In this document: in pieces, positions 1 through 64,000 of the stretch
Position numbering within the stretch: position 1 is the stretch's first letter
Layout of the letters: each line of letters opens with the position of its first letter
Origin: a virus
DNA length: 64,000 bases
Strand: one strand, 5' to 3'
IMG/VR virus record: IMGVR_UViG_3300023074_000001
Coordinates: 62,001-126,000 of that record
Translations under genes and position numbers: made by a program
Notes under the pieces: generated by a model
What the model saw: the letters and a program-made list of their open reading frames with translations, nothing else
What the model was told of the DNA's origin: nothing
Database searches by the model: none

Positions 1-2
1 GT

Positions 3-101
3 AGCGGCGACATGGTGCGTAAGCACATTCTGATGGAAATGCTCGATGATGTTGAGCCGACTTACGCTGACACCCTTGACAGGATCGAATATGCCAGCTA
101 G
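3..101 (+). CDS. C-terminal end of a gene entering from the left
   Basis: Open frame with no start inside the window; 32 codons remain, ending TAG at 99-101. The tail ends in ...DTLDRIEYAS and is not recognisable. The last 26 bases also form a promoter, and the stop codon TAG is the first half of its -10 hexamer, as at other genes in this region. Confidence 0.6.
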   Translation, partial: SGDMVRKHILMEMLDDVEPTYADTLDRIEYAS

Positions 102-104
102 GCT
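76..104 (+). promoter_or_regulatory. Early promoter TTGACA-17-TAGGCT
   Basis: TTGACA at 76-81 and TAGGCT at 99-104 with a 17-base spacer. Same form as the other early promoters here. The downstream leader (111-223) can fold: 138-145 pairs with 188-195 (GTGTGGGC/GCCCACAT, one G-U). Confidence 0.8.
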
Positions 105-223
105 GTAACCTGAAAGACCTGCTGAGCTAGCTCGGTAGTGTGGGCGGGGGAGTGGATTCCCATAGTGGGATGATACCTAGATCCGTGGCCCACATCCAAT
201 TTTCCTGAAAAGGATTATGAATA

Positions 224-589
224 GTGCCTCACAGTTTACGCGCACCTAAAGTGAGAAAGTATTTACTGGAAAAGTACGGTCCTGTTTGCCAGATTTGCCT
301 TGAGTGGAAACGTACTGGTAGGGTAACGCTTATCGATCTTACAATCGATGGCGGGCCGCTATCGTATTCCGTTGACCATAAGATTGCTCGCGCCGATGGC
401 GGGCCGAATACCAAAGAAAATATGCAGCCAGCACATAGGTTGTGCAATGAAGTTAAGGGCAGCAGTATTGACAATAGGCTAGGCAATATGCCTAAGATGC
501 CGAGACGCAACACAGCGCCGCCACAGACAATCATCCGTGGATCTGAGTTGCGCTACACCTCAGCTAGTGCTAAGCTAGTTTCAGCTTAA
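224..589 (+). CDS. HNH endonuclease-like protein
   Basis: 121 residues from a GTG at 224 with AAAGGA (209-213) in front. Visible HNH pattern: a CxxC knuckle at C22/C25, D51-H52 in SVDHKIAR, then N66, H71 and C74-N75. This is the beta-beta-alpha metal finger of HNH nucleases, which cut DNA using one metal ion. In tailed phages such enzymes help packaging or act as free-standing homing nucleases; this one lies among early genes, so a homing or host-DNA role is as likely as packaging. Function is inferred from motifs only. Confidence 0.8.
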   Translation: MPHSLRAPKVRKYLLEKYGPVCQICLEWKRTGRVTLIDLTIDGGPLSYSVDHKIARADGGPNTKENMQPAHRLCNEVKGSSIDNRLGNMPKMPRRNTAPPQTIIRGSELRYTSASAKLVSA

Positions 590-685
590 GACATTCACAC
601 CTAGAAAGGCGCAACAATTTATGGTACCTACTAATTCGGATAGTAAAGAGATCATCTCTCCTCTCCTTCCAAAGAAGGAAACTAA

Positions 686-1090
686 GTGACTGACTATGCT
701 AGGCTCAGCCTTGACGCACTCAAGTTGAAGGCTGCTGATCTGAAGATCAAGGGTCGCAGCAAGATGAATAAGGCAGAGCTTATTGCAGCTATCGAGGCTA
801 CTCAGCCTCTTAAGGCTGAGTCTGTCGTCGATGCAATTGTTGCCGGTATTCGTAACGACCGTGAGGCTCGTAGCAATAAGGGCCGATCTGCTGGTAATGC
901 ATCGCCTAAGACCAAGAAGATGCACCCTGACACCAAGGCTGTACAGTATCGTCTGTCGCGTGGTAGTATGACTGCAAAGCTTACTCCTAAGCAGTCTAAG
1001 CGAGTTCGCAAAGCTGAAGCTAAGTTCTACAATGCTCAGCGGTACAACGTGTGTACTGGTATGGGTGCCAATAACTTCACCTACGCCTAA
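686..1090 (+). CDS. SAP-like small protein, paralogue 1
   Basis: 134 residues, GTG start at 686 after AAGGAAAC. Residues 8-36 (LDALKLKAADLKIKGRSKMN, then KAELIAAIE) match the helix-extended-helix pattern of SAP or Rho-N domains, which usually bind nucleic acid. The C-terminal part has KLTPKQSKRVRK, like KLTPAQWRRTRK in the gene at 10011. The central part is basic. With the genes at 10011 and 13076 it forms a paralogous set. A DNA- or RNA-binding role is likely; the target is unknown. Confidence 0.65.
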   Translation: MTDYARLSLDALKLKAADLKIKGRSKMNKAELIAAIEATQPLKAESVVDAIVAGIRNDREARSNKGRSAGNASPKTKKMHPDTKAVQYRLSRGSMTAKLTPKQSKRVRKAEAKFYNAQRYNVCTGMGANNFTYA

Positions 1091-1102
1091 GGATTGAGTA
1101 CA

Positions 1103-1366
1103 ATGGCTAAGGCCAGTCGGCGCAAGTTTCTTTGTCTTGATTGTGGTATTGACACAGCTCGAAACAATGAGCTGTACATGTTGATTAATCAGACATGGGC
1201 GTTGACTGGCCTTAGTAAGTTTGGTATGCTCTGCGTGCTCGACGTTGAACGTCGTATCGGCCGTAAGCTGGTAAAATCAGACTTCAACGCTAGTTACCTC
1301 AACGACTTGCGGACAGCCAGCAAGAGTGCTAGGCTGATCAGCAGAATGACAAACCAAGGAGAGTAA
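1103..1366 (+). CDS. Conserved small zinc-binding-like phage protein
   Basis: 88 codons from ATG 1103; AAGGA at 1089-1093 is well placed, so the TTG at 1094 is not needed. An N-terminal CLDCG knuckle is followed by GMLC and a pattern like VERRIGRKLVKSDFN, which I recognise from many actinophage and actinobacterial hypothetical proteins (DCGxDT...GMLC...E.RLGR.L..DF). A metal-binding fold is likely. No function known to me. Confidence 0.7.
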   Translation: MAKASRRKFLCLDCGIDTARNNELYMLINQTWALTGLSKFGMLCVLDVERRIGRKLVKSDFNASYLNDLRTASKSARLISRMTNQGE

Positions 1367-1372
1367 ATCATT

Positions 1373-1732
1373 ATGGGTGGAATGCACAGCCTCTACGATA
1401 CCCCTGAGCAGTGGATCGGCCGTCAGGTAACTTATAGCGGCGTCAACCGTCCTGAGCTTGCTGGGCGAAAGGGAAAGATCGTTAGTTTTAGCAAAAACTC
1501 CAACAACATCACCTACGGTGTAGCCTTCCCGGGGCACCCTAAGATTGAGTTTGGCTCAGAGTGGGCCTGGAAGTTGGTCCCACAGAGCGAAGCTGACCAG
1601 ACTGCGGCACTTGATGCCTTGCTCACCGATGCTGCGGGTGGTAAGCTTCAGGTAGCTAAGAAGGAAATCGAACGTCTTGAGGAACGTATTGCGGAACTTC
1701 GCATGTTCGTCAAGGTTCACGAGTCTCTGTGA
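1373..1732 (+). CDS. SH3-like/coiled-coil small protein
   Basis: 119 residues, ATG after AAGGAGAG. Residues about 14-65 (GRQVTYSGVN...GRKGKIVSFS...YGVAFPG) resemble an SH3/KOW barrel; residues 82-115 are rich in K/E heptads and form a coiled coil. The stop overlaps the next start (GTGA), so the pair is likely co-translated. Function unknown. Confidence 0.65.
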   Translation: MGGMHSLYDTPEQWIGRQVTYSGVNRPELAGRKGKIVSFSKNSNNITYGVAFPGHPKIEFGSEWAWKLVPQSEADQTAALDALLTDAAGGKLQVAKKEIERLEERIAELRMFVKVHESL

Positions 1733-1884
1733 TTCTGCCACGATTGATGGCAGGCGTAGTATTTTTGGTGGTAGGGTGGGTTATTGCACAGTTTCCAAGT
1801 ACTTGGATTCCAATAGCTCACCTTATTCCATTTACTGCGCTAGCTATATTCGTTTACGGTGTCTACAGGGTATGGAAGGCTTAG
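1729..1884 (+). CDS. Small two-helix membrane protein
   Basis: 51 residues from GTG 1729, overlapping the upstream stop by GTGA and ending one base before the next ATG. Two hydrophobic segments (about residues 8-22 and 26-45) separated by a PSTW turn, ending in a basic tail, suggest an inner-membrane hairpin. Tight overlaps on both sides support the gene although it is short. Function unknown. Confidence 0.6.
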   Translation: MILPRLMAGVVFLVVGWVIAQFPSTWIPIAHLIPFTALAIFVYGVYRVWKA

Positions 1885-2070
1885 ATGTTTACCAAAGGTA
1901 GTCGAGTAATAATCTCTCGCCCGATAAAGGCATGGGGAGACTACCTTAAAGGTAAAACAGGAAAGCTAATTACCGTATCTAAGACGCAACGTCATGCTAC
2001 TATGGTGCTAGACGGTGACCCTCTCACAGAAGAGATGTGGGTTGCTATTCGAGAATTGGATTTGCTGTGA
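1885..2070 (+). CDS. KOW/SH3-like small protein
   Basis: 61 residues starting directly after the upstream stop, with GGAAGG in front. The pattern GSRVIISRP...LKGKTGKLITVSKTQRHATMVLDG resembles a single KOW/SH3-like barrel, as in 1373 and 6098. Stop overlaps the next gene's GTG. Confidence 0.6.
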   Translation: MFTKGSRVIISRPIKAWGDYLKGKTGKLITVSKTQRHATMVLDGDPLTEEMWVAIRELDLL

Positions 2071-2723
2071 GTATCCTTGATTTGACAAATCTAAGTTATT
2101 CAAGGTCTGCTTATGATGTTGATCCTGCTGAGCTAATCGCTAACGCTGAGACTCAGCTCTACGGGCATAGAGTAGACTTTGATTCTATGGTTGGCGTTGG
2201 GCTTAGTGGTCTGTTAGTATTGCCCTTGCTGGCTAGACATTTCGATGTACCTTTTTTCGGCTGTCGAAAGCGTAATGAGCCTAGCCACAACAGTTTGTTG
2301 CCTCAAGGTGGAGGTAGGATTGGGCAAAAGTGGATTCTGATAGATGATGCTAAGGTGACAGGTAATACTGTCGCTAAGGTGCAGCGTACTATTTCTCTCG
2401 TAACACGTAAACACAATTTCAAGACCACCTATAAAGGTGCCTACTTTTATAACAGCTACGCTAATACTCCTGGCGCATTTCAAGGGCCTGAGGACGACGC
2501 TAAGCAATCTTCTTTGCAGCGGTATACTGATGATGCAGGCAATGTTAAATACATTCCTAGCGACATGTATTTCCGAATTAAATCTGTGTTTGATGTCTAC
2601 GCTCCTGATCGTACTTGCGTAGTAGATAAAACTATGGAACACTTCAGGCGAACAGACTACCGAGGATGGGGCCATGATCAGGTACTCAAGATCGTGGAGC
2701 ACCTAGACAGAGTTGCATCCTGA
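2067..2723 (+). CDS. Phosphoribosyltransferase-like protein
   Basis: 218 residues from GTG 2067, overlapping the upstream stop (GTGA). Residues 41-60 (VGVGLSGLLVLPLLARHF) and 90-101 (ILIDDAKVTGNT) match the type I phosphoribosyltransferase fold; the second is the PRPP-binding loop (usually VDDVxxTGxT) with a lysine in place of one acidic residue. Such enzymes move phosphoribose between PRPP and a base. The substrate cannot be read. The C-terminal 80 residues hold a family-specific part rich in Y and D. Nucleotide salvage or base modification is inferred. Confidence 0.7.
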   Translation: MSILDLTNLSYSRSAYDVDPAELIANAETQLYGHRVDFDSMVGVGLSGLLVLPLLARHFDVPFFGCRKRNEPSHNSLLPQGGGRIGQKWILIDDAKVTGNTVAKVQRTISLVTRKHNFKTTYKGAYFYNSYANTPGAFQGPEDDAKQSSLQRYTDDAGNVKYIPSDMYFRIKSVFDVYAPDRTCVVDKTMEHFRRTDYRGWGHDQVLKIVEHLDRVAS

Positions 2724-2741
2724 CGTCGTATCGTGTAGAGT
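2713..2741 (+). promoter_or_regulatory. Early promoter TTGCAT-17-TAGAGT
   Basis: The -35 lies inside the last codons of the phosphoribosyltransferase gene; the -10 is at 2736-2741. It serves the membrane protein gene at 2778. Confidence 0.7.
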
Positions 2742-2777
2742 TCTTCTTACCAGCTCACCTGACAAGAAAGAGTCGCT

Positions 2778-3071
2778 ATGTATCTTGCTATTGTTCTCAC
2801 TGCTGTTGCCTGGATTTCTTGGGTCGTGAGTATCAATTACTCAAATAAGGATTTCAACATTCGCAATCTGCGAGTCAAGTTTGTTTCTCATCTGGTGTCT
2901 ATGCTTGCTGTTGCTATTCTCGCATCTCTTTGCCTCAGTAATGCCTTGAGTGTCGATCACTCCATTTTCGTATCCTTCGCGGGGTATGTTATTGTTCTCG
3001 GGTACTTGGGTGTGCGGCTGAACGGCATTATGAATCAGTTTGATGAATTGGAAAGCAAGCCCATCATTTAA
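2778..3071 (+). CDS. Three-helix membrane protein
   Basis: 97 residues, ATG after AAGAAAGAG. Hydrophobic segments at about residues 3-19, 36-56 and 63-80 predict three membrane helices, with a basic loop NIRNLRVK between the first two and a charged tail. First gene of its own transcript (promoter 2713-2741). No family recognised. Confidence 0.65.
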   Translation: MYLAIVLTAVAWISWVVSINYSNKDFNIRNLRVKFVSHLVSMLAVAILASLCLSNALSVDHSIFVSFAGYVIVLGYLGVRLNGIMNQFDELESKPII

Positions 3072-3089
3072 TCAGTAAGGATGTCTATT

Positions 3090-3218
3090 ATGGCAGAAAA
3101 GAAGCCTAAGGCTGGTTTTTGGCCGATCGAGGATCGTGCTAAGGCAATGGAAAAAGAAGCCAAAGTTGGAAAGGTCAAGAAAACAATTCTTGACTACCGT
3201 AAGCGCATTAAGAGTTGA
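3090..3218 (+). CDS. Small basic protein
   Basis: 42 residues from ATG 3090 with AAGG nine bases upstream; an in-frame ATG at 3081 is too close to that site. Very lysine-rich (KKPKAG...KEAKVGKVKK). Followed at once by a terminator hairpin. Function unknown. Confidence 0.55.
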   Translation: MAEKKPKAGFWPIEDRAKAMEKEAKVGKVKKTILDYRKRIKS

Positions 3219-3222
3219 TTTA

Positions 3223-3255
3223 GCCAGGCATTAGGATTGTCTCCTAATGCCTGGC
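3223..3255 (+). terminator. Perfect 14-bp hairpin after 3218
   Basis: GCCAGGCATTAGGA (3223-3236) pairs perfectly with 3242-3255 around a 5-base loop. Only a short T-poor tail follows, so it may be a weak terminator or an mRNA 3' stabiliser. Confidence 0.7.
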
Positions 3256-3266
3256 TACTTTCGTTG

Positions 3267-3295
3267 TTGCGCTACCTTGACAGCTGTGCTAGGCT
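3267..3295 (+). promoter_or_regulatory. Early promoter TTGCGC-17-TAGGCT
   Basis: -35 at 3267-3272, -10 at 3290-3295. A TTGACA at 3278 lies only seven bases before the -10 and cannot serve it. Confidence 0.6.
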
Positions 3296-3323
3296 CTAGC
3301 CATACCAACTGAGAGAGGTAACC

Positions 3324-3524
3324 ATGGGCGACAACACAATCGATCCTGCCGACATTCCTACCATCCGGCACATGCTGGAAGACTACGGCGTGGATGACTA
3401 CCTGACTCCGGCGAACTTTGAGAATCTGGTAGCCTCACTGGAGGAGCGAGAGAGCATCATGATCAAGGAACTTGGTCCTGAAGTCTACCGGCTAGGACTT
3501 GACAGGATCATCTCAGAGCACTAA
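3324..3524 (+). CDS. Small acidic protein
   Basis: 66 residues, ATG after AGAGAGG. Acidic and mostly helical (IRHMLEDYGVDDYLTP...LVASLEERES). No family recognised. The end of the gene, including the stop TAA, forms the promoter 3499-3527. Confidence 0.6.
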   Translation: MGDNTIDPADIPTIRHMLEDYGVDDYLTPANFENLVASLEERESIMIKELGPEVYRLGLDRIISEH

Positions 3525-3527
3525 GCT
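3499..3527 (+). promoter_or_regulatory. Promoter TTGACA-17-TAAGCT fused to a stop codon
   Basis: TTGACA (3499-3504) is coding sequence of the gene at 3324; the -10 TAAGCT (3522-3527) starts with that gene's stop TAA. Confidence 0.75.
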
Positions 3528-3709
3528 ACATGAATAAGGCAAGCACAGAAACTAAGAAGCTTGCACAGGATAGAGCTAATTGATATATTTCTGATTTAGA
3601 CATAGTTCACCTCCCACTCATATCTTACTGTCTTGCTACATTATATTAGGTGTGCAGCAATACTCTATTTATACTCTACTGTGCAAACTTTTATGAACGG
3701 AAAACTCTC
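3528..3709 (+). other. 182-base gap with a second promoter
   Basis: Holds a second promoter TTGCAC-17-TATATT at 3561-3589. A 17-codon ORF at 3530 has no ribosome site. The rest is A/T-rich with no clear gene. Likely the leader for the zinc-finger ORF at 3710. Confidence 0.4.
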
Positions 3710-3805
3710 TTGAAGATTCTAAGATTTATCCTCAAACATTGTGACATTTGTGGTAATGTATTCAAGGCCGGTAAGTGCATCAATAAGCTCTGTCCTAACA
3801 GTTAG
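3710..3805 (+). CDS. Tiny zinc-ribbon-like protein
   Basis: 31 residues from TTG 3710, with GGAA eight bases upstream. Contains HCDICG then GKC...KLC, four cysteines in a CxxC...CxxxxC arrangement typical of small zinc ribbons. Short and with a rare start, so only moderately sure. Confidence 0.45.
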   Translation: MKILRFILKHCDICGNVFKAGKCINKLCPNS

Positions 3806-3814
3806 GATGTTACT

Positions 3815-3970
3815 GTGGTTACCTTGACAGTAGTTCTCTCCAACCGTAAGCTGCGAGAGTCTTTTGAAGTCAGCGCCGAAACTGCCCGGGAAGCTAGAAA
3901 CCTGGCTTTCTGTATCGCCGGGCGAGATTTTGCTGATCTGACTGTTGTCAAACTTCAGCGTAAGCGCTAG
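3815..3970 (+). CDS. Small hypothetical protein
   Basis: 51 residues from GTG 3815 with AGGA (3804-3807) at good spacing. Beta strand, then helix (AETAREARNLAFCIAG), then a basic end. The stop TAG is the first half of the next -10 hexamer. No family recognised. Confidence 0.6.
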   Translation: MVTLTVVLSNRKLRESFEVSAETAREARNLAFCIAGRDFADLTVVKLQRKR

Positions 3971-3973
3971 GAT
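3945..3973 (+). promoter_or_regulatory. Promoter TTGTCA-17-TAGGAT fused to a stop codon
   Basis: -35 inside the gene at 3815; the -10 (3968-3973) begins with its stop TAG. Drives 4024. Confidence 0.7.
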
Positions 3974-4023
3974 TTTGTCATAACTAATTTTTGGGAAATC
4001 AGCAACCGATAGAGGGAGTCGCT

Positions 4024-4269
4024 ATGAGCCAGGGTGTTCGTCCGCTGAGTGTTATTGCTCTTGATATTCAGAGCACGTGGGGGACCAAGGTCAACTTTGC
4101 TGCCAAACCTTATCTTGCAGCTATGCTCACGCTTGACAAGATTACTGACACCTACTACGCTGACAGCGCACGTAGCGTTGTTCGCTACTTTCTCAGCAAT
4201 GCGAACTATTGGCGAGGCGACGACGCGAAACGTATTAAGGCTGAGCTGAAAGCTTTGCTTGCCAACTAG
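4024..4269 (+). CDS. Conserved actinophage small helical protein
   Basis: 81 residues from ATG 4024 behind GAGGGAG. The pattern ALDIQSTW...YLAAMLTLDKITD.Y..D.A..VVRYFLSNA..WRG..A+RIKAELKALL is one I recognise from many actinobacterial phages as a conserved small protein of unknown role. All helical. Own promoter at 3945-3973. Confidence 0.75.
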   Translation: MSQGVRPLSVIALDIQSTWGTKVNFAAKPYLAAMLTLDKITDTYYADSARSVVRYFLSNANYWRGDDAKRIKAELKALLAN

Positions 4270-4287
4270 AACTTGATCTGCTAGGCT
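4259..4287 (+). promoter_or_regulatory. Early promoter TTGCCA-17-TAGGCT
   Basis: -35 overlaps the last codons of the gene at 4024; -10 at 4282-4287. Drives 4317. Confidence 0.7.
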
Positions 4288-4316
4288 CCATCTAACTTAG
4301 AGAAAAGAGATTATCG

Positions 4317-4568
4317 ATGCGACTTATTACTTGGTCAACTAACCTCGCTGGTGAGCCAGTAAACCTCATGGACAACACAGAAGTTGAGGTCTCCTCGTTC
4401 GCCGAGGCTACTGCTGTCCTCGCCAGTAATCTTGCTGAGACTGCATCCGATGATTTCCTTCACGATGCCTTGAAGCAATGGTTTGATTCTGGTAAGATCG
4501 AAAAGCTGCCGGAGGGCGGCGAGGTTTTCTGGAATGTCGAGCTTGACGCGACGGAAGACAAAGGCTAA
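4317..4568 (+). CDS. Small hypothetical protein
   Basis: 83 residues, ATG after AGAGAAAAGAG. Mixed alpha/beta with the segment SSFAEATAVLASNLAE and a charged end. No family recognised. Own promoter. Confidence 0.6.
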   Translation: MRLITWSTNLAGEPVNLMDNTEVEVSSFAEATAVLASNLAETASDDFLHDALKQWFDSGKIEKLPEGGEVFWNVELDATEDKG

Positions 4569-4607
4569 GCTTTACCTATAAAAGCAATAAGCCGGGGCGA
4601 CGGTTAA

Positions 4608-4672
4608 AGTAGTACTCGAATTCTTTAAGATCCTGTCGCTAAAGGATCGGGCAGAAATAGTAGTACTCGAAT
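4608..4672 (+). repeat. 14-bp direct repeat flanking a hairpin
   Basis: AGTAGTACTCGAAT occurs at 4608-4621 and 4659-4672, 51 bases apart. Between them GATCCT (4629-4634) pairs with AGGATC (4643-4648). The pair sits in front of the lipoprotein gene at 4719, which has no clear TTGACA promoter, so an activator or repressor site is likely. Confidence 0.6.
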
Positions 4673-4718
4673 ACTGCTCTCATAACAGACCATTTAATTT
4701 CTCTTGAGAGGTAACGCC

Positions 4719-5060
4719 TTGCGTAATAAGAAGTCTGTTGGAGCGCTCGCCGCTATTGCAGGCATGAGTATTGTTCTGCTGCTGTCGGGTTGCGGAAGCA
4801 CACGACAGATTGATCCTGCGGACACTAAGTCCTGGCAGATTACGGGTACCTCATGGTATGCTTTCTGCGATGGGCGAAACGCCTTTATTTGGGTGCCTAG
4901 CCGTACAGACAGCGACCCTGATGAGCTTGAGGCCGTGGTTTACGATCACTGGCGCTGCATTAAGACTGTTGACATCAACCCGGGCTCAAGCCCTAGTGTT
5001 GCACCGAGCAGCAAGCCAGATGCTGATCCTGATGGAATCATCGACGACAACGACGATTGA
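4719..5060 (+). CDS. Predicted lipoprotein
   Basis: 113 residues from TTG 4719; GAGAGG sits just upstream, which rules out the earlier TTG at 4704. A basic N-terminus (LRNKKS) and hydrophobic stretch end in the lipobox LLSGC, so the protein should be exported and lipid-anchored. The mature part has a few cysteines (FCDG, WRCIK) and a disordered acidic end (DADPDGIIDDNDD). Phage lipoproteins of this kind can block superinfection, but nothing specific shows this here. Confidence 0.65.
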   Translation: MRNKKSVGALAAIAGMSIVLLLSGCGSTRQIDPADTKSWQITGTSWYAFCDGRNAFIWVPSRTDSDPDELEAVVYDHWRCIKTVDINPGSSPSVAPSSKPDADPDGIIDDNDD

Positions 5061-5085
5061 CAGCAGTAAGCGTTTAAGGTAAGTT
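5057..5085 (+). promoter_or_regulatory. Promoter TTGACA-17-TAAGTT fused to a stop codon
   Basis: The stop TGA of the lipoprotein gene (5058-5060) lies inside TTGACA. -10 at 5080-5085. Drives 5120. Confidence 0.7.
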
Positions 5086-5119
5086 AACCGCAACAACCTA
5101 AATCAAGGAGAACAAAACA

Positions 5120-5314
5120 ATGGCACGAAAGAAGCCTGTTACCCGTACCCGTCAGGTTAAGAAGACCCGTCGCAACTCTGCTGGTGAGACTGAGGTTTAT
5201 TACGACACCGAAAGTTTTACTGAGTATGTGACCGACACGTCGTCTGGCTATGACTCCGGCAGCTCTAGTGGAAGTTCTGATTACGGATCTTCCGGCGGAT
5301 ACAGCGGAGAGTAA
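5120..5314 (+). CDS. Small protein with basic head and Ser/Gly tail
   Basis: 64 residues, ATG after AAGGAG. Residues 1-20 are strongly basic (RKKPVTRTRQVKKTRR), the rest is a low-complexity S/G/Y tail. Such a shape fits a nucleic-acid-binding or disordered early protein. No family recognised. Confidence 0.6.
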   Translation: MARKKPVTRTRQVKKTRRNSAGETEVYYDTESFTEYVTDTSSGYDSGSSSGSSDYGSSGGYSGE

Positions 5315-5354
5315 GTGATAAACGTTCTGCCAGGGTCTTAACACCTTGCGTAGA

Positions 5355-5424
5355 CTGACTGAGCTAATAGGTAGCGCCAATTCGTTAAGGGATTGGTTAT
5401 CAGGTTCGAACCCTGACAGTTAGC
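5355..5424 (+). tRNA. tRNA-like element, anticodon unclear
   Basis: Acceptor CTGACTG (5355-5361) pairs with CAGTTAG (5417-5423); T-arm TCAGG-TTCGAAC-CCTGA (5400-5416) is canonical. The D-arm is short (GCT/AGC) and the anticodon stem CAATT/GATTG encloses eight bases (CGTTAAGG), so no standard anticodon with U33 can be placed. Could be a decayed tRNA, an eight-base-loop tRNA, or a mimic. Confidence 0.5.
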
Positions 5425-5575
5425 TTATCCCATTGATGTATAAGCATCCCTTAAGGGTGAAAGCATATTCTGATCTATAATCAGGATTGAGCGGAATTAA
5501 CCGCATGGGGCAAACTCGCCAGTTAGTCTAACAGAGTACCTTCCGGAGGGTACGTAATTCTGCTAGACTCTGTGC
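5425..5575 (+). other. Noncoding stretch full of hairpins
   Basis: Between the two tRNA-like elements. CTGAT/ATCAG and GCGG/CCGC form small hairpins, and a longer imperfect one spans 5526-5568 (GTCTA...TAGAC outside, GTACC...GGGTAC inside). No ORF with a ribosome site. Probably part of one noncoding transcript. Confidence 0.45.
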
Positions 5576-5576
5576 G

Positions 5577-5651
5577 CGGCCCTTAGCATGAAGGACAAAT
5601 GCACTCTGACGGTAAATCAGAGAGATACAGGTTCAAATCCTGTAGGGCCGC
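5577..5651 (+). tRNA. tRNA-like element, possibly Tyr(GUA)
   Basis: Acceptor CGGCCCT (5577-5583) pairs with AGGGCCG (5644-5650). D-stem GCAT/ATGC; T-arm ACAGG-TTCAAAT-CCTGT. The anticodon stem is six pairs (CTCTGA/TCAGAG) around CGGTAAA; this would give GUA, but position 33 is G instead of the near-invariant U. Either an unusual tRNA-Tyr or a non-decoding mimic. Confidence 0.55.
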
Positions 5652-5678
5652 TTTTATGGTAAAATAAGGAAGGCTACT

Positions 5679-5855
5679 ATGGGTCAACGTAGAGGCGGAA
5701 GCAACAATCAGACAGGTTCAGCAGTAGGGCAACAAAAGGGCAGTAAACTTGACAGAACTTGCCCCGTCTGTAATGCTAGACCTAATCAACGTTGCTTCAA
5801 GACAGGATCTAACAACTACGGTGAGACAATGAGTCACCAACACCCGCAAAGGTAG
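5679..5855 (+). CDS. Small zinc-finger phage protein
   Basis: 58 residues from ATG 5679 behind AAGGAAGG. CPVCNARPNQRCF followed by HQHPQR is the common actinophage zinc-binding pattern CPxCxAxPxxxC...H..R. The first 25 residues are basic and disordered. Role unknown; zinc binding likely. Confidence 0.7.
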   Translation: MGQRRGGSNNQTGSAVGQQKGSKLDRTCPVCNARPNQRCFKTGSNNYGETMSHQHPQR

Positions 5856-5863
5856 GTTAGAAT

Positions 5864-6007
5864 ATGCCAGGTAGGCACAGAGAGAAATATCAAAAAGAGC
5901 ACCCTACTCCTGTTGCAGAACCTAGGGGTAAGAAGTACGGTACTAGGAAGGAAAAGCCAACCCCACCATCACCCCTTACTGATCGTGAAGGCGAATACGA
6001 TAAGTAA
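5864..6007 (+). CDS. Small charged, probably disordered protein
   Basis: 47 residues from ATG 5864 with AAAGG upstream. Very rich in K, R, E and P; no fold visible. Follows the zinc-finger gene by eight bases, so probably co-transcribed. Confidence 0.5.
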   Translation: MPGRHREKYQKEHPTPVAEPRGKKYGTRKEKPTPPSPLTDREGEYDK

Positions 6008-6012
6008 GGCAG

Positions 6013-6041
6013 TTGACAGCGTTCGGTAGGCAGTATAGGGT
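6013..6041 (+). promoter_or_regulatory. Promoter TTGACA-17-TAGGGT
   Basis: -35 at 6013-6018, -10 at 6036-6041. The -10 lies inside the left arm of the 15-bp inverted repeat 6034-6079. Confidence 0.75.
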
Positions 6042-6079
6042 CTAGTTATTAAGTCAAGCGCTGGTAACTAGACCCTATA
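6034..6079 (+). repeat. Perfect 15-bp inverted repeat overlapping a -10
   Basis: TATAGGGTCTAGTTA (6034-6048) is the exact reverse complement of 6065-6079, with a 16-base loop. The left arm contains the -10; the right arm lies six bases before the ribosome site of 6098. It could be an operator or a leader stem. Confidence 0.75.
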
Positions 6080-6097
6080 ATTTTAGGAGAGTTGCAC

Positions 6098-6310
6098 ATG
6101 TTCCGTATCGGTGATAGAGTCAAGCTCGTTAACGACTTCAACAATGAGCCCGGCATCATTCCTGCTGGCACGATGGGGGTTGTTCGCTCGTTCTCTACTG
6201 AGTATGTTGTTACTGAGTTTGATGATGTGAGCGATCTTGAGCCACACGCTCAGATCAATAACGCTGAAGGCGGATTGTTTATGTTTGCTCACGAAATTGA
6301 AAAGGTCTGA
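6098..6310 (+). CDS. SH3/KOW-like small protein
   Basis: 70 residues from ATG 6098; AGGAGA eight bases upstream favours this over the TTG at 6092. FRIGDRVKLVNDF...GIIPAGTMGVVRSFS...VVTEFDD is a typical SH3-like barrel of phage early proteins. Its leader contains the 15-bp inverted repeat. Confidence 0.65.
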   Translation: MFRIGDRVKLVNDFNNEPGIIPAGTMGVVRSFSTEYVVTEFDDVSDLEPHAQINNAEGGLFMFAHEIEKV

Positions 6311-6323
6311 GAAAGGTAACACT

Positions 6324-6518
6324 ATGTTCTGCTTGGATATTTGGTTTGTCAGTCGCCCTACGCCTTTGCAAATAGTCTTTAGCGATGCAGAGACCCGCGA
6401 TAGTGCATTCAACGTACTTAGCGAGTTAATGCAAGATCCTAAGGCTGTATGGCAGAATCATAGCCATACGATCCGCCTGAGTGCTGTATCGAATGTGGTT
6501 AGAGGCTTGACACCCTGA
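6324..6518 (+). CDS. Small hypothetical protein
   Basis: 64 residues from ATG 6324 behind GAAAGG, 13 bases after the previous stop. Mixed alpha/beta, with a W/F-rich first strand and helix SAFNVLSELM. No family recognised. Confidence 0.55.
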   Translation: MFCLDIWFVSRPTPLQIVFSDAETRDSAFNVLSELMQDPKAVWQNHSHTIRLSAVSNVVRGLTP

Positions 6519-6535
6519 TTTTCCTCTGATAGTGT
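6507..6535 (+). promoter_or_regulatory. Early promoter TTGACA-17-TAGTGT
   Basis: -35 overlaps the end of the gene at 6324. -10 at 6530-6535. Leader TTTCTCTCATCAGCAGG continues to the ATG at 6576. Confidence 0.8.
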
Positions 6536-6575
6536 TTCTCTCATCAGCAGGTCAGCACACAAGGAGATAATCGTT

Positions 6576-6893
6576 ATGGCTAGTCATGGTGCCGCATACG
6601 ATCAGACCATTCTCGACTTGGAAAACTGCACTCCTTTCCAGCGACGTGGTTATGGTCTTTCTCTTGTAACCGGTAAGTGGAGTGGGTCGGGTAGGTTGCA
6701 GGGTGATGCTCTGAAGGAATACTACGGAGCTGAGGATATCGCCTATACTGCTCTTAGCTATGGCACTCCGATTGCGTGGGTTTTGCAGGACGGAAACGTG
6801 ATTGTACCTGAGGATACCTACAGCACAACGACCAGCCAGCATCAAAGGATGTGCCGAGAACACCTCAATGTGTTTGGTCGTCCTGTGAAGTAA
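6576..6893 (+). CDS. Conserved small phage protein
   Basis: 105 residues, ATG after AAGGAG. The segment TALSYGTPIAWVLQDGNVIVP followed by YSTTTSQHQRM is a pattern I know from many phage proteins of unknown function (LSYGTPIA...YS.TTs.H). Likely a small alpha/beta fold. Ends at a combined terminator-promoter. Confidence 0.7.
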   Translation: MASHGAAYDQTILDLENCTPFQRRGYGLSLVTGKWSGSGRLQGDALKEYYGAEDIAYTALSYGTPIAWVLQDGNVIVPEDTYSTTTSQHQRMCREHLNVFGRPVK

Positions 6894-6895
6894 TT

Positions 6896-6935
6896 AACAC
6901 CCCTGAGAACTTGACACTGAGTTCTCAGGGGTGTT
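6896..6935 (+). terminator. Perfect 16-bp hairpin merged with the next promoter
   Basis: AACACCCCTGAGAACT (6896-6911) pairs exactly with 6920-6935. The loop holds the -35 TTGACA and the right arm fills the spacer of the following promoter. Confidence 0.8.
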
Positions 6936-6940
6936 AGTGT
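6911..6940 (+). promoter_or_regulatory. Promoter TTGACA-18-TAGTGT inside a hairpin
   Basis: -35 at 6911-6916, -10 at 6935-6940. Drives 6977 through the leader CATCAGCAAGACAACGAG. Confidence 0.75.
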
Positions 6941-6976
6941 TTACCCATCAGCAAGACAACGAGCTAGGGAGTCACT

Positions 6977-7720
6977 ATGGAAACCACCAACGAGCTGTCT
7001 CGCTTCGACCAGCTGGTCGGTAACGGACATGAAATTGTCGCTACGGCTATGGTTGAGTACGGTGTTGACATTCTCGCTGTTGTCGATGAAATCGATGCTA
7101 AGATCTCTCACAACGTGATCGGGTTCAACAACCCTGATGCTCTCTGGTATCTTCACGCAAATGCATTCGCTCACCAACTGGCGAATAAGTACGACACCAC
7201 CTTTACGATTGCCGCTGGCATTATCTCTGCGGTTTCTCCGCGTATGCCCTGGCTGCGCAATAAGCGAGTCGCTGAATCTATTCTGAAAAACTTCCGTAAG
7301 TACGATAGCCTTTCCGCTCTTGATGCCGCTAAGGCTATTAAGTTGGGTATGGGTGCTAACGTTGCTATGGCTATCAAGATTGCCCGGGGCGAAAGCATTT
7401 CTGATACCCTTACCGGAACTAAGCGCCGAAGCTTTTACAACAACATCGTTGAGCCGTTGACCGGTATTGACTCGGTTACCGTCGATACTTGGATGCTTAA
7501 CGCCTTTGTCAATGCATGTGGTATCACCAAAAAGGATGCCGAAAAGTTCGTGCGAGCCAACTACCGAGCGCTTGGTGGCACGGGTGCTGGCTACTACGTG
7601 ATGGCTGAAGCTGTCAGAATGGTTGCTCAGGCTCACGATGTACCCGCCAACTTTGTTCAGGCTGCCTATTGGTGCGCGGTTAGTGGATCGGCTGATGGCG
7701 GCCGGTCGGACATCAGCTGA
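6977..7720 (+). CDS. Conserved actinophage protein, possibly helix-hairpin-helix type
   Basis: 247 residues, ATG behind TAGGGAG. Helical. The block IISAVSPRMPWLRNKRVAE, then LTGTKRRSFYNNIVEPLTG, then SVTVDTWMLNAFV recurs in many actinophage proteins (S..W..N...A...G.K...F..N...P...VTVD.W). The lay-out, with a conserved VDTW late in a helical domain, recalls the HhH-GPD glycosylase superfamily, whose catalytic Asp is in a similar place; that link is my inference. Long for this region, so probably an enzyme acting on DNA or RNA. Confidence 0.6.
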   Translation: METTNELSRFDQLVGNGHEIVATAMVEYGVDILAVVDEIDAKISHNVIGFNNPDALWYLHANAFAHQLANKYDTTFTIAAGIISAVSPRMPWLRNKRVAESILKNFRKYDSLSALDAAKAIKLGMGANVAMAIKIARGESISDTLTGTKRRSFYNNIVEPLTGIDSVTVDTWMLNAFVNACGITKKDAEKFVRANYRALGGTGAGYYVMAEAVRMVAQAHDVPANFVQAAYWCAVSGSADGGRSDIS

Positions 7721-7729
7721 AATTAGTTG

Positions 7730-7758
7730 TTGACAGTGCTTGGTTGCCCTGGTAGTGT
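7730..7758 (+). promoter_or_regulatory. Promoter TTGACA-17-TAGTGT overlapping an inverted repeat
   Basis: -35 7730-7735, -10 7753-7758. TGCTTGGTTGCCCTG (7737-7751, the spacer) is repeated inverted and perfect at 7768-7782, so the mRNA leader cannot include both arms; as DNA it is a 15-bp operator-like palindrome. Confidence 0.75.
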
Positions 7759-7801
7759 TCTTCACATCAGGGCAACCAAGCACTTAGCGAGAGGCAAGAA
7801 A

Positions 7802-8041
7802 ATGAAGAAAGCTACTCTTACGGTTTCCCTCTCCACCAATCCCGCTACCGCCCACATCGGCCCGTATTTCGCTGACTTGCGAGTCGGTAAGCGACAGAAT
7901 ACTAAGGTGGGTAGTGTTGCCGAAGTTCGCGATTACATCAAAAAGGCAAAGATGTCTGCGGAAGCTTTTGGTATTGAACTTGACATCACGGATGAGACCC
8001 TGAACAATGAGTTCACCGCTAAGGGCGGCATTCCTGACTGA
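7802..8041 (+). CDS. Small hypothetical protein
   Basis: 79 residues from ATG 7802 behind GAGAGGCAAG. Alpha/beta: KATLTVSLS..., then EVRDYIKKAKMSAEAFGIE and an acidic end. Earlier starts would lie in the promoter. No family recognised. Confidence 0.6.
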   Translation: MKKATLTVSLSTNPATAHIGPYFADLRVGKRQNTKVGSVAEVRDYIKKAKMSAEAFGIELDITDETLNNEFTAKGGIPD

Positions 8042-8062
8042 AAGATCTTTATCGAGTAGGGG

Positions 8063-8091
8063 TTGACAACTGATTCCTACTTCGGTAATGT
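8063..8091 (+). promoter_or_regulatory. Early promoter TTGACA-17-TAATGT
   Basis: -35 8063-8068, -10 8086-8091. Drives 8132. Confidence 0.75.
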
Positions 8092-8131
8092 TCGTTTAGT
8101 CAAAACAGCACAACATGAAAGGCACCACATC

Positions 8132-8281
8132 ATGTCGGTTATCCTGAAGGCTCACTGCAATTCCGCTCTTGCTTTCGGCGAGGTTGTGGATATGCCGTCC
8201 CCAAACACCTATCGCGTTGAGCTAAGTGATGGTAAGGTTGTGGTGGTACATGATTCTCTGATCAAAAAGTTCTACATGTGA
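8132..8281 (+). CDS. Small beta-rich protein
   Basis: 49 residues from ATG 8132 behind GAAAGG; the start is fixed because the in-frame TTG at 8063 is the -35 itself. The pattern FGEVVDMPSPNTYRVELSDGKVVVVHDSLIK resembles an SH3-like barrel. Function unknown. Confidence 0.6.
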   Translation: MSVILKAHCNSALAFGEVVDMPSPNTYRVELSDGKVVVVHDSLIKKFYM

Positions 8282-8292
8282 GCTAGCTCACC

Positions 8293-8321
8293 TTGACAGG
8301 ATGCCAGTCAGCTACTAGAGT
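8293..8321 (+). promoter_or_regulatory. Early promoter TTGACA-17-TAGAGT
   Basis: -35 8293-8298, -10 8316-8321. Drives 8353. Confidence 0.75.
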
Positions 8322-8352
8322 TTGTTTCATCACCAACCGAGAGGGTAAGAAA

Positions 8353-8538
8353 ATGAAGCTCACCTTTGACACTGAGGCTCAGGACATCGTGCCCGGTCAG
8401 GTCTACACTGACGGTAAGATCGTTTTTACTGCTCACCGCGTCGCCCCGATCACTCTGACTGCTATGGTGGTGGTTACCCGTACCGGTCGGCGCATCCTGA
8501 CCTCCAACACCACTAAGGTTGCCCCGATCAATAAGTGA
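8353..8538 (+). CDS. Small beta-rich protein
   Basis: 61 residues from ATG 8353 behind GAGGGTAAG. Mostly strands (KLTFDTEAQ, GKIVFTAHRV, TAMVVVTRTGRRILT). No family recognised. Single-gene transcript. Confidence 0.6.
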   Translation: MKLTFDTEAQDIVPGQVYTDGKIVFTAHRVAPITLTAMVVVTRTGRRILTSNTTKVAPINK

Positions 8539-8559
8539 CACAGCTCACAGTTTCTTAGC

Positions 8560-8588
8560 TTGTGCTTTGGGGCCAACTCGACTAGGGT
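8560..8588 (+). promoter_or_regulatory. Early promoter TTGTGC-17-TAGGGT
   Basis: -35 8560-8565, -10 8583-8588. Heads the group 8637-9363, whose three genes share the same 18-base leader. Confidence 0.65.
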
Positions 8589-8636
8589 TGGTCTCATTGC
8601 AAGACCTAAGAGATTCTGAGAGAAAGAGAATCCATC

Positions 8637-8849
8637 ATGAGTATTGTTGGTCTCGCTCCGCACGGGGGTTGCAACTATGAAGGATGTAAGATATGCTTCC
8701 CTCACTTGCAGGGTAAGCTGCCCGTAACAGATAGAGATTATTACGACCGGGCTATGGAAATCCTTGCTGGTGCCAGACCACGTGATACTGAGTACATCGA
8801 TGCTCTTGCGGTTGCTCGACACTGTGCTAAGCTCTTGCGTAACCGCTGA
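8637..8849 (+). CDS. Small cysteine-containing protein
   Basis: 70 residues, ATG behind the repeated leader. An N-terminal zinc-like group HGGCNYEGCKICFPH (H, C, C, C, H) is followed by a helical half (DYYDRAMEILAG...ALAVARHCAKLL). Zinc binding likely, role unknown. Confidence 0.6.
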   Translation: MSIVGLAPHGGCNYEGCKICFPHLQGKLPVTDRDYYDRAMEILAGARPRDTEYIDALAVARHCAKLLRNR

Positions 8850-8872
8850 TTCTGAGAGAAAGAGAAATCGCT

Positions 8873-9181
8873 ATGGCTATCGTTATCAATCCTCACGCCG
8901 CTAAGTTTGTTGCCGGGCTCAACGCTAAGTGGCCTGCTTACGGCACCTTTACCGTCAACCCTGGTAAGAAGTATGATAAAATCGTTGTAGCGACTAAGCC
9001 TGATGATTCTGTCAGGGTCTATGCTTTCGTTGACCAGGATGGTAACGTCTACAAGGCAAACGGTTGGGCTGCACCCGCTAAGGGTGTTCGGTATGCTAGT
9101 GTGGAAGCTGCACTCCAACACGCGGACAGGTTCGGAGCATTTCTCTACACTGAGTATGTCAAAAAGATTTCTCAGCAGTAA
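8873..9181 (+). CDS. Conserved small actinophage protein
   Basis: 102 residues behind the second leader copy. The pattern KYDKIVV...SVRVYAFVDQDGNVYKANGWAAPAKGVRY is one I recognise from many actinophages (FVD..G..YKA.GW..PAKG.R). Small alpha/beta fold, function unknown. Confidence 0.7.
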   Translation: MAIVINPHAAKFVAGLNAKWPAYGTFTVNPGKKYDKIVVATKPDDSVRVYAFVDQDGNVYKANGWAAPAKGVRYASVEAALQHADRFGAFLYTEYVKKISQQ

Positions 9182-9204
9182 TTCTGAGAGAAAGAGAAAC
9201 CATC

Positions 9205-9363
9205 ATGGCAGTCGGTACGCTTGTGTGCTATAAGACTTACCCTGGCGAGGCAGTTGATCTTTCTATCGGTATCATCAGGGATGTGCTTGACGAAACGTTT
9301 CTGGTAGAGTGGGATGACGGTTACATAACTTGGTATGGTGCAGTCGCGCTGATCAAGGTCTAA
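9205..9363 (+). CDS. Small SH3-like protein
   Basis: 52 residues behind the third leader copy. VGTLVCYKTYP...IGIIRDVLDETFLVEWDDG looks like a short SH3-type barrel. Below usual size limits, but leader and position support it. Confidence 0.6.
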   Translation: MAVGTLVCYKTYPGEAVDLSIGIIRDVLDETFLVEWDDGYITWYGAVALIKV

Positions 9364-9371
9364 GAAAGTTC

Positions 9372-9400
9372 TTGACAGTTTCCTCCTCACAGACTAAGGT
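9372..9400 (+). promoter_or_regulatory. Promoter TTGACA-17-TAAGGT for a leaderless mRNA
   Basis: -10 at 9395-9400; the ATG of 9408 lies eight bases after it, exactly where transcription should start. Confidence 0.75.
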
Positions 9401-9407
9401 TGTTCAC

Positions 9408-9617
9408 ATGACCAACGAAATGCTCATTCAGAACATGCTCACTGAGGTCCGTGACTTCAACGTTTCGATGATGGCTAAGGCACATGAGCTTTACCGGTCG
9501 ATCGATGACCAGGACAGCGAAGAGTGGCAGACTGCATACCAGATCTTCCTTGACAGTAGGAAGGCAGCAGAGGAAGCTGAACGCGCACTGATGTACGGTA
9601 TGCCTGGGGTCGAGTGA
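9408..9617 (+). CDS. Small helical protein, leaderless mRNA
   Basis: 69 residues from ATG 9408, all helical (MLIQNMLTEVRDFN..., SRKAAEEAERALMYG). There is no ribosome site, and the ATG coincides with the predicted +1, so the message is probably leaderless, as is common in actinobacteria. No family recognised. Confidence 0.6.
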   Translation: MTNEMLIQNMLTEVRDFNVSMMAKAHELYRSIDDQDSEEWQTAYQIFLDSRKAAEEAERALMYGMPGVE

Positions 9618-9629
9618 TAGTGTAGGATC

Positions 9630-9720
9630 ACCCTTATAGCTCACTGGGAGAGCACACAGCCCCGGCTAACAACCGGATTCTGGCTAGTGGTTAGGGCAGG
9701 TTCAAATCCTGCTAGGGGTA
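9630..9720 (+). tRNA. tRNA-like element with extended anticodon arm
   Basis: Acceptor ACCCTTA/TAGGGGT, D-arm GCTC-ACTGGGA-GAGC and T-arm GCAGG-TTCAAAT-CCTGC are all good. The middle 42 bases are abnormal: CCGG-CTAACAA-CCGG gives a loop like CU-AAC-AA (Val), but eight extra bases precede it and AGCC/GGCT could extend the stem around a bulge. 91 bases in all. Decoding ability uncertain. Confidence 0.5.
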
Positions 9721-9830
9721 CTTTTTAGACGTACAGTCTGCTATAGTCGCGGGTAGCCTTGTAATGACTGTGCCAGGGTGTTGACCAACCTAGGATAAGG
9801 TTGATGCCTTGAAATTGCCGCGGCCTAAAC
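9721..9830 (+). other. Noncoding gap between tRNA-like element and small RNA
   Basis: 110 bases with no ORF. A TATAGT at 9742 has no matching -35. GCGGG (9749) may pair with a later CCGCGG, giving another small folded RNA; not convincing by eye. Confidence 0.3.
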
Positions 9831-9859
9831 TTGCAAAATCAGTTTTCACCTGTTAGGGT
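9831..9859 (+). promoter_or_regulatory. Promoter TTGCAA-17-TAGGGT for a small RNA
   Basis: -35 9831-9836, -10 9854-9859. The predicted +1 (about 9866) is the first base of the stem of the RNA at 9866-9949. Confidence 0.75.
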
Positions 9860-9865
9860 TACGTA

Positions 9866-9949
9866 GCAAGGCGAGGGATAACCGAAATGTAAGGTTGGTT
9901 ATCTTAAACAACAGCTTAGGCTCTCAACCTAGACCGTGCCTCGCCTTGC
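9866..9949 (+). ncRNA. Structured small RNA, three-way junction
   Basis: 84 bases. Outer stem GCAAGGCGAGG (9866-9876) pairs perfectly with 9939-9949 (11 bp). Inside, GATAACC pairs with GGTTATC (7 bp) and TTAGG with CCTAG around a 7-base loop CTCTCAA. So a three-way junction starts at the predicted +1 of its own promoter. It has no T-arm and is no tRNA. No ORF. The 3' arm overlaps the -35 of the next promoter (9946-9974). I know no family for it. Confidence 0.65.
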
Positions 9950-9974
9950 AAGATCAGCTTTCACCTGGTAGTGT
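9946..9974 (+). promoter_or_regulatory. Promoter TTGCAA-17-TAGTGT overlapping the small RNA end
   Basis: -35 9946-9951 lies in the 3' arm of the RNA stem; -10 9969-9974. Drives 10011. Confidence 0.75.
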
Positions 9975-10010
9975 TCTCCACATCAGCAACGACAAGCGGA
10001 AGGCAACACC

Positions 10011-10412
10011 ATGAAGACTTACGCGGACTATCTCAACACCCTGACGGTCAAGGCTCTGCGCGAGATTGTTTCCCAGTTTGGCTACAAGGGTACCTCTAAG
10101 TTCCTTAAGGCTAAGTTGGTTGAGATTGTTGACATGGAGGCCGGGGTCGCCTACGATGACGCGGTGAGTGAGAACCGTAAGCGCGTCGTGACCAAGATCG
10201 CTGCCGGTGCTTCGCTCAAGCTGGGAGGATTCGACTCCAGCGCATTCACCAATCACGTGCTGCCTATCGAGCGTGTGGAGCGTAAGGTGAACAACTACAT
10301 GCGTCAGAACAACAGCGATAAGCTTACTCCGGCTCAGTGGCGGCGTACCCGCAAGGCGATGCGTAAGGCTGGCATCAAGACCCTCAGTGAGTTGACTCTC
10401 ACCTTCCCCTGA
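10011..10412 (+). CDS. SAP-like small protein, paralogue 2
   Basis: 133 residues, ATG behind GGAAGG. Residues 11-40 (LTVKALREIVSQFGYKGTSK, then LKAKLVEIVD) match the SAP/Rho-N pattern and the same region of the genes at 686 and 13076. The C-terminal KLTPAQWRRTRKAMRKAG is basic. Probably binds DNA or RNA. Confidence 0.65.
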   Translation: MKTYADYLNTLTVKALREIVSQFGYKGTSKFLKAKLVEIVDMEAGVAYDDAVSENRKRVVTKIAAGASLKLGGFDSSAFTNHVLPIERVERKVNNYMRQNNSDKLTPAQWRRTRKAMRKAGIKTLSELTLTFP

Positions 10413-10439
10413 TCTATCTTGACAGAATAGGAAACTGAC

Positions 10440-10631
10440 GTGAAAATCACTCAGATGCTCTTTCCTGTCCCCACTCCTGCCCTCTACGTCGGTAGTATGG
10501 AAGAGTGGCATGGGGATGTTACGGTGACCGGCCCCTATCCTCACTTTGGCGGAGATCGCTGGCGAGTAGAGCTTCCTTGCGGTGAGGTGCTATGGTGTCC
10601 AAACCGTAGTTCGTTCGTCACCAACGATTGA
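10440..10631 (+). CDS. Small hypothetical protein
   Basis: 63 residues from GTG 10440 behind AGGAAAC. Beta-rich (GDVTVTGPYPHF, RWRVELPCGEVLWCPN) and SH3-like in spacing. Possibly co-transcribed with 10011. Function unknown. Confidence 0.55.
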   Translation: MKITQMLFPVPTPALYVGSMEEWHGDVTVTGPYPHFGGDRWRVELPCGEVLWCPNRSSFVTND

Positions 10632-10648
10632 GCTATCCTGTGACCTAG

Positions 10649-10693
10649 ACCACACACCCTCATTTGCCTCACGGTAAAGGTGTGTGGTAGTGT
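10649..10693 (+). promoter_or_regulatory. Hairpin-embedded promoter TTGCCT-18-TAGTGT
   Basis: ACCACACACC (10649-10658) pairs exactly with 10679-10688. The -35 (10664-10669) is in the loop, the right arm is in the spacer, the -10 is 10688-10693. Combines a hairpin after 10631 with the promoter of 10729. Confidence 0.7.
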
Positions 10694-10728
10694 TCTCCCA
10701 TCAAGTCAGAACGAGTTAGGGAGTCACC

Positions 10729-11637
10729 ATGACGGATACGCGAGCACACACCTTTGACTGCGACTGCACCAGCTGCAACGCTCAGGATGCCGCTACTCCG
10801 GTTGGTATGGATCTCTTCCGCAAGCCGACTGCCATCCGTAATATCACTCCGGTAACGACTCAGACGACCGGGCCGGTTCGTCACCTGAAAGCTGGTCAGC
10901 GAGTCGGTAACGGTCGGGTTCGCAAGATCAGCGACAAACAGGAGTGGTACATCAATAAGCTGATCAATGAGCGTGACCTGACTGACCTCAAGATCCTTTC
11001 GAATCAGACCATAGACCCGGATGAGATTCCCTACATGGGGTTGCCTGCCGCTAAGGCTCTCATCGAGAAGTTGCTCGGAATGCCCTTCAAGGGAACTGAT
11101 TCCCCCGTTCCCGCTAAGCAGGCTATTCCGGGTTCCCCCAAACAGCAGAAACTCATTTCCGATCTCGCAACCGAGCGTAATCTGTCAGAATCAGATCTCG
11201 CGGCAATGGTCAAGATCTTCCCTAACGCAAGCAACCTGATTACGGCGCTGTTCAAGCTGCCTAAGCCCAACAAAGCTGATATGCTCAAAGAGGAAATCGC
11301 TAAGGCTACCGACAACGACGAATACATTCCGACCAAAATCATTCCTGGTTTCTACAAGGACAACAACAACGATGTGTGGAAAGTACAATTCAATAAGGCA
11401 CAGACGGGAATGTACGCTCTGCTGCGCATTACCCCTAAGAAGTACGAATACACACCGGGTGCTATCAACAGCATCACTCCTGAGATGTTCGTCAGTCTCA
11501 ATCCTCTCGATATCACGCTGGAGGAAGCTAAGGCATACGGTCGTAAGACTGGCTCCTGTTACATGTGTGGTCGGGAGCTGACCAAGCAGGAAAGCATTGA
11601 TGCTGGTATCGGACCTATCTGTGCCGGTAAGTTCTGA
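10729..11637 (+). CDS. DUF6011-like zinc protein
   Basis: 302 residues, ATG behind TAGGGAG. The C-terminus (SCYMCGRELTKQESIDAGIG then PICAGKF) is the DUF6011 zinc motif: CxxCGRxLT...S...GIGPxC. Residues about 60-180 hold two repeated helical segments beginning QEWYINKLINERDL and QQKLISDLATERNL, a pattern also seen in actinobacterial helicase-associated proteins. Residues 200-265 form a beta-rich part. A nucleic-acid role is likely; no catalytic motif is visible. Confidence 0.7.
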   Translation: MTDTRAHTFDCDCTSCNAQDAATPVGMDLFRKPTAIRNITPVTTQTTGPVRHLKAGQRVGNGRVRKISDKQEWYINKLINERDLTDLKILSNQTIDPDEIPYMGLPAAKALIEKLLGMPFKGTDSPVPAKQAIPGSPKQQKLISDLATERNLSESDLAAMVKIFPNASNLITALFKLPKPNKADMLKEEIAKATDNDEYIPTKIIPGFYKDNNNDVWKVQFNKAQTGMYALLRITPKKYEYTPGAINSITPEMFVSLNPLDITLEEAKAYGRKTGSCYMCGRELTKQESIDAGIGPICAGKF

Positions 11638-11646
11638 CAGAATAGG

Positions 11647-11678
11647 AATGGGAGGCAATGTCAATAAGCCCTCCCATT
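11647..11678 (+). terminator. Hairpin after the DUF6011-like gene
   Basis: AATGGGAGG (11647-11655) pairs exactly with CCTCCCATT (11670-11678). No long T run follows, so strength is uncertain. Confidence 0.6.
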
Positions 11679-11712
11679 CTGCTAGAATCAGATATCAGAG
11701 GTGACTATCATA

Positions 11713-11955
11713 ATGTACAAAGGATTAGCTCAAGAGATCACTATGTATAGCGAGGCTTGTAGCGAGGGAAGGATTACGGTAGAGCAATACTATTCATTGG
11801 TAGATCTGGCTATCGAATGGCATAAGCTGTTGGAGTCAGCACCTATACCGCGTTTTGTTCTTACTGCTCTAGCAAGGATTAATCACCGCAATTTCCGTCG
11901 CAGCCTTTCCCCAACCGTCCCTCAATCGCCTTCCACAAACCACTCTCCATCCTGA
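11713..11955 (+). CDS. Small helical protein
   Basis: 80 residues from ATG 11713, with GAGG upstream (the GTG at 11701 is part of that site). N-terminal helices (AQEITMYSEACSEGRITVEQ, ...DLAIEWHKLLE), then a proline/serine tail. No family recognised. Confidence 0.55.
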   Translation: MYKGLAQEITMYSEACSEGRITVEQYYSLVDLAIEWHKLLESAPIPRFVLTALARINHRNFRRSLSPTVPQSPSTNHSPS

Positions 11956-12192
11956 TCCTCCCTTCACACTCCCCTTTAGCTGTTCTATAACACTCTCCAC
12001 AACGAGTTACTGCGAGTAATAAAATAAAAACTGAGAGTGATGTCCAATATGATCTTGATACCTACACAGACACAACTCACTAGAGAGCCCGTTTAAGGCA
12101 CCTGAGAGCCAATCTGAGCAATGTTTACCCCCTACCCTATGTCTCAGGTAGCAAAGGCTCTAATTAGCTCTCTAAAACCCTCTCTGAGCCGT
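11956..12192 (+). other. Noncoding stretch with nested stems
   Basis: No ORF with a ribosome site. Possible weak promoter TTCACA-17-TATAAC near 11964-11992. At 12082-12173 AGAGAGC pairs with GCTCTCT and, nested inside, ACCTGAG (12100-12106) pairs with CTCAGGT (12143-12149). CACTCTC/GAGAGTG form another pair upstream. It may encode another small structured RNA. Confidence 0.4.
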
Positions 12193-12221
12193 TTGACATA
12201 CTGGCTTTACTCGACTAGTGT
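12193..12221 (+). promoter_or_regulatory. Promoter TTGACA-17-TAGTGT
   Basis: -35 12193-12198, -10 12216-12221. The predicted +1 falls on the ATG at 12229. Confidence 0.8.
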
Positions 12222-12228
12222 TGGCACC

Positions 12229-12366
12229 ATGGTTATTCGATGCATGTGGCTGGCATATGACATAGCCTTTCTGATCAACAATCTGCGCACATATGCCGTT
12301 CTCGGCTATGGATCTGGCGTATGTTTACGGAAAAGCGTTGACTCTCTGTGTATGCTACTGTCTTAA
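12229..12366 (+). other. Small RNA with possible pseudoknot, or leaderless 45-codon ORF
   Basis: Transcript from promoter 12193. GGCATATG (12252-12259) pairs with CATATGCC (12290-12297) and CATAGCC (12261-12267) with GGCTATG (12304-12310); the order a-b-a'-b' makes an H-type pseudoknot or two exclusive folds. The same stretch is open from ATG 12229 to TAA 12366, giving a 45-residue protein of no known family, and this ATG coincides with +1 like the other leaderless starts. Both readings stay open. Confidence 0.5.
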
Positions 12367-12452
12367 TGTACCTACATCCTCGCCAGGTCAGAGCGTTTTG
12401 GGATGGCACCTCACACCTATAGACTAAGCCAGATGCTCACTCAAAGTAGTTG
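12367..12452 (+). other. Short noncoding gap
   Basis: 86 bases up to the next promoter; nothing recognisable. Confidence 0.3.
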
Positions 12453-12481
12453 TTGACAACTTCAGCAGGCTCGACTAGTGT
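12453..12481 (+). promoter_or_regulatory. Promoter TTGACA-17-TAGTGT
   Basis: -35 12453-12458, -10 12476-12481, followed by the shared leader type (ATCAGCACAACGACCTAAGG). Confidence 0.8.
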
Positions 12482-12516
12482 TCTTCCTATCAGCACAACG
12501 ACCTAAGGGAGTCATC

Positions 12517-12714
12517 ATGAAGCTCAAGACGTGGGACATGATCGAACTGTTCGGTACCACTCACGTTCGCATCCCGCAGAGCACGATGGCGGTTTGTGAG
12601 GCTACCCTCAACCCCAACATTGAGGTAACCGTGATCGACAACATCCGTCAGAGCATCACGTGTGACCGTTGTCTCACTACTCTCCAGAGTCTCCAGATTC
12701 CCACTAGCGTGTGA
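12517..12714 (+). CDS. Small protein with CxxC
   Basis: 65 residues from ATG 12517 behind AAGGGAG. Beta-rich start (TTHVRIPQST), then TCDRCLTTLQ near the end, a single CxxC that might bind metal as a dimer. No family recognised. Confidence 0.55.
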   Translation: MKLKTWDMIELFGTTHVRIPQSTMAVCEATLNPNIEVTVIDNIRQSITCDRCLTTLQSLQIPTSV

Positions 12715-12725
12715 CCTAGTTCACA

Positions 12726-12763
12726 GGATGGGGGTTGCAAGATCGGCCCCCATCCACTAGGGT
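12726..12763 (+). promoter_or_regulatory. Hairpin-embedded promoter TTGCAA-17-TAGGGT for a small RNA
   Basis: GGATGGGGG (12726-12734) pairs with CCCCCATCC (12747-12755). The -35 is in the loop (12735-12740), the -10 at 12758-12763. Predicted +1 near 12770, the first base of the RNA below. Confidence 0.75.
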
Positions 12764-12770
12764 TTGTGTT

Positions 12771-12912
12771 GTAAGGCAAGCGGGACGCGGTAGGCGACAC
12801 AAACACCGGTAAGCAGAAGCAAGGCACAGGATGTCTTGGGGATGTAATCGGTGAAGAAAGCCTAGTAGTTCTCGAAAAGCAGATGATCGCTACTTTCCTC
12901 CGCTTGCCTTAC
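12771..12912 (+). ncRNA. Structured small RNA closed by a 13-bp stem
   Basis: 142 bases. GTAAGGCAAGCGG (12771-12783) pairs perfectly with 12900-12912, and begins at the predicted +1 of its own promoter. The interior has no open frame with a ribosome site. The 3' arm contains the -35 (TTGCCT) of the next promoter. A long closing stem at the 5' end recalls 6S-like or regulatory RNAs only in outline; I recognise no family. Confidence 0.65.
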
Positions 12913-12932
12913 CAGACAACCTCTGATAGTGT
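12904..12932 (+). promoter_or_regulatory. Promoter TTGCCT-17-TAGTGT
   Basis: -35 12904-12909 within the stem of the preceding RNA; -10 12927-12932. +1 near 12939 matches the start of the next stem. Confidence 0.7.
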
Positions 12933-12937
12933 TTCTC

Positions 12938-12998
12938 TCAGAATCAGATACCGACGTAACCGCGCAATGCGGGCTAACACAACTGGTGAAGATTCTGA
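12938..12998 (+). ncRNA. Structured small RNA, 61 bases
   Basis: TCAGAATC (12938-12945) pairs exactly with GATTCTGA (12991-12998); inside, CCGC/GCGG (12960-12972) forms a hairpin. It starts at the predicted +1 of its promoter and stops ten bases before the next -35. No ORF. Confidence 0.55.
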
Positions 12999-13008
12999 CA
13001 GATTCAAC

Positions 13009-13037
13009 TTGCACGGCAACCGCAAGCCTGGTAGTGT
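13009..13037 (+). promoter_or_regulatory. Promoter TTGCAC-17-TAGTGT
   Basis: -35 13009-13014, -10 13032-13037; leader with ATCAGCAAGTCAACGAG leads to 13076. Confidence 0.75.
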
Positions 13038-13075
13038 TCTCCATATCAGCAAGTCAACGAGCTAGGGAGTGCATC

Positions 13076-13765
13076 ATGTCGGAAGCCCTGAAGACCTACT
13101 ACAGCCTCAGCGCGAAGCTCCCCCGCACCAACTCGGTTCGTGCTGCCGCCGCCAGCTTGGTCCAGTCTTCCGCCATGGGCACCAACGAGGAGGTCATCCG
13201 CAAGGCGAACGGCTGGCTCCTCCAGGAAATCTTGGAAATGGGCTTGACGACCGATGACGGCTCGACTAGTGTTGACCACAACAGCAACGACAACGCCTCG
13301 GAGGACACCATGTACGCCGACACCCTGAACTCGAAGAACTACACCGTCAAGGCTCTGAAGGAGATCGCTAAGCGGATGGGGCTCAAGCGGTACTCGGCGC
13401 TCCGTAAGGCTGACCTGGCGAACCTGATCGCGGAGAACATCGAGATTCCGGTGATCCTGAGCACCGAGGTTGAGGCTGACATCGTGCCGATCAGCGAGAT
13501 CATGGAGGCGGTCAAGGCTGAGCTTGCCGCTAGCACCCCCGTTAAGGCTCCTCAGATGGCCGCTACCGAGACAGATGCGGATGAGGATGCTCCCCTGACG
13601 GTAGAGGAGATCGTGACCGCCTACACGAACATGAAGCGCACGTGGAACCGTGCAACCGGCAAGCTTGCCCTGAGCCTGATGACCAAGCTGATCAAGATGC
13701 GCACTGAGGTCAAGGCCATGGGGTTCAACCCGGTGGCCGTGGGTATGGGTTACTCGGTAGCGTGA
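13076..13765 (+). CDS. Two-part SAP-like protein, paralogue 3
   Basis: 229 residues from ATG 13076 behind AGGGAG. Residues 1-60 are helical with no known match; residues 79-229 (from MYADTLNSKN) are a full SAP-like paralogue of the genes at 686 and 10011 (VKALKEIAKRMGLKRYSALR, then KADLANLIAE). The codons are far more G/C-rich at third positions than in neighbours, suggesting recent transfer. A complete promoter and ribosome site lie inside the frame at 13244-13309, so the C-terminal part is probably also made alone. Confidence 0.65.
   Translation: MSEALKTYYSLSAKLPRTNSVRAAAASLVQSSAMGTNEEVIRKANGWLLQEILEMGLTTDDGSTSVDHNSNDNASEDTMYADTLNSKNYTVKALKEIAKRMGLKRYSALRKADLANLIAENIEIPVILSTEVEADIVPISEIMEAVKAELAASTPVKAPQMAATETDADEDAPLTVEEIVTAYTNMKRTWNRATGKLALSLMTKLIKMRTEVKAMGFNPVAVGMGYSVA
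13244..13272 (+). promoter_or_regulatory. Internal promoter TTGACG-17-TAGTGT within a gene
   Basis: -35 13244-13249, -10 13267-13272, then CGGAGGACACC before an in-frame ATG at 13310. The leader (CACAACAGCAACGACAACG) is like that of 10011. Probably an old intergenic region turned into coding sequence. Confidence 0.65.
13310..13765 (+). CDS. Nested SAP-like protein from the internal start
   Basis: 151 residues, same frame as the gene at 13076, from ATG 13310 with GGAGG seven bases upstream and its own promoter. Domain layout equals the stand-alone paralogue at 10011, which argues that this was once, or still is, a separate gene. Confidence 0.5.
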   Translation: MYADTLNSKNYTVKALKEIAKRMGLKRYSALRKADLANLIAENIEIPVILSTEVEADIVPISEIMEAVKAELAASTPVKAPQMAATETDADEDAPLTVEEIVTAYTNMKRTWNRATGKLALSLMTKLIKMRTEVKAMGFNPVAVGMGYSVA

Positions 13766-13779
13766 CATACCTCACAGGA

Positions 13780-13815
13780 TAGGGGTTGCATACGGTAGCC
13801 CCTACCTACTAGGGT
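13780..13815 (+). promoter_or_regulatory. Hairpin-embedded promoter TTGCAT-18-TAGGGT
   Basis: TAGGGG (13780-13785) pairs with CCCCTA (13799-13804); -35 13786-13791 in the loop, -10 13810-13815. Drives 13856. Confidence 0.65.
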
Positions 13816-13855
13816 AGTACCTAGATAGCTTACCTACACAGAATGGATACCCACC

Positions 13856-14245
13856 ATGATCGCACGTATCATCGCCCTACTGCTCACCCTACTGGTAGCG
13901 GGTACCGTAGCCACCGCATGTAGCACCCCTGAGAGTGCCGTACAGACCATGGTCAGTGTCACCCCTACTGCTACCCCTAGCCTGCCTGTGTGTGTGGTGG
14001 AGGATGGTGCAGGGCAGGCACTGTGTATGTGGGATGCGCACAGGGCAGGCAATGGCATGGGTACTGATGTGGTCAGTGGTGACTGTGCTCTCACTCTCAC
14101 ACACGATGACATGACACAGGGCATGTGCCTCAACGTGCATCACGATGGGGTTGACGGGCCTGATGCGGTACGGGAATGCAATGACATTTACGAGCAGGCT
14201 AAGGGCAAAGTCAATTTGCTCGAATGTTATCGGGCAATGCTTTGA
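13856..14245 (+). CDS. Predicted exported lipoprotein
   Basis: 129 residues. Signal peptide (IARIIALLLTLLVAGTVA) with a lipobox-like VATAC at residue 22, then a T/P-rich linker and a domain with several cysteines (PVCVV, ALCMW, GDCAL, GMCLN, RECND, LECYR) that could form disulfides outside the membrane. Last gene of the rightward early block, followed by a strong terminator. Possibly a superinfection or envelope protein; not shown. Confidence 0.65.
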   Translation: MIARIIALLLTLLVAGTVATACSTPESAVQTMVSVTPTATPSLPVCVVEDGAGQALCMWDAHRAGNGMGTDVVSGDCALTLTHDDMTQGMCLNVHHDGVDGPDAVRECNDIYEQAKGKVNLLECYRAML

Positions 14246-14265
14246 CAATAAAAGAATGGTAATGC

Positions 14266-14324
14266 AATTGCACCGGAAAAGGGGAATGCGAAAAACACTC
14301 CTCAATTCCGGTGCAATTTTTTTT
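14266..14324 (+). terminator. Strong intrinsic terminator
   Basis: AATTGCACCGGAA (14266-14278) pairs perfectly with 14306-14318 and runs into eight T (14317-14324). Ends the rightward early block before the leftward one. Confidence 0.9.
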
Positions 14325-14422
14325 ATGCCCGCGACAGCTGTTGGGATTTTTATAGTTAATTCCTACTAAACCGATAGGATATCCTCTGAGTTCTCCACAA
14401 CTAATATAATACAGAACAGGGA

Positions 14423-14505
14423 GTTTCCAAGGAAACCAACCCTAAAATCTGCTGGAAACCTCAAGGAAACTCCCCTGGAAACGTTCTGGAAACCACCTTG
14501 GAAAC
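14423..14505 (+). repeat. Phased GGAAAC repeats
   Basis: GGAAAC begins at 14431, 14454, 14465, 14477, 14488 and 14500: steps of 23, 11, 12, 11, 12, one or two helical turns. An inverted copy GTTTCC lies at 14423. The array ends at the stop codon of the translocase gene (14506), between convergent genes. This looks like a protein-binding array: transfer locus, origin or partition site. Confidence 0.75.
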
Positions 14506-16485
14506 TTAGCCTAAATAGCGCCAGAATCCTTCCGGTGTCTTCTCCAGTCTACCCTCTGACTGCATAGCGGTGAGCCTCTTACTGACCCATGATTTACCTC
14601 TGTCTGCCGTCATGGATTCCTGTATTTCCTTGTTGACGAAGGTAGTCTTTCCTTCGGCTTTCCAGGACTCCAGAATATTGTAAACCTCCGCAATAGCTGA
14701 AGCAGTCTCATAAGGATCTGTACCTAAATTCCCAGTAGTTTGCGCCTTGGTAGGAATTACTTGAGTAGGTTGTGCGGGACTCAAGTCTATAGTTTCTAGA
14801 TCCTCCAATGTCAATACTTGCGTATCAGGTGCTACCGGCCAATCCTTTGTGGTGTCTCTGAATCCTCTGTTGGATCTCATTTCCTGCCAGGAGGTACTAC
14901 CCGCAGCTACACTATCTCTATAAGCCTGGTAATCCAAACCTAATGCATCAGCGGTAATATTGTCCATAGGATACTCAGGATATGAATCCACATGCTGCTC
15001 TAGATTTCTTACATCTATCCAGTCACTAAGAAGCTGATGAGACGCTAGTCTCTGATCTATCCCAGCAGCCTCTAGATAGAAATGGCCGGGGAATCTATCC
15101 TGCCATAAATGCGGGCTAGCTCCCGATGAACGAGCATACTCCGATAACCCGAACTCAGCATCTCTTTTAGCTTTGACGCCGAAACACATATTACCGCCGA
15201 GGTTATAGCGAGCTGAGGTATTGATACGGTCAGCAGTAGCACGCTGAAGACTAAGCACAATAGTTATTCCAGCAGAACGAGCAGCCTCTAGAAGTTCGAT
15301 CAAATCATTGACCTTAGCAAAACGAGCAGCCTCCTCCAGATGGAAAATCAAGAAGTTAAGACCGCAACCTGACTCCCAATGAGATAATCCTATGCTGGTA
15401 AGGTAATTAGTACGAGCCTCAACAGCATTGATGACAGCATCAATCTGTTTCAGACAATCATCCTCGGTCCAGGCGAACCAAGCCAGCTTAGAAGCCAGAG
15501 GCCCCCCTGTCTGCATACCTTTAGCAGGATCTCCATAGATGACAGACACCTCACTACGAGCCAATACGGTACCATAAATAGCCTGCCAAGCCTTTGACTT
15601 ACCTGTTCCTGGCATTCCTACAGTAAGGAAATGCTGAGATGAGCCTCCATCTTTTCCAGCAATATAGATGACACCACGCTGACCTGTGTCATAAGTAGCG
15701 AATCCTACAGGAGCAACAATCGATTGACCAGGGTATTCTGGCCCCAGCCAAGGATTCTTAGTCTTAAAAGGATTCTCATCGAGAATAGTAATATCTACTT
15801 CACCTTCGATACCGGAATCTGTTTCTGAAACGTGTACTAGAGTACGAGGCTTACCAGCTATTTGAGCCATCTCGATAGCCTTACTCTTAGCATCCTCTAT
15901 TCTTTTACCTAAGCTAAGTTTCATACGGTAGACAGCACCATTACTGGTTTTGTAGCTCTTTTCCTTGTTGATATGGGTAGATTCACCCAGACCGATAGCA
16001 GCAAAGGGATTCTCACTTTTAGTGCTGTTCTCGTTGTCTTCACCTCTGTAGGCCCACCTGCGAATACACCAGGATAAACCTAGAACAGCTCCACCGTACA
16101 TGAAAGTATAGACCGTAGGCATACCGAACATCCACTCACCGAGATCCTGCCATACTGCAATAATCATCCATACGTGTACTAATACAGAAGTAACAGCAGC
16201 ATGTACAGAAATGAAGTGATGAAATTGGTCTCTAGGTCGAAAAAGTTTCCAGGCTAATGCTGATAAAATCAGCATACTAACAACAATAATAATTGTCAGT
16301 ACCTGACTAGCATCTACTGCGGAGGTATCCCCCCAATTCACCTGTGCCCATACACCTAATCTACTGATAACAGCCATGAGAAAAGCTAAACCCGCCCCGA
16401 TGAGCATAGCAATATACGGTAAAGCTTTACCGAACAGTGCGTATTCATCATCGTAGCGGGTTACGTTAATGTTTCTTGTTGCCAC
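14506..16485 (-). CDS. TraB/FtsK-like DNA translocase
   Basis: 659 residues from GTG 16485 behind AGGAGTCGCT (an upstream ATG at 16536 lacks a site). Four N-terminal membrane helices (about residues 20-45, 62-82, 93-115, 122-142), then a RecA-like motor: Walker A GMPGTGKSK near 290, Walker B FLIFHLEE near 380, and the FtsK/TraB-like segment LSLQRATADR. The last 60 residues form a winged helix (VNKEIQESMTADRGKSWVSK...), as in FtsK gamma or TraB, which bind short repeats. In Streptomyces plasmids TraB alone moves double-stranded DNA between cells. The repeats 14423-14505 lie directly beyond its stop. Role in this phage inferred. Confidence 0.75.
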   Translation of the reverse strand: MATRNINVTRYDDEYALFGKALPYIAMLIGAGLAFLMAVISRLGVWAQVNWGDTSAVDASQVLTIIIVVSMLILSALAWKLFRPRDQFHHFISVHAAVTSVLVHVWMIIAVWQDLGEWMFGMPTVYTFMYGGAVLGLSWCIRRWAYRGEDNENSTKSENPFAAIGLGESTHINKEKSYKTSNGAVYRMKLSLGKRIEDAKSKAIEMAQIAGKPRTLVHVSETDSGIEGEVDITILDENPFKTKNPWLGPEYPGQSIVAPVGFATYDTGQRGVIYIAGKDGGSSQHFLTVGMPGTGKSKAWQAIYGTVLARSEVSVIYGDPAKGMQTGGPLASKLAWFAWTEDDCLKQIDAVINAVEARTNYLTSIGLSHWESGCGLNFLIFHLEEAARFAKVNDLIELLEAARSAGITIVLSLQRATADRINTSARYNLGGNMCFGVKAKRDAEFGLSEYARSSGASPHLWQDRFPGHFYLEAAGIDQRLASHQLLSDWIDVRNLEQHVDSYPEYPMDNITADALGLDYQAYRDSVAAGSTSWQEMRSNRGFRDTTKDWPVAPDTQVLTLEDLETIDLSPAQPTQVIPTKAQTTGNLGTDPYETASAIAEVYNILESWKAEGKTTFVNKEIQESMTADRGKSWVSKRLTAMQSEGRLEKTPEGFWRYLG

Positions 16486-16561
16486 AGCGACTCCTGTCTT
16501 ATTGTCCTCTACTCTAGAGAGCATAAGAGTCAGCATAGCACGATTATTTCTTAGTGTGCAA

Positions 16562-16750
16562 CTATCTGTCTTTGCGAGAATCCCAGGCCACGGAAGCTAT
16601 AAGCCCACAAATTACCCCAGAGGGTAGGATTCCTATTAAGGTAAAAAACCAATAAAAGGAATCCGTTAGACCAAGGTAGATGCAGAAGCCTATGACTATC
16701 GCAAAAATGCAAGTCAAAATAGAGAACCCTGCGAATATTAAGTTTTCCAT
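16562..16750 (-). CDS. Small two-helix membrane protein
   Basis: 62 residues from ATG 16750 behind AGAAAGTG, one base after the stop of the next gene upstream. Two hydrophobic helices (FAGFSILTCIFAIVIGFCIY and FFTLIGILPSGVICGLIASV). Small Spd-like membrane proteins accompany TraB in plasmids; position fits, sequence alone does not prove it. Confidence 0.6.
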   Translation of the reverse strand: MENLIFAGFSILTCIFAIVIGFCIYLGLTDSFYWFFTLIGILPSGVICGLIASVAWDSRKDR

Positions 16751-16751
16751 G

Positions 16752-17633
16752 TTACACTTTCTGTCTGGCTCTATGTACAGCCTTGTACATAGAGCCGTAT
16801 TGAATGTCCGAACCCTTGACAATTCTTGCCCAGGACAAAATAGTATTGATGTCCAGTTGACCATTCTGTACACAGATCTCTGCGATTTTTGCCAAGGACA
16901 TGGTTGGCTCTCTGGGAAGCCAGTCGGGAAGGATGACTAGTTCACCCTCGTACACAACATCATCGATGTCTTGTTCTGTTCTTGGCATGACAAGTTCTGT
17001 CTTTTCAACAATCTGTACATTGTTAGTCGCTGTCTCAGACATGTCCAGCTGTGGGATGTCTATAATGTCTTCTTGTACGACAGCCTTCCCAACAAAAATG
17101 GCATGTCTATCCTCAGGAATGTCAAGCTTGTCAGCGGCATCTACCAGGCGTTTCTGCATAGAAATACTCATCAACTGCCATGTTTGTTTACGATACCTAA
17201 CCCATGTCAATATTCCCACTCTTGGCAATCTTGGCACTAGTGTACCAGCTGTGCGGCGTTGCTGCCTTGTCATGAAGGACAACATGACCTTCAACATGAC
17301 ACCCGCAATAACAGGAGCAGCCCCAAACATGACCATGCCAACAATTCCGTAGTCATTGACTAGAGCATGTTGTACATTGATGTAAACACTTGTCAGGACA
17401 AAAGTAAATGCCCACAACTCAGGCCAGACACCGCTGTCGTCTGTCTTGGCATATTCAATAGCCATCATGCCAAGCCAAATGGCACCCAGGTCAAATGCTA
17501 AGGATACACCGGCGGACAAAAGCCAAGGAAGGTCAAACCCATTAGTTGCCAAGTCGGTCATAGAATACCAAGACATAGACAAAGCAATGACAACAACTAC
17601 AGCAAATAAAATCCAGTGATACCATCTGATCAT
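16752..17633 (-). CDS. DUF2637/Spd-like membrane protein
   Basis: 293 residues. Four membrane helices in the first 125 residues, with the segment LATNGFDLPWLLSAGVSLAF and DLGAIWLG like the DUF2637 family of actinobacterial plasmids, often encoded beside TraB and replication genes. The soluble part has LPRLPRVGILTWVRYRKQ and an acidic linker; residues 245-290 (PTMSLAKIAEICVQNGQLD) look like a small DNA-binding helix-turn-helix. With the translocase and 16562 it forms a plasmid-transfer-like unit. Confidence 0.6.
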   Translation of the reverse strand: MIRWYHWILFAVVVVIALSMSWYSMTDLATNGFDLPWLLSAGVSLAFDLGAIWLGMMAIEYAKTDDSGVWPELWAFTFVLTSVYINVQHALVNDYGIVGMVMFGAAPVIAGVMLKVMLSFMTRQQRRTAGTLVPRLPRVGILTWVRYRKQTWQLMSISMQKRLVDAADKLDIPEDRHAIFVGKAVVQEDIIDIPQLDMSETATNNVQIVEKTELVMPRTEQDIDDVVYEGELVILPDWLPREPTMSLAKIAEICVQNGQLDINTILSWARIVKGSDIQYGSMYKAVHRARQKV

Positions 17634-17642
17634 GCGGACTCC

Positions 17643-17987
17643 CTAATAACTATCATTTTGCGCTAGAGCTACACCTCGATCTACACCTTCGGCATATGCC
17701 TTGTCCAATTCTGTTTCTAGTTCTGTTATTCTCTCTTCAAGGTCTTGGATTTGCTGATCGTATTCTTCTTCCATCTGCTCCTGCATAGAAGCCTCGCCAT
17801 CTTCAACACCGAGTTGATAAGCAGTATCACGCTCATTATCGATTCTGTCAGAATACTGAGCAACAAGTACTTCTAGCTTTTCCAGCAGCCATTTACGATC
17901 AATACTTAATGGCTCTGACGGATTTTCATCTATCAGAGCCATAACGTCTTCTGCAAATTTATAAGCAGTATTATCTTGAGTAGTCAT
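17643..17987 (-). CDS. Coiled-coil protein, leaderless mRNA
   Basis: 114 residues, acidic. Residues 65-100 (QMEEEYDQQIQDLEERITEL...) are a strong coiled coil. The promoter TTGACA-17-TATGCT (17994-18022) puts +1 on the ATG, with no ribosome site, so the message is probably leaderless. Function unknown. Confidence 0.6.
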   Translation of the reverse strand: MTTQDNTAYKFAEDVMALIDENPSEPLSIDRKWLLEKLEVLVAQYSDRIDNERDTAYQLGVEDGEASMQEQMEEEYDQQIQDLEERITELETELDKAYAEGVDRGVALAQNDSY

Positions 17988-17993
17988 CTAGCC

Positions 17994-18022
17994 AGCATAG
18001 TGTTCAATGGGGGCTATGTCAA
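17994..18022 (-). promoter_or_regulatory. Minus-strand promoter TTGACA-17-TATGCT
   Basis: -35 at 18022-18017, -10 at 17999-17994, six bases before the ATG at 17987. Probably also serves the transfer-like genes downstream. Confidence 0.75.
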
Positions 18023-19110
18023 GCCTGAAAAGATTTCATAGCGTCTAAACTCATAGCAGCAGACGTAGGAGGTACTATTTGAGGCTGAGGTTCTACTATT
18101 GCTCCCGCAAATGCCTCACCAACAATGGAAAAAGCCATTTCTAGGCTCCTCATGGGGTCGTTAAGGGCTAACTTAGTCTGCAACTCCCACATAATCTTCA
18201 TAGCCTTCAATAATTGCCCCAAATTAAGCTTACTAGCCAGCATTTGACGCTCAGCAAGAGCATTTCCTTCGTAACAGGAGGTAATTCCCGCCTTCAGCAG
18301 CATAATATCCTTGATAGTTTCGATGATTCTGTCTGCAATTTCATCAGAATTAACGTAATAAGCAGTCTCTTCGAGCTTTTTCAAGGCCGAAATAGGGCCT
18401 CCTACGGCACTCAGCAACAATGTTGGCCCAAAATCAATATTCCCGTGAAGAAGGTTGTATTGCTCTACAGAAGTAATTTCTGCTAACCACACCTGCTCCA
18501 AAAGCATTAAACTCTCTCTAAATGAGCCCTCAGAGCGCTGGGCTATGAGATTAACAAGAGAATCATCGATATTAATACCCTCTTGCTCGATAACATAGGT
18601 CAAACGGCTTTTCAAATCCTCTAATGAGGCTCTTTTGAAGAAATATCTATCGCATCTATGCCTGATAGCAGGCTCAAGTGCCTGAGGTTCTGTCGTGCAA
18701 AGAATAATTATTACATTTTTAGGAGGAAACTCCAACAAATGCAACAAAGCATCAAATGCTTGGTCGCTGATGGAGTGTACCTCATCGATAATAACTACTT
18801 TATTTCCTGCTGAGGAGTAGTTGAGGTTCCTTTTCAACTCTCGAATAGCGTCTACGGAGCCGTTGGAGGCTGCATCGATCTCGATGACTGCTGGATGCCT
18901 GCCTTCATGTACCTCCTGCGCGCCCTCAGAATTAATCTGAGAGGCTACGATGCGTGCCATGCTAGTCTTACCTACCCCCGATGGGCCGGTAAATAATAAA
19001 ACCTGTGAGAGCTTGTCTTTAGCAATCATGGCAGACAGAATAGCGGCAGTAGCGTGCTGACCTACGACATCCTTAAACTCTTTTGGCCTGTACTTCAAGG
19101 CTAGTGTCAT
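18019..19110 (-). CDS. dnaX: DNA polymerase III gamma/tau-like clamp loader
   Basis: 363 residues, ATG behind TAGGAG. AAA+ ATPase: YRPKEFKDVVGQ start, Walker A GPSGVGKT at 42-49, Walker B VVIIDE at 105-110, sensor region LCTTEPQALEPAIRHRCDRY with the SRC-like arginine, and a C-terminal helical collar. The host protein loads the beta clamp onto primed DNA. The four-cysteine zinc module usually between Walker A and B is missing and the tau tail is absent, so this is a compact phage version. No delta subunit or polymerase lies in this window. Confidence 0.85.
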   Translation of the reverse strand: MTLALKYRPKEFKDVVGQHATAAILSAMIAKDKLSQVLLFTGPSGVGKTSMARIVASQINSEGAQEVHEGRHPAVIEIDAASNGSVDAIRELKRNLNYSSAGNKVVIIDEVHSISDQAFDALLHLLEFPPKNVIIILCTTEPQALEPAIRHRCDRYFFKRASLEDLKSRLTYVIEQEGINIDDSLVNLIAQRSEGSFRESLMLLEQVWLAEITSVEQYNLLHGNIDFGPTLLLSAVGGPISALKKLEETAYYVNSDEIADRIIETIKDIMLLKAGITSCYEGNALAERQMLASKLNLGQLLKAMKIMWELQTKLALNDPMRSLEMAFSIVGEAFAGAIVEPQPQIVPPTSAAMSLDAMKSFQA

Positions 19111-19132
19111 TTAAATCTCCTAAAATGAAGAA

Positions 19133-19156
19133 AGCTCTACTCAATTGAGTAGAGCT
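19133..19156 (-). terminator. 24-bp perfect palindrome between genes
   Basis: AGCTCTACTCAA joins its exact complement TTGAGTAGAGCT with no loop. Lies between the small gene at 19161 and dnaX; likely a terminator, processing site or protein-binding palindrome. Confidence 0.6.
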
Positions 19157-19160
19157 ACTA

Positions 19161-19310
19161 TCACTTCTGCTTGGTTTCAATATCCTTTGCAGATACCTTG
19201 CGATCCTTATTACCAGAATAACCATTGCCTGTCTGCGGGCCACCATGACGAGGAATATGCCCATCCTTTGTCTTAGCGGTCTTCAACTGATCCTTGTGCT
19301 TACCAGCCAC
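19161..19310 (-). CDS. Small charged protein
   Basis: 49 residues from GTG 19310 behind AAAGGTAATTAA. Lysine- and glycine-rich, probably disordered (KHKDQLKTAKTKDGHIPRHG). Follows the 46-residue ORF at 19455. Function unknown. Confidence 0.55.
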   Translation of the reverse strand: MAGKHKDQLKTAKTKDGHIPRHGGPQTGNGYSGNKDRKVSAKDIETKQK

Positions 19311-19314
19311 TTAA

Positions 19315-19455
19315 TTACCTTTCGTTGTACCGGCTACCTGGAGTGGTGTTATTTGTGTTTTTAGGCTCTGTAGCCTTACTTCCTTTGCTTTGCCTGGTAA
19401 TTCCCCCAGGCAAACTAACTCCACAATAATTAGATTTCTTACGTTTAACGCCCAT
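19315..19455 (-). CDS. Tiny basic protein starting at a tRNA 3' end
   Basis: 46 residues from ATG 19455, two bases beyond the last tRNA base (19457). Basic, probably disordered (GVKRKKSNYCGVSLPGGITR). GGAA within the tRNA acceptor is the only ribosome site. See the finding on tRNA-linked starts. Confidence 0.45.
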   Translation of the reverse strand: MGVKRKKSNYCGVSLPGGITRQSKGSKATEPKNTNNTTPGSRYNER

Positions 19456-19456
19456 G

Positions 19457-19567
19457 TTCCGCGACCAGGATTCGAACCTGTACCTCTAGATTATCAGTCT
19501 AGTATGCTAACCCATTAGGCTTACTTAAGGCTCCGGCGACCTCGTTTTCAGCTTACATCATCGCGGA
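19457..19567 (-). tRNA. tRNA-Ile(GAU) with a 47-base D-loop
   Basis: Anticodon arm CTAGA-CTGATAA-TCTAG is canonical. T-arm CAGG-TTCGAAT-CCTG. The matching 5' acceptor strand is TCCGCGA at 19567-19561 (pairs with TCGCGGA), followed by T8, G9 and ATGT, which pairs with GCAT next to the anticodon stem. This leaves 47 bases in the D-loop instead of 7-11, with hairpins of its own (TAAGCC/GGGTTA). The outer T-stem pair is A-G. Functional only if the extra bases are tolerated or removed. Confidence 0.55.
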
Positions 19568-19818
19568 TAGAATTGCTAGCCATGGTGCCTTCCTGCTAGC
19601 TGTAGACCTTACAAGACCCGATCTCGTATGTCTACTGTCTGCGGCCAGACAACAGAGCGTCCTTAAAGACGGGTGTTATACATTCCATAATGTCGGGTAG
19701 TATGTTCAGGACTCATCCCTACCTGAACTGTGCGGGCCTCCTACTCGGCCTTCCGCTTCGGTGGACAGTTTAAAGTTTTATTGAAAGGTCGTCATGAACT
19801 GACAATTTATCGACCTCG
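19568..19818 (-). other. Structured noncoding stretch
   Basis: About 250 bases without an ORF. On the minus strand GTTCAGG pairs with TCCTGAAC, GGTAG with CTACC and GGTCG with CGACC, so it is rich in hairpins. No T-loop is visible. It may contain further tRNA-like or small RNAs. Confidence 0.35.
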
Positions 19819-19898
19819 TGGAATCAGCGGAATTCGAACCCACATCTCCGGCATTAAATCCGGCGTTTTATCCTTTTACACTTTTAAACTATGACCCC
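19819..19898 (-). tRNA. tRNA-like element, anticodon unclear
   Basis: Acceptor GGGGTCA/TGATTCC (with G-U pairs), T-arm GTGGG-TTCGAAT-TCCGC. The anticodon stem CCGG/CCGG encloses eight bases (ATTTAATG), and the D-arm is long, so the anticodon (UAA or UUA) cannot be fixed. Confidence 0.5.
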
Positions 19899-19989
19899 AG
19901 GTACTAGTTTTATATGAATACACAACCTTTTAAGGGCATGTAACTCTGGACTTTACGTGTATCTTCGTAAAACTAGCAAAAACGGAGCG

Positions 19990-20122
19990 TGCCAGGTAGA
20001 GGAATCGAACCCCATAGACCTTGCAAGGTCAGCGTACGTCATTACTTCGCGCGAACTAGTAAGAGCGGTATGCAGCCTATGCACCTTGTAGGTTCTTGAT
20101 ACTCAAAAGTATCCCACCAGGC
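19990..20122 (-). tRNA. Possible tRNA with large insertion
   Basis: T-arm GGGG-TTCGATT-CCTC and 3' strand ACCTGGC are clear. The best 5' strand, GCCTGGT at 20122-20116, pairs at six of seven positions but lies 133 bases from the 3' end. GACC-TTGCAA-GGTC may be the anticodon arm (Cys GCA or Ala UGC). Uncertain, listed because of the clear T-arm. Confidence 0.35.
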
Positions 20123-20139
20123 CCGGCTAGATTTGTTAA

Positions 20140-20313
20140 TTAGTGCATGGTTTTTACATGATAGTAAAGGGCATCCTTGGCGGCCTTACGAGAGTTTTTA
20201 TTGTAAGCCAAGTTAATCGTCAGGCCACATTGAGGGCATCTTGCAGCCCATCTTTTTTGCTTTCTTGTCCAATAATCAGAATAAGCTCGTTTAATAATAG
20301 TGCAGTCAGACAT
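20140..20313 (-). CDS. Small zinc-finger protein
   Basis: 57 residues, ATG behind AAAGGAAAC. RCPQCG followed 26 residues later by YYHVKTMH gives a C2H2-type zinc finger, like those seen in many phage small proteins. Flanking residues are basic. Likely binds nucleic acid. Confidence 0.65.
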   Translation of the reverse strand: MSDCTIIKRAYSDYWTRKQKRWAARCPQCGLTINLAYNKNSRKAAKDALYYHVKTMH

Positions 20314-20345
20314 AATGTTTCCTTTTTAGTTTAGTATCAGGCTCG

Positions 20346-20426
20346 TCACCTACCTGACATGGTTGCCCTCCTATTACCGCGCAACTTCTCTTCTCGCACC
20401 AAATGAACGCGATATCTCAGACGCAT
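20346..20426 (-). CDS. Very small basic ORF
   Basis: 26 residues from ATG 20426 with AAGG ten bases upstream: very basic (RLRYRVHLVREEKLRGNRRA). Ends with a second ribosome site GGAGGG and ATG in frame. Another 18-codon ORF with a CPH group (20417-20473) overlaps it. Both are uncertain. Confidence 0.35.
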   Translation of the reverse strand: MRLRYRVHLVREEKLRGNRRATMSGR

Positions 20427-20493
20427 TCGGCTGTAGCCTTGTTCACTAATGCCTTATGAGGGCAGTCAAACATGGAGATATACTCGGCTTAAG

Positions 20494-20564
20494 CTGACCC
20501 ACAAGGATTCGAACCTCGATAGACAGTGCCAAAAACTGTCGTCCTGCCGTTAGACGATGGGTCA
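20494..20564 (-). tRNA. tRNA-Gln(UUG)
   Basis: Canonical: acceptor TGACCCA/TGGGTCA, D-arm GTC/GAC, anticodon arm ACAGT-TTTTGGC-ACTGT, T-arm CGAGG-TTCGAAT-CCTTG. No CCA encoded. Reads CAA, a codon that high-GC hosts use rarely. Confidence 0.9.
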
Positions 20565-20613
20565 TCGTATTCTTAATCCCAGGTCGCATCTATTTTCATA
20601 GAATTACCTCTCA

Positions 20614-20766
20614 TCATTTACACTCACACTGCTTCCAATGAAAGTTAGTGCCCAGACCTAAAGCAGGGCAACCCTTTTTATGCTTTAACTGATGAGTCCT
20701 AGCGGTACTCATGGGTCGTTTTGCTCCATCAGATTCTACTGCTGCTGGCCCCTTACTCTTTTTCAC
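20614..20766 (-). CDS. Small cysteine/histidine protein starting at a tRNA 3' end
   Basis: 50 residues from GTG 20766, two bases beyond tRNA-Gln(CUG). C and H residues (THQ, KHKKGCP, FHWKQCEC) suggest metal binding. An internal ATG at 20712 with GGAG in front would give 32 residues. The longer form matches the spacing seen at two other tRNAs. Confidence 0.5.
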   Translation of the reverse strand: MKKSKGPAAVESDGAKRPMSTARTHQLKHKKGCPALGLGTNFHWKQCECK

Positions 20767-20767
20767 G

Positions 20768-20839
20768 CTGCCTACCCAGGATTCGAACCTGGACTAAGAG
20801 AGTCAGAGTCTCTTGTGCTGCCAATTACACAAATAGGCA
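20768..20839 (-). tRNA. tRNA-Gln(CUG)
   Basis: Acceptor TGCCTAT/GTAGGCA, D-stem GTGT/GCAC, anticodon arm AGAGA-CTCTGAC-TCTCT, T-arm CCAGG-TTCGAAT-CCTGG. No CCA encoded. Confidence 0.9.
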
Positions 20840-20926
20840 TTGCAGTTAATTTGTTTTTCAGAGATCCTGTTGGTTAAGGGGCGTGCCCGATTATCTCTGT
20901 CGGTTAAATTAACAAATATCCGAGGC

Positions 20927-21001
20927 GTGCCACAGATGGGATTCGAACCCACAACAAACAGTTTAGGAAACTGCTACTCTATCCTTTGAGCTACTGCGGC
21001 A
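20927..21001 (-). tRNA. tRNA-Arg(CCU)
   Basis: Acceptor TGCCGCA/TGTGGCA, D-arm GCTC/GAGT, anticodon arm GCAGT-TTCCTAA-ACTGT, T-arm GTGGG-TTCGAAT-CCCAT. Reads AGG, rare in high-GC hosts. First tRNA after the small RNA at 21004-21087. Confidence 0.9.
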
Positions 21002-21003
21002 AG

Positions 21004-21087
21004 TGTGAGGGAACCTGAACAAGAAGGGTAATCTCAACCACATTCCGGCTGCCATCCTAAGGTCAGCGAAGTCCTTGCTCCCTCACA
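21004..21087 (-). ncRNA. Structured RNA at the head of the tRNA transcript
   Basis: TGTGAGGGA (21004-21012) pairs perfectly with TCCCTCACA (21079-21087). On the minus strand this 9-bp stem starts at the predicted +1 of promoter 21094-21122 and ends three bases before tRNA-Arg. The inside holds a small hairpin (AAGG/CCTT). Same design as the early small RNAs at 9866 and 12771. Confidence 0.6.
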
Positions 21088-21093
21088 TCAACT

Positions 21094-21122
21094 ACATTAC
21101 ATCATCTTGCTGCACTTGTCAA
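21094..21122 (-). promoter_or_regulatory. Minus-strand promoter TTGACA-17-TAATGT for tRNAs
   Basis: -35 at 21122-21117 contains the stop TGA of the gene at 21119; -10 at 21099-21094. Confidence 0.8.
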
Positions 21123-21856
21123 CCTTGACGCACATGAGTTAACACTGTATCCCAGAAATCTTCAGGAGGTAGAGTATTATAAGGATTGTAGTCCTCACCC
21201 AGAGCGTCTGGCGTTAGGTAAATTAAACCAGCTCTACGCCTGCGTGTCAAGGCCAGGACATCATCTAGGTGAGTTACACCATACACTATATGCCAGAATC
21301 GACTTGAGGGATAGTTAATCTGCCATGGCGCAGGTGTATGACTTGCATAATCTGCTTCTGAGCCTTCAAAAGTAGAAATAGCATCACCAGCAAGCATATA
21401 AGATTCATCAGGAATGGTACCACAGTTCAAAATTACTGTATTTGCTCCTGATGACCCATTGTTTAAATCACCGATCCTGTTACGCAAATCAACATAGAAT
21501 GGCTGCTTACTCTTTTCTGAAGAGACCTCATCGAAGAAAATTCCATCTACTTTGTACCAGTTGATGTACTTAACTACTTCAGCCATAATAGCTGTCTTGG
21601 TTTTGTTCGTGTAAGAAGTAGTTACATAACCAACTATCTTAATGCCAGCCGCCTGAGCACGTTTGACTTGAGTAGCCCATTCAGCAGACTTTGTAGTTCC
21701 AGGGCTTGATGCAGGATTTAGCACAGCATATTTTACATAGGGTGCATCAGTTTGCATACGTTCCCATTCTGCATCTGGATTATTTTGCATCCAGGTAGCA
21801 TAGAAATAGGCAGGAACTGCAATTCTTTGTACGGCATCACCGTATTCAGTCGTCAT
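21119..21856 (-). CDS. Spherulin-4-like glycan hydrolase (GH135-type), tail-associated
   Basis: 245 residues. A TIM-barrel pattern: VPAYFYATWM, NPASSPGT, GIKIVGYVTTSYTNKT, then YKVDGIFFDE (residues 102-110) with the DE pair, typical of the spherulation-specific family 4 (fungal Sph3-like enzymes that cut galactosamine-containing polymers). In phages such domains act as depolymerases on host surface glycans. No signal peptide, so it should be virion-borne. It is the last gene of a three-gene unit with 21869 and 22949. Exact substrate unknown. Confidence 0.75.
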   Translation of the reverse strand: MTTEYGDAVQRIAVPAYFYATWMQNNPDAEWERMQTDAPYVKYAVLNPASSPGTTKSAEWATQVKRAQAAGIKIVGYVTTSYTNKTKTAIMAEVVKYINWYKVDGIFFDEVSSEKSKQPFYVDLRNRIGDLNNGSSGANTVILNCGTIPDESYMLAGDAISTFEGSEADYASHTPAPWQINYPSSRFWHIVYGVTHLDDVLALTRRRRAGLIYLTPDALGEDYNPYNTLPPEDFWDTVLTHVRQG

Positions 21857-21868
21857 GGTATCTCCACT

Positions 21869-22939
21869 TCAAATAAAGGGCGCAGCAGCATAAATAGTTT
21901 TCAGACCATCAAGACCTGCCTGCTTAGGGTTAAGTGTTCCCCAGCCATCGTTGGAATTAAAATAATTAAGCAACACAAACTTACCTGTAGTTGATTCCCT
22001 ATTAATTCTTTGGATTGCTGCTGGAACTGTTTTAATCCACGTAGCCTGGTCATTGAGGCTCATGGGAGTACCCCATTCTGCCACAATGATGCCCTTAGAT
22101 TTAGCTATAGGCCCAAGATCCTGGTCTATCCACACCTTAGCTCTGTTAAAAATCTCATAAGCTGTATGGCTAGCAACTCTACGGTAACAATTGAATTGCA
22201 TATAACCAAGTTTAGCCACCAGCGCCTCAGGATGAATTCTTTTATAGGCTGCCCTGTTGATGCCATTAGCGTTATAGCCTGCCATACCCACTGTGAAAGT
22301 GATATTAGCAGGAATGCCATAGTTCCTAAAGTAGTCAATCATATAATGAGCTGCATCTACAGCTCTATAGTCTGACTGCTCCCACGTATAGTTAACTCCA
22401 GCTTCGCTAGTACCTGATTCATGATCTGTATCAAATTCAGAAGCTATTTGCACATTTACTTTACCAGATAACGTTTTCAACTGTGCGGCTGCGCGATGAA
22501 GTAATCCATCTAGCTGTCCTGCTAGCATTTGACCATACCCATAAGCCTTAGGAGAACCTAATTGCTTTTGAATAATCATTGCTGGTGCAGGAACGGTATA
22601 GGTTCTGCCCTCTACGGTAAAAGTCTGTGCATTCTGATTAGCTGCCCCGTAATGCTTAAGCTCTAACACATAGTTACCCAGCATACCACGATTAGCAGTA
22701 AAATCTTTTAAGTAATCTTTACCGTAACCAGGAAATGTATTACCGTCAGCAAGCGAGCGATACTGAGTAAATCCTTTTAGATTCATTGCCTGATTGATAG
22801 TATCAGCTCTCATGTCTCCGTTACCAGAAACATAATAGCCTCCACCTACTACAACTTCAGGTGTCTGTTCAACAATTTCTACACTCTTAGTTGCCGCATT
22901 ACCAGCTTTGTCTTTTACAGTAACATTTACTGTCAGCAT
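21869..22939 (-). CDS. Glycosidase-like tail protein with Ig-like start
   Basis: 356 residues. The first 28 (TVNVTVKDKAGNAATKSVEI) are the end of an Ig-like strand set like that in 22949. The rest has TIM-barrel-like strands and acids at family-typical places (VQIASEFDTDHE, then GIIVAEWGTP), resembling glycoside hydrolase clan A enzymes such as GH26-like. Probably a second surface-glycan enzyme or receptor-binding protein. Catalytic pair not proven. Confidence 0.6.
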   Translation of the reverse strand: MLTVNVTVKDKAGNAATKSVEIVEQTPEVVVGGGYYVSGNGDMRADTINQAMNLKGFTQYRSLADGNTFPGYGKDYLKDFTANRGMLGNYVLELKHYGAANQNAQTFTVEGRTYTVPAPAMIIQKQLGSPKAYGYGQMLAGQLDGLLHRAAAQLKTLSGKVNVQIASEFDTDHESGTSEAGVNYTWEQSDYRAVDAAHYMIDYFRNYGIPANITFTVGMAGYNANGINRAAYKRIHPEALVAKLGYMQFNCYRRVASHTAYEIFNRAKVWIDQDLGPIAKSKGIIVAEWGTPMSLNDQATWIKTVPAAIQRINRESTTGKFVLLNYFNSNDGWGTLNPKQAGLDGLKTIYAAAPFI

Positions 22940-22948
22940 TTAATCACC

Positions 22949-23224
22949 TCACACAACAAAGAAGTGATTTGGCATTGCTGGGTCTTGAGTTACTGTAGCG
23001 CCAGATGCAGTAGCAGTATAAGTTAGTGGATCGCTTTGAACAATTTCAACAGTTTGAGGAGCTGATGTGTTTCCACCAGTATCCTTTACTGTTAAAGTAA
23101 CAGTTACAGTAACGCTATCAGCGTCTACCGCATCGATAAAGAGTTCTGCTGCTTCACCTGGAAGTTTGTAACCCTTATTGCCTGCGTACTTAACTGTTAC
23201 TCCGCGAATAATTGGGTTTGCCAT
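22949..23224 (-). CDS. Ig-like virion protein
   Basis: 91 residues from ATG 23224 behind AGAGAGGA (an earlier frame extension lacks one). Beta strands with VTVTVTLTVKDTGGNTSAPQ, an Ig-like/BIg pattern found on phage surface proteins. Separated from 21869 by nine bases; the shared Ig-type pattern suggests joint assembly. Confidence 0.6.
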   Translation of the reverse strand: MANPIIRGVTVKYAGNKGYKLPGEAAELFIDAVDADSVTVTVTLTVKDTGGNTSAPQTVEIVQSDPLTYTATASGATVTQDPAMPNHFFVV

Positions 23225-23285
23225 GAAAAAATCCTCTCTAGAAAATACCTTCAACTTGTTGTATCGGGTACCTCCAGAGAGGATT

Positions 23286-23669
23286 TCAGTACATTTCCCA
23301 CAAAGCGGAATGACGATTTTGATAACTTTTTACATCGTAATCTTCCATGTCTTCAGGATCGAGCTTAAGCATATCCTGACGAGCCTTACGCCATTTTGCT
23401 CGATTCGCTCCCTCCATAAGATTACGAATTTCTTTTCCGCGAGGAGGACGAGCATAAAAACCATTATTCCAGCCATAGTAACTTACGTCATAAGCACAGG
23501 AGCCTCTACGCTGCCAGTAGAAGATGTTAGGCTTTTCAACATCATCAATATCACAGATGATGTAGCCGTCTTCATCTTTTTTGGTGTGATCGTGGTATTC
23601 TTTAATTTCAGGAGAATCCTTACGCAAGGCTTTTACCCAGCTAGGATCTGTCTTATCAGTTTTACTCAT
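23286..23669 (-). CDS. Conserved hypothetical protein
   Basis: 127 residues, ATG behind AAAGGAAC. Hydrophilic, with a W/Y-rich middle (IFYWQRRGSCAYDVSYYGWN) and a basic stretch (GANRAKWRKARQD). No family recognised. A mini-ORF with a perfect AAGGAGG site precedes it (23718 region). Confidence 0.55.
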   Translation of the reverse strand: MSKTDKTDPSWVKALRKDSPEIKEYHDHTKKDEDGYIICDIDDVEKPNIFYWQRRGSCAYDVSYYGWNNGFYARPPRGKEIRNLMEGANRAKWRKARQDMLKLDPEDMEDYDVKSYQNRHSALWEMY

Positions 23670-23741
23670 GAGTTCCTTTCATATGCAGTACTTCTGCACC
23701 TAAAGTATTCTCATGGCTACCTCCTTGAATATATGCTAATT

Positions 23742-23816
23742 GAGCCCTACGAAGGAATCGAACCCTCATCTACTCCGTACGAAGGAGTTATTCTGTACCG
23801 TTAAAATAGTAGGGCT
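23742..23816 (-). tRNA. tRNA-Thr(CGU)
   Basis: Acceptor AGCCCTA/TAGGGCT, anticodon arm ACTCC-TTCGTAC-GGAGT, T-arm GAGGG-TTCGATT-CCTTC. D-arm weak. No CCA encoded. Confidence 0.85.
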
Positions 23817-24024
23817 TGTGCGTGCTCGGCTGCGTTGGGTCCTTGCCAGCTAAAAAGGTTTTCCACTTCAAGACCGCGAATCTTGAGAGTACCTTACCGC
23901 GTGGTTGTATGATCTCTCGACAACTCCTCTGTCCCATCTGTCGAGAATGCGAAAAGTATTTAACAAAGGGTATACTTTTCACTACTACTCTATCTGATCC
24001 TCATACGACTTAGACCAACAATGC
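23817..24024 (-). other. Gap between two tRNA-Thr genes
   Basis: 208 bases. An open frame on the minus strand has no ribosome site. GAAAAGTAT (23950 region) pairs with ATACTTTTC. Nothing else seen. Confidence 0.3.
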
Positions 24025-24101
24025 GAGCCTCCAGTAGGATTCGAACCCACGGCCTGCGCATTACAAGTGCGCCGCTCTGACCAAACTGAGCTATGGAGGC
24101 T
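24025..24101 (-). tRNA. tRNA-Thr(UGU)
   Basis: Acceptor AGCCTCC/GGAGGCT, D-arm GCTC/GAGC, anticodon arm GCGCA-CTTGTAA-TGCGC, T-arm GTGGG-TTCGAAT-CCTAC. Fully canonical. Confidence 0.95.
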
Positions 24102-24129
24102 GGTAGCCCACCGAAGTGAGCTTGGTTTA

Positions 24130-24258
24130 TTACTTCTTCTTTTTCTTGTCCTCATACACACCACGAGCTGCGTCACCAGCAAGAATAGCTCCACCTACGG
24201 CGGCGGCACCCTTCAGGCCAGTCTTGATAGCTTCACGACGAGTAGTTTCCTTTGCCAC
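24130..24258 (-). CDS. Small basic protein with hydrophobic centre
   Basis: 42 residues from GTG 24258 behind TTAGGAG. Gly/Ala-rich centre (GLKGAAAVGGAILAGDAARG) and a polylysine end. May bind membrane or nucleic acid. Confidence 0.6.
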   Translation of the reverse strand: MAKETTRREAIKTGLKGAAAVGGAILAGDAARGVYEDKKKKK

Positions 24259-24292
24259 GTTTTACTCCTAATTAGTTTGTCTTGCTGACAAG

Positions 24293-24721
24293 TTATACTC
24301 TAGCACGCCAGACTTGGCGTTGCAAGTTACGTTCCTTACGTTGTTGCTGCGCTACGTACAGCGGAAGCCTACCATGGTTCTTGGTGTTGTGTACATAGTT
24401 GTAAACTGGTTTATTCCACTTGATAACTATCTCTTCGAGAAGATCGAGCCAGAAATCAGGAAGCTTGACTTTACAGACAACTCTAATTTCAGGAGAAAGA
24501 TCAGACCACGGCTGAGCCTTACCTACCTTACCACGGTAGCCCGCTCCCATGTGCTGATTATACCGAGCAATCAGCTCCTGTCTAGTCTGTCCTGCATAAC
24601 CCCACCAGATACGATGACCTGTGTACGGGTACTCTAACATAGAAAAAGCATAGATGAAACCTGGCCTGAAAATAATATACCTATACAGCCAGTTTCTTAA
24701 TTTCTTAGGTAAATGTTTCAT
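24293..24721 (-). CDS. GIY-YIG-like nuclease
   Basis: 142 residues. WWGYAGQTRQELIARYNQHM matches the second half of the GIY-YIG motif (YIGqT...L..R...H), then EEIVIKWNKPVYN carries the metal-binding Glu and terminal Asn region. These nucleases make one-metal DNA cuts; in phages they are homing or restriction-like enzymes. The first GIY strand is unclear (YPYTGHRI). Lies between tRNA-Thr and the ribonucleotide reductase, where homing enzymes are common. Confidence 0.65.
   Translation of the reverse strand: MKHLPKKLRNWLYRYIIFRPGFIYAFSMLEYPYTGHRIWWGYAGQTRQELIARYNQHMGAGYRGKVGKAQPWSDLSPEIRVVCKVKLPDFWLDLLEEIVIKWNKPVYNYVHNTKNHGRLPLYVAQQQRKERNLQRQVWRARV
24297..24325 (-). promoter_or_regulatory. Minus-strand promoter TTGCAA-17-TAGAGT
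   Basis: Inside the 3' end of the nuclease gene; the spacer holds CGCCA/TGGCG. Serves 24258 and tRNA-Thr(UGU), probably also tRNA-Thr(CGU). Confidence 0.7.
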
Positions 24722-24742
24722 CTATGCTTTCTCGTTATCGTC

Positions 24743-26806
24743 TCACCTGATGGGACATGCTCCTGTAGCACATTCCTCATCGGTTGAATCCTCTACTACC
24801 TTGATACCTGTAGCCGCATCAAACTCTTCTTTAGTAAGTCGAGTATACGGTGCCTGCTCTCGGGTACCATCCACCATTATAGTAGTTCCCTTCAAGGTTG
24901 GCAAGTACTTCTTGATTATAGTCATCGCTTCATCTACTGAATATTTACCTTCAGGAACATTAGCAGTATAAGAAACTGCGTTATCTACATAGTTAGTCTG
25001 GTACATCTCCTGGAAAGCCAGCATGTCATCTAAGGTCAGCTCATCTTGAGATTCAACAATGTCCTCAGCGTTAAAGCCTAGGTTTTCCACTTCTTCGACT
25101 AGCTTTTCCTTAACCAGAGAAACTACAACCATAGTATTAGCAGAGTAAACACTAGGCTCTACACGATAGCCCTGATCGATATACTCTTGTAGCTTTTCCT
25201 TATGATTAATAGTAGAGAACTGAATACGACGCTCATAGTACTTAGCATAGATGCTCTGCGCGCCCTCAGGTGCACCCACTAGCTTAGCAATACTGCCTGT
25301 AGGAGCCATAGTAGTATTTTTCACCGGAGCCGGAATGCGGAGCTGGAATGAATAATCCAAAGCTTCCTGCTTTACTACTTCATACATCTGACGAAGCAGG
25401 TTAGGGTAGAAATTACCTTTAGGAGCCTGACTATACTTGATGCCAAGCTTATTCAAGAATCCTTGTACGCCAAAATGGCCTACGCCGATTCGTCTGTTTT
25501 TATTTACCATGTCCTGTTGTTTGGGATCAGCTTTATCACCAAAGGATGCACGGATAAGGAAACGAGTCATAAGCTGGTGAGCCTGAATCATTCCTTGAAT
25601 ATCGTAGAAGCCGCCGTGCTCTTTCTTCGGCGCAAAGGCGTCCATATTTACGTGACCGAGAATACAGGCTTCCCACTCTTGAAGAGTAATTTCGCCACAA
25701 GGATTGGTACATACTACTTCTGCTATTTCACCATGCTGGGAAAGTGAGTGATTCCAGAAACCGGGCTCTCCATTATCGAGCATTCCTCTAACCGCAGCTT
25801 TATAAACTAATTTAGCTTGCATAGATTGAGGAGAATTACCGGAACCTTCTTCGGCAACATACTCAATAAACTGATCATCGATTACTACAGAAATGTTGGT
25901 AGTCCAGTGCTTACCAGAATCCTTTTTGCAGTTGATGAATTCAAAAATGTAAGGATCATCCCATGCAACCATAGACATACGAGCTGATCTGCGGTTTCCA
26001 CCAGATACGACACACATAGCCATCGAATGATCGATTTCCATCATATCAATAGGGTTAAGCTTCTCACCAGTAGAGGCTCGCTTATTGATGATTTCAGAAA
26101 TTTCCTGCATCATAACAGCAAAAGGCAATGGACCTGATGCTGTACCACCAAACGATACTAGAGGGCGACCCTCCTCGCGTACACCTGTAACATTGTATAC
26201 GCGATCGTAATGCTTTACGTCATCGATAAAATATGTGTTAATAAGATCACACAAACCTTCGGACCAACCTTCACGGCTATCTCCGATCTGAAATGCTCCT
26301 GCCCACTCATGAGAGAACTCTGTAGAAATAATACCAGCAGCTAGCATTTTCTCATAATCAGGGTGGCTAGGATCGCAGACAATATGAACCTTCAATTCAC
26401 GCTTAGGAGCCTCGTATCTATCAATATACTTAGTAGAGTAGTTAGTGCCTACTCCTCCACCCTCCATTAGGCGCATGAAAGTAAAATCGAAATGATCGGT
26501 TAATTTCGCATTCCAGTGGCTGACGTGGCAGTTGAATAAAAACTGGCGTCCCTGGACACCTGAGGCCCACAGATGACGCCCTCCAGGGATGATCTGGAAG
26601 TTGTCCATCATCTCCTTGAGCATATCATATTCGAGCTGAACCTTATCGTTCCATTTATCAGGACTACCATAGACTAAACCTAGATTACCCTTGATGACAC
26701 GATCTGTTGTCTGGAACCAAGTTTCCTTACTTCCATCAGGATTAGTCCTCGCATAAGACCTATCAAAAACTACTTCTCCACTCGGACCCCAATTAGGTTT
26801 ATTCAT
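24743..26806 (-). CDS. Class II (adenosylcobalamin-dependent) ribonucleotide reductase
   Basis: 687 residues from ATG 26806 behind AGGGAG. Visible: LFNCHVSHWN (redox Cys near residue 92), GVGTNYS, NPCGEITLQEWEACILGHVN near 370 (radical-site Cys and Glu), IGVGHFGVQGFLNKLG, APTGSIAKLVGAPEG, and C-terminal ATGACPIR with two redox cysteines. The size and NPCGEI form fit the monomeric B12-dependent triphosphate reductase. It makes deoxynucleotides for phage DNA and needs host vitamin B12. No small subunit gene is present, as expected for class II. Confidence 0.9.
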   Translation of the reverse strand: MNKPNWGPSGEVVFDRSYARTNPDGSKETWFQTTDRVIKGNLGLVYGSPDKWNDKVQLEYDMLKEMMDNFQIIPGGRHLWASGVQGRQFLFNCHVSHWNAKLTDHFDFTFMRLMEGGGVGTNYSTKYIDRYEAPKRELKVHIVCDPSHPDYEKMLAAGIISTEFSHEWAGAFQIGDSREGWSEGLCDLINTYFIDDVKHYDRVYNVTGVREEGRPLVSFGGTASGPLPFAVMMQEISEIINKRASTGEKLNPIDMMEIDHSMAMCVVSGGNRRSARMSMVAWDDPYIFEFINCKKDSGKHWTTNISVVIDDQFIEYVAEEGSGNSPQSMQAKLVYKAAVRGMLDNGEPGFWNHSLSQHGEIAEVVCTNPCGEITLQEWEACILGHVNMDAFAPKKEHGGFYDIQGMIQAHQLMTRFLIRASFGDKADPKQQDMVNKNRRIGVGHFGVQGFLNKLGIKYSQAPKGNFYPNLLRQMYEVVKQEALDYSFQLRIPAPVKNTTMAPTGSIAKLVGAPEGAQSIYAKYYERRIQFSTINHKEKLQEYIDQGYRVEPSVYSANTMVVVSLVKEKLVEEVENLGFNAEDIVESQDELTLDDMLAFQEMYQTNYVDNAVSYTANVPEGKYSVDEAMTIIKKYLPTLKGTTIMVDGTREQAPYTRLTKEEFDAATGIKVVEDSTDEECATGACPIR

Positions 26807-26928
26807 GTAAAACTCCCTGATAGATAGAAGAAGACCCCAACAGAAACCTGTTGAGGCCAACGTTAGTTGTTATTATTGAATCGGACCTTGACACGAACTT
26901 TCAGCGTCAAATCCAAGAATGTGGGATA
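26807..26928 (-). other. Leader of the reductase gene
   Basis: A hairpin CAACAG...CTGTTG lies in the leader. I looked for a B12 riboswitch and saw no B12-box. No clear promoter. Confidence 0.35.
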
Positions 26929-27171
26929 CTACTTTTTGTTGATGTTAGCGAACACTCCAGGCCAAAATAGTGTAGCAGTAATAAAGATTACTAGTTTAGG
27001 GTTTTTTACTTTTAGCCCCAACAACTGAATAAGTTTTTCTTGCTCTTGCCTGTCCTCAGAATGCTCAAGACACTCTTTTTCAGTAAGAGAAAAAGATAAC
27101 ATTGTGATTCCTGCAAGTATGAGGCCAACAGCAAGATACATTGCTAGGGCTAAGCTTAGAGTAGTCAGCAA
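26929..27171 (-). CDS. Two-helix membrane protein
   Basis: 80 residues from TTG 27171. Membrane helices at about 3-30 and 62-78 with a charged cytoplasmic loop (TEKECLEHSEDRQEQEKL). The start is uncertain; an ATG at 27138 is possible. Function unknown. Confidence 0.5.
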   Translation of the reverse strand: MLTTLSLALAMYLAVGLILAGITMLSFSLTEKECLEHSEDRQEQEKLIQLLGLKVKNPKLVIFITATLFWPGVFANINKK

Positions 27172-27177
27172 GGAAAA

Positions 27178-27357
27178 TTACTTTCCGTCTCGGGTTCGGG
27201 TACCATCATCGTTAATAAGCGCATGATTACTTCTTGTGCCACGTTTGTGATCGATTACATCAAAATCACCGTTAGGATAACTGATCTGAGTCTTATTTTT
27301 CGTTACGGTGATTTCAGTACCATTAGGTCCCTTGTAAATCTTTTTTCTAGAAAACAT
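27178..27357 (-). CDS. Small hypothetical protein
   Basis: 59 residues from ATG 27357. Basic, beta-rich (KIYKGPNGTEITVTKNKTQI...). No family recognised. Six bases before 27171, so probably co-transcribed. Confidence 0.55.
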   Translation of the reverse strand: MFSRKKIYKGPNGTEITVTKNKTQISYPNGDFDVIDHKRGTRSNHALINDDGTRTRDGK

Positions 27358-27671
27358 AAAGTTATCTTTCTCGTTAATTTTTATAAGTTTGAGGGCTCAA
27401 GGTGTCCTCGATATCCTCTCCCGTATGCAACACCGCCTATGCGGACCAACATCTTGTTCGAGAAGATCACCCACAGTTACCTTGAGCTTTACCCTGGTCG
27501 CGGCACTCTGTTCCCACCAGGATTCGGTTAGATGGCCTTTGAGTGTTTATCCATCCATAGCTTAATCCGAAAGCGTCTAAATACTAGCCACGACGGGGAA
27601 TCCTTGTCTGCTAGCATTCGGTTCGACCTTAACCCCGTTTCCCCAACGAGTCAGTCGGCTACACCGAAAGC
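27358..27671 (-). other. 314-base stretch without a clear gene
   Basis: No frame with a good ribosome site. A GTG frame on the minus strand (GDLLEQDVGPHRRCCIRER) and a 16-codon ORF overlap near 27440-27500, neither convincing. Several short inverted repeats; likely noncoding, part of the tRNA transcript. Confidence 0.35.
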
Positions 27672-27745
27672 GTGCCTACCGGAGGTTTCGATCCCCCGAC
27701 TCCTGGACTTCACTCAGGTACGTTCCCTATTACGCTAGGTAGGCA
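27672..27745 (-). tRNA. tRNA-Phe(GAA), slightly irregular
   Basis: Acceptor TGCCTAC/GTAGGCA; anticodon arm CCTGA-GTGAAGT-CCAGG with an A-C at the loop end; T-arm GGGGG-ATCGAAA-CCTCC (A where T54 is usual). Confidence 0.75.
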
Positions 27746-27756
27746 TTATTACTGCG

Positions 27757-27831
27757 TCCTCGCAGATGGATTTGAACCATCGACCGTTCGTGTATCAGAC
27801 GAATGCTCTAACCAGACCGAGCTATACGAGG
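27757..27831 (-). tRNA. tRNA-Ile(GAU)
   Basis: Acceptor CCTCGTA/TGCGAGG, D-arm GCTC/GAGC, anticodon arm TTCGT-CTGATAC-ACGAA, T-arm GATGG-TTCAAAT-CCATC. Canonical, in contrast to the odd Ile form at 19457. Confidence 0.95.
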
Positions 27832-27834
27832 TTG

Positions 27835-27900
27835 TTATCTTTTAGGCCCAGAGGGAGATGAAGGTGTTGCTGGTCTGGGTTTAGAAGTATTATCTTTCAC
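27835..27900 (-). CDS. Tiny ORF starting at a tRNA 3' end
   Basis: 21 residues from GTG 27900, two bases beyond tRNA-Asn. Pro/Ser/Lys-rich. Ribosome site would be GAGAG in the tRNA acceptor. Weak alone, but spacing equals that at 19455 and 20766. Confidence 0.35.
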   Translation of the reverse strand: MKDNTSKPRPATPSSPSGPKR

Positions 27901-27901
27901 G

Positions 27902-27974
27902 CTCTCACAATAGGATTCGAACCTATAACCTTGGAGTTAACAGCTCCCTGCTCAGCCAATTGAGCTATGCGAGA
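27902..27974 (-). tRNA. tRNA-Asn(GUU)
   Basis: Acceptor TCTCGCA/TGTGAGA, D-arm GCTC/GAGC, anticodon stem GGAG/CTCC around CTGTTAA, T-arm ATAGG-TTCGAAT-CCTAT. Confidence 0.95.
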
Positions 27975-27979
27975 TTGAT

Positions 27980-28005
27980 GTAAGGACTTACTTGATTTGC
28001 CTTAC
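27980..28005 (-). ncRNA. Leader hairpin at +1 of the tRNA-Asn transcript
   Basis: GTAAGG (28005-28000) pairs with CCTTAC (27985-27980), starting at the predicted +1. Again a stem opens the transcript. Confidence 0.5.
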
Positions 28006-28010
28006 TGTGT

Positions 28011-28039
28011 ACTCTACTCGTCTTACCTTTAATTGTCAA
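28011..28039 (-). promoter_or_regulatory. Minus-strand promoter TTGACA-17-TAGAGT for tRNAs
   Basis: -35 28039-28034, -10 28016-28011. Serves tRNA-Asn, Ile and Phe. Confidence 0.8.
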
Positions 28040-28041
28040 CC

Positions 28042-28100
28042 CCTGCTTGAAACATTTATCAAGCTATCGGGCTACTGTGGTATCCATCGTGTTTGTACAT
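28042..28100 (-). other. Very short transcript between two promoters
   Basis: Promoter 28106-28134 starts a transcript near 28099; a hairpin GCTTGA/TCAAGC (28045-28064) follows and the next -35 lies at 28034. A 13-codon ATG frame begins at 28100, again at +1. Either a ~60-base RNA or a leaderless peptide. Confidence 0.4.
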
Positions 28101-28105
28101 CTATT

Positions 28106-28134
28106 ACTCTAACAGATCCTCGTGCTGGTGTCAA
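28106..28134 (-). promoter_or_regulatory. Minus-strand promoter TTGACA-17-TAGAGT fused to a stop codon
   Basis: -35 28134-28129 contains the stop TGA of 28131; -10 28111-28106. Confidence 0.75.
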
Positions 28135-28235
28135 ATTTCCCTGGGCTTAGGCATAGTGCCGGTACGGTGACACCAACTTTGATGCTTCTCGCCTGCTCGT
28201 GCTAGGCAAGTTGAACATAAATCATTTGGATTCAT
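28131..28235 (-). CDS. Tiny zinc-binding protein
   Basis: 34 residues, ATG overlapping the upstream stop (ATGA). LCSTCLARAGEKHQSWCHRT holds C, C, H, C, H and fits a small zinc finger of the common phage type. Translational coupling with 28232. Confidence 0.55.
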   Translation of the reverse strand: MNPNDLCSTCLARAGEKHQSWCHRTGTMPKPREI

Positions 28236-28405
28236 TTCTTCTTCCTTCGCTCAAGGGCTTTTCTAATCATTCGCTCCTGAAGTTCGGGAGAACCTCTTAG
28301 CATAGCCTTGGAGGCTGCTTTACTATCTCCCTTTTTGACAGCCGCAGCATACTCATCTAATACACCAAGATCGTTAATAGCTTTTTCAGCTTCATGCCAG
28401 CCCAT
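28232..28405 (-). CDS. Small helical basic protein
   Basis: 57 residues. Helical and basic at the end (ERMIRKALERRKKK). ATG two bases before the stop of 28408. Function unknown. Confidence 0.6.
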   Translation of the reverse strand: MGWHEAEKAINDLGVLDEYAAAVKKGDSKAASKAMLRGSPELQERMIRKALERRKKK

Positions 28406-28407
28406 AT

Positions 28408-28794
28408 TCAATCAGGCCAAACTAGCTGAGGTTCGATTACTTCTACCTTACCATCTTTTACTCGAAGACGCCAGATGTCAGGTACATTAGAATCATGACC
28501 TTCACCGATAATATGCAAAAAGCCTGTATACTGCCTCTTTGGTCCTAGCAAATCTACTAGCGCTTGCAAGTCTTCGATAAGAGTATACGCCTTATATGGG
28601 TCGTCGGTCGAAGGAAGAATTGAATCAATTTCGTCTTCAGGATAGGCGACATCCCCAAAGCTTTCAAGTTGCACATCTTTATCAACATAGTTCTGATTAG
28701 GTTCGTTGATAACGAACCCTGAATCTTTTACTTCTGCGTATGTTATAGCGGGGCTAAAGACAATCCTGCCACTGACTCTAGATAAATATCCCAT
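28408..28794 (-). CDS. DUF6205-like phage protein
   Basis: 128 residues. The start MGYLSRVSGRIVFSPAITY matches the pattern GY...VsG.I..sPpl of a family common in actinophages (DUF6205-type). Alpha/beta; second half has YTGFLHIIGEGHD...WRLRVKDGKVE. Function unknown. ATG overlaps 28794. Confidence 0.65.
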   Translation of the reverse strand: MGYLSRVSGRIVFSPAITYAEVKDSGFVINEPNQNYVDKDVQLESFGDVAYPEDEIDSILPSTDDPYKAYTLIEDLQALVDLLGPKRQYTGFLHIIGEGHDSNVPDIWRLRVKDGKVEVIEPQLVWPD

Positions 28795-29117
28795 TACTGT
28801 TCCATGAACCCCATTCTATCAAACTGCTGATCATCCATGATTTCACCCTCGCCATCAGCATAGACTACAACCCAACACCCAGGATCGACCTCCTGATCAT
28901 CTCCCCAAGCCTCAAACTGAAGAACATAATAACCTGGGTTGGCATGGGTCTTTCCTGAGTAATTATTAAAATAAGACTCAACATGACTTCGATAAACGCA
29001 TGGGTCACCATCGAGATCATCTTCTACAATACCTTTGAGGAGCCACTTCATCTGCTGGATATTTTCTCCATCCCAGCGAACAGCTCGGACATGGATAGTT
29101 GTTACAAAATCAAACAC
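28794..29117 (-). CDS. Conserved phage protein
   Basis: 107 residues. RAVRWDGENIQQMKWLLKGI, then CWVVVYADGEGEIMDDQQFD, is the frequent phage pattern V.AvqWtG.N...v..F...GdWvv...G....d..F. Small alpha/beta fold. Role unknown. Confidence 0.65.
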   Translation of the reverse strand: MFDFVTTIHVRAVRWDGENIQQMKWLLKGIVEDDLDGDPCVYRSHVESYFNNYSGKTHANPGYYVLQFEAWGDDQEVDPGCWVVVYADGEGEIMDDQQFDRMGFMEQ

Positions 29118-29315
29118 TTAAGCTCCTTCAATTTCGCCTGGGTGGCCTGGACACCACGTATTGCCTTCGTTTACTTGATGATTATCGTGAGCTAATGCAG
29201 GTCTGACCAGATGTTCAGGCCAAAACTTTATACTTCGCTCAGCAAACTCACACCAAGGCCATGGTTGCCCAGGCCAGGGCCACTTTTCTTCATACTGCAC
29301 AATTGCTTTTGCCAT
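29118..29315 (-). CDS. Small W/P-rich protein
   Basis: 65 residues from ATG 29315 overlapping the kinase stop (TGATG). WPWPGQPWPW near the start, then a helix. Co-translated with 29315-30232. No family recognised. Confidence 0.55.
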   Translation of the reverse strand: MAKAIVQYEEKWPWPGQPWPWCEFAERSIKFWPEHLVRPALAHDNHQVNEGNTWCPGHPGEIEGA

Positions 29316-30232
29316 CAAAAATCACCAGGAGCGACCTGGAAAGTATTCAGACCCAGCTTGCGCCACATACGGACAACCTGGTCACGGTCATCCAGCACGT
29401 ACTTGACATGAAACTTATCTCGTACGTGAGTATTGAACAGTTCGTGCTTTACCAGGTCATCTCTACGGTTGTCACCTTCTGCTCGCATAAACAGGTGAAA
29501 ATTGTGACCCAGTTCCTTGATCAGCCATGTGTTCGTCACATCGTAGCACGAACCATCGCGACCTGACATGACAACAATAGCGTGTCCTGCCAGAACAGCG
29601 CTGTTTACAGCATCAATTACTGCTGCAACAGGAGTATCCTCGCCGACTCGCTTCCAGTCGTACGGAGAACGATCAGACATTTTAGCCAGGGTACCATCAA
29701 TGTCAACAATAACAACAGAAGGCAGCTCAGTAGGATTGCTGTACGGTTCGACTACCAGTTCAGGAACATCAGGAATAGGCAGAGGTAGGCTACGACCCTT
29801 GATGTAGCGATCATGCATCCCTCGGATAACCTTTTCACCGACAGCCTGACTCAAGTTACTTTCTCCTGCATTCCTGCGAGCTTCGTCACGGTGCAGGCAT
29901 TCTTCCAGAGACACATCAGTGAAATCCTGGAAAACAATTTCGGCATCATGCTTACGAGCAATCAACATCAGAGTTTTGACGCCGCGAGCAAAAAAATTGG
30001 TGTCATCGACGACAACATTGTGACCTGCGGCTAGAGCCTTGTCAACTGCACCATGCTGAGCTGCGGTAACCATGTCCTCCTGAGGAGGAGACAGTACCGG
30101 CTTACCGAACATCATCTGTCGGAAATCATCACGGTTGCACCGGATGAAACTTGGGTCCGATTCTACCAGCTTACGCGCCCAGGTGCTCTTGCCAGAAGCA
30201 GGAAGACCTCGGGTCAGGATCATCTTTGTCAT
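29315..30232 (-). CDS. Polynucleotide 5'-kinase / 3'-phosphatase
   Basis: 305 residues, T4 PseT-like order: N-terminal kinase with P-loop GLPASGKST (9-17), then a HAD phosphatase with DIDGT (177-181), SGRD near 220 and the late DDRDQVV. It heals cut RNA ends by phosphorylating the 5' OH and removing the 2',3' phosphate so that RNA ligase can join them. Partners are probably the ligase at 32352 and the RlaP-like enzyme at 31536. The mRNA appears leaderless. Confidence 0.9.
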   Translation of the reverse strand: MTKMILTRGLPASGKSTWARKLVESDPSFIRCNRDDFRQMMFGKPVLSPPQEDMVTAAQHGAVDKALAAGHNVVVDDTNFFARGVKTLMLIARKHDAEIVFQDFTDVSLEECLHRDEARRNAGESNLSQAVGEKVIRGMHDRYIKGRSLPLPIPDVPELVVEPYSNPTELPSVVIVDIDGTLAKMSDRSPYDWKRVGEDTPVAAVIDAVNSAVLAGHAIVVMSGRDGSCYDVTNTWLIKELGHNFHLFMRAEGDNRRDDLVKHELFNTHVRDKFHVKYVLDDRDQVVRMWRKLGLNTFQVAPGDF

Positions 30233-30239
30233 GTTCAGT

Positions 30240-30268
30240 AGCCTAACTCATGTGGGCTGTGTTGTCAA
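30240..30268 (-). promoter_or_regulatory. Minus-strand promoter TTGACA-17-TAGGCT for a leaderless mRNA
   Basis: -35 30268-30263, -10 30245-30240; ATG 30232 lies at the predicted +1. Confidence 0.8.
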
Positions 30269-30274
30269 CCTCGA

Positions 30275-30294
30275 CCGATTAATGCCTATAAACT
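30275..30294 (+). promoter_or_regulatory. Candidate late promoter CCGATTA-N5-TATAAACT
   Basis: One of a set of similar sites in front of virion and lysis genes (34181, 39435, 40133, 48324, 54248). Serves the collagen-like gene. Confidence 0.6.
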
Positions 30295-30316
30295 ATCTTT
30301 GTAAGGAGGAGTAACC

Positions 30317-31342
30317 ATGTCAAATGGTGACTTAGACGACGAACCCCTTGAAAGATCAGACTCGTCTGCCAGAATTGTGTGGCGTAGACTTATGCGCTAT
30401 AACAATTCTGGATTAGGTAGTAAGGGACCTCAAGGAGATGCTGGCCCTCAAGGAGCAACTGGCCCTAAAGGTGATAAGGGTACGGCAGGAAAAGATGGAA
30501 CTAATGGGGCTACGGGCCTGGATGGCTCTGATGGAAAATCTGCATTCGATATTGCTAAAATGCATGGATTTGCTGGAAGTGAAGCCCAATGGGTTGAATC
30601 ACTTCAAGGTGAACAAGGAACTACAGGGCCTAAGGGTAGCACAGGTGCTACCGGCGCGAAAGGTGATAAGGGAGACCAAGGAGATCCTGGTCCTCGCGGC
30701 GCGCAGGGTGATCAAGGTATTCAAGGCGAACAAGGCTTGATGGGCCCAGTAGGGCCTGTAGGCTTACAGGGTACACCAGGTTTAACTGGTCCGCAAGGTA
30801 TTCAAGGAATAAAAGGTGATAAGGGTGATCCCGGCGCAGCAGGATTAATAGGTGCTCCCGGCTTGAAAGGTGACCAGGGAATTCAAGGACCTAAAGGCGA
30901 TACCGGAGCTACTGGATCTCAAGGAGTTCAGGGTCCTCAAGGATTAAAGGGTGACCAAGGTATTCAAGGCCCTAAGGGTGACATAGGCCCGCAGGGTATT
31001 CAAGGAATAAAGGGCGATCAGGGCGTAACGGGAGCTACAGGAGCCACCGGAGCAAAAGGTGATACTGGAAATAATGCCACAGTGCAATTAGAAGTTGGAG
31101 CTGCCGCTATTCCTGCACTATTGTTGGGTGCCTCAACTACTGTCAACGTTACATTGTCTGGCACATTTCCAGACACTAATTACCAGGTTAAGCCGGTAGC
31201 TATTGCGGGTACTAGCATTCTCAGTATGATTCAGATAACTAACATAGTAAAATCCGTTGGCTCTGTATCGGTAACAATCAAAGCCAACGGATTAGCGTCT
31301 GGGGCGGGAGTTCTTATTGTTAATGCCTACAGAAGTGCGTAG
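30317..31342 (+). CDS. Collagen-like fibre protein
   Basis: 341 residues, ATG behind AAGGAGGAG. About 60 GXY triplets (GPQG, GPKGDKG, GIQGPKG) in two blocks separated by a 24-residue insert, SAFDIAKMHGFAGSEAQWVE..., a module often seen in phage collagen fibres. The last 85 residues are a beta-rich head (VQLEVGAAAIP...). It should form a trimeric triple helix on the virion. It is the only + strand gene in a minus-strand block, with its own late-type promoter. Confidence 0.85.
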   Translation: MSNGDLDDEPLERSDSSARIVWRRLMRYNNSGLGSKGPQGDAGPQGATGPKGDKGTAGKDGTNGATGLDGSDGKSAFDIAKMHGFAGSEAQWVESLQGEQGTTGPKGSTGATGAKGDKGDQGDPGPRGAQGDQGIQGEQGLMGPVGPVGLQGTPGLTGPQGIQGIKGDKGDPGAAGLIGAPGLKGDQGIQGPKGDTGATGSQGVQGPQGLKGDQGIQGPKGDIGPQGIQGIKGDQGVTGATGATGAKGDTGNNATVQLEVGAAAIPALLLGASTTVNVTLSGTFPDTNYQVKPVAIAGTSILSMIQITNIVKSVGSVSVTIKANGLASGAGVLIVNAYRSA

Positions 31343-31555
31343 GTTTTCAGGAATACCACGCCTGTTCAGTTCTGCATCGATAGCTAGAGCAAACCATAAA
31401 GTAGTCTGTCCTGCTTGTGACGGAGGAGCCGCACCCTTTTCTCCTGCCGTATGAAATGTGTTGTTATCAAGGGATTCAGCAACTTTATCGAATCCCTTGA
31501 TAACATTGTTCCATGTAGTAATCAGTGTTGCTGTATCAGTATTGATAAAGTTCAT
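31292..31555 (-). CDS. Small protein overlapping the fibre gene end
   Basis: 87 residues. Helical (TLITTWNNVIKGFDKVAESL; AGQTTLWFALAIDAELNRRG). Its 3' end overlaps the fibre gene by 51 bases on the opposite strand, and its start overlaps 31536. Looks like a real protein by composition. Function unknown. Confidence 0.55.
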   Translation of the reverse strand: MNFINTDTATLITTWNNVIKGFDKVAESLDNNTFHTAGEKGAAPPSQAGQTTLWFALAIDAELNRRGIPENLRTSVGINNKNSRPRR

Positions 31556-32198
31556 GGCGCACCTTCCTCAGCCAATTATCAATTGGTACAGGATTAGGAA
31601 CCTCTGGCAATACACACGGTGCGTTGTTAAACATTTCTTTGTACAGAGCTAAGGTGTCTGTGGCAAGTTGTAGATTACCCGCTGCAATCTCTTCACCAAA
31701 ATCGATGAACTTCTGCGGCTCAGCTAGTCTCACAGAATAGGTTCCTGTCGTATACAACTCATAACCCTGATGCAGCAGACGAAACATATGACGTGCCTGC
31801 TTCGGCTTGCTAGACGCAGTTAGCTCTTTAAGTTGTTCAGTAGCATAACCTATATAGGAGTTGCGTACGTACTTGCGAGATAAAAAGTTATTTCTCAGTT
31901 CTACAAGTTCTGTACCTAAAACTGTGCGAACGTTATAATCTTTAATCCACAGCAAATCTAGGACGGTAGGATTGCACTTGAGAGCGAGCCTGCAATACTT
32001 GCCTACTTCATGATAAGTAGTGTCAGGATTCTTGAAAACAAAAGATTCCTGAACTGTACCCATACCATGAAACATTATAGTAGGGGCCGCGTAAATCCCA
32101 AGGAAATCTTCGTCGGAATGTTCATTATGGAGCCCGAAGGCTCGGGAGCCAACACGAGCTTTTAACAACGTGTTGGCTCCCGGGTTAACTATCATCAT
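31536..32198 (-). CDS. RlaP-like nucleotidyltransferase
   Basis: 220 residues. VGSRAFGLHNEHSDEDFLGI (16-35) is the GS...DxD pattern of the DNA polymerase beta superfamily, closest to the RlaP type linked to RNA repair (PF10127); the metal acids would be D29 and D31. The rest is helical. Members are often encoded near RNA ligase and kinase-phosphatase, as here. May add nucleotides to damaged tRNA. ATG overlaps the upstream stop. Confidence 0.75.
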   Translation of the reverse strand: MMIVNPGANTLLKARVGSRAFGLHNEHSDEDFLGIYAAPTIMFHGMGTVQESFVFKNPDTTYHEVGKYCRLALKCNPTVLDLLWIKDYNVRTVLGTELVELRNNFLSRKYVRNSYIGYATEQLKELTASSKPKQARHMFRLLHQGYELYTTGTYSVRLAEPQKFIDFGEEIAAGNLQLATDTLALYKEMFNNAPCVLPEVPNPVPIDNWLRKVRHELYQY

Positions 32199-32362
32199 GC
32201 TATTAGTTCCTTAATATGCCCACACCGGCATTCATAAATTTTAATATCGATAGTAGGCGGCATAAACGGGTAAAAGAAAAGTAGAGTCAAGTACTTAAGG
32301 GGATTAGCCTTTGACTCTACTTTCACAAACTTATGCCAATGAATATGAAACTTAGTCGGCAT
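32195..32362 (-). CDS. Small protein with CxC-H end
   Basis: 55 residues, ATG inside the last codons of the ligase gene, stop overlapping 32198. Begins with HIHWHKF and ends YECRCGHIKELIA, so metal binding is possible. Translationally coupled between ligase and nucleotidyltransferase. Confidence 0.6.
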   Translation of the reverse strand: MPTKFHIHWHKFVKVESKANPLKYLTLLFFYPFMPPTIDIKIYECRCGHIKELIA

Positions 32363-33440
32363 CGTTGGACACCTTTACAGGAGAATAATCATGCTTAGGC
32401 TTACAACGACGCAACCACTCTGGACGAATGTTCTTACCATCGTAAAGATTAAACAGAGCCCAAGCATAGTTATGATCCTTTGCCTTCATAGCAAATTCCT
32501 TCTTGCTCGGGTTGACTCCAATTTCAGTAAGAATTCGATCATAGCTGATGCAGCAATACTCTACAAACTCATCAACCTCAGTATCAATGTCGTCCTGAAC
32601 TCCGCGAACAAAGCCGTGGAACTCATCCGGTACCTTCTCGATAAGTTCATCAACAGTACCATCTACCATAGCCTGCCACACAGAACGAGCATTCAGTCCT
32701 GTAACAATACGGTGAAGTGCGATGTAATCCTCCTGCTTAATCTTGACACGAACATCATGATTGTACAGGTTGACAACAAAGCCTTCCTTACCTGCGCGTG
32801 GAGGTGCCTCTAGTGCCTCTCGAAAAGTAGTGTACGGAAAAGACTCAGCCTTAGGTCCGGGCCAACTCCAATCCAGTACACCAGCATCCCAGTTGTCGCC
32901 GGTTGAGATATCTACTGAAGCCAGAAGAATTAAATCATCCATGTCGCCGTAATCACACACAATACGGTTCTCGGGATAGATAATTTCAAACAACAGAGTA
33001 ATACCCTTAGGAGGAACATAATTTGCGTACTTGGTACGGAACAACTTAGTAGCATGGATAGCCTGCTCGGAAGCGAAACTACCGCGAGTAGCAATAGCGT
33101 ATTCACCACTCAGAGGTTCACGATACAAAATACCCAGGGAACCATCCATCTTGTCAGAAACAACAGCAGGCTCATCAAGATCGATAGTAGGACAACCTAC
33201 CTGGCCGTAGTTGAAGAACTTAGGTAGCGGACGAGCAACAATCCAATTGAAGGCATCCACAATAAGCCCACGACAATTCATGGTGACCTTATTCCAAACA
33301 CCGTCGAATGCTGCTTTTTCGGTGTAGTTAAGGATAAACAGTTCAGGATTGTCAGGGTGAGTATTAACACGGACATAGCCCTGCTCAAGCATGTTAGCAA
33401 ATGCATCCTCTCGAAAGAGGATGTTAGTGTGATCCTTCAT
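32352..33440 (-). CDS. RNA ligase, T4 Rnl1-like
   Basis: 362 residues from ATG 33440 behind GAGGAGTAACACC. Nucleotidyltransferase motifs in order: I KMDGS (K97 takes AMP), III/IIIa FEIIYPENRIV (151-161), IV EGFVV (219-223), V VKIK (232-235). It seals 5'-phosphate and 3'-OH RNA ends with ATP. With the kinase-phosphatase at 29315 it forms the pathway that rebuilds tRNAs cut by anticodon nucleases. Confidence 0.9.
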   Translation of the reverse strand: MKDHTNILFREDAFANMLEQGYVRVNTHPDNPELFILNYTEKAAFDGVWNKVTMNCRGLIVDAFNWIVARPLPKFFNYGQVGCPTIDLDEPAVVSDKMDGSLGILYREPLSGEYAIATRGSFASEQAIHATKLFRTKYANYVPPKGITLLFEIIYPENRIVCDYGDMDDLILLASVDISTGDNWDAGVLDWSWPGPKAESFPYTTFREALEAPPRAGKEGFVVNLYNHDVRVKIKQEDYIALHRIVTGLNARSVWQAMVDGTVDELIEKVPDEFHGFVRGVQDDIDTEVDEFVEYCCISYDRILTEIGVNPSKKEFAMKAKDHNYAWALFNLYDGKNIRPEWLRRCKPKHDYSPVKVSNDAD

Positions 33441-33451
33441 GGTGTTACTCC

Positions 33452-33760
33452 TCACCTAGCGATTTGTGTACCAAGCACCACCCAACGAAGGTCATCGCCT
33501 GTGAGTGTTACTAGGTCTGAATGTCTACGGTCATCTTGACCCTGTTCGATGCTTACTCCGGCAGAGCCTACCACAACAGGTGTGAATCTCCAAACGCCGT
33601 CCTCATCGCGTCGAACTCGCAGAAGCGTACCATCTGATACTGCCAGAATCAAGCTGTCTGAGGGGGTGTCAAGATAAACATTGAACTCCTCTGCGGGAAA
33701 GCTCGTCCCGTCAATCTCAATAAGATCATCGCTTGCACCATAAATTGTTAATTCATCCAT
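33452..33760 (-). CDS. Small beta-rich protein
   Basis: 102 residues. Strand-rich and acidic (SLILAVSDGTLLRVRRDEDG). Overlaps 33753 by eight bases. Sometimes seen near ligase genes in phages; function unknown. Confidence 0.6.
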   Translation of the reverse strand: MDELTIYGASDDLIEIDGTSFPAEEFNVYLDTPSDSLILAVSDGTLLRVRRDEDGVWRFTPVVVGSAGVSIEQGQDDRRHSDLVTLTGDDLRWVVLGTQIAR

Positions 33761-33956
33761 CAGTTCCCAATCTTATTACTGTGTGAGTTCCTTCACTGAT
33801 CCACCGGTTTACTTGCGTATCACCGTAAAAGGGGCAAGCCCAGCCTTCAGTACCTATCCAGTATTCTTCAAAATCTCGATAGCCAACTTCACGACGCTTC
33901 TTAATGTAGGCCATTTTATTAGAGGCAACCACAGTACCTACAGGATATTCACTCAT
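33753..33956 (-). CDS. Small hypothetical protein
   Basis: 67 residues, ATG overlapping the stop of 33949. GTVVASNKMAYIKKRREVGY, WACPFYGDTQ. No family recognised. Confidence 0.55.
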   Translation of the reverse strand: MSEYPVGTVVASNKMAYIKKRREVGYRDFEEYWIGTEGWACPFYGDTQVNRWISEGTHTVIRLGTDG

Positions 33957-34110
33957 TGGTAAACTTCTTCGCCTCCTTGAAAAGGTGCTGAAACGGAGCT
34001 AGCAACTCCATTTTTACAGTTGGCACATGCTTATAATCGTAGCGAATAGCAAAATAAAGTAGGGTCAAACCTATAGGAAATACGGTCAAAAAGTAAATTA
34101 AGGTTTCCAT
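33949..34110 (-). CDS. Small membrane protein, leaderless mRNA
   Basis: 53 residues, one membrane helix (LIYFLTVFPIGLTLLYFAI) and an amphipathic basic tail. ATG at the predicted +1 of promoter 34117-34145; no ribosome site. First gene of the leftward run down to the ligase. Confidence 0.55.
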   Translation of the reverse strand: METLIYFLTVFPIGLTLLYFAIRYDYKHVPTVKMELLAPFQHLFKEAKKFTNE

Positions 34111-34116
34111 GCCATG

Positions 34117-34145
34117 AGTTTAACACACCAGAAGTTGCTGGTCAA
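34117..34145 (-). promoter_or_regulatory. Minus-strand promoter TTGACC-17-TAAACT for a leaderless mRNA
   Basis: -35 34145-34140, -10 34122-34117, six bases before ATG 34110. Confidence 0.7.
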
Positions 34146-34180
34146 CTAGCTTTATGTCTCTAGTTCATATAGTGAAATTG

Positions 34181-34200
34181 CCGATAACCTCTTATGAATT
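34181..34200 (+). promoter_or_regulatory. Candidate late promoter CCGATAA-N5-TATGAATT
   Basis: Same motif as at 30275, 40133 and 48324. Serves 34215 and the lysin. Confidence 0.6.
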
Positions 34201-34214
34201 AATAAGGAGGCAAG

Positions 34215-34559
34215 ATGGAAGAAACACTATACGAAGGATTAGCCATAGGCGGGCCTATGGATGGTCGTGAAATAGAGAGTCGATTCCCGGGCGGCGTACT
34301 GTTTATCAGTAAGGCGACAAATAAGTGCTGGCTTTATGACTACTATGCAGAATCTGCAAGATACATTGCACGTCCTGCAAGTTATGATGCTGTATGGGAT
34401 CAAATGGGCGACGAACAGAAAATGAAGGTTCTTCAGGAAACTGTTCTTTCCGGCGTAGATCCTACCAGAGAATTAGATTATGAATCTCGTCTTGCAGCAG
34501 CAGAAAGCTTCAACACCGAGGTTCGAGCCTTACCTGATGAGGCTAGGGAGGTTGTATAA
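34215..34559 (+). CDS. Conserved phage protein with GGPMDG motif
   Basis: 114 residues behind AAGGAGG. LAIGGPMDGREIESRFPGG is a motif shared by many phage proteins of unknown function, often near lysis or tail genes. The stop overlaps the lysin start (TAATG). Confidence 0.65.
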   Translation: MEETLYEGLAIGGPMDGREIESRFPGGVLFISKATNKCWLYDYYAESARYIARPASYDAVWDQMGDEQKMKVLQETVLSGVDPTRELDYESRLAAAESFNTEVRALPDEAREVV

Positions 34560-35422
34560 TGGCTACCTTATCCACATCAAGTATCAACTGGCTTGCTGAT
34601 CAGTGGGAGGCTGCGTATGGCTCAGCAGTACTATCTGGAATAGTTGGTGATTTAGCTCACAAATCCAGGGGTGGTTATCATATCTCCCGCCAGGATCAGG
34701 GCTCATCTAACTACAGTGTAACACGAGCAGATGACCGTAGTGGTCCTAGCGATAGGGCTGCCGCTATTGATATGACCATGAGTACCGCTGACATGATCAG
34801 ATGTCATAAACGCCTGAGAGCAATCTGGGAAAATCGTTCCAGCGACCCTCGCATGAAATATATTAATGCGTGGAATGGCTGGGATGGTCAAGGAGATGCG
34901 GGTCGTTATGATGTTGTTACAGGATCAGTCAGTTTTGCTACCGCAGACCACAAGTGGCACATTCATTTAGAAATTCGCCGTAGATATGTTAACGATATGA
35001 ATGCTATGAGGGCAATTCTATCTATGCTGAAAGGCGAGACAAGTTTAGTAGCAGGAGATGATGACGATATGGCTCTAACAGACGCAGAAATTAGTAAGGT
35101 AGCTACCGCAGTATGGGCTAAGGCTCTTAATATTGAAACAGATTCAAAGAAGCCTGACAACCCTCAGCCAGCAGGAGGTATTCTACGATACATCTCCTCT
35201 GAGCACCACACTATTATGGATCAGAATAGAGATATTCTTGCCAAACTTGGTACAGATAACGTAGATGAATCAGCTATCGCCAGTGCTATAGCCGGTAATG
35301 CAGGATTTGTTAATGCACTAGCTCAAGCAGTATCAGCTAAGCTTCCTACCGGCGTGCAAGTAACAGCAGCAGAACTAACAGCTGCATTGAAGACAGCATT
35401 TCGTGAAGGCGTAGCAAGTTAA
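34559..35422 (+). CDS. M15-type peptidase lysin
   Basis: 287 residues. Residues 34-71 (HKSRGGYHISR..., DRAAAIDMTM) and 131-140 (HKWHIHLEIR) give the zinc site of peptidase M15 enzymes: H41, D71, H136, with H134 nearby. Such lysins cut peptide cross-links in the cell wall. The second half (about 160-287) is helical with AAELTAALKTAFREG, perhaps a binding part. Starts one base inside the stop of 34215. A strong terminator follows. Confidence 0.75.
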   Translation: MATLSTSSINWLADQWEAAYGSAVLSGIVGDLAHKSRGGYHISRQDQGSSNYSVTRADDRSGPSDRAAAIDMTMSTADMIRCHKRLRAIWENRSSDPRMKYINAWNGWDGQGDAGRYDVVTGSVSFATADHKWHIHLEIRRRYVNDMNAMRAILSMLKGETSLVAGDDDDMALTDAEISKVATAVWAKALNIETDSKKPDNPQPAGGILRYISSEHHTIMDQNRDILAKLGTDNVDESAIASAIAGNAGFVNALAQAVSAKLPTGVQVTAAELTAALKTAFREGVAS

Positions 35423-35433
35423 GATAATATGTT

Positions 35434-35480
35434 AAAGCTCTAATCTGCTATAATACAGTAGGTTAGAGCTTTTTCTTTAT
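35434..35480 (+). terminator. Strong intrinsic terminator
   Basis: AAAGCTCTAATCTGCT pairs with the inverse at 35457-35472 (two G-U pairs) around ATAATAC, followed by T-rich sequence. Confidence 0.85.
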
Positions 35481-35490
35481 AAGGAGTAAT

Positions 35491-36198
35491 ATGCAATTAA
35501 ACGATGATGAATATGAACTGACTATGTACGTACCTACAAAAGGTAGACCTGAAAATGCATTGAGACTCCAGGACGCCTTCGACAAAACTACTACTGCAAT
35601 AAGCAGGATCGTGTTCATTAACTCCGATAACGATCAGGAACTTGATCGTTATCATGGGCTAGAAAATACCGTACTAGTTTCCCCTGCTGTTCCTGGCTTT
35701 GTCAATCCTCTGAACTTAGGGTTCAAACAGGACAGCAATAATGTCTATAGTTATGCCGTAGGGTTTATGGGCGATGATCATCTTCCACGTACAAGAGGCT
35801 GGGATGAAAGATTTCTAGAAGCCTTAAAAATTCCTGGTTTTGTTTATGGAAATGACAAGTTCCAAGAATCTAAAATTCCAACTCAGGTAGCCATGACTTC
35901 TGACATTCCTCGAACATTAGGATTCATGACCTTGCCACAATTAAGTCATCTGTATGCGGATAACTGGTGGCTGGCTGTAGGAGAAGCCTTGGGCAGAATT
36001 ACTTATCTTGATGATGTAGTTATTGAACATATGCATCCTGCGGCTGGTAAAGCCTCCAACGATAAGGGCTACGAATTCTCAAGTTCATTTTCACTAGATT
36101 TACAAGACCGAAGTATCTATTACAGTTACCTTAACTCAGGTTTAGATACCGATGTTAAAAAAATTAAGAGCATGTTAAAAAGAACAGGAAAACTATGA
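35491..36198 (+). CDS. Glycosyltransferase-like protein (GT-A)
   Basis: 235 residues behind AAGGAG. TMYVPTKGRPENALRLQDAF opens a GT-A fold (GT2-like); VGFMGDDHLPRTRGWDERFL carries the DxD-like DDH for metal and nucleotide-sugar. A second acidic site is in YLDDVVIEHMHP. It would move a sugar to an acceptor, perhaps virion proteins or phage DNA. Overlaps the next glycosyltransferase by four bases. Confidence 0.75.
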   Translation: MQLNDDEYELTMYVPTKGRPENALRLQDAFDKTTTAISRIVFINSDNDQELDRYHGLENTVLVSPAVPGFVNPLNLGFKQDSNNVYSYAVGFMGDDHLPRTRGWDERFLEALKIPGFVYGNDKFQESKIPTQVAMTSDIPRTLGFMTLPQLSHLYADNWWLAVGEALGRITYLDDVVIEHMHPAAGKASNDKGYEFSSSFSLDLQDRSIYYSYLNSGLDTDVKKIKSMLKRTGKL

Positions 36199-36899
36199 AC
36201 AGAGATTTAGTTTTTACCGCCTACAATCGTCCTGAGTACCTTCAACAGACTATATCAAGCTGGAACAATGTTCGCAACCTGGATCGATGGAATACTACTT
36301 TCTACATAGAACCATCTGAGGAACAAGAACTTGTATCCAGTATTGCCATGAACTTGAGCACTACAGTTACTACGCGAATTAATTCTGAGAGATTAGGTGT
36401 GTTAGTTAATCCTTGGAATGCTATCAATACATCGTTTGAGAATGGTTCTGATTTTGTAGTATTAGCAGAAGATGATGTTATCGTTAGTCAAGATATCTTA
36501 GAATACTTTGAATGGACCTCGGTAGAGTATGAAACTGCAAAAAGCATTCTTGTTATCAATGCATTCTCTAAGCTAGGTGGTAAGGCTAATCAAATTACGC
36601 AGGACCCGCAATTCAGCCCTCTGATCTGGGGGGTAAGTCGTAAAAACTGGGAAACTTATCTACGAGATACCTGGGATAAGGATTACTCCTCAGGAAAAGC
36701 TGACGGTTCTGAGGCTGGCTGGGATTGGAATATCAACAGAATACTCGCATCCTATGCTATGTATACTATCAAGCCTATGCAAAGTAGATCAAACCATATA
36801 GGATTGTTTGGAACGCATATGACCCCCGACCTCATGGAATCAAGTCAGGGACAAGATTTTACTGAAATCAGGGGTCGTCAGCGTTACAACGAAGTTTAA
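36195..36899 (+). CDS. Glycosyltransferase-like protein (GT-A)
   Basis: 234 residues, start overlaps 35491's stop. DLVFTAYNRPEYLQQTISSW is a GT-A start; FVVLAEDDVIVSQD holds the metal DD. Resembles the GNT-I/GT2 type. Probably works with the gene before it in one pathway. Confidence 0.75.
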   Translation: MNRDLVFTAYNRPEYLQQTISSWNNVRNLDRWNTTFYIEPSEEQELVSSIAMNLSTTVTTRINSERLGVLVNPWNAINTSFENGSDFVVLAEDDVIVSQDILEYFEWTSVEYETAKSILVINAFSKLGGKANQITQDPQFSPLIWGVSRKNWETYLRDTWDKDYSSGKADGSEAGWDWNINRILASYAMYTIKPMQSRSNHIGLFGTHMTPDLMESSQGQDFTEIRGRQRYNEV

Positions 36900-36902
36900 G
36901 TT

Positions 36903-37553
36903 TTACAGCGGAGGCTGGGCATCAGGTAATGATACTGGTGTGCCAGCCTTTTGCGTACCCAGAACATATGCTCCTGCGATAGCGGAGTTCAGACGAGGGT
37001 CTGTAGCATACACCAAGTCTCCTGGAGTTACATCCATAGGCATTCTGCCATCATCGAACAATCTGAAACCTAGCGGGTTAGGATGCCAGTTACCTTTAAT
37101 GTACTTTCCTCCACCGTTGACTAGATAATCAGCAAGCTGACTACAAATCTGATGACCAAACTTCTGAATAGCTCTCTTCAAGAAAAATGAAGGAACACCC
37201 CAATGCTTGAGAGCTAGATAAAGATAATCAGCAAAGCTGTATTTAATTCCTCCAGGACGGGCAATTAACTCCCGTGCAGTCTGGACTACCAGTTGCCTTT
37301 GTTCGTCGCTCAGCGGCAATCTGGAGTACATTACATCGGTCTTGTACTCGCGATCCAGTGGAGCGAATCTAGCTCCTCCTGGCATCGCCTCAATTACTGT
37401 GTCATCATCCATGACTACGAACACATGTGTGAATCTGTTAGAGTCACCTGTAAGTGCCTGACCTAGATTTACCCACCATCCGGTGAATCCTGTAATTCTC
37501 GTGAATCCTAAGTCTCCAGGCTTGAGATTCATACGATCTGCTATTACTCCCAT
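36903..37553 (-). CDS. Permuted papain-like (YiiX/NlpC-type) hydrolase
   Basis: 216 residues. GDLGFTRITG, then RFTHVFVVMDDDTVIEAMPG (His and Glu) and later HQICSQLADYL (Cys) follow the permuted order H-E-C of the YiiX/lecithin retinol acyltransferase group. Could cleave amide or ester bonds in wall or lipid. Convergent to the glycosyltransferases. Confidence 0.7.
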   Translation of the reverse strand: MGVIADRMNLKPGDLGFTRITGFTGWWVNLGQALTGDSNRFTHVFVVMDDDTVIEAMPGGARFAPLDREYKTDVMYSRLPLSDEQRQLVVQTARELIARPGGIKYSFADYLYLALKHWGVPSFFLKRAIQKFGHQICSQLADYLVNGGGKYIKGNWHPNPLGFRLFDDGRMPMDVTPGDLVYATDPRLNSAIAGAYVLGTQKAGTPVSLPDAQPPL

Positions 37554-37620
37554 AACTACTTCCTCTCCTAAAATCTACTAGAAGTATCGGAGGATCGAAG
37601 TGTAGGTAAGTATCTTCCCC

Positions 37621-38016
37621 TTAGAAGGGGCGCTCTCTATCCTCAGACAGTTCCTCTAAGATTGCTTCATCAATGTAGGCAGCATTAGCATCTTCTTGTG
37701 CCTGACGATAACGTTCTAGTTTAAGTCTCTGCTTTTCAATTGAAAGAAGTTGTGCGTCAACAGCATTTTCAACTGAGCCGTATCGAGTCACACTAGCCTT
37801 AGCTCCTCGTGCTAAGCTTCTAGCACTTGTAGATTTGAGTTTATCTTTATTATCGATCCACCACTGACAAGTAACTCTGACGTGGTATAGTGTTTCTAGA
37901 TCAGCTTCAGTAAGTTCATGCTGGGCGATCGAGAAAAAGCTAGCCCTGAGTTGATTCACCCAGGCTATCTGCTTGTCTGTTCCTGTACGTAGATCAGGTA
38001 GGGATGTAAGATTCAT
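37621..38016 (-). CDS. Helical protein
   Basis: 131 residues, all helical, with a basic centre (STSARSLARGAKASVTRYGS) and an acidic end. Ends inside the first copy of the 24-bp repeat; the second copy lies just before its start. No family recognised. Confidence 0.55.
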   Translation of the reverse strand: MNLTSLPDLRTGTDKQIAWVNQLRASFFSIAQHELTEADLETLYHVRVTCQWWIDNKDKLKSTSARSLARGAKASVTRYGSVENAVDAQLLSIEKQRLKLERYRQAQEDANAAYIDEAILEELSEDRERPF

Positions 38017-38079
38017 GACTTGAGTCTAGCAAACATGCTACAATATTCCAAGTGTAGGTAAGTATCTTCCCCTGGGGAT

Positions 38080-38108
38080 TTGACATCCTCCTAGATATGA
38101 GTTAAGCT
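38080..38108 (+). promoter_or_regulatory. Promoter TTGACA-17-TAAGCT
   Basis: -35 38080-38085, -10 38103-38108, seven bases after the second 24-bp repeat. Confidence 0.75.
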
Positions 38109-38140
38109 TATACATGTAACCCACGAAAGAGTTTTTAGTA

Positions 38141-38177
38141 AAGGCCCCGGAGTAGCTACCGGGGTCTCGCCTTTTTT
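38141..38177 (+). terminator. Terminator in the leader of 38218 (attenuator)
   Basis: CCCCGG (38145-38150) pairs with CCGGGG (38159-38164), with AAAGGC/GCCTTT as an outer pair, then six T (38172-38177). It lies between promoter and gene. Confidence 0.75.
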
Positions 38178-38217
38178 GTAGGGTGCCAAGGCGATTACTG
38201 AAAATGAAAGGAATATT

Positions 38218-39138
38218 GTGGGAAGCAAGGTAGATAAGTCTAAGGCTTATTCCTGGGTTGCGTACATGTTGACGCATCAACCAGAAGAGATGGCGAAGTT
38301 GCTTCGATATGGCACCCCATCTGACAGATTAATCAAAATTGCTGAACAGCCTTTCATCATGACTCTTTCTGATGGTCGTAGGATTCCTGTGTTTTTCCCA
38401 GAATCGCTCAACAAATCTTCCGGTCAGAAACTTCTTTACACTACAGCTAAGGCTGTATCTCAGTACATTCGTACGGCACCTATCCAGGCTTTCTACCTTT
38501 ACGAGGACATCAAGAAGAACTTTGTCGTTCGTCGTAAAGATACTCGTGAAAACTATCTTCAGGTTGCTGAAGCAGTTTGTCATCGTGCAGCCTCAGAATA
38601 CAAGCATGAGGTTCTTTTCTCCTTCGATTCCATTATTGCCTGGGTGAAATCTGTCTACGGCAAAGAATTAGGTTATGTCACTATCCGTAGGGCATTGGAA
38701 ACTCTAGAGGCTCAGAACTTCTTAAGAGTCAATGAGTGGGGCAGAAGAGGAATAAGAAACAGAGCTACTAAGATTGAACTTATCACCCACCCTAAGGAAT
38801 ATATACTTACCTACACTTCAAAAATAGACTCATGGTTGGATTCTGCTGTTCACGGCATGATGGCTGTTTATCGTAGAGAATCCACTACCAGGCAGGATGT
38901 GCTTGAGGCTCAGATTCATCATTATGCTGAGCAGGTAGTTAATGAGGATTCCCGATATGCTGAAGGCAGAAGACTTTTTGCATCAGTTACGACAGAAAAG
39001 GAATTAGAGGATGAAACAACTAACATTGATAGACTTCTGGGCGAGCTGGTGTCAACCATGCAAGAAGCTGAGCCCGATAGTGGACGAATTAGCACTGAAT
39101 TTCTCAGACTCCTTGAGTCTACTAAAAATAGATGCTGA
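38218..39138 (+). CDS. Winged-helix-like DNA-binding protein
   Basis: 306 residues from GTG 38218 behind AAAGGA. Residues about 95-190 (LYEDIKKNFVVRRKDTRENY..., GYVTIRRALETLEAQNFLRV) form a winged-helix type domain; such proteins act in replication initiation or as regulators. Residues 200-300 are helical and charged. Its promoter is next to the 24-bp repeat and a third, inverted copy lies in the gene, so it may bind these sites. Overlaps thioredoxin by 128 bases. Confidence 0.55.
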   Translation: MGSKVDKSKAYSWVAYMLTHQPEEMAKLLRYGTPSDRLIKIAEQPFIMTLSDGRRIPVFFPESLNKSSGQKLLYTTAKAVSQYIRTAPIQAFYLYEDIKKNFVVRRKDTRENYLQVAEAVCHRAASEYKHEVLFSFDSIIAWVKSVYGKELGYVTIRRALETLEAQNFLRVNEWGRRGIRNRATKIELITHPKEYILTYTSKIDSWLDSAVHGMMAVYRRESTTRQDVLEAQIHHYAEQVVNEDSRYAEGRRLFASVTTEKELEDETTNIDRLLGELVSTMQEAEPDSGRISTEFLRLLESTKNRC

Positions 39139-39301
39139 TCATCCTGCTAGTAGTGATTTACTAGAGAAGTATGAGGTAAAATCTATCCCCACTCTGATTC
39201 TGCTAGATGAGAATGATGAATATCTAGATAGAGTAGTAGGATTAAAGTCCAAGACTGATTTGACTCTGTGGATCGAAGAATATCTAGGTATTTTGTTTTG
39301 A
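39011..39301 (+). CDS. Thioredoxin-like protein
   Basis: 96 residues. LTLIDFWASWCQPCKKLSPI with active site WCQPC (13-17), cis-proline SIPT (59-61) and GLKSKTDL near the end: a complete thioredoxin fold. It can recycle the ribonucleotide reductase's cysteines, fitting the class II enzyme at 24743. The first 128 bases are read in another frame than the gene at 38218. Confidence 0.85.
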   Translation: MKQLTLIDFWASWCQPCKKLSPIVDELALNFSDSLSLLKIDADHPASSDLLEKYEVKSIPTLILLDENDEYLDRVVGLKSKTDLTLWIEEYLGILF

Positions 39302-39450
39302 TAAGAGAATATATCAAATTTTATACTCGGTGTGAGATCTGTGAAATGCGTCGCTGTAGTGTTTGGGCGGTATTTGGTAATAAACCAGTAAGCCCAGCCA
39401 TAGCAGTTATGCATAGAGGATTTCAAATTAGCAACCGATATTTTCAGTAA
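39298..39450 (+). CDS. Small CxxC protein, glutaredoxin-like region
   Basis: 50 residues from TTG 39298 overlapping the thioredoxin stop. REYIKFYTRCEICEMRRCSV: a CxxC after a beta strand (KFYTR), as at the start of glutaredoxins, but the protein stops too early for a full fold. May be a fragment or zinc-binding. Confidence 0.5.
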   Translation: MIREYIKFYTRCEICEMRRCSVWAVFGNKPVSPAIAVMHRGFQISNRYFQ

Positions 39451-39454
39451 AAGG
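39435..39454 (+). promoter_or_regulatory. Candidate late promoter CCGATAT-N6-TAAAAGG
   Basis: Weaker member of the late motif set, inside the end of 39298, just before 39466. Confidence 0.4.
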
Positions 39455-39465
39455 AGGTATCGACT

Positions 39466-39900
39466 ATGACAAACATGGGTCCAGAGTTCTTAGAATCAGC
39501 ATTCGAACTGGGGGACGAGGGTGTTCCGATGAAGTACACACTACTTCATACTGCTATTATGCAGAAGATGCTCGAAGAAGCTAAAAATGTTCCGATGACG
39601 ACTGCTAATTATATTCTCATCGAACGTATAGCTACTAACTACATCATCATCAAGATGCGCGAAGCAGCAGGATTTGATATGATCAACCCTATTGCTCAGG
39701 ATAAACAGAACACCTATTTACTTTCCGTTCTGGCACAATTCCAGAAGATGCTGGCTAAGGCTACTGCTCAAGAGGACCGTGAGGCTACTCTACGCGAGGT
39801 TCGTGATATAATCGCCAAGGTATTTAAGGCATCTAGCAATCCTGCAAAAGAAGAAGTATTGCAGGATCTTATTCAAGAGTTCAAGAAGGTTGGCATTTAA
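39466..39900 (+). CDS. Helical protein, possible terminase small subunit
   Basis: 144 residues behind AAAGGAGG. All helical, with ILIERIATNYIIIKMREAAG and LQDLIQEFKKVG. The place two genes before the large terminase suits a small terminase subunit, but no motif proves it. Confidence 0.5.
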   Translation: MTNMGPEFLESAFELGDEGVPMKYTLLHTAIMQKMLEEAKNVPMTTANYILIERIATNYIIIKMREAAGFDMINPIAQDKQNTYLLSVLAQFQKMLAKATAQEDREATLREVRDIIAKVFKASSNPAKEEVLQDLIQEFKKVGI

Positions 39901-40085
39901 TGCATTGTACTTGTTCAAGGTCCCACTTTACACCTCGCAGGTGGAATTCGCCGGATGGACGTACTACGTTCAGGATGAATCAACATGGCATGACAGATAT
40001 GTCTCCGGGGCCGAATCATGATTTCTTTAAATGGTTGTACAGCACCGAACAAGATTGTACAACTGAGATATCCAAGAAAGACTGA
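39900..40085 (+). CDS. Small Cys/His protein
   Basis: 61 residues, ATG overlapping the upstream stop. HCTCSRSHF at the start. Function unknown. Confidence 0.5.
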   Translation: MHCTCSRSHFTPRRWNSPDGRTTFRMNQHGMTDMSPGPNHDFFKWLYSTEQDCTTEISKKD

Positions 40086-40089
40086 GATA

Positions 40090-40130
40090 GGGCGATCTGG
40101 CTTAGCGGCTGGGTCGCCTTATTTTTGTTT
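40090..40130 (+). terminator. Hairpin with T-run
   Basis: GGCGA (about 40091) pairs with TCGCC (about 40114), followed by TTATTTTTG. Moderate. Confidence 0.5.
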
Positions 40131-40132
40131 TA

Positions 40133-40152
40133 CCGATAACACAGTAAGATTT
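40133..40152 (+). promoter_or_regulatory. Candidate late promoter CCGATAA-N5-TAAGATTT
   Basis: Directly behind the terminator and before the terminase genes. Confidence 0.65.
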
Positions 40153-40170
40153 GAAAGTAAGGAGATTATT

Positions 40171-40704
40171 GTGTTAACACAAGGCGATGACGAGCTGATT
40201 CTGCACCTAGCAGGATGCTCACTTGCGCGTACACCCGGGAAAAACAACTGGGTTGAGGAAGACGCCGTAGGTGGTCTTCCAGAATACATTTGTCGTATTG
40301 CTAGAGCTGTTCACCGCGATGGAAGTCATTCCATTTCTCAGTCCATTGCTATTGCAGTAGGCAGAGTTAAAACATGGGCTCGTGGTGGAGGCGGAGTAAC
40401 CGCTAAAACTCGTGCGCAAGCAGCAAAGGCATTAGCTCAATGGGAATCTAAGAAGAAAGCAGCAAAATTAGACAACAAGGTAAAGACTTCTGATTCTAGT
40501 ACAATCGATACTGCCCTGACAGATCATCAGCTAGAGATGGCGGGGCTCATTCCATGCACTGAGAAAACTAATCGTAGTTTGCTGGAAAATGTCAAATTAG
40601 CTTATGAATTAAAAGAAGAAAAACTAGCCATTTTAACTTCTCTGGCAGACAAGCCTCACCTGCTGGCGTTATCAAAACAACAATTAACTGAGGGCTCGCA
40701 ATGA
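40171..40704 (+). CDS. Conserved actinophage packaging-region protein
   Basis: 177 residues from GTG 40171 behind AAGGAG. Residues about 35-95 (YICRIARAVHRDGSHSISQS, IAIAVGRVKTWARGGGGVTA) follow a pattern common in actinophages (IA..i...GhS.S.AIa.Ai..vk.WA.G...V...tqA.AakAvA.WE). Often next to terminase or capsid genes; a DNA-binding or small-terminase role is possible. Confidence 0.6.
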   Translation: MLTQGDDELILHLAGCSLARTPGKNNWVEEDAVGGLPEYICRIARAVHRDGSHSISQSIAIAVGRVKTWARGGGGVTAKTRAQAAKALAQWESKKKAAKLDNKVKTSDSSTIDTALTDHQLEMAGLIPCTEKTNRSLLENVKLAYELKEEKLAILTSLADKPHLLALSKQQLTEGSQ

Positions 40705-42530
40705 GCCTCTCTGATCTACTGGTCGGAGCATTCGATGACAACCCTAAGTCAGGACTTGATGACATCTTTGCCGAGGAACCAGTTAGTCTAGATATTTTTG
40801 TCAGAGATAAGAAGTTCATGGGTGCAGGAGATGCGTGGGCATTATCTCCTGTGCAATTTGAGGCTGTAAAGTATGCTGAACGAATTTTCTATCCTGATCT
40901 TTATCCTTTGATGGGAGAATACTTTGATCCTTACTGGGCTGAACCTATCAGAATGGTTAACTTCGTTAATCTTCAGTGGGGAAAGGGCTCAGGTAAGGGT
41001 CACGTCTGTAGAACTATTTCTCTTCGTGTAGCTTATTTACTTCTGTGCCTGCGTTCTCCTCAGGAATATTTTGGTATGCCAGCTCAGGACTCTATTCACC
41101 TACTTAATGTTGCTATGAATGCACAGCAGGCACAAAGAGCATTCTTCGATCCTGTAGAAAAACTAGTACGCACCTCTCCATGGTTTAGAGATAAGGCTGC
41201 ACCTACTCGCGGCGCTATTGTTTATGCTAAAAACATCGAAGCTATTTCAGGTCACTCAGAAGCAGAATCTCAGGAAGGTCTTAACCTTCTTCTAGGTGTA
41301 GCTGACGAGGTTGATGGATTCAAGTCAAAGGAGGAGGTAAGAGGAAATACTACAGGAAGGGTTCCGCAGAATACTGTAGAGGGTATTCTAGATATGATGA
41401 GAACATCTTCTTCTACACGTTTTCCTGTAACATTTAAGAACGTACGTATCTCCTACCCTAGGTACCTTGGTTCCGCAATTCAGCGTTTAACTCAGCAGTC
41501 TAGAGACGACATCGAGAAGAGAGGCGAGAAGTCTCGTCACTATGTATCTGGCCCCCTACCTACCTGGGTTGTCAACCCGAACTTCAAGAGATTCGAAAAG
41601 GTTTCTGTGCCTGGCACTGATGAATTGGTACCGGAGATTTATCGTGAGGATTATGAAGAAGATGTTTCTATGGCGAAGGCTAAGTATGAGTGTAAGCCAT
41701 CAAAGGCATCTAACCCATTCTTCCGTAATGAGTTTCTTGTTCGTAGATCCTTTACGCCAACATTACATCAGCCTGTAGAAATTCAATACTATAAGCAAGG
41801 CAACAGTTGGGAAGTTAAATATCACTTCTCTGATGATTTAAAGCCCATCAAGGGTGCTCAATATGCTATGCACGGTGATTTAGCTGTAACCGCTGACCGT
41901 GCTGGAATAGCTATGGCTCACGTTGTACGCAAGGAGGAGTTCGAGTCCACCGTAACATTAGAAAATGGTGAAACTACTTCTATCAGAGAGATGCGTCCTA
42001 TTGTTAAGGTAGACTTTGTTTTCAGCTTCGAATCAGCTAAGGGTGAAAACCCTCCACGTGAGATCCAGATTCGCTGGGCACGTGAATTGGCTTATGAGCT
42101 GAAAAAGAGGGGGTTCAGGATAAAGCGATTTACCTTCGATGGATTCGAGTCACGCGACTCTATGCAAATTCTAGAGAAGTCTGGAATCGAATCAAGTAAG
42201 GTATCTACGGATAGGTCTAATGAGCCCTGGAGAAACCTGATGGATGTTATGTACGATGGCAGGCTTATTGCTCAGCATAGGGATCTTCTGGTAGATGAAT
42301 TGCTAGGTTTGACTATTCTTCCGAACGGTAAAGTTGACCATCCTAGAATGGGATCTAAAGATGAAGCTGATGCATTAGCTTGTGCAGTTTTTGGAGCTGT
42401 TGAGCAAGGTGGACGAGAAAATGAAGCCGGAGAAACAGCTTTTTATACTCCAGCACAGTTTTTTATGGGTCCAAGAGTAGAATTACCTATGGGTATGTCA
42501 CATACTTTGATGCATCAACAAGAAATTTGA
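40701..42530 (+). CDS. Terminase large subunit
   Basis: 609 residues, start overlapping 40171's stop. ATPase: Walker A GKGSGKG (94-100), Walker B LLLGVADEVD (195-204). The C-terminal nuclease has ALACAV late and acids in HGDLAVTADRAG and FTFDGFESRD. Packs DNA into the prohead. A perfect 15-bp hairpin follows its stop by one base. Confidence 0.9.
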   Translation: MSLSDLLVGAFDDNPKSGLDDIFAEEPVSLDIFVRDKKFMGAGDAWALSPVQFEAVKYAERIFYPDLYPLMGEYFDPYWAEPIRMVNFVNLQWGKGSGKGHVCRTISLRVAYLLLCLRSPQEYFGMPAQDSIHLLNVAMNAQQAQRAFFDPVEKLVRTSPWFRDKAAPTRGAIVYAKNIEAISGHSEAESQEGLNLLLGVADEVDGFKSKEEVRGNTTGRVPQNTVEGILDMMRTSSSTRFPVTFKNVRISYPRYLGSAIQRLTQQSRDDIEKRGEKSRHYVSGPLPTWVVNPNFKRFEKVSVPGTDELVPEIYREDYEEDVSMAKAKYECKPSKASNPFFRNEFLVRRSFTPTLHQPVEIQYYKQGNSWEVKYHFSDDLKPIKGAQYAMHGDLAVTADRAGIAMAHVVRKEEFESTVTLENGETTSIREMRPIVKVDFVFSFESAKGENPPREIQIRWARELAYELKKRGFRIKRFTFDGFESRDSMQILEKSGIESSKVSTDRSNEPWRNLMDVMYDGRLIAQHRDLLVDELLGLTILPNGKVDHPRMGSKDEADALACAVFGAVEQGGRENEAGETAFYTPAQFFMGPRVELPMGMSHTLMHQQEI

Positions 42531-42531
42531 G

Positions 42532-42574
42532 TTTCCTCCTGCCGATGATTAAAAAAGAAATCGGCAGGAGGAAA
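42532..42574 (+). promoter_or_regulatory. 15-bp hairpin hiding the portal ribosome site
   Basis: TTTCCTCCTGCCGAT (42532-42546) is the exact inverse of 42560-42574, which contains AGGAGG, the ribosome site of the portal ATG at 42577. It starts one base beyond the terminase stop. Confidence 0.85.
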
Positions 42575-42576
42575 AC

Positions 42577-44361
42577 ATGGCAAGAGACGACATGGCAACA
42601 CCTAAACCTCGTCCTCTAATAGAGCGAGGCTTTAGTGACTACATGCCTTTCACGGAACCTTATGAAGGTTCTCATTTAGTTTATAAACCATCTGAGGTTA
42701 GTATTGACCAATTGGTCAGAATGCGACAGACAGATGGTCAGGCACGCGCATTGTATCGATTAGTAACACTTCCTATTAGGGCAGCATTGCAGAATGCTAC
42801 ATTCGTACCCGCAGATAATGTAGAGGGCGGCGAGGAGGAAGCTGAGTTTGTCGATCAATTATTCAACCTTCCTCCTAATGCTGGTGGAATGAGTGTGCCC
42901 TTTACTCGCGTAGTAGCTCAGATGCTTCAGGCAATCTTTGATGGTTACGCTCCTTTTGAAATGGTTTATTTCCAGCCCGCAATTGGGCCGTTAAAGGGTA
43001 AGTGGACCCTGAAGAAGATGAACTACTTACCAGCTAACACAGTAAAGTTTTTAGTAACTGAGGATGGTAGCTTTGATGGATTCAGACAGATTACTCAAAA
43101 GCCCGGCGGTAAGATCCTTGATGTTAAGATTCCTAGAGATGCTTGTGTATATTATGCCGCCCAAGAGGAAGAAAACCGTTTCTATGGGTTATCTTATTTC
43201 CAAAGTGCGTACTATCATTACGACAAGAAAGTTAAACTCTACTACTTAATGCATCTGGCTGCACAGCGTTCTGCCGTAGGAACCCGTGTCGGAACGGTCC
43301 CTGAGGATCACTCAACAGATGAATTAAATGCTTTCCGTGCAGGTCTATCTGACTTAGGTGTAGCTCAGTGGATGACAAAGCCTGAGGGTTATGAGGTGGA
43401 GTTGCTTAAGGAAGGTGGTTCATTCGACTTCTTGTCTTATATTAATCATCACAATTCTCAAATGTCTAAATCTATTCTTGCTGCATTCTTTGATGAAAAC
43501 CAGGGTACAGGTGGAGATGCATCCTTAGTAGATTTTGGTAAGCAGACTGACTCCTTGTTCGTCATGATGCTCCAGACTATTATGACAGAAATTGCTTCTA
43601 TCATAAATCATTACATCATTCCTCGCTTCGTAGACTGGAATTACAACTCCAGTAAGTATCCTGAGTTTCGTTGGGGACCATTCACCGACGACCAAAAAGA
43701 TGCTATTCAAGATGTCTTCAAGGCTATTGCTGGCATTCAGGGTGGAAACTTCACCAAGGAGTTTGCTCGTGAAATCGAGAAGAAGGTTTCTTCCGAGTTT
43801 GGTCTTGAAATTGATTATGAAACCATCGAAGAGGAGGAGAAGGCAGCTGAAATGGCGTCTGCCGTAGATGCTGGAGGGGAGTTATCTCCTGAGGGTGAAA
43901 TTTCTCCAGAGAATACTATTCCGACAGAGTTCTTACCGGAAGGATTCGCCTTGTCTAATGTTGAGTTAGCAGGAATCCGTAAAGTTAATTCACAAGAAGG
44001 TGTTCGTCGTTATGGTTTACCCATTGGAACTCCGCTAGGTACAGGCCAAGGAGGAGCACCACAGCCTAGAAGTTCTTCGATAGCTCCAGCTAAGGGAACT
44101 ATTCAGAAATCAAGTGACCCGAGAGTTTCACAAGGCAAGGATACTACTCCAGTAAAGGGTAAGGCTGAGGAGAAAGAAGCTGTTCAAAGAATTCTGACAC
44201 ACCCTAGTCCAAAACTGAAGAACGCTAAGGTTCTTGTTTACTCTAATGGTACTGTGCAGATCCAATTCCCTGACGGAACTAAATCTGCAAAAATAGCTAT
44301 TGACTGGAGACTGTTCCGCTCTAAGGGTTGGACAGCCTCTATTACCAGGGAGAAAGATTAA
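42577..44361 (+). CDS. Portal protein, DUF935/Mu gp29-like
   Basis: 594 residues. Segments VRMRQTDGQARALYRLVTLP, IRAALQNATF, EDACVYYAAQ-type core and FQSAYYHYDKKVKLYYLMHL follow the DUF935 portal pattern. The last 170 residues (from EGVRRYGLPIGTP) are a disordered linker and a small domain. Forms the dodecamer through which DNA passes. Translation is probably controlled by the hairpin in front. Confidence 0.85.
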   Translation: MARDDMATPKPRPLIERGFSDYMPFTEPYEGSHLVYKPSEVSIDQLVRMRQTDGQARALYRLVTLPIRAALQNATFVPADNVEGGEEEAEFVDQLFNLPPNAGGMSVPFTRVVAQMLQAIFDGYAPFEMVYFQPAIGPLKGKWTLKKMNYLPANTVKFLVTEDGSFDGFRQITQKPGGKILDVKIPRDACVYYAAQEEENRFYGLSYFQSAYYHYDKKVKLYYLMHLAAQRSAVGTRVGTVPEDHSTDELNAFRAGLSDLGVAQWMTKPEGYEVELLKEGGSFDFLSYINHHNSQMSKSILAAFFDENQGTGGDASLVDFGKQTDSLFVMMLQTIMTEIASIINHYIIPRFVDWNYNSSKYPEFRWGPFTDDQKDAIQDVFKAIAGIQGGNFTKEFAREIEKKVSSEFGLEIDYETIEEEEKAAEMASAVDAGGELSPEGEISPENTIPTEFLPEGFALSNVELAGIRKVNSQEGVRRYGLPIGTPLGTGQGGAPQPRSSSIAPAKGTIQKSSDPRVSQGKDTTPVKGKAEEKEAVQRILTHPSPKLKNAKVLVYSNGTVQIQFPDGTKSAKIAIDWRLFRSKGWTASITREKD

Positions 44362-44363
44362 AA

Positions 44364-44672
44364 ATGAATCAATTCACATTAGAGATGCGCGACGCCTTAG
44401 TATCTCTTGGTGATAAAGTAATTACTTTTGAGGCCAAGGAGCCTGAGTTTGTGCAACTTGCAGGCAAGCAATTGAAACCTGGTAGATACGGAAGGGCTAG
44501 GGGATACGCCAAAGCATTCCTCATAGTAGACGCATCAGGAACAGCGTTCTATCAGAACAAGCAAGGAGAGATCAGCAATAGATTAACAACCAAGGCGTTT
44601 CTAACCCACTGGGATGCTGGAATGTCTACTTATCTTGGTAAAATTAATGCCGATTTAAATGTCGAACAGTAA
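44364..44672 (+). CDS. Small protein between portal and protease
   Basis: 102 residues from ATG 44364 behind AGGGAG. Beta/alpha (KVITFEAKEPEFVQLAGKQL..., YAKAFLIVDASGTAFYQNKQ). Possibly a minor head protein. No family recognised. Confidence 0.6.
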   Translation: MNQFTLEMRDALVSLGDKVITFEAKEPEFVQLAGKQLKPGRYGRARGYAKAFLIVDASGTAFYQNKQGEISNRLTTKAFLTHWDAGMSTYLGKINADLNVEQ

Positions 44673-44688
44673 CTAGCGGAGGAATAAT

Positions 44689-45828
44689 ATGAGTAATGAT
44701 TTAGTAATCATTCCTAGTAGGGACGGAGAAGCTTATAACGAGATTGAAAGTACTGTTGAATTATCTCGCAAGGCTTCCGGCACCCTATTCAGGAAACACA
44801 TTCTTACTAAGGGTGAGCTTATTCATCCTGTAACAAAGTCACGTATCCAAATCGATGATGCTTTCGTCACCAAACTCAAGGCTAACTTTGATAACAAGGT
44901 TTGTCCTATCGTACAGGTGCCTTTGGCAAATGACTCGAATCAGCATGTAGAAGATCCTGACAGAAATGTCGGAGAGGTTATCGATATCGAAGTCAAGGAT
45001 AATAGAGTTTATGCTGTTATCGATGCCCGCAGGAATGCTGAGCGTTTCAAGGATAAAACTTACATAGGTGCATCAGCAATGTTGTCTCTTGACTATGAGG
45101 ATACTAGTACAGGAAAGAAGTCTGGTCCTACTCTTTGCCATGTTGCGGTGACGAATCGTCCCTACATTACAAACTTAGAAGATTATGAAGAAATTATAAA
45201 GGCGTCTGCCGATAATTCAGAAGAAGCGGTTCTTCTGACTGAGCCGACTGTCGAAGACAATCAAGGTTCCGAGAAAGAACCAGAAGAAGTAGAGGGGCAC
45301 ACAAAGATGACTAAAGACGAGCTTCTTGCAGCTCTGAAGAATGAGCACGGCATTGATGTTGCTGCTCTACAAGCAGATGCAGAAAAGCCAAAGGACACAC
45401 CAGTAACAGATGTTACTGCTGAATTGTCTAACAAACTAGTTGCCGCACTTACTGATGCAGGAGTAGTAAAGCTATCCTCAGATAATTCTGACGCTAACGT
45501 TGAGCAAGTAGTTGGCGCAGTAGTAGAGCTGGCAAATGATAATGTAGCTTTAACTAGCCGTATTGGTGCGCTTGAATTGTCTAACAAGACAATTATTGCC
45601 AAGGCTGAAGTAGCTACAAAGGTTCGAGAGGGTTTCATCGAGCCAGCCCAGGAAGATGCCATGGTTGAACTATTCTTAACCAACCAAGATCTGTATGCCA
45701 AGTTACTTCCTGCTGAGCCTAAGGTAGAACTTAGTGTGCAGCGTGGAAGCTCTACTGGAGCTGACGACAAAAAGGTTGAGCTTGACGTAGACGCCGAAGT
45801 CGCCCGCATCCTTGGGCTAAATGCCTAA
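44689..45828 (+). CDS. Prohead protease with scaffold tail (Mu I-like)
   Basis: 379 residues behind GGAGG. Residues 30-165 (HILTKGELIHPVTKSRIQID, YIGASAMLSLDYED, CHVAVTNRPYI) match Mu-like I proteases, with the HVAVTNRP end. Residues 200-379 are acidic and coiled, as a scaffold. It should assemble the prohead and then cut itself out. Confidence 0.8.
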   Translation: MSNDLVIIPSRDGEAYNEIESTVELSRKASGTLFRKHILTKGELIHPVTKSRIQIDDAFVTKLKANFDNKVCPIVQVPLANDSNQHVEDPDRNVGEVIDIEVKDNRVYAVIDARRNAERFKDKTYIGASAMLSLDYEDTSTGKKSGPTLCHVAVTNRPYITNLEDYEEIIKASADNSEEAVLLTEPTVEDNQGSEKEPEEVEGHTKMTKDELLAALKNEHGIDVAALQADAEKPKDTPVTDVTAELSNKLVAALTDAGVVKLSSDNSDANVEQVVGAVVELANDNVALTSRIGALELSNKTIIAKAEVATKVREGFIEPAQEDAMVELFLTNQDLYAKLLPAEPKVELSVQRGSSTGADDKKVELDVDAEVARILGLNA

Positions 45829-45860
45829 AATAGGAATTAATTCAGAAAGAGGTTAAAAAT

Positions 45861-46253
45861 ATGGCAACGGATTCTTTTGAGAGAATTCCTTCACCTGGCT
45901 ATTCTAGTCCTACACATTCTTATGCTCCAACAGAGATTCTTTACTCTACTGCTGGATTTACTCAGAAGGGTGTAACACTAGCTGCCAACCAAGGAATTCT
46001 ACCAGCAGGTACAGTACTAGCACAGAATACTGTAACCAAGCGCTATGTAGTTTACACTAACGGCGGCTCTAACGGAGCTGGTACTCCGGTAGGTATTCTT
46101 CGTCGCGCAGTAGACACACGTACAGGTGAGCAGCAGGGTAATATTGTTATTCAGGGTATCCTGAAGCTTTCCCTAGTTTCTGGAGCTGATTCAAACGCTA
46201 TTACTACTTTGAACGCAGCTACTAACGCAGCTATGGGCACCTTCAAGTTCTGA
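45861..46253 (+). CDS. Head decoration protein, lambda D-like
   Basis: 130 residues, ATG behind AGAGG. GILPAGTVLAQNTVTKRYVV, GTPVGILRRAVD and GILKLSLVSG match HDPD/lambda gpD proteins that form trimers on the capsid surface. Followed by a strong terminator. Confidence 0.8.
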   Translation: MATDSFERIPSPGYSSPTHSYAPTEILYSTAGFTQKGVTLAANQGILPAGTVLAQNTVTKRYVVYTNGGSNGAGTPVGILRRAVDTRTGEQQGNIVIQGILKLSLVSGADSNAITTLNAATNAAMGTFKF

Positions 46254-46274
46254 CCTTTATGTAGTTTATCTGAT

Positions 46275-46304
46275 AAAACCACTTCCAATTGGAAGTGGTT
46301 TTTT
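46275..46304 (+). terminator. Intrinsic terminator
   Basis: AAAACCACTTCC pairs with 46291-46302 around AATT and leads into T-run. Confidence 0.9.
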
Positions 46305-46345
46305 CTTTATGTCGATATTTAATTTGGAAAGGAAGGAGGTTCTTA

Positions 46346-46669
46346 ATGCGAGACTCAACAACCTCAGCCCCGTTATTGGTAGAGCAAAAACTTCTTCAAC
46401 TTATTGCAGATGGCATTACACCAGATATGGTAGAGCAATCTATTCAAGACTATATTTCTGAGCATGGGGTGGTTCCTGGCTTTACCTATCAAAGATTGAA
46501 TGATCCTGCCTCTAACTGGATTATAGATCATAACCTCAATAAATATCCTCAAATTACTTTACTTGATGATGAGGGCAACATGATCGAGGCCGATGTTTTC
46601 TATAACAATGTAAACCAGGTTACTGTTGTTTTTGCAGAACCAATTTCTGGTAAGGCGGTATTGATATGA
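46346..46669 (+). CDS. Fibre-type protein
   Basis: 107 residues from ATG 46346 behind AAGGAAGGAGG. N-terminal helix, then GFTYQRLNDPASNWIIDHNL, a short beta domain typical of phage fibre adaptors (NWIIdHnL..yP.itl.D..G). With 46666 and 47600 it forms a fibre unit between decoration protein and capsid. Confidence 0.65.
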   Translation: MRDSTTSAPLLVEQKLLQLIADGITPDMVEQSIQDYISEHGVVPGFTYQRLNDPASNWIIDHNLNKYPQITLLDDEGNMIEADVFYNNVNQVTVVFAEPISGKAVLI

Positions 46670-47607
46670 CTACCAAATATCTTGGTACAGGTAAAAACTT
46701 TGGTAACCAAAGACTTATAGCTATTGCAGATCCTCAGGCTGATACTGATGCTATCAACTTGCAATCAGCCCGTAGATTAGTTCAAGGTGTTACTAACCGT
46801 AAGGAAGCTGTTCGTGTAGCGGCATTAACTAACATTACTATCGCTACTCCTGGAACAGCTATCGATGGAGTAACACTGTCTAACGGGGATCGTGTACTTC
46901 TTACTGCGCAATCAACAGGAAGCCAGAACGGTATCTATGACTTTAACGGATCAGCTTCTCCTCTAACACGATCAGCAGACGCAGATAGCGACGCAGAAGT
47001 AAAACCAGGTACTCAAGTATTCGTATCTGAGGGTACAGCCAGTGGGAACTCCAGTTATCAATTAACTACAGATGGCCCTATTGTTGTTGGTACTACTACA
47101 TTAACCTGGGCACAGACAGGCGCAGGATCAACCTACACCGCAGGTAATGGTCTTACTTTGACAGGATCATCTTTTGCAGTTACTGCAAAAACTAACGGTG
47201 GAATTGTTGTTGATGGCACCGGAGTATCTGTATTAGCTGCTGGCGGTCTAACTGTCGGAGCTACTGGTGTTGTTATTGCATCAGGTGCCGCAGGTAATGG
47301 TTTGACTTTAACTTCTGGTGTATTGGCCGTAGGCGCGGGAACAGGTATTAGTGTATCTGCGGATGCTATTGCTATCGATACCGCAGTTGTTGTCAGGAAA
47401 TATTCTGCATCTATAGGTAACGGTGCATCGACAGCTATTGCTGTATCTCATGCTTTAGGAACTCGTGACATTACTTGGTCGGTATATGATTCAGCAACAT
47501 ATGAGTTTGTAGAAGTTGATGGAGTAGCCACAGATACCAACACACTAACACTAACGTTTGCTACTGCGCCAGTAGCAAGCGCATACAGGGTGGTTGTTCA
47601 TGGCTAA
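46666..47607 (+). CDS. Head or tail fibre protein
   Basis: 313 residues, start overlapping the previous stop. The first 150 residues contain VRVAALTNITIATPGTAIDG and DRVLLTAQSTGSQNGIYDFN, a known phage fibre module; then Gly/Ala-rich beta repeats (AGNGLTLTGSSFAVTA, AGNGLTLTSGVLAVGA) and a beta C-domain. Its place in the head block suggests a head fibre. Confidence 0.75.
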   Translation: MTTKYLGTGKNFGNQRLIAIADPQADTDAINLQSARRLVQGVTNRKEAVRVAALTNITIATPGTAIDGVTLSNGDRVLLTAQSTGSQNGIYDFNGSASPLTRSADADSDAEVKPGTQVFVSEGTASGNSSYQLTTDGPIVVGTTTLTWAQTGAGSTYTAGNGLTLTGSSFAVTAKTNGGIVVDGTGVSVLAAGGLTVGATGVVIASGAAGNGLTLTSGVLAVGAGTGISVSADAIAIDTAVVVRKYSASIGNGASTAIAVSHALGTRDITWSVYDSATYEFVEVDGVATDTNTLTLTFATAPVASAYRVVVHG

Positions 47608-48289
47608 GTTTCTTAATAGATTTCGTCTACCCTCAGTAACAGGAGATCCTTCTACTCCGGATGATGGCGAAATGTGGTACAACTCTACGCTGAATACTTT
47701 TCGATTGAAGCCTAATAGTTCTTATCCTATGCCTATAGGCGCAGGGACAAGATTTGCTGATTATGCCTTTGGTACATGGTACATGGCCCAGAACGGTGCA
47801 GCTAACACCGCTAACGCTAACGTCAGCAGGGCATTTACTAATCCATTTGTTTTACCGAGAAAGGCAACTCTATCAGGTATAGCTTATGAAATTTCTACGG
47901 CATGGGGTACAACAGGTAATACACGTCTAGGTTTATACAACGATGATGGTGGTAGATTGCCTACAGCCTTAGTAGCTGATTATGGAACGGTGACTGCTAC
48001 CGCAGGAATTAAAGCTATTTCTGTTTCTACAGTATTGAACCCTGGAATGTATTGGATAGTAGTTGTCAACCAAGGTGGCGCAGGATCTCCGACAGGACAA
48101 TTCAGATCTGTCGGTGGTGAACACGAATTTATAGGAGACCCCGGCTCGACTCCAAGCTCCTCATTTTTTAATGGATCTTTAAATTGCTACTACAGCGATA
48201 CAGGTTTTACTGGAGCATTACCTTCAACTTTTGGAACAGTCGCCGGAATTACGCTAGGTCCAAGATTTGCTGTGAGATTTTCAGCTTAA
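47600..48289 (+). CDS. Fibre protein
   Basis: 229 residues from ATG 47600, overlapping the end of 46666. PSTPDDGEMWYNSTLNTFRL is the common short module of phage fibres; the rest is one jelly-roll-like domain (YAFGTWYMAQNG...GMYWIVVVNQGG). Probably the tip of the fibre unit. Confidence 0.7.
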   Translation: MAKFLNRFRLPSVTGDPSTPDDGEMWYNSTLNTFRLKPNSSYPMPIGAGTRFADYAFGTWYMAQNGAANTANANVSRAFTNPFVLPRKATLSGIAYEISTAWGTTGNTRLGLYNDDGGRLPTALVADYGTVTATAGIKAISVSTVLNPGMYWIVVVNQGGAGSPTGQFRSVGGEHEFIGDPGSTPSSSFFNGSLNCYYSDTGFTGALPSTFGTVAGITLGPRFAVRFSA

Positions 48290-48323
48290 TTGAAAAGGTT
48301 TTAAACTTTAGCAAAAAGTTTTG

Positions 48324-48343
48324 CCGATAAGTAACTAAGAATA
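48324..48343 (+). promoter_or_regulatory. Candidate late promoter CCGATAA-N5-TAAGAATA
   Basis: In the 170-base gap before the capsid gene. Downstream, TTATCAGGG (48395-48403) pairs with CCCTGATAA (48440-48448), three bases before the capsid ribosome site AAGGAG. Confidence 0.65.
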
Positions 48344-48461
48344 CAAAAAGATAGACCAGCTAGTTGAGCCATATGTGGCGGCGCAGGTCGGGCCTTATCA
48401 GGGTCGCTGAACTATTTTGGGAATGCAAATAACTGCGGCCCCTGATAACTAAGGAGACATC

Positions 48462-49460
48462 GTGCCAGATATTAGCTTACTAGAGCCTTTGGTTCTGTTG
48501 GGCGTCGTAGAAAAACTCCCAGCTCCTCAGAATATGATTCTGTTGAACAGCACACCAAAGCGCCAGGTTCCTACTCAGACAGTTACCTGGGATATTATTC
48601 GTGGTTCTCGCCAGATGGCAAAGCCTAACGTACCGAACTCTGAAGCCCACATCGTAGGTCGTCTAGGCCGCGAGCAGGCATCTGCTAGTTTGCTATACGT
48701 ACGTGAAAAGAAGGTTTTCGAACCTACTACACTTATGTGGCTTCGTGAGGTTGGAACCGTTAACGGTAAGATTAACGCAGAGCGTGAAATTACCCGTGAA
48801 CTTCAGGACTTGAACAACCGTATTGATGCATTCGTAGAGTATACTCTATGGAAGGCTCTTAGCGGCAACCTTGTACTAGACTTCCCAGATGTTCAGGCAA
48901 GTATTGACTACAAGTTCCCAGCAGACCACAAGGTTACTGCTGCGGTTTCTTGGGCATCAGCTACACCTATCCAGATCGTTGAGAACATTGCAGCTTGGAA
49001 GAAGCTTATTCTTAACCATGGTAAGGTAGCTGCAAATAAGGCTTACGCTACACAGAACACCCTAGACCGTATTATCCACTCATTCGTAGCTAATGGATCA
49101 ACCCCAGGTTATCTTCTTTCTGATAGAATGCGTGACCAGTACTACACTAACGGTACTATCCCAGGATTCCTAGGACTTGACTGGTCTCCAGTTGAGCACG
49201 TATATGAGACAGACGCAGGAGACCAGATCGGTTACTTGGCTGATGATACTCTTATCCTAGGTAACTTCGATGCCAACCGTCCTATGGAAGTTCTAGAAGG
49301 CCCTACCGCAGACTTCTCAGCTCCTAACAACTTCATTGGTCGTTACACAAAGAGCTGGTTCGAGCCAGACCCATCAGGTCGTCAGGTTCTTATTGAGTAC
49401 AACTTCCTACCCATTATAACTCGTCCTGAGCAATTTATTGTGGCTGACTTGACCCCATAA
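48462..49460 (+). CDS. Major capsid protein, lambda E-type
   Basis: 332 residues from GTG 48462 behind AAGGAG. Family signs: TVTWDIIRGSRQMAKPN, FEPTTLMWLREVGTVN, RITRELQDLNNRIDAFVEYT, and the C-terminal GRYTKSWFEPDPSGRQVLIE, matching PF03864 (Phage_cap_E). Forms the HK97-fold shell. Long leader with a stem next to the ribosome site. Strong terminator after it. Confidence 0.9.
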   Translation: MPDISLLEPLVLLGVVEKLPAPQNMILLNSTPKRQVPTQTVTWDIIRGSRQMAKPNVPNSEAHIVGRLGREQASASLLYVREKKVFEPTTLMWLREVGTVNGKINAEREITRELQDLNNRIDAFVEYTLWKALSGNLVLDFPDVQASIDYKFPADHKVTAAVSWASATPIQIVENIAAWKKLILNHGKVAANKAYATQNTLDRIIHSFVANGSTPGYLLSDRMRDQYYTNGTIPGFLGLDWSPVEHVYETDAGDQIGYLADDTLILGNFDANRPMEVLEGPTADFSAPNNFIGRYTKSWFEPDPSGRQVLIEYNFLPIITRPEQFIVADLTP

Positions 49461-49492
49461 GTCCGATTTGACTTAGGTCGGAACAACTGATA

Positions 49493-49526
49493 AAGTAGGC
49501 CAAGATTAATCTTGGCCTACTTTTTT
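49493..49526 (+). terminator. Intrinsic terminator after the capsid gene
   Basis: AAGTAGGCCAAGAT pairs with 49509-49522 around TA, then T-run. Confidence 0.9.
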
Positions 49527-49613
49527 GTGCCTAGACGCCAGACAACTAGATGTGCTATGCTAGACCGAATGCTCACATAAGAAACGAGCAACATAAACTA
49601 AGGACTTTACACA

Positions 49614-50924
49614 TTGAAGATTGAATGGACGTATGAGAATATTCAAAGTCTTCTCAACGCAAACACAGACGAAGAAATTCAACTTGCTTTTCCAGGAGCC
49701 AATCTAGAAACACTTAAGCGTCGTAAGCGTGAGTTTAAGAATAACGGAACGGTTTATCAGTTGACCGAAGAAATTGCTGATGAAGATACTTCTGAGGGAA
49801 GTATTTCCCTTACTGGTGATTCTGGTGTAATTAAGACTGGTGCTGTTGCCGAACCCATTACTGATTGGACAGACACCATCAAGCTTTGGGGTCTTGATCC
49901 TGAAGTATTTGAGGTTATTCAACCAGTAACAATGAAGGCTTGGGGTAAAAAAGGAGATTTTAGGTACAGCTATGCTGCCAGGATTCAAAAGAAAGCAGAT
50001 GCTCCAGCACCTATTGAGGACACCTTAGACATCGAAGGGTGGAGGCAATCTTTACAAAGTGTTCAATTTACTCCTCAGCCACAAAAGAAAGATGGTTTAA
50101 GTTACCTTATTATGGTAGCTGATCCTCAGCTAGGTAAGCCTGGAACACAGGAATCTTTGGATAACTGGCGTAGAGGTATTTCTGGGCATGAAGATAGAAT
50201 TATCAATCTCATTAATTCTGGTTATCCTATCGAGCGAATTGCTCTAGCTTTCATGGGTGATGAGCATGAGGGTGCCGTAGGTAATTACGCCTCTCAGCCT
50301 TATGAGATCGAACTTAACTATTCTGATCAAATTACTCTTGATTTTGATATGCGTACCTGGAGCATTAAAGAACTACTTGATCACGATCTGCCGCTGTCTA
50401 TTGCGTCTGTACCGTCTAATCATGGTGAGCACACAAGGTTCGGAAGTAATAAGGTTCTGACAAGTATCTATGACAACTCTTCCACTATGGTTGCAAAGCT
50501 TGTTAAGCAGGTATTTAACAGTGCTGATGCAGCTAATACTATTCATTGGGACATTGCTACTGACAGACAGGATGCTAATCTTGAACTGTCTGGTATTAAG
50601 GTGAACTTTACTCACGGACACATTGCTAATGGCTCAGGATCTAAGACTGGTGGAGTAAGTTCTAAGAGTGCTATTGAGAAGCAGATTCTTGGACGTACCG
50701 AAGAAATGGTAGATATGAGATTGTTTGTCTCAGCTCATTACCATCACTTTAATGTTATTGAGGACCGAGGCCGTACCTTCTTCGGCTGTCCTGCGCTAGA
50801 GGCTGAGAAATCCTCTCAGTGGTTCTACGACTCATCTGGTGTGTGGTCCAAGCCAGGCATGTTGGGAATGGTAGTTGGAGAGCACGCAGATAGGCGAGGT
50901 TGGACTGAACTAGCAATAATTTAA
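49614..50924 (+). CDS. Calcineurin-like metallophosphoesterase
   Basis: 436 residues from TTG 49614. Metal motifs in order: VADPQLGKPG (near 167), GDEHEG (215), NHGEH (268), HGH (333), HYHH (374), as in Mre11/SbcD-type phosphoesterases. The first 60 residues (ANLETLKRRKREFKNN) look like a helix-turn-helix. Likely a nuclease or phosphatase on nucleic acids; why it sits among head genes is unclear, although similar enzymes occur there in other actinophages. Confidence 0.8.
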   Translation: MKIEWTYENIQSLLNANTDEEIQLAFPGANLETLKRRKREFKNNGTVYQLTEEIADEDTSEGSISLTGDSGVIKTGAVAEPITDWTDTIKLWGLDPEVFEVIQPVTMKAWGKKGDFRYSYAARIQKKADAPAPIEDTLDIEGWRQSLQSVQFTPQPQKKDGLSYLIMVADPQLGKPGTQESLDNWRRGISGHEDRIINLINSGYPIERIALAFMGDEHEGAVGNYASQPYEIELNYSDQITLDFDMRTWSIKELLDHDLPLSIASVPSNHGEHTRFGSNKVLTSIYDNSSTMVAKLVKQVFNSADAANTIHWDIATDRQDANLELSGIKVNFTHGHIANGSGSKTGGVSSKSAIEKQILGRTEEMVDMRLFVSAHYHHFNVIEDRGRTFFGCPALEAEKSSQWFYDSSGVWSKPGMLGMVVGEHADRRGWTELAII

Positions 50925-50967
50925 TATCTACACACTTACAGCCGATTTAAAGGTAGTAGGTGAATTG

Positions 50968-51003
50968 AAAGCCAGGTCACTTACAAAGTGACCTGGCTTT
51001 TTT
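50968..51003 (+). terminator. Intrinsic terminator
   Basis: AAAGCCAGGTCACTT pairs exactly with 50986-51000 around ACA, then T-run. Confidence 0.9.
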
Positions 51004-51054
51004 GCATCCTGACAAATTAATGGCAATCCCATAGTCACTAGGAGGATTTGCGGG

Positions 51055-51483
51055 ATGATTAATGTTGTTTCTAGAAAGCTAGGTAAACGAGGAGCATCCT
51101 GCCTCTGGTTTGGGATTGTCTTCATAGTTATTGGCTTGTCTTTTGTTATAGGAGATCCATCGCCGACCTTGCAATTAAACCTGCAATTTCTTTCCAGTGT
51201 ACTACCTCTAGAAGTATGGGGTAGCCTATGGACCTTAGGAGGAGTTGTATTTTTGGTAGCTGCGTTATGGAAACGTTTAGAACTCATCGCATTCATGGTT
51301 GGAATTGCTATCACAGCTAATTGGGGTGTTGGCTATGCGATTCAAGCTGCTTTAGGAGAATCATCACGCGGGTGGGTCAGCGCATCGATCTACGGGTTTT
51401 TTGCGGCACTCATTCTCTTGATCTCGACATGGGCAGAGCCAATTGCAGATGTCGAGATGGGAGAAGGGGACAATGGATCTTAA
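51055..51483 (+). CDS. Four-helix membrane protein
   Basis: 142 residues behind AGGAGG. Hydrophobic segments at about 15-35, 50-70, 75-95 and 105-125. Could be a holin-like protein, though far from the lysin. Overlaps the next gene by 11 bases. Confidence 0.6.
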   Translation: MINVVSRKLGKRGASCLWFGIVFIVIGLSFVIGDPSPTLQLNLQFLSSVLPLEVWGSLWTLGGVVFLVAALWKRLELIAFMVGIAITANWGVGYAIQAALGESSRGWVSASIYGFFAALILLISTWAEPIADVEMGEGDNGS

Positions 51484-51844
51484 TATAGTAGTCGTTGCAC
51501 TAATCAGTTTGGGTGGTCCAATTTTCCTGTACTTCCAAAATAAGTCAAATAATAAAAGACTTCAGGTTAACGATAAAAATGTTATAGCATTAGAAAAAGA
51601 AAAACTAGATGGTTTAGTGCTGGACAGAGCTAAAACTCTATACGAGGGAATGATTTCTCAACTTGAGGCTCAAGCTTCCAAACTTAGAGCGGTAATAGAC
51701 GATTTAGAAAAAGATCTTGCTGAAGAGAGAGAAGATAACGTTAGGTTACGTCAGCGTATTCGAGAACTTGAAATGAAAGTCGCTGATCTAGAAGACCAGC
51801 GATATAAACTTAAGGTACAGCTAGATAGATTGAATAATTCTTAA
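51473..51844 (+). CDS. Membrane-anchored coiled-coil protein
   Basis: 123 residues from ATG 51473 behind GAAGGGG. One N-terminal helix (LNIVVVALISLGGPIFLYFQ) and a long coiled coil (SQLEAQASKLRAVIDDLEKD onward). Pairs with the four-helix protein before it. Possible holin partner or virion protein. Confidence 0.6.
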   Translation: MDLNIVVVALISLGGPIFLYFQNKSNNKRLQVNDKNVIALEKEKLDGLVLDRAKTLYEGMISQLEAQASKLRAVIDDLEKDLAEEREDNVRLRQRIRELEMKVADLEDQRYKLKVQLDRLNNS

Positions 51845-51865
51845 TGTGTGAAAGAGGTGGGTTTT

Positions 51866-52441
51866 GTGGCAGGAGCAAAGGCTAAGAAGTCTGCACCAAA
51901 AGTAGATGAGCCAGTAGTAAATCAAGAGAATCCAGGTACATCAGAAACAGAACGTCCCTCTACGGAGGAGAGCACCGAGGCATATGTGCCTAAGATGGCA
52001 CCAGCTAATAAGGTAGATGAGACTGTTGAAAACCAGGAAAGCCCTGGAACCCATGAAGCAGTTAATCGTCAACCCGAGCCTCTGATTGTAGAGGATTCTG
52101 CTGGCATTAAGTATGACCTTAGTAAGACTCCTCAGCCGGAGTTAGTTCAAGAGGATAGATCCGCTGAGCAGAATCGTATTCGCCAAACAGAGGGTGCTCT
52201 AAATGCAGCCGACTGGCGCGAGGAGGATTCTGATTCTGACAAAATCTATGTAGAGGTTGAGTTTGTAGACTCTGGTTTTACTGTTGCTCGTAAGGTTTGG
52301 AAAGTTGGAGAGGTTCTCAAAGTAGAGGATACCGAAGAACTCCGCAGAGACAGTGATGATGGTGAGGGTAACCTCTGGTATGACCAGAGTGCTGATCAGC
52401 AGCGTAAGCGTTATGGACGAGTATTCTTCGAAAAGAGGTAA
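51866..52441 (+). CDS. Disordered acidic structural protein
   Basis: 191 residues from GTG 51866 behind GAGGTGG. The first 100 residues are low complexity with a repeat (KVDEPVVNQENPGTSE and KVDETVENQESPGTHE). The C-terminal third (IYVEVEFVDSGFTVARKVWK) is a small beta domain. Probably a minor head or connector protein. Confidence 0.6.
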   Translation: MAGAKAKKSAPKVDEPVVNQENPGTSETERPSTEESTEAYVPKMAPANKVDETVENQESPGTHEAVNRQPEPLIVEDSAGIKYDLSKTPQPELVQEDRSAEQNRIRQTEGALNAADWREEDSDSDKIYVEVEFVDSGFTVARKVWKVGEVLKVEDTEELRRDSDDGEGNLWYDQSADQQRKRYGRVFFEKR

Positions 52442-52447
52442 GTAGCG

Positions 52448-52978
52448 ATGAGTTTAGTGCCACCTACAGTAATAGATTTCTCTACCTTTACAGGTAGGGC
52501 TAGTAATACTTTTGGCCCATTTGCGTATGAGGCACTAACTCAGGCAACTTTACTATTTTATCTCGCCTCAGGTATCGAGGAATACCCAGAAGATTTACAG
52601 TTAGCTAGACTTGCAAAATACGGAATACTTGATATGGCTGACAAAATTTACTTGAGTCAGCCATACAAGGAAGCTTCTATTTCTCCCTTCCAATCAGAGA
52701 CTATAGGATCATATTCCTACAGCAGGTTAACTCAAGCTGTGAAAAAGGGAGACTCTACTGGTGTTATGTGGTTTGATATGGCAGTAAACAAACTTAAGGC
52801 CGGTGGCACAGGAATAGGTGCTTCAGGTTCTATTCAAGGTATGGAGTGGGATGGGATTGAACATTCTGCTGAAGGGCGTAATAGAATTTCTGGTGGTGGC
52901 TTTAGTAGAGACAGATTTAGAAACTCTTGGGATATTGATACCATAGAAGAAGTAGTCCATCACCACCCTATTGTTTAA
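52448..52978 (+). CDS. Head-tail connector
   Basis: 176 residues. Helical N-domain (ALTQATLLFYLASGIEEYPE, ...LAKYGILDMADKIYL) and a flexible C-part, as in head completion adaptors. Position between head and tail genes supports this. Confidence 0.65.
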   Translation: MSLVPPTVIDFSTFTGRASNTFGPFAYEALTQATLLFYLASGIEEYPEDLQLARLAKYGILDMADKIYLSQPYKEASISPFQSETIGSYSYSRLTQAVKKGDSTGVMWFDMAVNKLKAGGTGIGASGSIQGMEWDGIEHSAEGRNRISGGGFSRDRFRNSWDIDTIEEVVHHHPIV

Positions 52979-52988
52979 GGAATCACTT

Positions 52989-53405
52989 ATGCGTCATCTT
53001 TTTCCTACTCGCGTCGAAATACTTGAGGCTACTACAGATATTGTAGATGGAGCTAGAGTACAGGCATGGGCAAAATCTAGCGCTAAGTTTGACAATACCC
53101 TTCCTCCCGGAGAAATGCTTTGCAGACTGGACCTTATTTTCCTTAGACCGGGAAAGGATCAGCCAGCTCCTATCGTTGCTGGCCGTACCCCCGATCGAAC
53201 AGGAATCATGTTTTGCAGCAATACTCCAGCACTTAAGGGTGGGCAAATAATTAAATGTGTTCAAGGGCCTAATACTGGTGCCTCCTTTTTGCTGAAGATG
53301 CGTCCCGATGAGGCACAGGGTTTTAGCGCCGCCCATCACATTGAGGTACAGGTATTTGAAATAGCTCAAGCAGGTTTGCACTATCCTTCAGGGGCACCTC
53401 AATGA
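52989..53405 (+). CDS. Head closure (stopper) protein
   Basis: 138 residues from ATG 52989 behind AAGGAATC. Beta-rich start RHLFPTRVEILEATTDIVDG and LPPGEMLCRLDLIF, typical of stopper proteins. Overlaps 53402 by four bases. Confidence 0.65.
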   Translation: MRHLFPTRVEILEATTDIVDGARVQAWAKSSAKFDNTLPPGEMLCRLDLIFLRPGKDQPAPIVAGRTPDRTGIMFCSNTPALKGGQIIKCVQGPNTGASFLLKMRPDEAQGFSAAHHIEVQVFEIAQAGLHYPSGAPQ

Positions 53406-53764
53406 TTAAACTACAATTATTAACAGACGGCATTACAGCAGAAATAGATAGATTGTCTGATGGACCGACAGCTAAAGACTTACTTCATTTTGAGGCAGTA
53501 CTGCAACGCCAATTCGCAGCTACTCAAGTTAAGGTTCACAAGATTACTCGATCTCTGGCTACGTCTGGAAAGATGTCTAGCGATATGAAGGGTAACAGCT
53601 GGCAAGCTGAAATTACTTATGGTGGTCCGTCAAGTGGAGTTCATAATCCTGTAGATTATGCTGAGTACGAACGAGAACGTGATGGCTCTCACGACTTCTT
53701 TAGTCCACTAGAAGGTATGAGTCATGAATATGTTGCGGCCATGGAAGCATTTTTGAGAGGATAA
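53402..53764 (+). CDS. Tail completion protein, HK97 gp10-like
   Basis: 120 residues. VHKITRSLATSGKMSSDMKG, then WQAEITYGGPSSGVHNPVDY and AEYERERDG, fit the gp10-like pattern (...YA.y.e.G...). Role in joining head and tail. Confidence 0.7.
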   Translation: MIKLQLLTDGITAEIDRLSDGPTAKDLLHFEAVLQRQFAATQVKVHKITRSLATSGKMSSDMKGNSWQAEITYGGPSSGVHNPVDYAEYERERDGSHDFFSPLEGMSHEYVAAMEAFLRG

Positions 53765-53767
53765 TTT

Positions 53768-54244
53768 ATGGAAGTGTTACAGGGTGCCGCAGTGAAATAT
53801 TTAAAGAGCCTGCCAGAAGTTGTCCAGGCTGTCGGTAAACTTACTACTAGCCAGACTCCCTTTATTTTTAGAGATGAAATGCTTGTTAACTTAGAGGACC
53901 ACCAATACCAAGCTGTCAGCGCTCTCGTAGTAGAGGACGGCGGCCCACTAGCCAATCCTACCCTTACCAGATTTAGGCTAAGGCGTCTCTCTATCTCGAT
54001 CTGGGCCAACGGTACAAGAGACGTAGATGGAAATTTAATAGCGGCCAGTAGCGTAGAAAACAAGATTTTTTCAACTTATGAAGTACTGGATAAATACTTA
54101 CACAGAACTGATCCTGCACCCGTATTGTGGAACACCTTGACTACCTATGCTTGTGAGAGAATAGGTGACATCAGTAAACCTATTTCTGTTATAGATGGAG
54201 ATGGCATTAAGCTAGCTACCGTTTACTATTCTGTTTTGATTTAA
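53768..54244 (+). CDS. Tail terminator
   Basis: 158 residues. Alpha/beta: VKYLKSLPEVVQAVGKLTTS, LSISIWANGTRDVDGNLIAA. Size, place and order fit the tail terminator (lambda U-like) that stops tube growth. Confidence 0.65.
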   Translation: MEVLQGAAVKYLKSLPEVVQAVGKLTTSQTPFIFRDEMLVNLEDHQYQAVSALVVEDGGPLANPTLTRFRLRRLSISIWANGTRDVDGNLIAASSVENKIFSTYEVLDKYLHRTDPAPVLWNTLTTYACERIGDISKPISVIDGDGIKLATVYYSVLI

Positions 54245-54247
54245 CTA

Positions 54248-54268
54248 CCGATAAAGCACGTATACATA
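54248..54268 (+). promoter_or_regulatory. Candidate late promoter CCGATAA-N6-TATACATA
   Basis: Between tail terminator and glycosyltransferase. Spacer one base longer than in the others. Confidence 0.5.
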
Positions 54269-54293
54269 TCTAGATCCCGAGAGGACAAGAAAT

Positions 54294-55409
54294 ATGGTAC
54301 GTGTTTTATTGAAGGCTCCTATGTCTGTCTATACAGGTTATGGAAATGACGGTATAGGAATAGCTAGAGCGCTAATAAATAATGGCGTAGATGTCTATCT
54401 ACAGCCTACTCATGTGGATGCTCCGCTTCCAGAAGATATAGCGCTACTTCTGACTAAGCGTCTAGTAGCTCCATTTGATGTAATGATCAATCATGTTGAT
54501 CCAGCTCAATTAGGAATACTCAAGCAGGAGAAGGCTGCTTGCTCAATAACTATTGGATGGACAATGTGGGAATACGATAGCCTAGCCAACCTTAAGGGTA
54601 AATCTAAGTTACGTAAGGCGTTACAAAATTATGATCTCATTCTAGGGTACGATCAAATAGCTATTGATGCCTTTAAGCCCTATTTAGGTAATACTGTAGG
54701 TGGAGTATTACAAGGTGGGTATCTTCCAGATAAGTGGCTGAAGATAGAACGAGACTGGTTCAGTCCTCGATTCGGCTTCGCTATGTGTGGAGTCCTGTCT
54801 GACAGAAAAGACCCGTTCGTATCTATCATGGCCTTTAAGGAATTGAAGGAGGAGTATCCAGAGGAGTTTGAACCAGCAGAATTACATTTAAAGACTACTG
54901 TACCCGGCCTTCATTCCATGATGGAGCAATGGGTACCTAAACTACGAGTTCATTATGACTCCTGGCCCGAAGATGTATTGAAAGAGTTTTATGGTGCTCA
55001 GCATGTATTGCTCGCCCCTTCGCGCGGCGAAGGAAAAAACATGCCAGCTCTAGAGTTTCAATCTACAGGCGGCGCAGTTATTGCGACTAATTGGGGTGGA
55101 CATACCGGGTGGCTTTCTTCTGAATATGCTTATCCTCTTGACTATGCTCTTATGCCTTTAGATGACAATCCTAGAGTAAGAAATGCTCGTGCAGACAAAG
55201 ATCATATGAAGGCTCTTATGCTACATACTTTTAGAAATAGAGCCGAAGTAAAGCATAAAGCAGAATTAGCTGCTGAAGTTATCCCGCAGACGATGAGCTG
55301 GGATAAGAAAATAAATACTCTTTTCGAAAAGTTGCCTGAATGGCTTCCTGAGACAGGAACAAAGGTTTATCAAAAATTTCTCATGTCAGGAGACAACAGT
55401 GGAGTATAA
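54294..55409 (+). CDS. Glycosyltransferase, GT-B (GT4-like)
   Basis: 371 residues behind GAGAGG. N-domain with GYGNDGIGIARALINNGVDV (donor/acceptor loop, as in GT4), TIGWTMWEYD, then C-domain FGFAMCGVLSDRKDP and APSRGEGKNMPALEFQSTGG with the EGKNMPALE sugar-nucleotide motif. Embedded among tail genes, so its target may be a virion protein. Confidence 0.8.
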   Translation: MVRVLLKAPMSVYTGYGNDGIGIARALINNGVDVYLQPTHVDAPLPEDIALLLTKRLVAPFDVMINHVDPAQLGILKQEKAACSITIGWTMWEYDSLANLKGKSKLRKALQNYDLILGYDQIAIDAFKPYLGNTVGGVLQGGYLPDKWLKIERDWFSPRFGFAMCGVLSDRKDPFVSIMAFKELKEEYPEEFEPAELHLKTTVPGLHSMMEQWVPKLRVHYDSWPEDVLKEFYGAQHVLLAPSRGEGKNMPALEFQSTGGAVIATNWGGHTGWLSSEYAYPLDYALMPLDDNPRVRNARADKDHMKALMLHTFRNRAEVKHKAELAAEVIPQTMSWDKKINTLFEKLPEWLPETGTKVYQKFLMSGDNSGV

Positions 55410-55680
55410 CGATAATTCAAATTTTAGATTACCTAAGTATTCTGAGCGTGATCCTGCATATGTTAAAGATGGTATAGAAGTTAGATGTCCTGGGAAGTTT
55501 AAAAAGCTTTTTCTTGTCCTGCTACAAGAACATATGCCTGAACCAGGAATGCTTATGGAAATAGCCTGTGCTGATTGTGCTAAACACGCAAGAGCTAACG
55601 GTGCTCCAGGGACTAAAAGATTCCTTCATTACTATGATAGTTCTGGAATCTGCGTCGCTAACAAGGTAACAGCTTACTAA
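55399..55680 (+). CDS. Small zinc-binding protein
   Basis: 93 residues from GTG 55399 behind AGGAGA, overlapping the previous gene. RCPGKFKKLF, IACADCAKHARANGAPGTKR, HYYDSSGICVAN: four cysteines and histidines fit a zinc fold. No clear role. Confidence 0.6.
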   Translation: MEYNDNSNFRLPKYSERDPAYVKDGIEVRCPGKFKKLFLVLLQEHMPEPGMLMEIACADCAKHARANGAPGTKRFLHYYDSSGICVANKVTAY

Positions 55681-55757
55681 AAAATATTGCCGATTAGTCT
55701 AGAGAGAACAATACCTAGGGCCATGTAAGGTTCCTAGATTTAGATAAGGAGTATTAC

Positions 55758-56315
55758 ATGGCGGGAACAAATTTCGAAGGCTTCTCAATTTCACATGCAG
55801 CTATTCTTAATGGTGCTACTGGTGTTGAAGAAGAATTCGGTGATATCTACGGTGTACGTTCAGGTACTATTGCTGCTGATACAGGTAACTACGATAACAC
55901 AGGTGACGACTACGTATTGTCATCTTGGTTCTGGCTGAACTTCGCTACCGTTACTGTTGAAGCTGGCTATCTACCGTTCAAGACTATTGCACTTCTTTCA
56001 GGTGCAACCCTAACTTCATCAGGAGCAGGTGCAGGAACAACCTATTCAATGGGTCTATGGGAAGATGATTCTGTAAACCAGCCAGCTCGTCCTATGCTTA
56101 TTAGAATTCCATCTAAAGACAGTGATGGTCTGGTTCGTGTTATGGACTTCATTCTTTACAAGGTTATCTTCGGTCCTATCAACTTTACTGGCCCATCTTA
56201 CAAGTCTGGTTTACTGCTTAACTACACAGGTCGAGCAGTTATCTCAGATAAAGACGAAAAGGGTGCTGTACTGACTAAGCGTGCTATTGGTCGTGTAGTT
56301 AACCGCGCAGCATAA
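55758..56315 (+). CDS. Major tail protein
   Basis: 185 residues behind AAGGAG. Beta-rich tube protein: SISHAAILNGATGVEEEFGD, YLPFKTIALLSGATLTSSGA, MDFILYKVIFGPINFTGPSY. The place before G/GT chaperones and tape measure supports it. A partial late motif (CCGATTA at 55690) lies upstream. Confidence 0.8.
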   Translation: MAGTNFEGFSISHAAILNGATGVEEEFGDIYGVRSGTIAADTGNYDNTGDDYVLSSWFWLNFATVTVEAGYLPFKTIALLSGATLTSSGAGAGTTYSMGLWEDDSVNQPARPMLIRIPSKDSDGLVRVMDFILYKVIFGPINFTGPSYKSGLLLNYTGRAVISDKDEKGAVLTKRAIGRVVNRAA

Positions 56316-56355
56316 AATAAATAAAAACTAAGTCCAAGAAGACCAGGAGTCAATA

Positions 56356-56901
56356 ATGGCAAAAGCAGCATCTCAAAAAGACGTAGAAGTAATAATTTAT
56401 GATGGAGAAGTAGTCACTCTAGAGTCAGGTACTCAAGTAAGGCTACTTCCTCTCAAGGCTCGTCAATTCTTTAAACTTCTTCGTATTGTTACACACGGCG
56501 CTAGTGGTTTACTTCTTAATGTAAAGTTCTCAGGTGACGATACCCCTGAGGAGTTTGGCGCTAAGCTAGCTGCGGTACTGGGTATGGCTATTCCCGATGC
56601 AGCAGAAGAAGTTTTCGATTTCCTTCTCTCTATGGTTGAACCTGTTGAGTTCAAGACGGGTAGGAAACTTACCAAAGAAGAGAAGGAAAAGAACGAGAAA
56701 CTTAATGAGGATCTATTCTATGAATTAGACAATCCTGAGCTAGAAGATGTTGTTACTCTTCTCGAAGCTATCGTAAAGCGAGAAGCAGAGGATCTTCAAG
56801 CATTGGGAAAACGTCTAATGTCTCTGTTCAATCTAGCGAACAAGACAGGTCAAATTCCAGAGGAAATGATCGAGAAGAAGGAAGTAGCCTCAGCAACGTA
56901 A
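56356..56901 (+). CDS. Tail assembly chaperone G
   Basis: 181 residues. Mixed fold (EVIIYDGEVVTLESGTQVRL..., AARQFFKLL), acidic end. Two-protein chaperone of long-tailed phages, made alone or fused to the next frame through a slippery site at 56805. Holds the tape measure during tube assembly. Confidence 0.8.
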   Translation: MAKAASQKDVEVIIYDGEVVTLESGTQVRLLPLKARQFFKLLRIVTHGASGLLLNVKFSGDDTPEEFGAKLAAVLGMAIPDAAEEVFDFLLSMVEPVEFKTGRKLTKEEKEKNEKLNEDLFYELDNPELEDVVTLLEAIVKREAEDLQALGKRLMSLFNLANKTGQIPEEMIEKKEVASAT

Positions 56902-57359
56902 TTCCTAGCATTCCAGGATTAGATCTAGTCGGACCTATTTCAAGAGTATTTCATCTCATCAGTTCAACGTATGGTTGGACTGATGAGATGATTCTTGAAT
57001 ACACGTTGAAACGTATACGTCAAATTATTGCGGTCATCTCTGAAGATAAAATTGCCCGCAGTAAAGAGGAAAAACTAATGCTATCCTGGCAAACAAGAAG
57101 TTTAGCCATGGTTATGGCTGCGTCAGGAGGAAATCCCAGCGAGGACGTTATGAAGTTTGCTGCTAACTTGACGATAGATAATGAAGAATACCAAGCATTT
57201 AATAATGTAGCAGAAATACAAAATACGCCTAAGCCTCCTGTTCACGCAATTACGCAGGAGGAAGAAGCTGAAAAAAACTTTAATAATGCTGCGGATAAGA
57301 ACAATCTCGAAATGATGGGATTGTTTGGTATGAAGTTAGCAGAAGGTAAGCCAGGTTAA
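56356..57359 (+). CDS. Tail assembly chaperone GT, -1 frameshift fusion
   Basis: The slippery heptamer GGGAAAA (56805-56811) is in the right phase: G GGA AAA. After a -1 slip the frame is open from 56811 to 57359, giving 152 + 182 = 334 residues. The second part includes TLKRIRQIIAVISEDKIARS. The ATG at 56988 has no good ribosome site, so the downstream part is made only as a fusion. Confidence 0.8.
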
Positions 57360-57382
57360 AATATACCCAGGAGGTAAACACG

Positions 57383-60300
57383 ATGACATCCCCCGGTGGA
57401 GAACACATCAGTCGTTATCGTGCTCTTGGTGAGTTTGATAATCTTATCCGTGAAGCTAATAAAGCTAAGCGAGCGCTTCGTGAGCTACGAGAAGAAGAAG
57501 CTAAGTTAAACGCACAATCTTTATCTGATGATAAAAAGATAACAGCATCTAAGCTGGAGCGTGCAAAAGCTGAAAAGTCTAGTACTGATTCTGCTAAAAA
57601 AGCTACTGCTGATTTAAATCGTGGCGACCAAGCAGGTAAGTCTGGTGAGGATGCCGGAACATCATATACTCGTGGCCTTGGTAGAGGTATTGATAAAGGC
57701 AGGCAGTCACCAGAGAATCGTCGCTTTCTAGATGCAGCAACTCAAGCATTAAAGGGTGCCTTTGAAAAAGCAGGTACTGACTCTGGTACATCGTTTCAAG
57801 GAAACTTCGGGAAAGCATTAAGAGGTTCAGGCGGAAGCTCATCACCTCTTAATGCTGCTATGACTCAGAAGCTTCGTGAGTTACGTGAGCAAGCTGGTCC
57901 TGCTGGTCAGGATACAGGTAATCGTTATGTTATGGGTTTCGCTAGTAAAATTAGAGACCTCAATAACATTCTTCCACTATTAGGTCAAGATAAGCTTGAC
58001 CTAAATGTAGACATAACTGATGCACAACAATCGATGAAGGCGCTTGAGTTTGAGCTTAAGCGTCTATCTCATGTTACCGCTGAACCTCGTGTTCGTATTG
58101 ACGCTAGTCGCGCACTAGATAATTTACGTGCCATCCAAAAGCTGTTCAAGGATGAAGTAGCTGAGGACATCATCAAGGAGTCAAGACGTATTCAAGATGA
58201 GCTAAAGGTTATCGACAATCTGCCATCTGGTAAGGCTTTTAAGTTCTGGACTCTTACTGCACTTAGCGATATGAGTCGAGTATTCAAGGAAGCCGACAGA
58301 GGCACCTCGGTATTCCAAAGGCTACGTCAGTCTATTGCTGCATCAGGTTCAGGTGGCGGCGGCAATTATTTCAAGACTTTGATTTCTGGGTTCGATGATC
58401 TTTCTGGAGCCAGTTCCAGAGTTCTTCAGAGATTAGGTCGAGTTTCCGGTGAACTCTACCGTATGCCTGGAGTTATTGCTGTACTTCTATCTACTATTCC
58501 CGCATTAATTAGCGGTCTAGGTGGTCTGGTAGGTGCCGCAGGTAGTGTAGGTAGCGCATTAGGTTCATTGTCTGGATTCCTTGCGGCAGCACCTGGTCTG
58601 TCATTTGCATTTATTGGATCAATAGGCGCTATGTCCGCAACTATAGGTGGGCTATCTGATGTATTCAAGAATGCACAGAGGGCAGCCGACGCAGAAGCTG
58701 AGGCAAAAGAAAAGTCCCGACTTGGTACAGAGAAGGCTCTTACAGCTGCGCAGAAATATAAACTAAGTCTTGAATCTTTATCACCTGCTACTGAAGAGGT
58801 AACCTTAGCTCTTGTAAAGTTTTCTGAGAAATACGGAGAAGTTCAAAAAAGAGTTGGCGAAAACTTCTTCAAGGAGATTGCAAAAGATACAGGAAAGCTT
58901 AATGAAGTACTTCCTATTTTAGAAAAGTTCTTTGGCAAATCCGCTACTGCTTTAGGTAAGTTAGCTGACGAAGCTTTAAGAATGATTACTTCAGGACCGT
59001 TTAAGCGTGATTTCGGTATCATCGCCGAGAATAATGCTGGATATATTCAAGATATGGGTAAAGCAGGTTTGTCTCTTGTTACTTCTTTGAAGAACATAGC
59101 TATTGCTGCTGGACCGTTTACTGCTTGGGTAACAGGAGCCTTGAGAGAAGGTGCGGAGACCTTTGCTGATTGGTCAGCTCAGGCACGCTCAGATGGAACT
59201 ATTCAAGAATTCCTAGACGAAACTACAGAGTCTGGAAAGATTCTATGGCAGATTCTTAAGGATCTAGGTAATGTTATTAACTCATTTTTCCAGGCGACAG
59301 TAGACGAAGGACAGAGTTATCTTCAAAATCTACAGGACATCACTAGTGGTTGGGCAGATGTAGCTAAGGCGCAAGAGGGGGCTAATTCTCCTCTACGCAC
59401 CTGGCTAGTACAAATACGCCCAATTATGGCATCTTTGGGTGAATTAATTTCTGCATTGGCTAAGGGTATTGGTGGACTAGCCAGTAATCAAGACAATATC
59501 AAGACCATGATTGATTTGCTTGATACGTTGCGTACGAAGGTTCTTCCACCTATTCTTGATATTCTTCAGCATCTTAATGATTCTGGAATTGCTGTTACGG
59601 TAACAGAAGCTATTGGAACATTGCTAGAAGCTATTGCTAAATTCTTGGATAGCGGCGCTACTACAGCGTTGTCTGTCTTTGTTACAGTACTAGCTAATTT
59701 TGCTGAACTAATTTTTAGTTTTGCTAGTTTACCCGTCATCAGTGATATTCTAGGTGGTTTAGCTTCAGCTATTGCTACCCTAGCTGCGGTATCTATTGTG
59801 GCAAGATTTACAGGTCTATTCAAGCTGTGGGACTTCTTTACATGGATGGTACGTAATAAGGGTAACCTCTCTGGAGCATTCGCTGATGCCGCACGTGGAG
59901 CCGCCGGATTATCTCAAGTTGGTGGACAACAGGCGTTACCTTCAAGGGTTCCTTCACCAGTAACTAGTGTCGGGTCAGACGACTTTATTGTTAATCAGAC
60001 TAGGGCTACCGAAAAGCTAGGCGAGGCATCTCGCAGGGCTTCTGTTCAGACAGGTGCATTCAGTAGAACATTATCAGCTATTAGAGTTGCTGGCAATACA
60101 GCTCGTACGGCGCTATCTAGTCTATCAGGATTTATAGGCGGCCCCTGGGGTATTGCTTTAATTGGAGCAACGGTTGCTATTAGTGCAATTACCAGTAAGC
60201 TATCTGATAACAAGAGAGAAGCCGAAGATACTAAGACTGCATTCTTAGCCTTGAAGGGTGCCTACGGAGAGTTAAAAGAAGGTAATACGGAAAGTATCAG

Positions 60301-62257
60301 TAGCTTGGCTGAAACTGACGAAAAACTGAAAGAGATTATAAACTCAGCTGATAAGTATGGGTTAAGTCTTACTGACGTTGCTGGAGCACTGAATAATCAA
60401 GAACAAAATCTAAGTAGGTTCAACGCTCAAATTGATACTCAAATTAATGCATTAGTCAGTGCTAGAGATGCTCAAATTGAATATGCTCGATCAACTGGTG
60501 ATACTACTGGTGCATTCCAGGCAGATATTGATGTTGTTCAAAAGCAGATTGATACTGTTCAAGCATATAAGGACCAGGTTAACTCTACTGCTAAGGCTCA
60601 GAATAGACAGAACGAGATCCTTCAAGATTCTACTAAGCTGACAAGAACTTATCAGCAGAGACTTGCTGGCCTTACTCAGGAGCAGGTTGAAAACTCAGTA
60701 AGAGCAGGCGAGATGGATGGAAAAATTCGTCTACTTTCCGGTGCCTTGGATACTATGTCTAGTGCTACCTCGTCCGCGAGAGATCGTTCACGTGCATTAG
60801 CTAATATCATTTCTCATGAGACTGGAGAGATGGAATCAGCTAATGAGGCAGCCGAAAACTTTGCTGGTCAAATGCTTAATCTACAAGACGCAGTTAAGGC
60901 TAACGGTCGTACTTTAAGTATTCATACTCGTGAGGGCTTGAGAAACCGTGATGCGCTAGAAGATGCTGCAAAGGCTACTCGTGATCTGTATCTTGAGGAT
61001 ATTGCTTCAGGTCGTCCTATGGACGAATCTATCAAGAGGCATAAAGAGAGAATTACTGAGCTTAGAAAAGAAGCGAAGGACCTTAAGTTAAATAAGAAGG
61101 AAACTGAAAATCTTATTAAGACTTACGGTGATGTTCCTGATAGCGTAAAGACTGATATTCAGTCTGACAATAAGGGATTCGCGCAAGTTTATGCAGATTT
61201 AATGAAGCTCCAGGTTATGCAGAAGGCATTGCAAGAAGGTAAGTCTCTAGGTGAGGCTCAGAAATCTTGGAATGCTGAATCCAGTAAACTTTATCAGCGT
61301 TATATTCCACCTAAGGGAGATGGTCCAGGATTCAAGGAAGGCGGCCCTGTTTGGGGTGCAGGTACTAGGACATCTGACTCTATTAGAGCTTGGTTGTCTA
61401 ACGGTGAGTTTGTTCAGCCTACAGATGCAGTTGAGCATTACGGAATGCCCATCATGGAGGCATTACGTACTAAGAAGCTGGATAAGTCTGCGCTGAATGA
61501 AGCATTACCTGATGACAATATGTCAAACTTTAAATCAGGTGGTCACGCACACAGTACCAATTGTGCTGCTTGTGAATCAGGTGGACATAAGTTTGCCAAG
61601 GGTGGTACACCAACTTGGCCTTTCATAGTTACCCCAAAGGGCACAAAGATCGACAAGAATTGGGTTAACGAAGGGGCCATGGGTGATATTGGTTCAGGTG
61701 TTGGTGGTGGAGGTTATAAGTGGCAGATGGCGGTACTGAGAAAGCAGTTCCCAGGGTTGCCTTTGATTTCTGGGTTCCGTCCTGGATCTAGAACTCTTTC
61801 TGGTAACAGGTCTTATCACTCTGTAGGTAGAGCTGTTGACTTACCTCCACGCCGTGATGTTGCTGCGTGGATTAGGGCGACTTATGGGTCTAGGACTAAG
61901 GAACTTATTACTCCTTATAACGATCTCAACTTACACAACGGTAAGCCACACCGCTATACTGGAGCTATTTGGAACCAGCACAATTTCGCTGGTGGAAACG
62001 CTCACGATCACTGGGCATTCAAGCAGGGTGGTTTGGTTGATCTTATGAATATGATGGGAATGGATAATCTTGCTCCGCAGAAGCAGGCACCGTTACCAAC
62101 TACTCCAAGGTCTCTTTCTCCTGCTGCTAGCTCTGTAGTCAACAACTCAACAAACCAGGCAAGGACATTTGGCGATGTTATTATCAACAACCCAATGCCT
62201 GAGCGTGCAGGAGATTCAATTCGTGATTCATTGTATCGTACACAGATGCTATTATAA
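57383..62257 (+). CDS. Tape measure protein with M15-like peptidase end
   Basis: 1,624 residues behind CAGGAGG. Coiled coil at the start (NLIREANKAKRALRELREEE), hydrophobic helices near 365-430 and 790-815 and 925-945, long helical middle. Near 1477 SYHSVGRAVDLPPRRDVAAW and near 1540 HDHWAF give the H-D-H zinc set of M15-type peptidases, a wall-cutting part for DNA entry. Length sets tail length (about 1.5 A per residue gives roughly 240 nm). Confidence 0.9.
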   Translation: MTSPGGEHISRYRALGEFDNLIREANKAKRALRELREEEAKLNAQSLSDDKKITASKLERAKAEKSSTDSAKKATADLNRGDQAGKSGEDAGTSYTRGLGRGIDKGRQSPENRRFLDAATQALKGAFEKAGTDSGTSFQGNFGKALRGSGGSSSPLNAAMTQKLRELREQAGPAGQDTGNRYVMGFASKIRDLNNILPLLGQDKLDLNVDITDAQQSMKALEFELKRLSHVTAEPRVRIDASRALDNLRAIQKLFKDEVAEDIIKESRRIQDELKVIDNLPSGKAFKFWTLTALSDMSRVFKEADRGTSVFQRLRQSIAASGSGGGGNYFKTLISGFDDLSGASSRVLQRLGRVSGELYRMPGVIAVLLSTIPALISGLGGLVGAAGSVGSALGSLSGFLAAAPGLSFAFIGSIGAMSATIGGLSDVFKNAQRAADAEAEAKEKSRLGTEKALTAAQKYKLSLESLSPATEEVTLALVKFSEKYGEVQKRVGENFFKEIAKDTGKLNEVLPILEKFFGKSATALGKLADEALRMITSGPFKRDFGIIAENNAGYIQDMGKAGLSLVTSLKNIAIAAGPFTAWVTGALREGAETFADWSAQARSDGTIQEFLDETTESGKILWQILKDLGNVINSFFQATVDEGQSYLQNLQDITSGWADVAKAQEGANSPLRTWLVQIRPIMASLGELISALAKGIGGLASNQDNIKTMIDLLDTLRTKVLPPILDILQHLNDSGIAVTVTEAIGTLLEAIAKFLDSGATTALSVFVTVLANFAELIFSFASLPVISDILGGLASAIATLAAVSIVARFTGLFKLWDFFTWMVRNKGNLSGAFADAARGAAGLSQVGGQQALPSRVPSPVTSVGSDDFIVNQTRATEKLGEASRRASVQTGAFSRTLSAIRVAGNTARTALSSLSGFIGGPWGIALIGATVAISAITSKLSDNKREAEDTKTAFLALKGAYGELKEGNTESISSLAETDEKLKEIINSADKYGLSLTDVAGALNNQEQNLSRFNAQIDTQINALVSARDAQIEYARSTGDTTGAFQADIDVVQKQIDTVQAYKDQVNSTAKAQNRQNEILQDSTKLTRTYQQRLAGLTQEQVENSVRAGEMDGKIRLLSGALDTMSSATSSARDRSRALANIISHETGEMESANEAAENFAGQMLNLQDAVKANGRTLSIHTREGLRNRDALEDAAKATRDLYLEDIASGRPMDESIKRHKERITELRKEAKDLKLNKKETENLIKTYGDVPDSVKTDIQSDNKGFAQVYADLMKLQVMQKALQEGKSLGEAQKSWNAESSKLYQRYIPPKGDGPGFKEGGPVWGAGTRTSDSIRAWLSNGEFVQPTDAVEHYGMPIMEALRTKKLDKSALNEALPDDNMSNFKSGGHAHSTNCAACESGGHKFAKGGTPTWPFIVTPKGTKIDKNWVNEGAMGDIGSGVGGGGYKWQMAVLRKQFPGLPLISGFRPGSRTLSGNRSYHSVGRAVDLPPRRDVAAWIRATYGSRTKELITPYNDLNLHNGKPHRYTGAIWNQHNFAGGNAHDHWAFKQGGLVDLMNMMGMDNLAPQKQAPLPTTPRSLSPAASSVVNNSTNQARTFGDVIINNPMPERAGDSIRDSLYRTQMLL

Positions 62258-62272
62258 GAGGGGAGGATAAAG

Positions 62273-63118
62273 ATGTCTAATTCAAGCGATGAGTATTGGG
62301 AGATTAACGGAGTATCGTTAAATCAGTATTGCTGGGCCATCAAGACCTTAGGTGGTTCTAGATTAGCTGTACCTAAGTTGCGAGGAGATAATACACTTTA
62401 TCCTTTCCGCGATGGTAGAGCTTTTAGATCTAAGCTGGCTGACTCTAGGATAATAACGTTGGCAATGTTCGTAGCCGGAATTGACCCCGCTACGAACAAT
62501 CCTAGAACCAACGGAAACCAAGATGTGCAATTCAACGATAACTGGAGAACGTTACAGAAGCTTTTCTGGTCTCCGTCTCAACAGTTAACTTTAACTCGTA
62601 GATGGTGGCAGGGTGCAGCATCTCCTGTATTGAAGGAGGCTACTGCTTTATGTGAACTAGCAGGAACCATGGACCCTACTATGACAGGAAGAACTAGAGC
62701 TGATTTTGCAGTTGACCTACTGCTCTCAGACCCCTATTTCTACGGCCCTGAATTAACGGTGAATTTAGTTCCGGGCGTCCCCCTAGTAGTGAACAACCCA
62801 GGAGATATAGATGTTTATTCAACAATTAAAATACAATTAAACGGTGAACTTGTTTCTCCTGTAATTACTAACCAGACTGTTCAACCTAATGTATGGGTAC
62901 GTATCAATACTGCTGTAATAGCTAATCCTGTTAATGTTGATGTAGGGCAATTTACTGTAACCAATAGTTTCGACAATACGAATCTTGTAGGAGCAACTAC
63001 TCATTCAGGAGATAGAGCTTGGTTGAAATTAGCGCCCGGCAATAACACCTTGAAACTTACGTCGATAGGTAACAGTACAGGAAATGCCGTTCTAAAGTAT
63101 AAGCCAGCTTATATTTGA
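62273..63118 (+). CDS. Distal tail protein
   Basis: 281 residues behind GGGGAGG. Beta-rich, with WEINGVSLNQYCWAIKTLGG, the segment FRDGRAFRSKLADSRIITLA and RWWQGAASPVLKEA; order after the tape measure fits a Dit-type hub protein. Confidence 0.75.
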   Translation: MSNSSDEYWEINGVSLNQYCWAIKTLGGSRLAVPKLRGDNTLYPFRDGRAFRSKLADSRIITLAMFVAGIDPATNNPRTNGNQDVQFNDNWRTLQKLFWSPSQQLTLTRRWWQGAASPVLKEATALCELAGTMDPTMTGRTRADFAVDLLLSDPYFYGPELTVNLVPGVPLVVNNPGDIDVYSTIKIQLNGELVSPVITNQTVQPNVWVRINTAVIANPVNVDVGQFTVTNSFDNTNLVGATTHSGDRAWLKLAPGNNTLKLTSIGNSTGNAVLKYKPAYI

Positions 63119-63137
63119 TCCCCTTGGAGGATAATAA

Positions 63138-63950
63138 ATGAGGTACTATTCTAATGTAGCTGTTCTAACTACATTATCTAACGTAGGTGGAATTTCAACT
63201 GGAGCAGTTGAAATAACCCCAGCATCAACAACAGGATTCCCTTCCCAATACCCCTATACTTTACGCCTTGAGCCTGATACTTCCAACGAAGAATTAGTTA
63301 CAGTAACGGGGCCTAAGGGCGGCGCACCAGGAACATTAATCATTACTCGTGCATCCGACGGCACTACAGCAAAAACACATGCTGCTGGATCTCCTATTGT
63401 TCATGGAGTATCAGCTCGTGATTTTCAGGAGCCTCAGAATCACATTGCCCTGACTACTGTCGCATCCGTTCATGGATTGCCCCAGGCTGCATGGGAGGAT
63501 GAGTTTACTATCTATAAGGATGTAGATCAGTCTTACAGTTCTGATACGTCGTTAAACAACGATACTGTTCTTAAATTTAATGCTGAAGCTAATACAAAAT
63601 ATCGAGTTGAACTCTATGCTATGGCATCTGGCTCTGGCGGTAATATTGTATTGGCGTGGACTGTTCCATCTGGTGCTGGAGGATTGCGTGCAGTACTCGG
63701 CCCCGCCGCTAACTCGTCTAATCGTGACGATACTAACGTAAGAGTTGGCGCTCACCAGATGAACACAGTAATTTCTTACGGTCTTAATTCTGAAGCAAAC
63801 TATGTATGTATCCAGGAGAGGTTCGTTGTCTCTATTGCTGCTACTTCAGGTGTGGTTCAACTTCAGCACGCTCAGCAAGTAACTAATGGATCTAACACAA
63901 CAATGCGTGCAGCGTCATATATGGTAGTCAGAAAACTTGTAAACAACTAA
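63138..63950 (+). CDS. Minor tail protein
   Basis: 270 residues behind TGGAGG. First part TGAVEITPASTTGFPSQYPY..., RASDGTTAKTHAAGSPIVHG, a module common in actinophage tail proteins; second part a jelly-roll-like domain (NTKYRVELYAMASGSGGNIV). Likely at the baseplate. Confidence 0.7.
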   Translation: MRYYSNVAVLTTLSNVGGISTGAVEITPASTTGFPSQYPYTLRLEPDTSNEELVTVTGPKGGAPGTLIITRASDGTTAKTHAAGSPIVHGVSARDFQEPQNHIALTTVASVHGLPQAAWEDEFTIYKDVDQSYSSDTSLNNDTVLKFNAEANTKYRVELYAMASGSGGNIVLAWTVPSGAGGLRAVLGPAANSSNRDDTNVRVGAHQMNTVISYGLNSEANYVCIQERFVVSIAATSGVVQLQHAQQVTNGSNTTMRAASYMVVRKLVNN

Positions 63951-63965
63951 TAGGAGTGTAAGACC

Positions 63966-64000
63966 ATGAGTCTAGCGTCACTGCCTCACAAAATTCCTTT
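63966..64000 (+). CDS. Start of a gene running off the window
   Basis: ATG 63966 behind TAGGAGTG. Eleven codons visible (SLASLPHKIP). Position suggests a further minor tail protein. Confidence 0.6.
   Translation, partial: MSLASLPHKIP

What the first reader, a model, noticed from the sequence alone, without database searches (positions are those of the whole stretch)
9831..9974. 84-base three-way-junction RNA with its own promoter
GCAAGGCGAGG pairs with 9939-9949 (11 bp), enclosing two further perfect stems of 7 and 5 bp. The stem starts at the predicted +1 of promoter 9831-9859 and its end overlaps the next promoter. This is the same design as at 12.8-13.0 kb. It is like a tRNA without a T-arm, so a tRNA mimic is possible.
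Basis: partly seen in the sequence, partly recalled or inferred. Interest (0 to 1): 0.8.

Follow-up and report, generated by a model that had tools for sequence, protein, structure and literature searches.

The report
Phage small RNA with clamped ends
An uncultured phage, probably of an actinobacterium, appears to encode an 84-nucleotide structured RNA whose ends are zipped into a stem that starts where its own promoter should begin transcription; the same trick precedes most promoter-led tRNA genes in this phage group but almost none of its protein genes, which suggests a device that protects untranslated RNAs.

Summary
Promoter P1 (9831-9859) is followed at its predicted +1 (9866) by an 84-nt fold. 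An 11-bp perfect stem (9866-9876/9939-9949) closes one strong and one weaker hairpin (z -4.4). The 3' arm overlaps the -35 of promoter P2. The 12.77 kb twin is real.

The tRNA-mimic reading is not supported: no ARAGORN or Rfam match, no T-arm, no acceptor end.

Related viral contigs point elsewhere. Stems that start at predicted +1 are strongly enriched (23 at four offsets; about 2.6 expected). They follow 12/20 promoters leading into tRNA genes but 1/44 leading into ORFs. In tRNA units the stem ends 2-7 nt before the tRNA and keeps pairing while its sequence changes.

Best explanation: an untranslated RNA carrying this clade's "+1 clamp", which buries the 5' triphosphate in duplex and so resists decay, as shown for mycobacterial DrrS; the 3' end would be made by trimming, as no terminator was found. 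Its downstream function is unknown. The RNA has no homologue in any searched set, so its own fold lacks covariation support; a read-through mRNA leader is the main rival.

Bonus: a covarying RNA motif at 12938-12998, seven copies in four phages.

The parts
9831..9859 (+). Promoter P1 (TTGCAA-N17-TAGGGT) of the RNA
   Evidence: Sequence; one of a set of similar promoters in this genome. Not mapped experimentally.
9866..9949 (+). 84-nt structured non-coding RNA, closed by an 11-bp stem that begins at predicted +1
   Evidence: Fold z -4.4, pair probabilities, class statistics
9866..9876 (+). 5' arm of the clamp stem, GCAAGGCGAGG
   Evidence: Perfect complement of 9939-9949
9877..9903 (+). Hairpin 1 (GATAACC...GGTTATC)
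   Evidence: Pair probability 0.81-0.97
9916..9932 (+). Hairpin 2, weaker, 7-nt loop CTCTCAA
   Evidence: Pair probability 0.56-0.81
9939..9949 (+). 3' arm of the clamp stem, CCTCGCCTTGC, overlapping the -35 of P2
9946..9974 (+). Promoter P2 (TTGCAA-N17-TAGTGT) of the following gene, near copy of P1
   Evidence: family D8, 82% over 38 nt
10011..10412 (+). 133-aa protein gene behind P2, distantly like the Rho_N-domain protein at 13310
12735..12763 (+). Promoter of the twin RNA (TTGCAA-N17-TAGGGT)
12771..12912 (+). Twin: 142-nt structured RNA with a 14-bp stem at +1
12904..12933 (+). Promoter TTGCCT-N18-TAGTGT whose -35 lies in the 3' arm of the twin
12938..12998 (+). Conserved RNA motif M, closed by a stem near +1 of promoter 12904

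Best explanation
9866-9949 is an untranslated, structured phage RNA of a '+1-clamp' type. Transcription from P1 is predicted to start on the first base of the closing stem, so the 5' triphosphate is tied into a blunt duplex with the 3' end of the domain. This should block RppH-type 5' conversion and 5'-dependent RNase E/J attack, giving a long-lived RNA without translation. No terminator follows, so the transcript would run on past P2 and be trimmed back to the stem. The same clamp heads most promoter-led tRNA units in this clade, where it would protect the precursor until RNase P removes it. Shown here: the fold, the position of stems relative to promoters, the bias to untranslated RNAs, and kept pairing despite sequence change in the tRNA leaders. 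Inferred: expression, the exact start, stability, 3' trimming. Not known: what the stable RNA binds or regulates; a trans-acting regulatory RNA is my guess.
For: Fold z -4.4 and outer-stem pair probabilities 0.92-1.0. Among 138 promoters in nine related contigs, stems scoring 9 or more start at the predicted +1 (offsets 4-7) 23 times against 0.64 per offset elsewhere. Such stems follow 12/20 promoters leading into tRNAs, 1/44 leading into ORFs. In 17 clamped transcripts, own arms pair at 9.0/9 positions, swapped arms at 3.9: pairing is kept while sequence varies. Stand-alone clamped RNAs also occur in G009/G010 and G005. No ORF and no terminator-like site at 9866-10010. Precedent in an actinobacterium: DrrS has a stem starting at its first base, no terminator, 3' trimming and a very long half-life (PMC5360333); 5' structure impedes RppH and RNase E/J (PMC3997798).
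Against: No homologue of this RNA was found, so its own fold has no covariation support. Start, abundance and 3' end are unmapped. P1's -35 is weak (TTGCAA). A read-through transcript cannot be excluded. 8 of 20 promoters leading into tRNAs have no scored clamp. The contigs are related, so the counts are not independent.
Confidence: 0.5

Rival explanations
1. It is the structured 5' leader of a longer mRNA. P1 transcripts read through P2 into the 10011-10412 gene and carry the clamp as a stabiliser or regulator, while P2 gives a plain mRNA. There is no separate 84-nt RNA.
For: No terminator-like site between 9949 and 10011; P2 and a gene follow at once; in G007 a motif-M RNA lies directly upstream of an ATG.
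Against: The gene has its own promoter and ribosome site; promoters leading into ORFs elsewhere lack clamps (1/44); in tRNA units the clamp is on untranslated RNA.
Confidence: 0.25
2. The paired arms are DNA-level features: a regulator's inverted binding sites at +1 of P1 and at the -35 of P2, or a by-product of promoter duplication.
For: P1 and P2 are near copies 115 nt apart; several other promoters here carry inverted repeats around the -35 (I21 and I22).
Against: Across the clade the arm sequences change while complementarity stays, which favours RNA pairing over a fixed DNA site; the position is locked to predicted +1.
Confidence: 0.13
3. It is a cis-acting antiterminator RNA like HK022 put, which loads onto RNA polymerase at the start of untranslated transcripts and suppresses termination.
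For: Structured RNA right at +1 of early and tRNA promoters, where long untranslated transcripts would need protection from Rho; putL lies just downstream of PL and its first paired base is A3 (PMC9378689).
Against: put is about 70 nt with two tandem stem-loops, whereas this is one closed three-way junction. Clamp interiors share no sequence and in the tRNA leaders range from 5 to 62 nt, which does not suit one specific polymerase-binding fold.
Confidence: 0.07
4. It is a tRNA mimic.
For: Size and a three-way junction; it lies about 145 nt downstream of a tRNA-like gene.
Against: No ARAGORN or Rfam tRNA match, no T-arm, no acceptor overhang or CCA, an 11-bp closing stem instead of 7.
Confidence: 0.03

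Closest known systems
DrrS (MTS1338) small RNA of Mycobacterium tuberculosis (PMC5360333)
   Same: About 100-nt actinobacterial RNA; a stem begins on its first base; no intrinsic terminator; structured throughout.
   Different: DrrS starts with a short 5-bp hairpin, not one long stem joining both ends; its stability and 3' trimming are shown, here they are inferred; no sequence relation claimed.
5'-terminal stem-loops that stabilise bacterial mRNAs (reviewed in PMC3997798)
   Same: Duplex at the 5' end expected to impede RppH and RNase E/J.
   Different: Here used mainly on tRNA precursors and non-coding RNAs, not on mRNAs, across a whole phage clade.
HK022 put RNA (PMC9378689)
   Same: Phage RNA element of 70-85 nt just downstream of an early promoter.
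   Different: put has two tandem stem-loops and binds the polymerase zinc-binding domain; this is a closed three-way junction.
Stable RNAs C and D in the phage T4 tRNA cluster (own knowledge, not tested)
   Same: Small stable phage RNAs of unknown function encoded with tRNAs.
   Different: No sequence comparison made; to my knowledge those come out of the tRNA transcript, not from their own promoter.

Membership tests
tRNA (RF00005) or tRNA mimic | Match to the tRNA model or cloverleaf | tested here: not met
   ARAGORN none at 9866-9949; Rfam none at E up to 10
tRNA (RF00005) or tRNA mimic | T-arm, 7-bp acceptor stem, 3' overhang | tested here: not met
   Predicted fold has two hairpins inside an 11-bp blunt stem
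DrrS-like stable small RNA | First transcribed base is the first base of a stem | tested here: inconclusive
   Met for the predicted start (six bases after the -10); start not mapped
DrrS-like stable small RNA | No intrinsic terminator at the 3' end | tested here: met
   No terminator-like site near 9949-10011
DrrS-like stable small RNA | 3' trimming from a longer precursor and very long half-life | not testable with these tools
   Needs RNA from infected cells
Clade +1-clamp class (defined here) | Stem of 9 bp or more starting 4-7 nt after the -10 | tested here: met
   11 bp at offset 6
Conserved motif M | Match to covariance model R1 | tested here: not met
   No match at 9866-9949 with filters off
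HK022 put RNA | Two tandem stem-loops close to the transcription start | tested here: not met
   Predicted fold is a closed three-way junction against the published topology
HK022 put RNA | Suppresses pausing and termination in cis | not testable with these tools
   Needs a transcription assay

The most novel reading that the evidence does not exclude
A phage clade marks its untranslated RNAs (tRNA units and several unrelated small RNAs) with a start-site clamp, a stem that begins on the first transcribed base, and withholds it from mRNAs. The 84-nt, 142-nt and motif-M RNAs are undescribed clamped phage regulatory RNAs.
Probability: 0.35. Interest if true: 0.68.

Novelty: new variant of a known kind. 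Interest (0 to 1): 0.52.

Why it matters
5' stem-loops that shield RNA are known one gene at a time. Here a phage group seems to apply the device to most promoter-led tRNA units and to stand-alone non-coding RNAs while leaving mRNAs plain, a rule that one infection experiment could test. It also gives a handle (promoter plus +1 stem) for finding unannotated phage RNAs; used here, it led to a new covarying RNA motif.

Tried and rejected
tRNA mimic: rejected. Known RNA family: none at E up to 5 or 10. Homologues of the 84-nt RNA by DNA pattern, protein anchors and blastn: none, so no direct covariation test was possible. Member of motif M: rejected. General feature of actinophages with many tRNAs: not seen in about 100 kb of Streptomyces phage StarPlatinum (0 of 123 promoters, at a slightly stricter stem cut-off of 10). 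Wider pattern for motif M in viral contigs: eight further hits look like chance in unrelated sequence; none in the genome collection. Antisense lead: loop CUCUCA is complementary to UGAGAG in the leaders of genes 8637, 8873 and 9205, but the enrichment (12 against 2.8) is inflated because my start-site filter itself selected GAGA/AGAG, so it is not evidence. FtsK-like and DUF7178 anchors added only one new relative. Papers on a phage tRNA leader clamp: none found in the held library.

Full report
The window is 64 kb of a 135,654-base virus record of 44% G+C. The closest terminase in a named phage is that of Microbacterium phage Magritte at 48% identity. Ten uncultured contigs have terminases 82-90% identical, and an eleventh was reached through a second gene. 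I fetched most of these (nearly) whole so that the finding could be judged against relatives.

The observation. P1 (9831-9859) is TTGCAA-N17-TAGGGT. Six bases lie between its -10 and 9866, where GCAAGGCGAGG starts; this pairs perfectly with 9939-9949. The enclosed 84 nt fold at -32.5 kcal/mol, z -4.4 against dinucleotide shuffles. Outer-stem pairs have probabilities of 0.92-1.0 and survive in longer contexts; hairpin 1 is firm (0.81-0.97), hairpin 2 moderate (0.56-0.81). The 3' arm overlaps the -35 of P2, a near copy of P1 115 nt downstream. The twin at 12771-12912 has a 14-bp stem starting 7 bases after its -10, z about -4, and its 3' arm also contains the next -35. A perfect stem of 11 bp or more at a random anchor was seen in 78 of 40,000 trials.

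Is it a tRNA mimic? ARAGORN and Rfam find nothing at 9866-9949. The real tRNA-like gene nearby is 9630-9720 (RF00005, 39 bits), itself odd in its anticodon arm. I do not support the mimic reading.

What the relatives show. I scanned nine contigs for sigma-A-like promoters and asked where long stems start relative to the -10. For 138 promoters, stems scoring 9 or more start at offsets 4-7, the expected +1, 23 times, against 0.64 per offset elsewhere. Most of these lead straight into tRNA genes: TTGACA-N17-TGTAAGGT, AGTA, then a stem such as ATGTAAGCAAG...CTTGCTTACAT ending 2-7 nt before the tRNA. Interiors range from 5 to 62 nt in the tRNA leaders and up to 114 nt in the stand-alone RNAs, without a common sequence. 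In a set of 17 such stems, own arms pair at 9.0 of 9 positions but arms swapped between transcripts at 3.9: the pairing is kept, not the sequence (the stems had been picked for pairing, so the swapped value is the informative one). By what follows the promoter, 12 of 20 promoters leading into tRNAs, 1 of 44 leading into ORFs and 8 of 74 others have such a stem (Fisher 4e-7 for the first two, contigs not independent). In the window's early region the two clamped promoters, 9831 and 12735, have no ORF behind them, and none of the promoters leading into ORFs is clamped. Stand-alone clamped RNAs also occur in relatives: G009/G010 (about 110 nt, directly upstream of the next clamped tRNA promoter) and G005. 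The same scan at a slightly stricter cut-off on Streptomyces phage StarPlatinum gave 0 of 123, so the method does not produce clamps everywhere.

How it most likely works. A stem that starts on the first transcribed base buries the 5' triphosphate in duplex. In E. coli and B. subtilis 5' structure impedes RppH and hence RNase E or J (PMC3997798). In mycobacteria the small RNA DrrS has a stem whose first base is the start site, lacks a terminator, is trimmed from a longer precursor and lives for hours; added 5' nucleotides destabilise it, and the stem raised expression of a reporter threefold (PMC5360333). By inference, the phage clamp does this for tRNA precursors and for the 84-nt RNA, in which both ends meet in the clamp. 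Shown: sequence, fold, position, class statistics. Inferred: transcription from P1, start at 9866, stability, trimming. Unknown: the RNA's target. The main rival is a read-through leader for the 10011-10412 gene.

Limits. No homologue of the 84-nt RNA was found anywhere searched, so its inner hairpins lack covariation support and its closing stem is supported only as a member of the class. P1's -35 is weak. Contig relatedness inflates the class statistics. 8 of 20 promoters leading into tRNAs, among them tRNA-Met units, lack a scored +1 stem. The host is not known; 'actinobacterial' rests on the nearest terminases and the promoter type.

A second RNA. Next to the twin, 12938-12998 carries a conserved motif (stem at or near +1, ACGUA, hairpin, UAACAAC-type strand, stem) found at seven places in four phages, with 7 of 9 pairs changed on both sides in at least one member and 0/500 shuffles as high. 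Two members in G005 (53916, 59733) have 13-15-bp closing stems right behind a promoter. It has no match in Rfam, in the prokaryote genome collection by pattern or convincingly in named phages. The 84-nt RNA is not a member.

Noticed in passing
window 12938-12998; G005(-) 46764, 47591, 53916, 59733; G007(-) 8436; L057(-) 12661: Conserved RNA motif M: closing stem, ACGUA, hairpin, UAACAAC-type strand, stem; 7 of 9 pairs covary among seven copies in four phages; no Rfam match. Possibly a new phage RNA family.
   Followed up: partly
G000, G005, G007, G009, G010 tRNA genes, e.g. G000:19697, 23821, 32612, 83122(-): Promoter-led tRNA units carry a leader whose stem starts at predicted +1 and ends 2-7 nt before the tRNA.
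   Followed up: yes
window 9630-9720: tRNA-like gene (called Val-AAC; RF00005, 39 bits) with good acceptor, D and T arms but an enlarged, bulged anticodon arm; its 5' end lies where a weak promoter (TAGTGT at 9618) would start transcription.
   Followed up: partly
window 6895-6936, 7735-7784, about 10651-10688, 12732-12757: Several promoters carry inverted repeats around the -35 or -10 (17 bp perfect at 6895 and 7735): possible overlapping terminators or operators.
   Followed up: no
window 8613-8649, 8849-8885, 9181-9217: Three neighbouring genes share the leader ATTCTGAGAGAAAGAGAA before the start codon (D4); loop CUCUCA of the 84-nt RNA is complementary to its UGAGAG, untested.
   Followed up: partly
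window 10011-10412 and 13310-13765: The genes behind both RNA cassettes are distantly related small proteins; the second has a Rho_N domain, the first resembles it at 28% identity.
   Followed up: partly

What the first reader, a model, noticed from the sequence alone, without database searches (positions are those of the whole stretch)
12726..13037. Tandem array of promoter - structured RNA - promoter - structured RNA - promoter
Two noncoding RNAs lie head to tail: 12771-12912 (closed by a perfect 13-bp stem) and 12938-12998 (8-bp stem plus inner hairpin). Each begins at the predicted +1 of its own TTGNNN-17-TAGNGT promoter, and the 3' arm of the first contains the -35 of the next. Long matching arms placed exactly at +1 are hard to get by chance. 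I know no RNA family like this; it may be an undescribed set of early phage regulators, protein decoys or sRNAs.
Basis: partly seen in the sequence, partly recalled or inferred. Interest (0 to 1): 0.87.

Follow-up and report, generated by a model that had tools for sequence, protein, structure and literature searches.

The report
Phage array of promoter-driven structured RNAs
A large virus of (probably actino-)bacteria carries, in front of a gene for a Rho_N-domain protein, two small RNA genes in a row, each with its own start signal; one belongs to a new RNA family with a conserved internal loop, found so far in only four related viruses and of unknown function.

Summary
At 12735-13037 three TTGNNN-17-TAGNGT promoters alternate with two stem-closed non-coding segments, and the -35 of promoter 2 lies in the 3' arm of the first.

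RNA B (12938-12999) is a member of a new structured-RNA family. Five copies share 24 invariant core positions (ACGUAACC-hairpin-GGGCUAACACAAC). They lie in four related phage contigs, and 6 of 10 tested base pairs show compensatory changes. Two further variants (ACGUA-hairpin-AUAACAAC) occur in one contig. All seven copies start within about -3 to +12 of a predicted +1. Rfam, 84,980 prokaryotic species genomes, the named phages and the rest of IMG/VR gave no further copy.

RNA A (12771-12912) has no sequence homologue, so covariation could not be tested. Its architecture (stem closed at +1, next -35 in the 3' arm) recurs at 9866-9949 and in two relatives. Closing stems of 10 bp or more occur at 4 of 62 promoter pairs, against 0.2% by chance. 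All five such RNAs lie upstream of genes for Rho_N or Lsr2 proteins.

Best reading: small stand-alone RNAs with 5' ends locked in a stem, RNA B being bound through its conserved loop by an unknown, probably protein, partner. Function and expression are unproven.

The parts
12726..12755 (+). hairpin GGATGGGGG/CCCCCATCC with the -35 of P1 in its loop and the T-rich -10 region behind it: probable terminator of the upstream gene fused to promoter P1
   Evidence: sequence; the same layout at 6897-6940, 10650-10690 and 13779-13802
12735..12763 (+). promoter P1, TTGCAA-17-TAGGGT
   Evidence: promoter class validated against reversed-pattern control
12771..12912 (+). RNA A, about 142 nt, closed by 13 perfect bp at the predicted +1, branched inside; contains AAGCAGAUGAUC, also found in terminator-like hairpins upstream of Lsr2 genes in this phage and two relatives
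   Evidence: no sequence homologue of the whole RNA found
12904..12932 (+). promoter P2, TTGCCT-17-TAGTGT; -35 inside the 3' arm of RNA A
12938..12999 (+). RNA B, about 61 nt, outer stem 8 bp, inner stem UACCG/UGGUG, hairpin CCGC-GCAAU-GCGG
   Evidence: fold; homologues; covariation
12954..12983 (+). conserved core of RNA B: ACGUAACC-hairpin-GGGCUAACACAAC (asymmetric internal loop ACGUAA / GCUAACACAAC)
   Evidence: 24 invariant positions in five copies
13009..13037 (+). promoter P3, TTGCAC-17-TAGTGT, of the downstream gene
13076..13765 (+). downstream gene, 229 aa, Rho_N domain at residues 87-118; orthologous locus in relative G004 also has a B-type and an A-type RNA in front of it
   Evidence: Pfam PF07498, 28.9 bits, cut-off 24.9
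9831..9859 (+). promoter TTGCAA-17-TAGGGT of RNA C
9866..9949 (+). RNA C, 84 nt, same architecture (11 perfect bp GCAAGGCGAGG/CCTCGCCTTGC at the predicted +1, next -35 TTGCAA in the 3' arm)
10011..10412 (+). gene after RNA C; N-terminal Rho_N-like domain, 47% identical over 59 aa to the Rho_N gene behind the array in G004

Best explanation
12735-13037 holds two small stand-alone non-coding RNA genes, each read from its own host-type promoter, in front of the promoter of a Rho_N-domain gene. Each RNA closes on itself at or next to its first nucleotide. This probably protects the 5' end from 5'-dependent decay and stops 3' exonucleases at the closing stem, so the phage gets short, stable RNAs without a separate terminator or processing site, and the next promoter can begin inside the 3' arm. 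RNA B carries an asymmetric internal loop (ACGUAA / GCUAACACAAC) kept almost letter for letter while the helices around it change by compensatory substitution. That is how a binding site looks: I propose that a protein, of phage or host, recognises the loop, and that B acts in trans as a decoy, scaffold or co-factor. RNA A is a second, faster-evolving RNA of the same architecture. Shown: the sequence features, promoter class, RNA-level covariation of B, and recurrence of the architecture. Inferred: transcription, stability mechanism, protein partner, action in trans.
For: B: five copies in four contigs with 24 invariant core positions; 95.7% of cells paired, 6 of 10 pairs with changes on both sides, 0 of 500 shuffles reach the covariation score, partners slid by 1-3 columns give at most 1 such pair. 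G-U pairs in the inner stem (4 of 5 copies at one pair) point to RNA, not a DNA palindrome. Two variants in G004 were found by promoter plus stem alone and then proved to share the motif. One of them is a free-standing 54-nt RNA with a T-run behind it, followed by another promoter. Copies are followed by unrelated genes (only window and G004 B2 share a gene family), and in both of these another promoter comes before the gene. Syntenic array in G004: promoter-B-promoter-A-type(201 nt, fold z -5.5)-promoter-Rho_N gene. The A-type RNA upstream of Lsr2 is 84% identical between the window's own contig and G003, with 3 double and 2 single compensated pair changes and none broken.
Against: No transcript data. 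RNA A itself has no homologue and no covariation. In three copies (G003, G017, G004 B1) B lies upstream of an ORF as a leader would, and in the window nothing evident terminates B before the Rho_N gene. No partner protein identified. Five to seven copies are few for covariation statistics.
Confidence: 0.5

Rival explanations
1. Cis-acting leaders: A and B are 5' untranslated segments of alternative, longer transcripts of the downstream gene and control it (attenuation, antitermination of the put type, translation, or a riboswitch).
For: No terminator seen between B and the Rho_N gene; in G003 and G017 an ORF with a ribosome-binding site starts 29-35 nt behind B, and in G004 B1 a small ORF follows on the same transcript. 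A-type RNAs always precede Rho_N or Lsr2 genes.
Against: Genes behind B are unrelated except one pair; another promoter stands between B and the gene in the window, G004 B2, B3 and B4, so those genes need not carry the RNA; G004 B4 ends in a T-run. No fixed spacing to the gene.
Confidence: 0.27
2. Partners of the phage's own Ro60 protein: A, B and C are Y-like RNAs that gate Ro60.
For: The contig encodes Ro60/TROVE, as do G003, G004, G008 and Microbacterium phage Magritte. Nine motifs (C/U)CGAA-N-(C/G)GRUUAUC cluster around Ro in three contigs. RNA C carries a close variant, ACCGAA...GGUUAUCUU.
Against: Neither A nor B contains the motif; no Y RNA family of Rfam matches; Ro lies some 40 kb away.
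Confidence: 0.08
3. DNA-level or transcription-insulating elements: inverted repeats that stop upstream transcription or bind a regulator next to each promoter, with no stable RNA product.
For: Many promoters here sit in or next to hairpins (6897-6940, 7735-7783, 10650-10690, 12726-12755), which look like terminator-promoter fusions.
Against: For B, the conserved loop, G-U pairs, and covariation in an inner hairpin are RNA features. The closing stems of A and C end well before the next T-rich -10, too far for a terminator.
Confidence: 0.1
4. Chance folding around real promoters.
For: Low fold energies are common in this contig (28 of 667 windows with z < -4).
Against: Long closing stems at promoter pairs are about 30 times more frequent than background, covariation of B, similar array in G004.
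Confidence: 0.05

Closest known systems
Bacterial and phage Y RNAs (YrlA) with Ro60
   Same: Short RNAs with 5' and 3' ends paired in a terminal stem and conserved internal elements; the phage encodes Ro60
   Different: A and B lack the YCGAA...UUAUC motif seen near Ro in these phages and show no tRNA-like module; no Rfam match. RNA C comes closer.
6S RNA
   Same: Length of RNA A and long closing stem
   Different: A is multibranched rather than a long hairpin with a central bubble; no Rfam 6S match
Phage-encoded sRNAs such as 24B_1 of phage Phi24B (PMC10732415), or cis leaders such as HK022 put (own knowledge)
   Same: Small RNA from a phage promoter; put RNAs also lie directly behind early promoters
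   Different: No sequence relation known; put acts in cis on polymerase, whereas B stands in front of unrelated genes or of another promoter
Large ornate RNAs GOLLD and ROOL (PMC12286853)
   Same: Structured non-coding RNAs, some of them phage-borne (own knowledge)
   Different: Much longer; no Rfam match here

Membership tests
Y RNA / YrlA (Ro60 partner) | Ro60 (TROVE) protein encoded by the same replicon | tested here: met
   PF05731 over its cut-off, 126 bits with neighbouring segments, G000:33846-34865
Y RNA / YrlA (Ro60 partner) | Ro-site-like motif as found near Ro in these phages, (C/U)CGAA...(C/G)GRUUAUC | tested here: not met
   absent from A and B; RNA C has ACCGAA...GGUUAUC
Y RNA / YrlA (Ro60 partner) | match to a Y RNA covariance model | tested here: not met
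   no match, even at permissive E-value
6S RNA | match to 6S models, single long hairpin with large central bubble | tested here: not met
   no Rfam match; A folds multibranched
Any Rfam 15 family | score above gathering threshold | tested here: not met
   window, G003 and G004 copies: none except tRNAs elsewhere
Riboswitch / cis-leader class | same aptamer in front of related genes | tested here: not met
   genes behind the B copies unrelated except one pair
Riboswitch / cis-leader class | ligand-dependent control of the gene in cis | not testable with these tools
   needs experiment
RNA B family defined here | conserved internal loop ACGUAA/GCUAACACAAC between two covarying helices, close behind +1 of a TTGACA-17-TAGTGT-type promoter | tested here: met
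   promoter positions

The most novel reading that the evidence does not exclude
These phages run a whole set of small structured RNAs (B family, A-type RNAs, Lsr2-associated RNA, Y-like RNAs with their own Ro60), each read from its own promoter and placed next to genes for Rho_N and Lsr2 proteins. Together they would form an RNA-protein programme for take-over or protection of the cell, in which RNA B captures a specific protein through its conserved loop.
Probability: 0.2. Interest if true: 0.85.

Novelty: new variant of a known kind. Interest (0 to 1): 0.6.

Why it matters
Small RNAs of lytic phages are poorly known because they are invisible to gene finders. A covariation-supported family with a fixed loop and a recurring location gives a concrete bait for finding its partner. 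The repeated layout (promoter, stem-closed RNA, next promoter starting inside the stem, Rho_N or Lsr2 gene) gives a rule for finding more of them.

Tried and rejected
Close relatives by flanking proteins 10729-11634, 14509-16536 and 13076-13762 in IMG/VR: none. DNA similarity in named phages: none at 1e-5, only weak hits at E 2 or worse for B. Core pattern in 84,980 prokaryotic genomes: none. Relaxed core patterns in IMG/VR: the other hits lack the hairpin and were judged chance; L092 was judged a probable chance match (odd hairpin, no promoter of this class seen). A conserved stretch of the Lsr2-associated RNA occurs in no other IMG/VR contig. Antisense targets of the B loop in three contigs: nothing convincing. 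Fold z-score as sole evidence: rejected as too common (a first run timed out). Mechanical ORFs overlap the stretch (for example 12883-13065); rejected as genes because B copies differ by single-base indels and compensatory changes. A complementarity between the start of B (TTTCTCTCAGAAT) and three gene leaders (ATTCTGAGAGAAA at 8613, 8849, 9181) was noticed; only about 8 nt lie inside the predicted RNA, so it was not used. Literature searches for phage ncRNAs of this kind found no described match.

Full report
Context. The window is bases 62001-126000 of a 135,654-base virus contig with portal, terminase and tape measure genes and many tRNAs. The best named relative by portal is Microbacterium phage Magritte (47% over 74% of the protein), so an actinobacterial host is likely. 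The nearest IMG/VR contigs are 73-88% identical in the portal. Three contigs give a comparable region: G004 (108 kb), G003 (105 kb) and, found by the RNA itself, G017 (25 kb).

Promoters. TTGACA-17-TAGTGTT, up to two mismatches, occurs 21 times forward in this contig against 1 for the reversed pattern, 19 against 1 on the early strand of G004, 12 against 2 in G003. Whether they are early is not known.

RNA B. The stretch 12938-12999 folds into outer stem, inner stem and hairpin. In G004 two copies of its core lie on the corresponding strand, in G003 one, in G017 one. The core ACGUAACC-hairpin-GGGCUAACACAAC is invariant at 24 aligned positions, while the hairpin is CCGC/GCGG, CCUGA/UCAGG or CCGCU/AGCGG and the inner stem UACCG/UGGUG, GGCCG/UGGCC, GGCAG/UUGCC or GUCA/UGAC. 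Counted on the alignment: 95.7% of cells paired, 6 of 10 pairs with both sides changed, 0 of 500 shuffles as high; sliding the partners destroys it. A covariance model finds these five copies (E 1e-14 to 6e-17) and nothing else convincing in 25 related records including Magritte. An independent scan for promoters followed by a stem brought out two G004 RNAs (59748-59691 and 53929-53876, minus strand) that carry ACGUA-hairpin-AUAACAAC between long perfect stems. The second is a 54-nt unit followed by ATTATTTTT and another promoter. By direct reading, in all seven copies the outer stem starts between about -3 and +12 of the predicted +1.

RNA A. 12771-12912 is closed by 13 perfect pairs. No homologue of the whole RNA was found, so there is no covariation test. 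Its architecture recurs: RNA C at 9866-9949 (11 pairs), G003 7776-7660 and G004 46653-46453 (24 pairs with wobbles), each with the next promoter's -35 at the end of the 3' arm. Background for a closing stem of score 10 or more at random places with the same geometry is 0.20%; observed 4 of 62 promoter pairs on the gene-bearing strands. A fifth, upstream of the Lsr2-like gene in the window's own contig (G000:60611-60731), is 84% identical to the G003 one, with 34 pairs unchanged, 3 changed on both sides, 2 on one side and none broken; there too it is followed by a promoter, a second stem-closed stretch and another promoter before the gene. Part of RNA A (AAGCAGAUGAUC) also occurs in 14-bp terminator-like hairpins upstream of the Lsr2 genes of G000, G003 and G004; its 11-mer AGCAGATGATC was found nowhere else in the stretches read.

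Neighbourhood. All five A-type RNAs precede a Rho_N-like gene (window 10011, 13076; G004 46388) or an Lsr2-like gene (G000 60.8 kb, G003 7.6 kb). Three other Rho_N-like genes show no such RNA, so the link is not absolute. In G004 the order promoter-B-promoter-A-promoter-Rho_N gene mirrors the window with A and B swapped, and the sequence behind the two Rho_N genes aligns (G000 75762-75858 with G004 45753-45657), so the locus is orthologous.

Function. The pattern (fixed asymmetric internal loop, free helices, several copies, unrelated genes behind it, one free-standing unit) fits a protein-bound RNA acting in trans better than a riboswitch, but three copies sit where a leader would. The phage encodes Ro60 and has Y-like motifs around it; A and B do not carry that motif, RNA C nearly does. 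No function is shown.

Verdict. Real, more than chance, not in known families; B strongly supported as RNA, A by architecture only; mechanism open.

Noticed in passing
window 9866-9949 (RNA C): Third promoter-RNA-promoter unit; its first hairpin reads AACCGAAAUGUAAGGUUGGUUAUCUU, close to the Y-RNA-like motif found around the phage's Ro60 gene, and a second hairpin looks like an anticodon arm.
   Followed up: partly
G000:33846-34865 (outside the window), G003, G004, G008, Magritte: Phage-encoded Ro60/TROVE protein, with nine (C/U)CGAA...UUAUC motifs clustered nearby in three contigs, several followed by tRNA T-arm-like hairpins: probable phage Y RNAs.
   Followed up: partly
window 6897-6940, 7735-7783, 10650-10690, 12726-12755, 13779-13802: Hairpins that contain or span promoters (for example a 17-bp perfect inverted repeat around the -10 at 7735-7783): probable terminator-promoter fusions that insulate neighbouring small genes.
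   Followed up: no
G000 about 59630-59705, G003 about 8130-8060 (-), G004 about 59530-59435 (-): Conserved element upstream of the Lsr2-like gene: 14-bp covarying stem with inner loop AGUAUGUGGA / AGAAGCAGAUGAUC, T-run behind it, and a TTG-17/18-TAGNAT promoter-like sequence over its 5' arm.
   Followed up: partly
G000:23853-23905, 32646-32706; G004:103781-103723, 99495-99448, 92991-92929 (-); G003:52102-52050 (-): Stems of 9-13 bp closing 48-63 nt at +1 of promoters, several directly in front of tRNA genes, some with the conserved arm GUAAGCAGG/CCUGCUUAC.
   Followed up: partly
window 13244-13311: A promoter-like site (TTGACG-17-TAGTGT) lies inside the Rho_N gene, followed by an in-frame ATG at 13311 just before the Rho_N domain: possible short form of the protein.
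   Followed up: no
window 8613, 8849, 9181; G004 about 50630 (-): Repeated gene leader ATTCTGA(G/C)AGAAAGAGAA directly before start codons; its complement overlaps the start of RNA B.
   Followed up: no
window 9630-9721 and about 5350-5430: Atypical tRNA-like sequences (a 92-base 'tRNA-Val' and an uncalled one with a T-arm and GGUUAUC).
   Followed up: no
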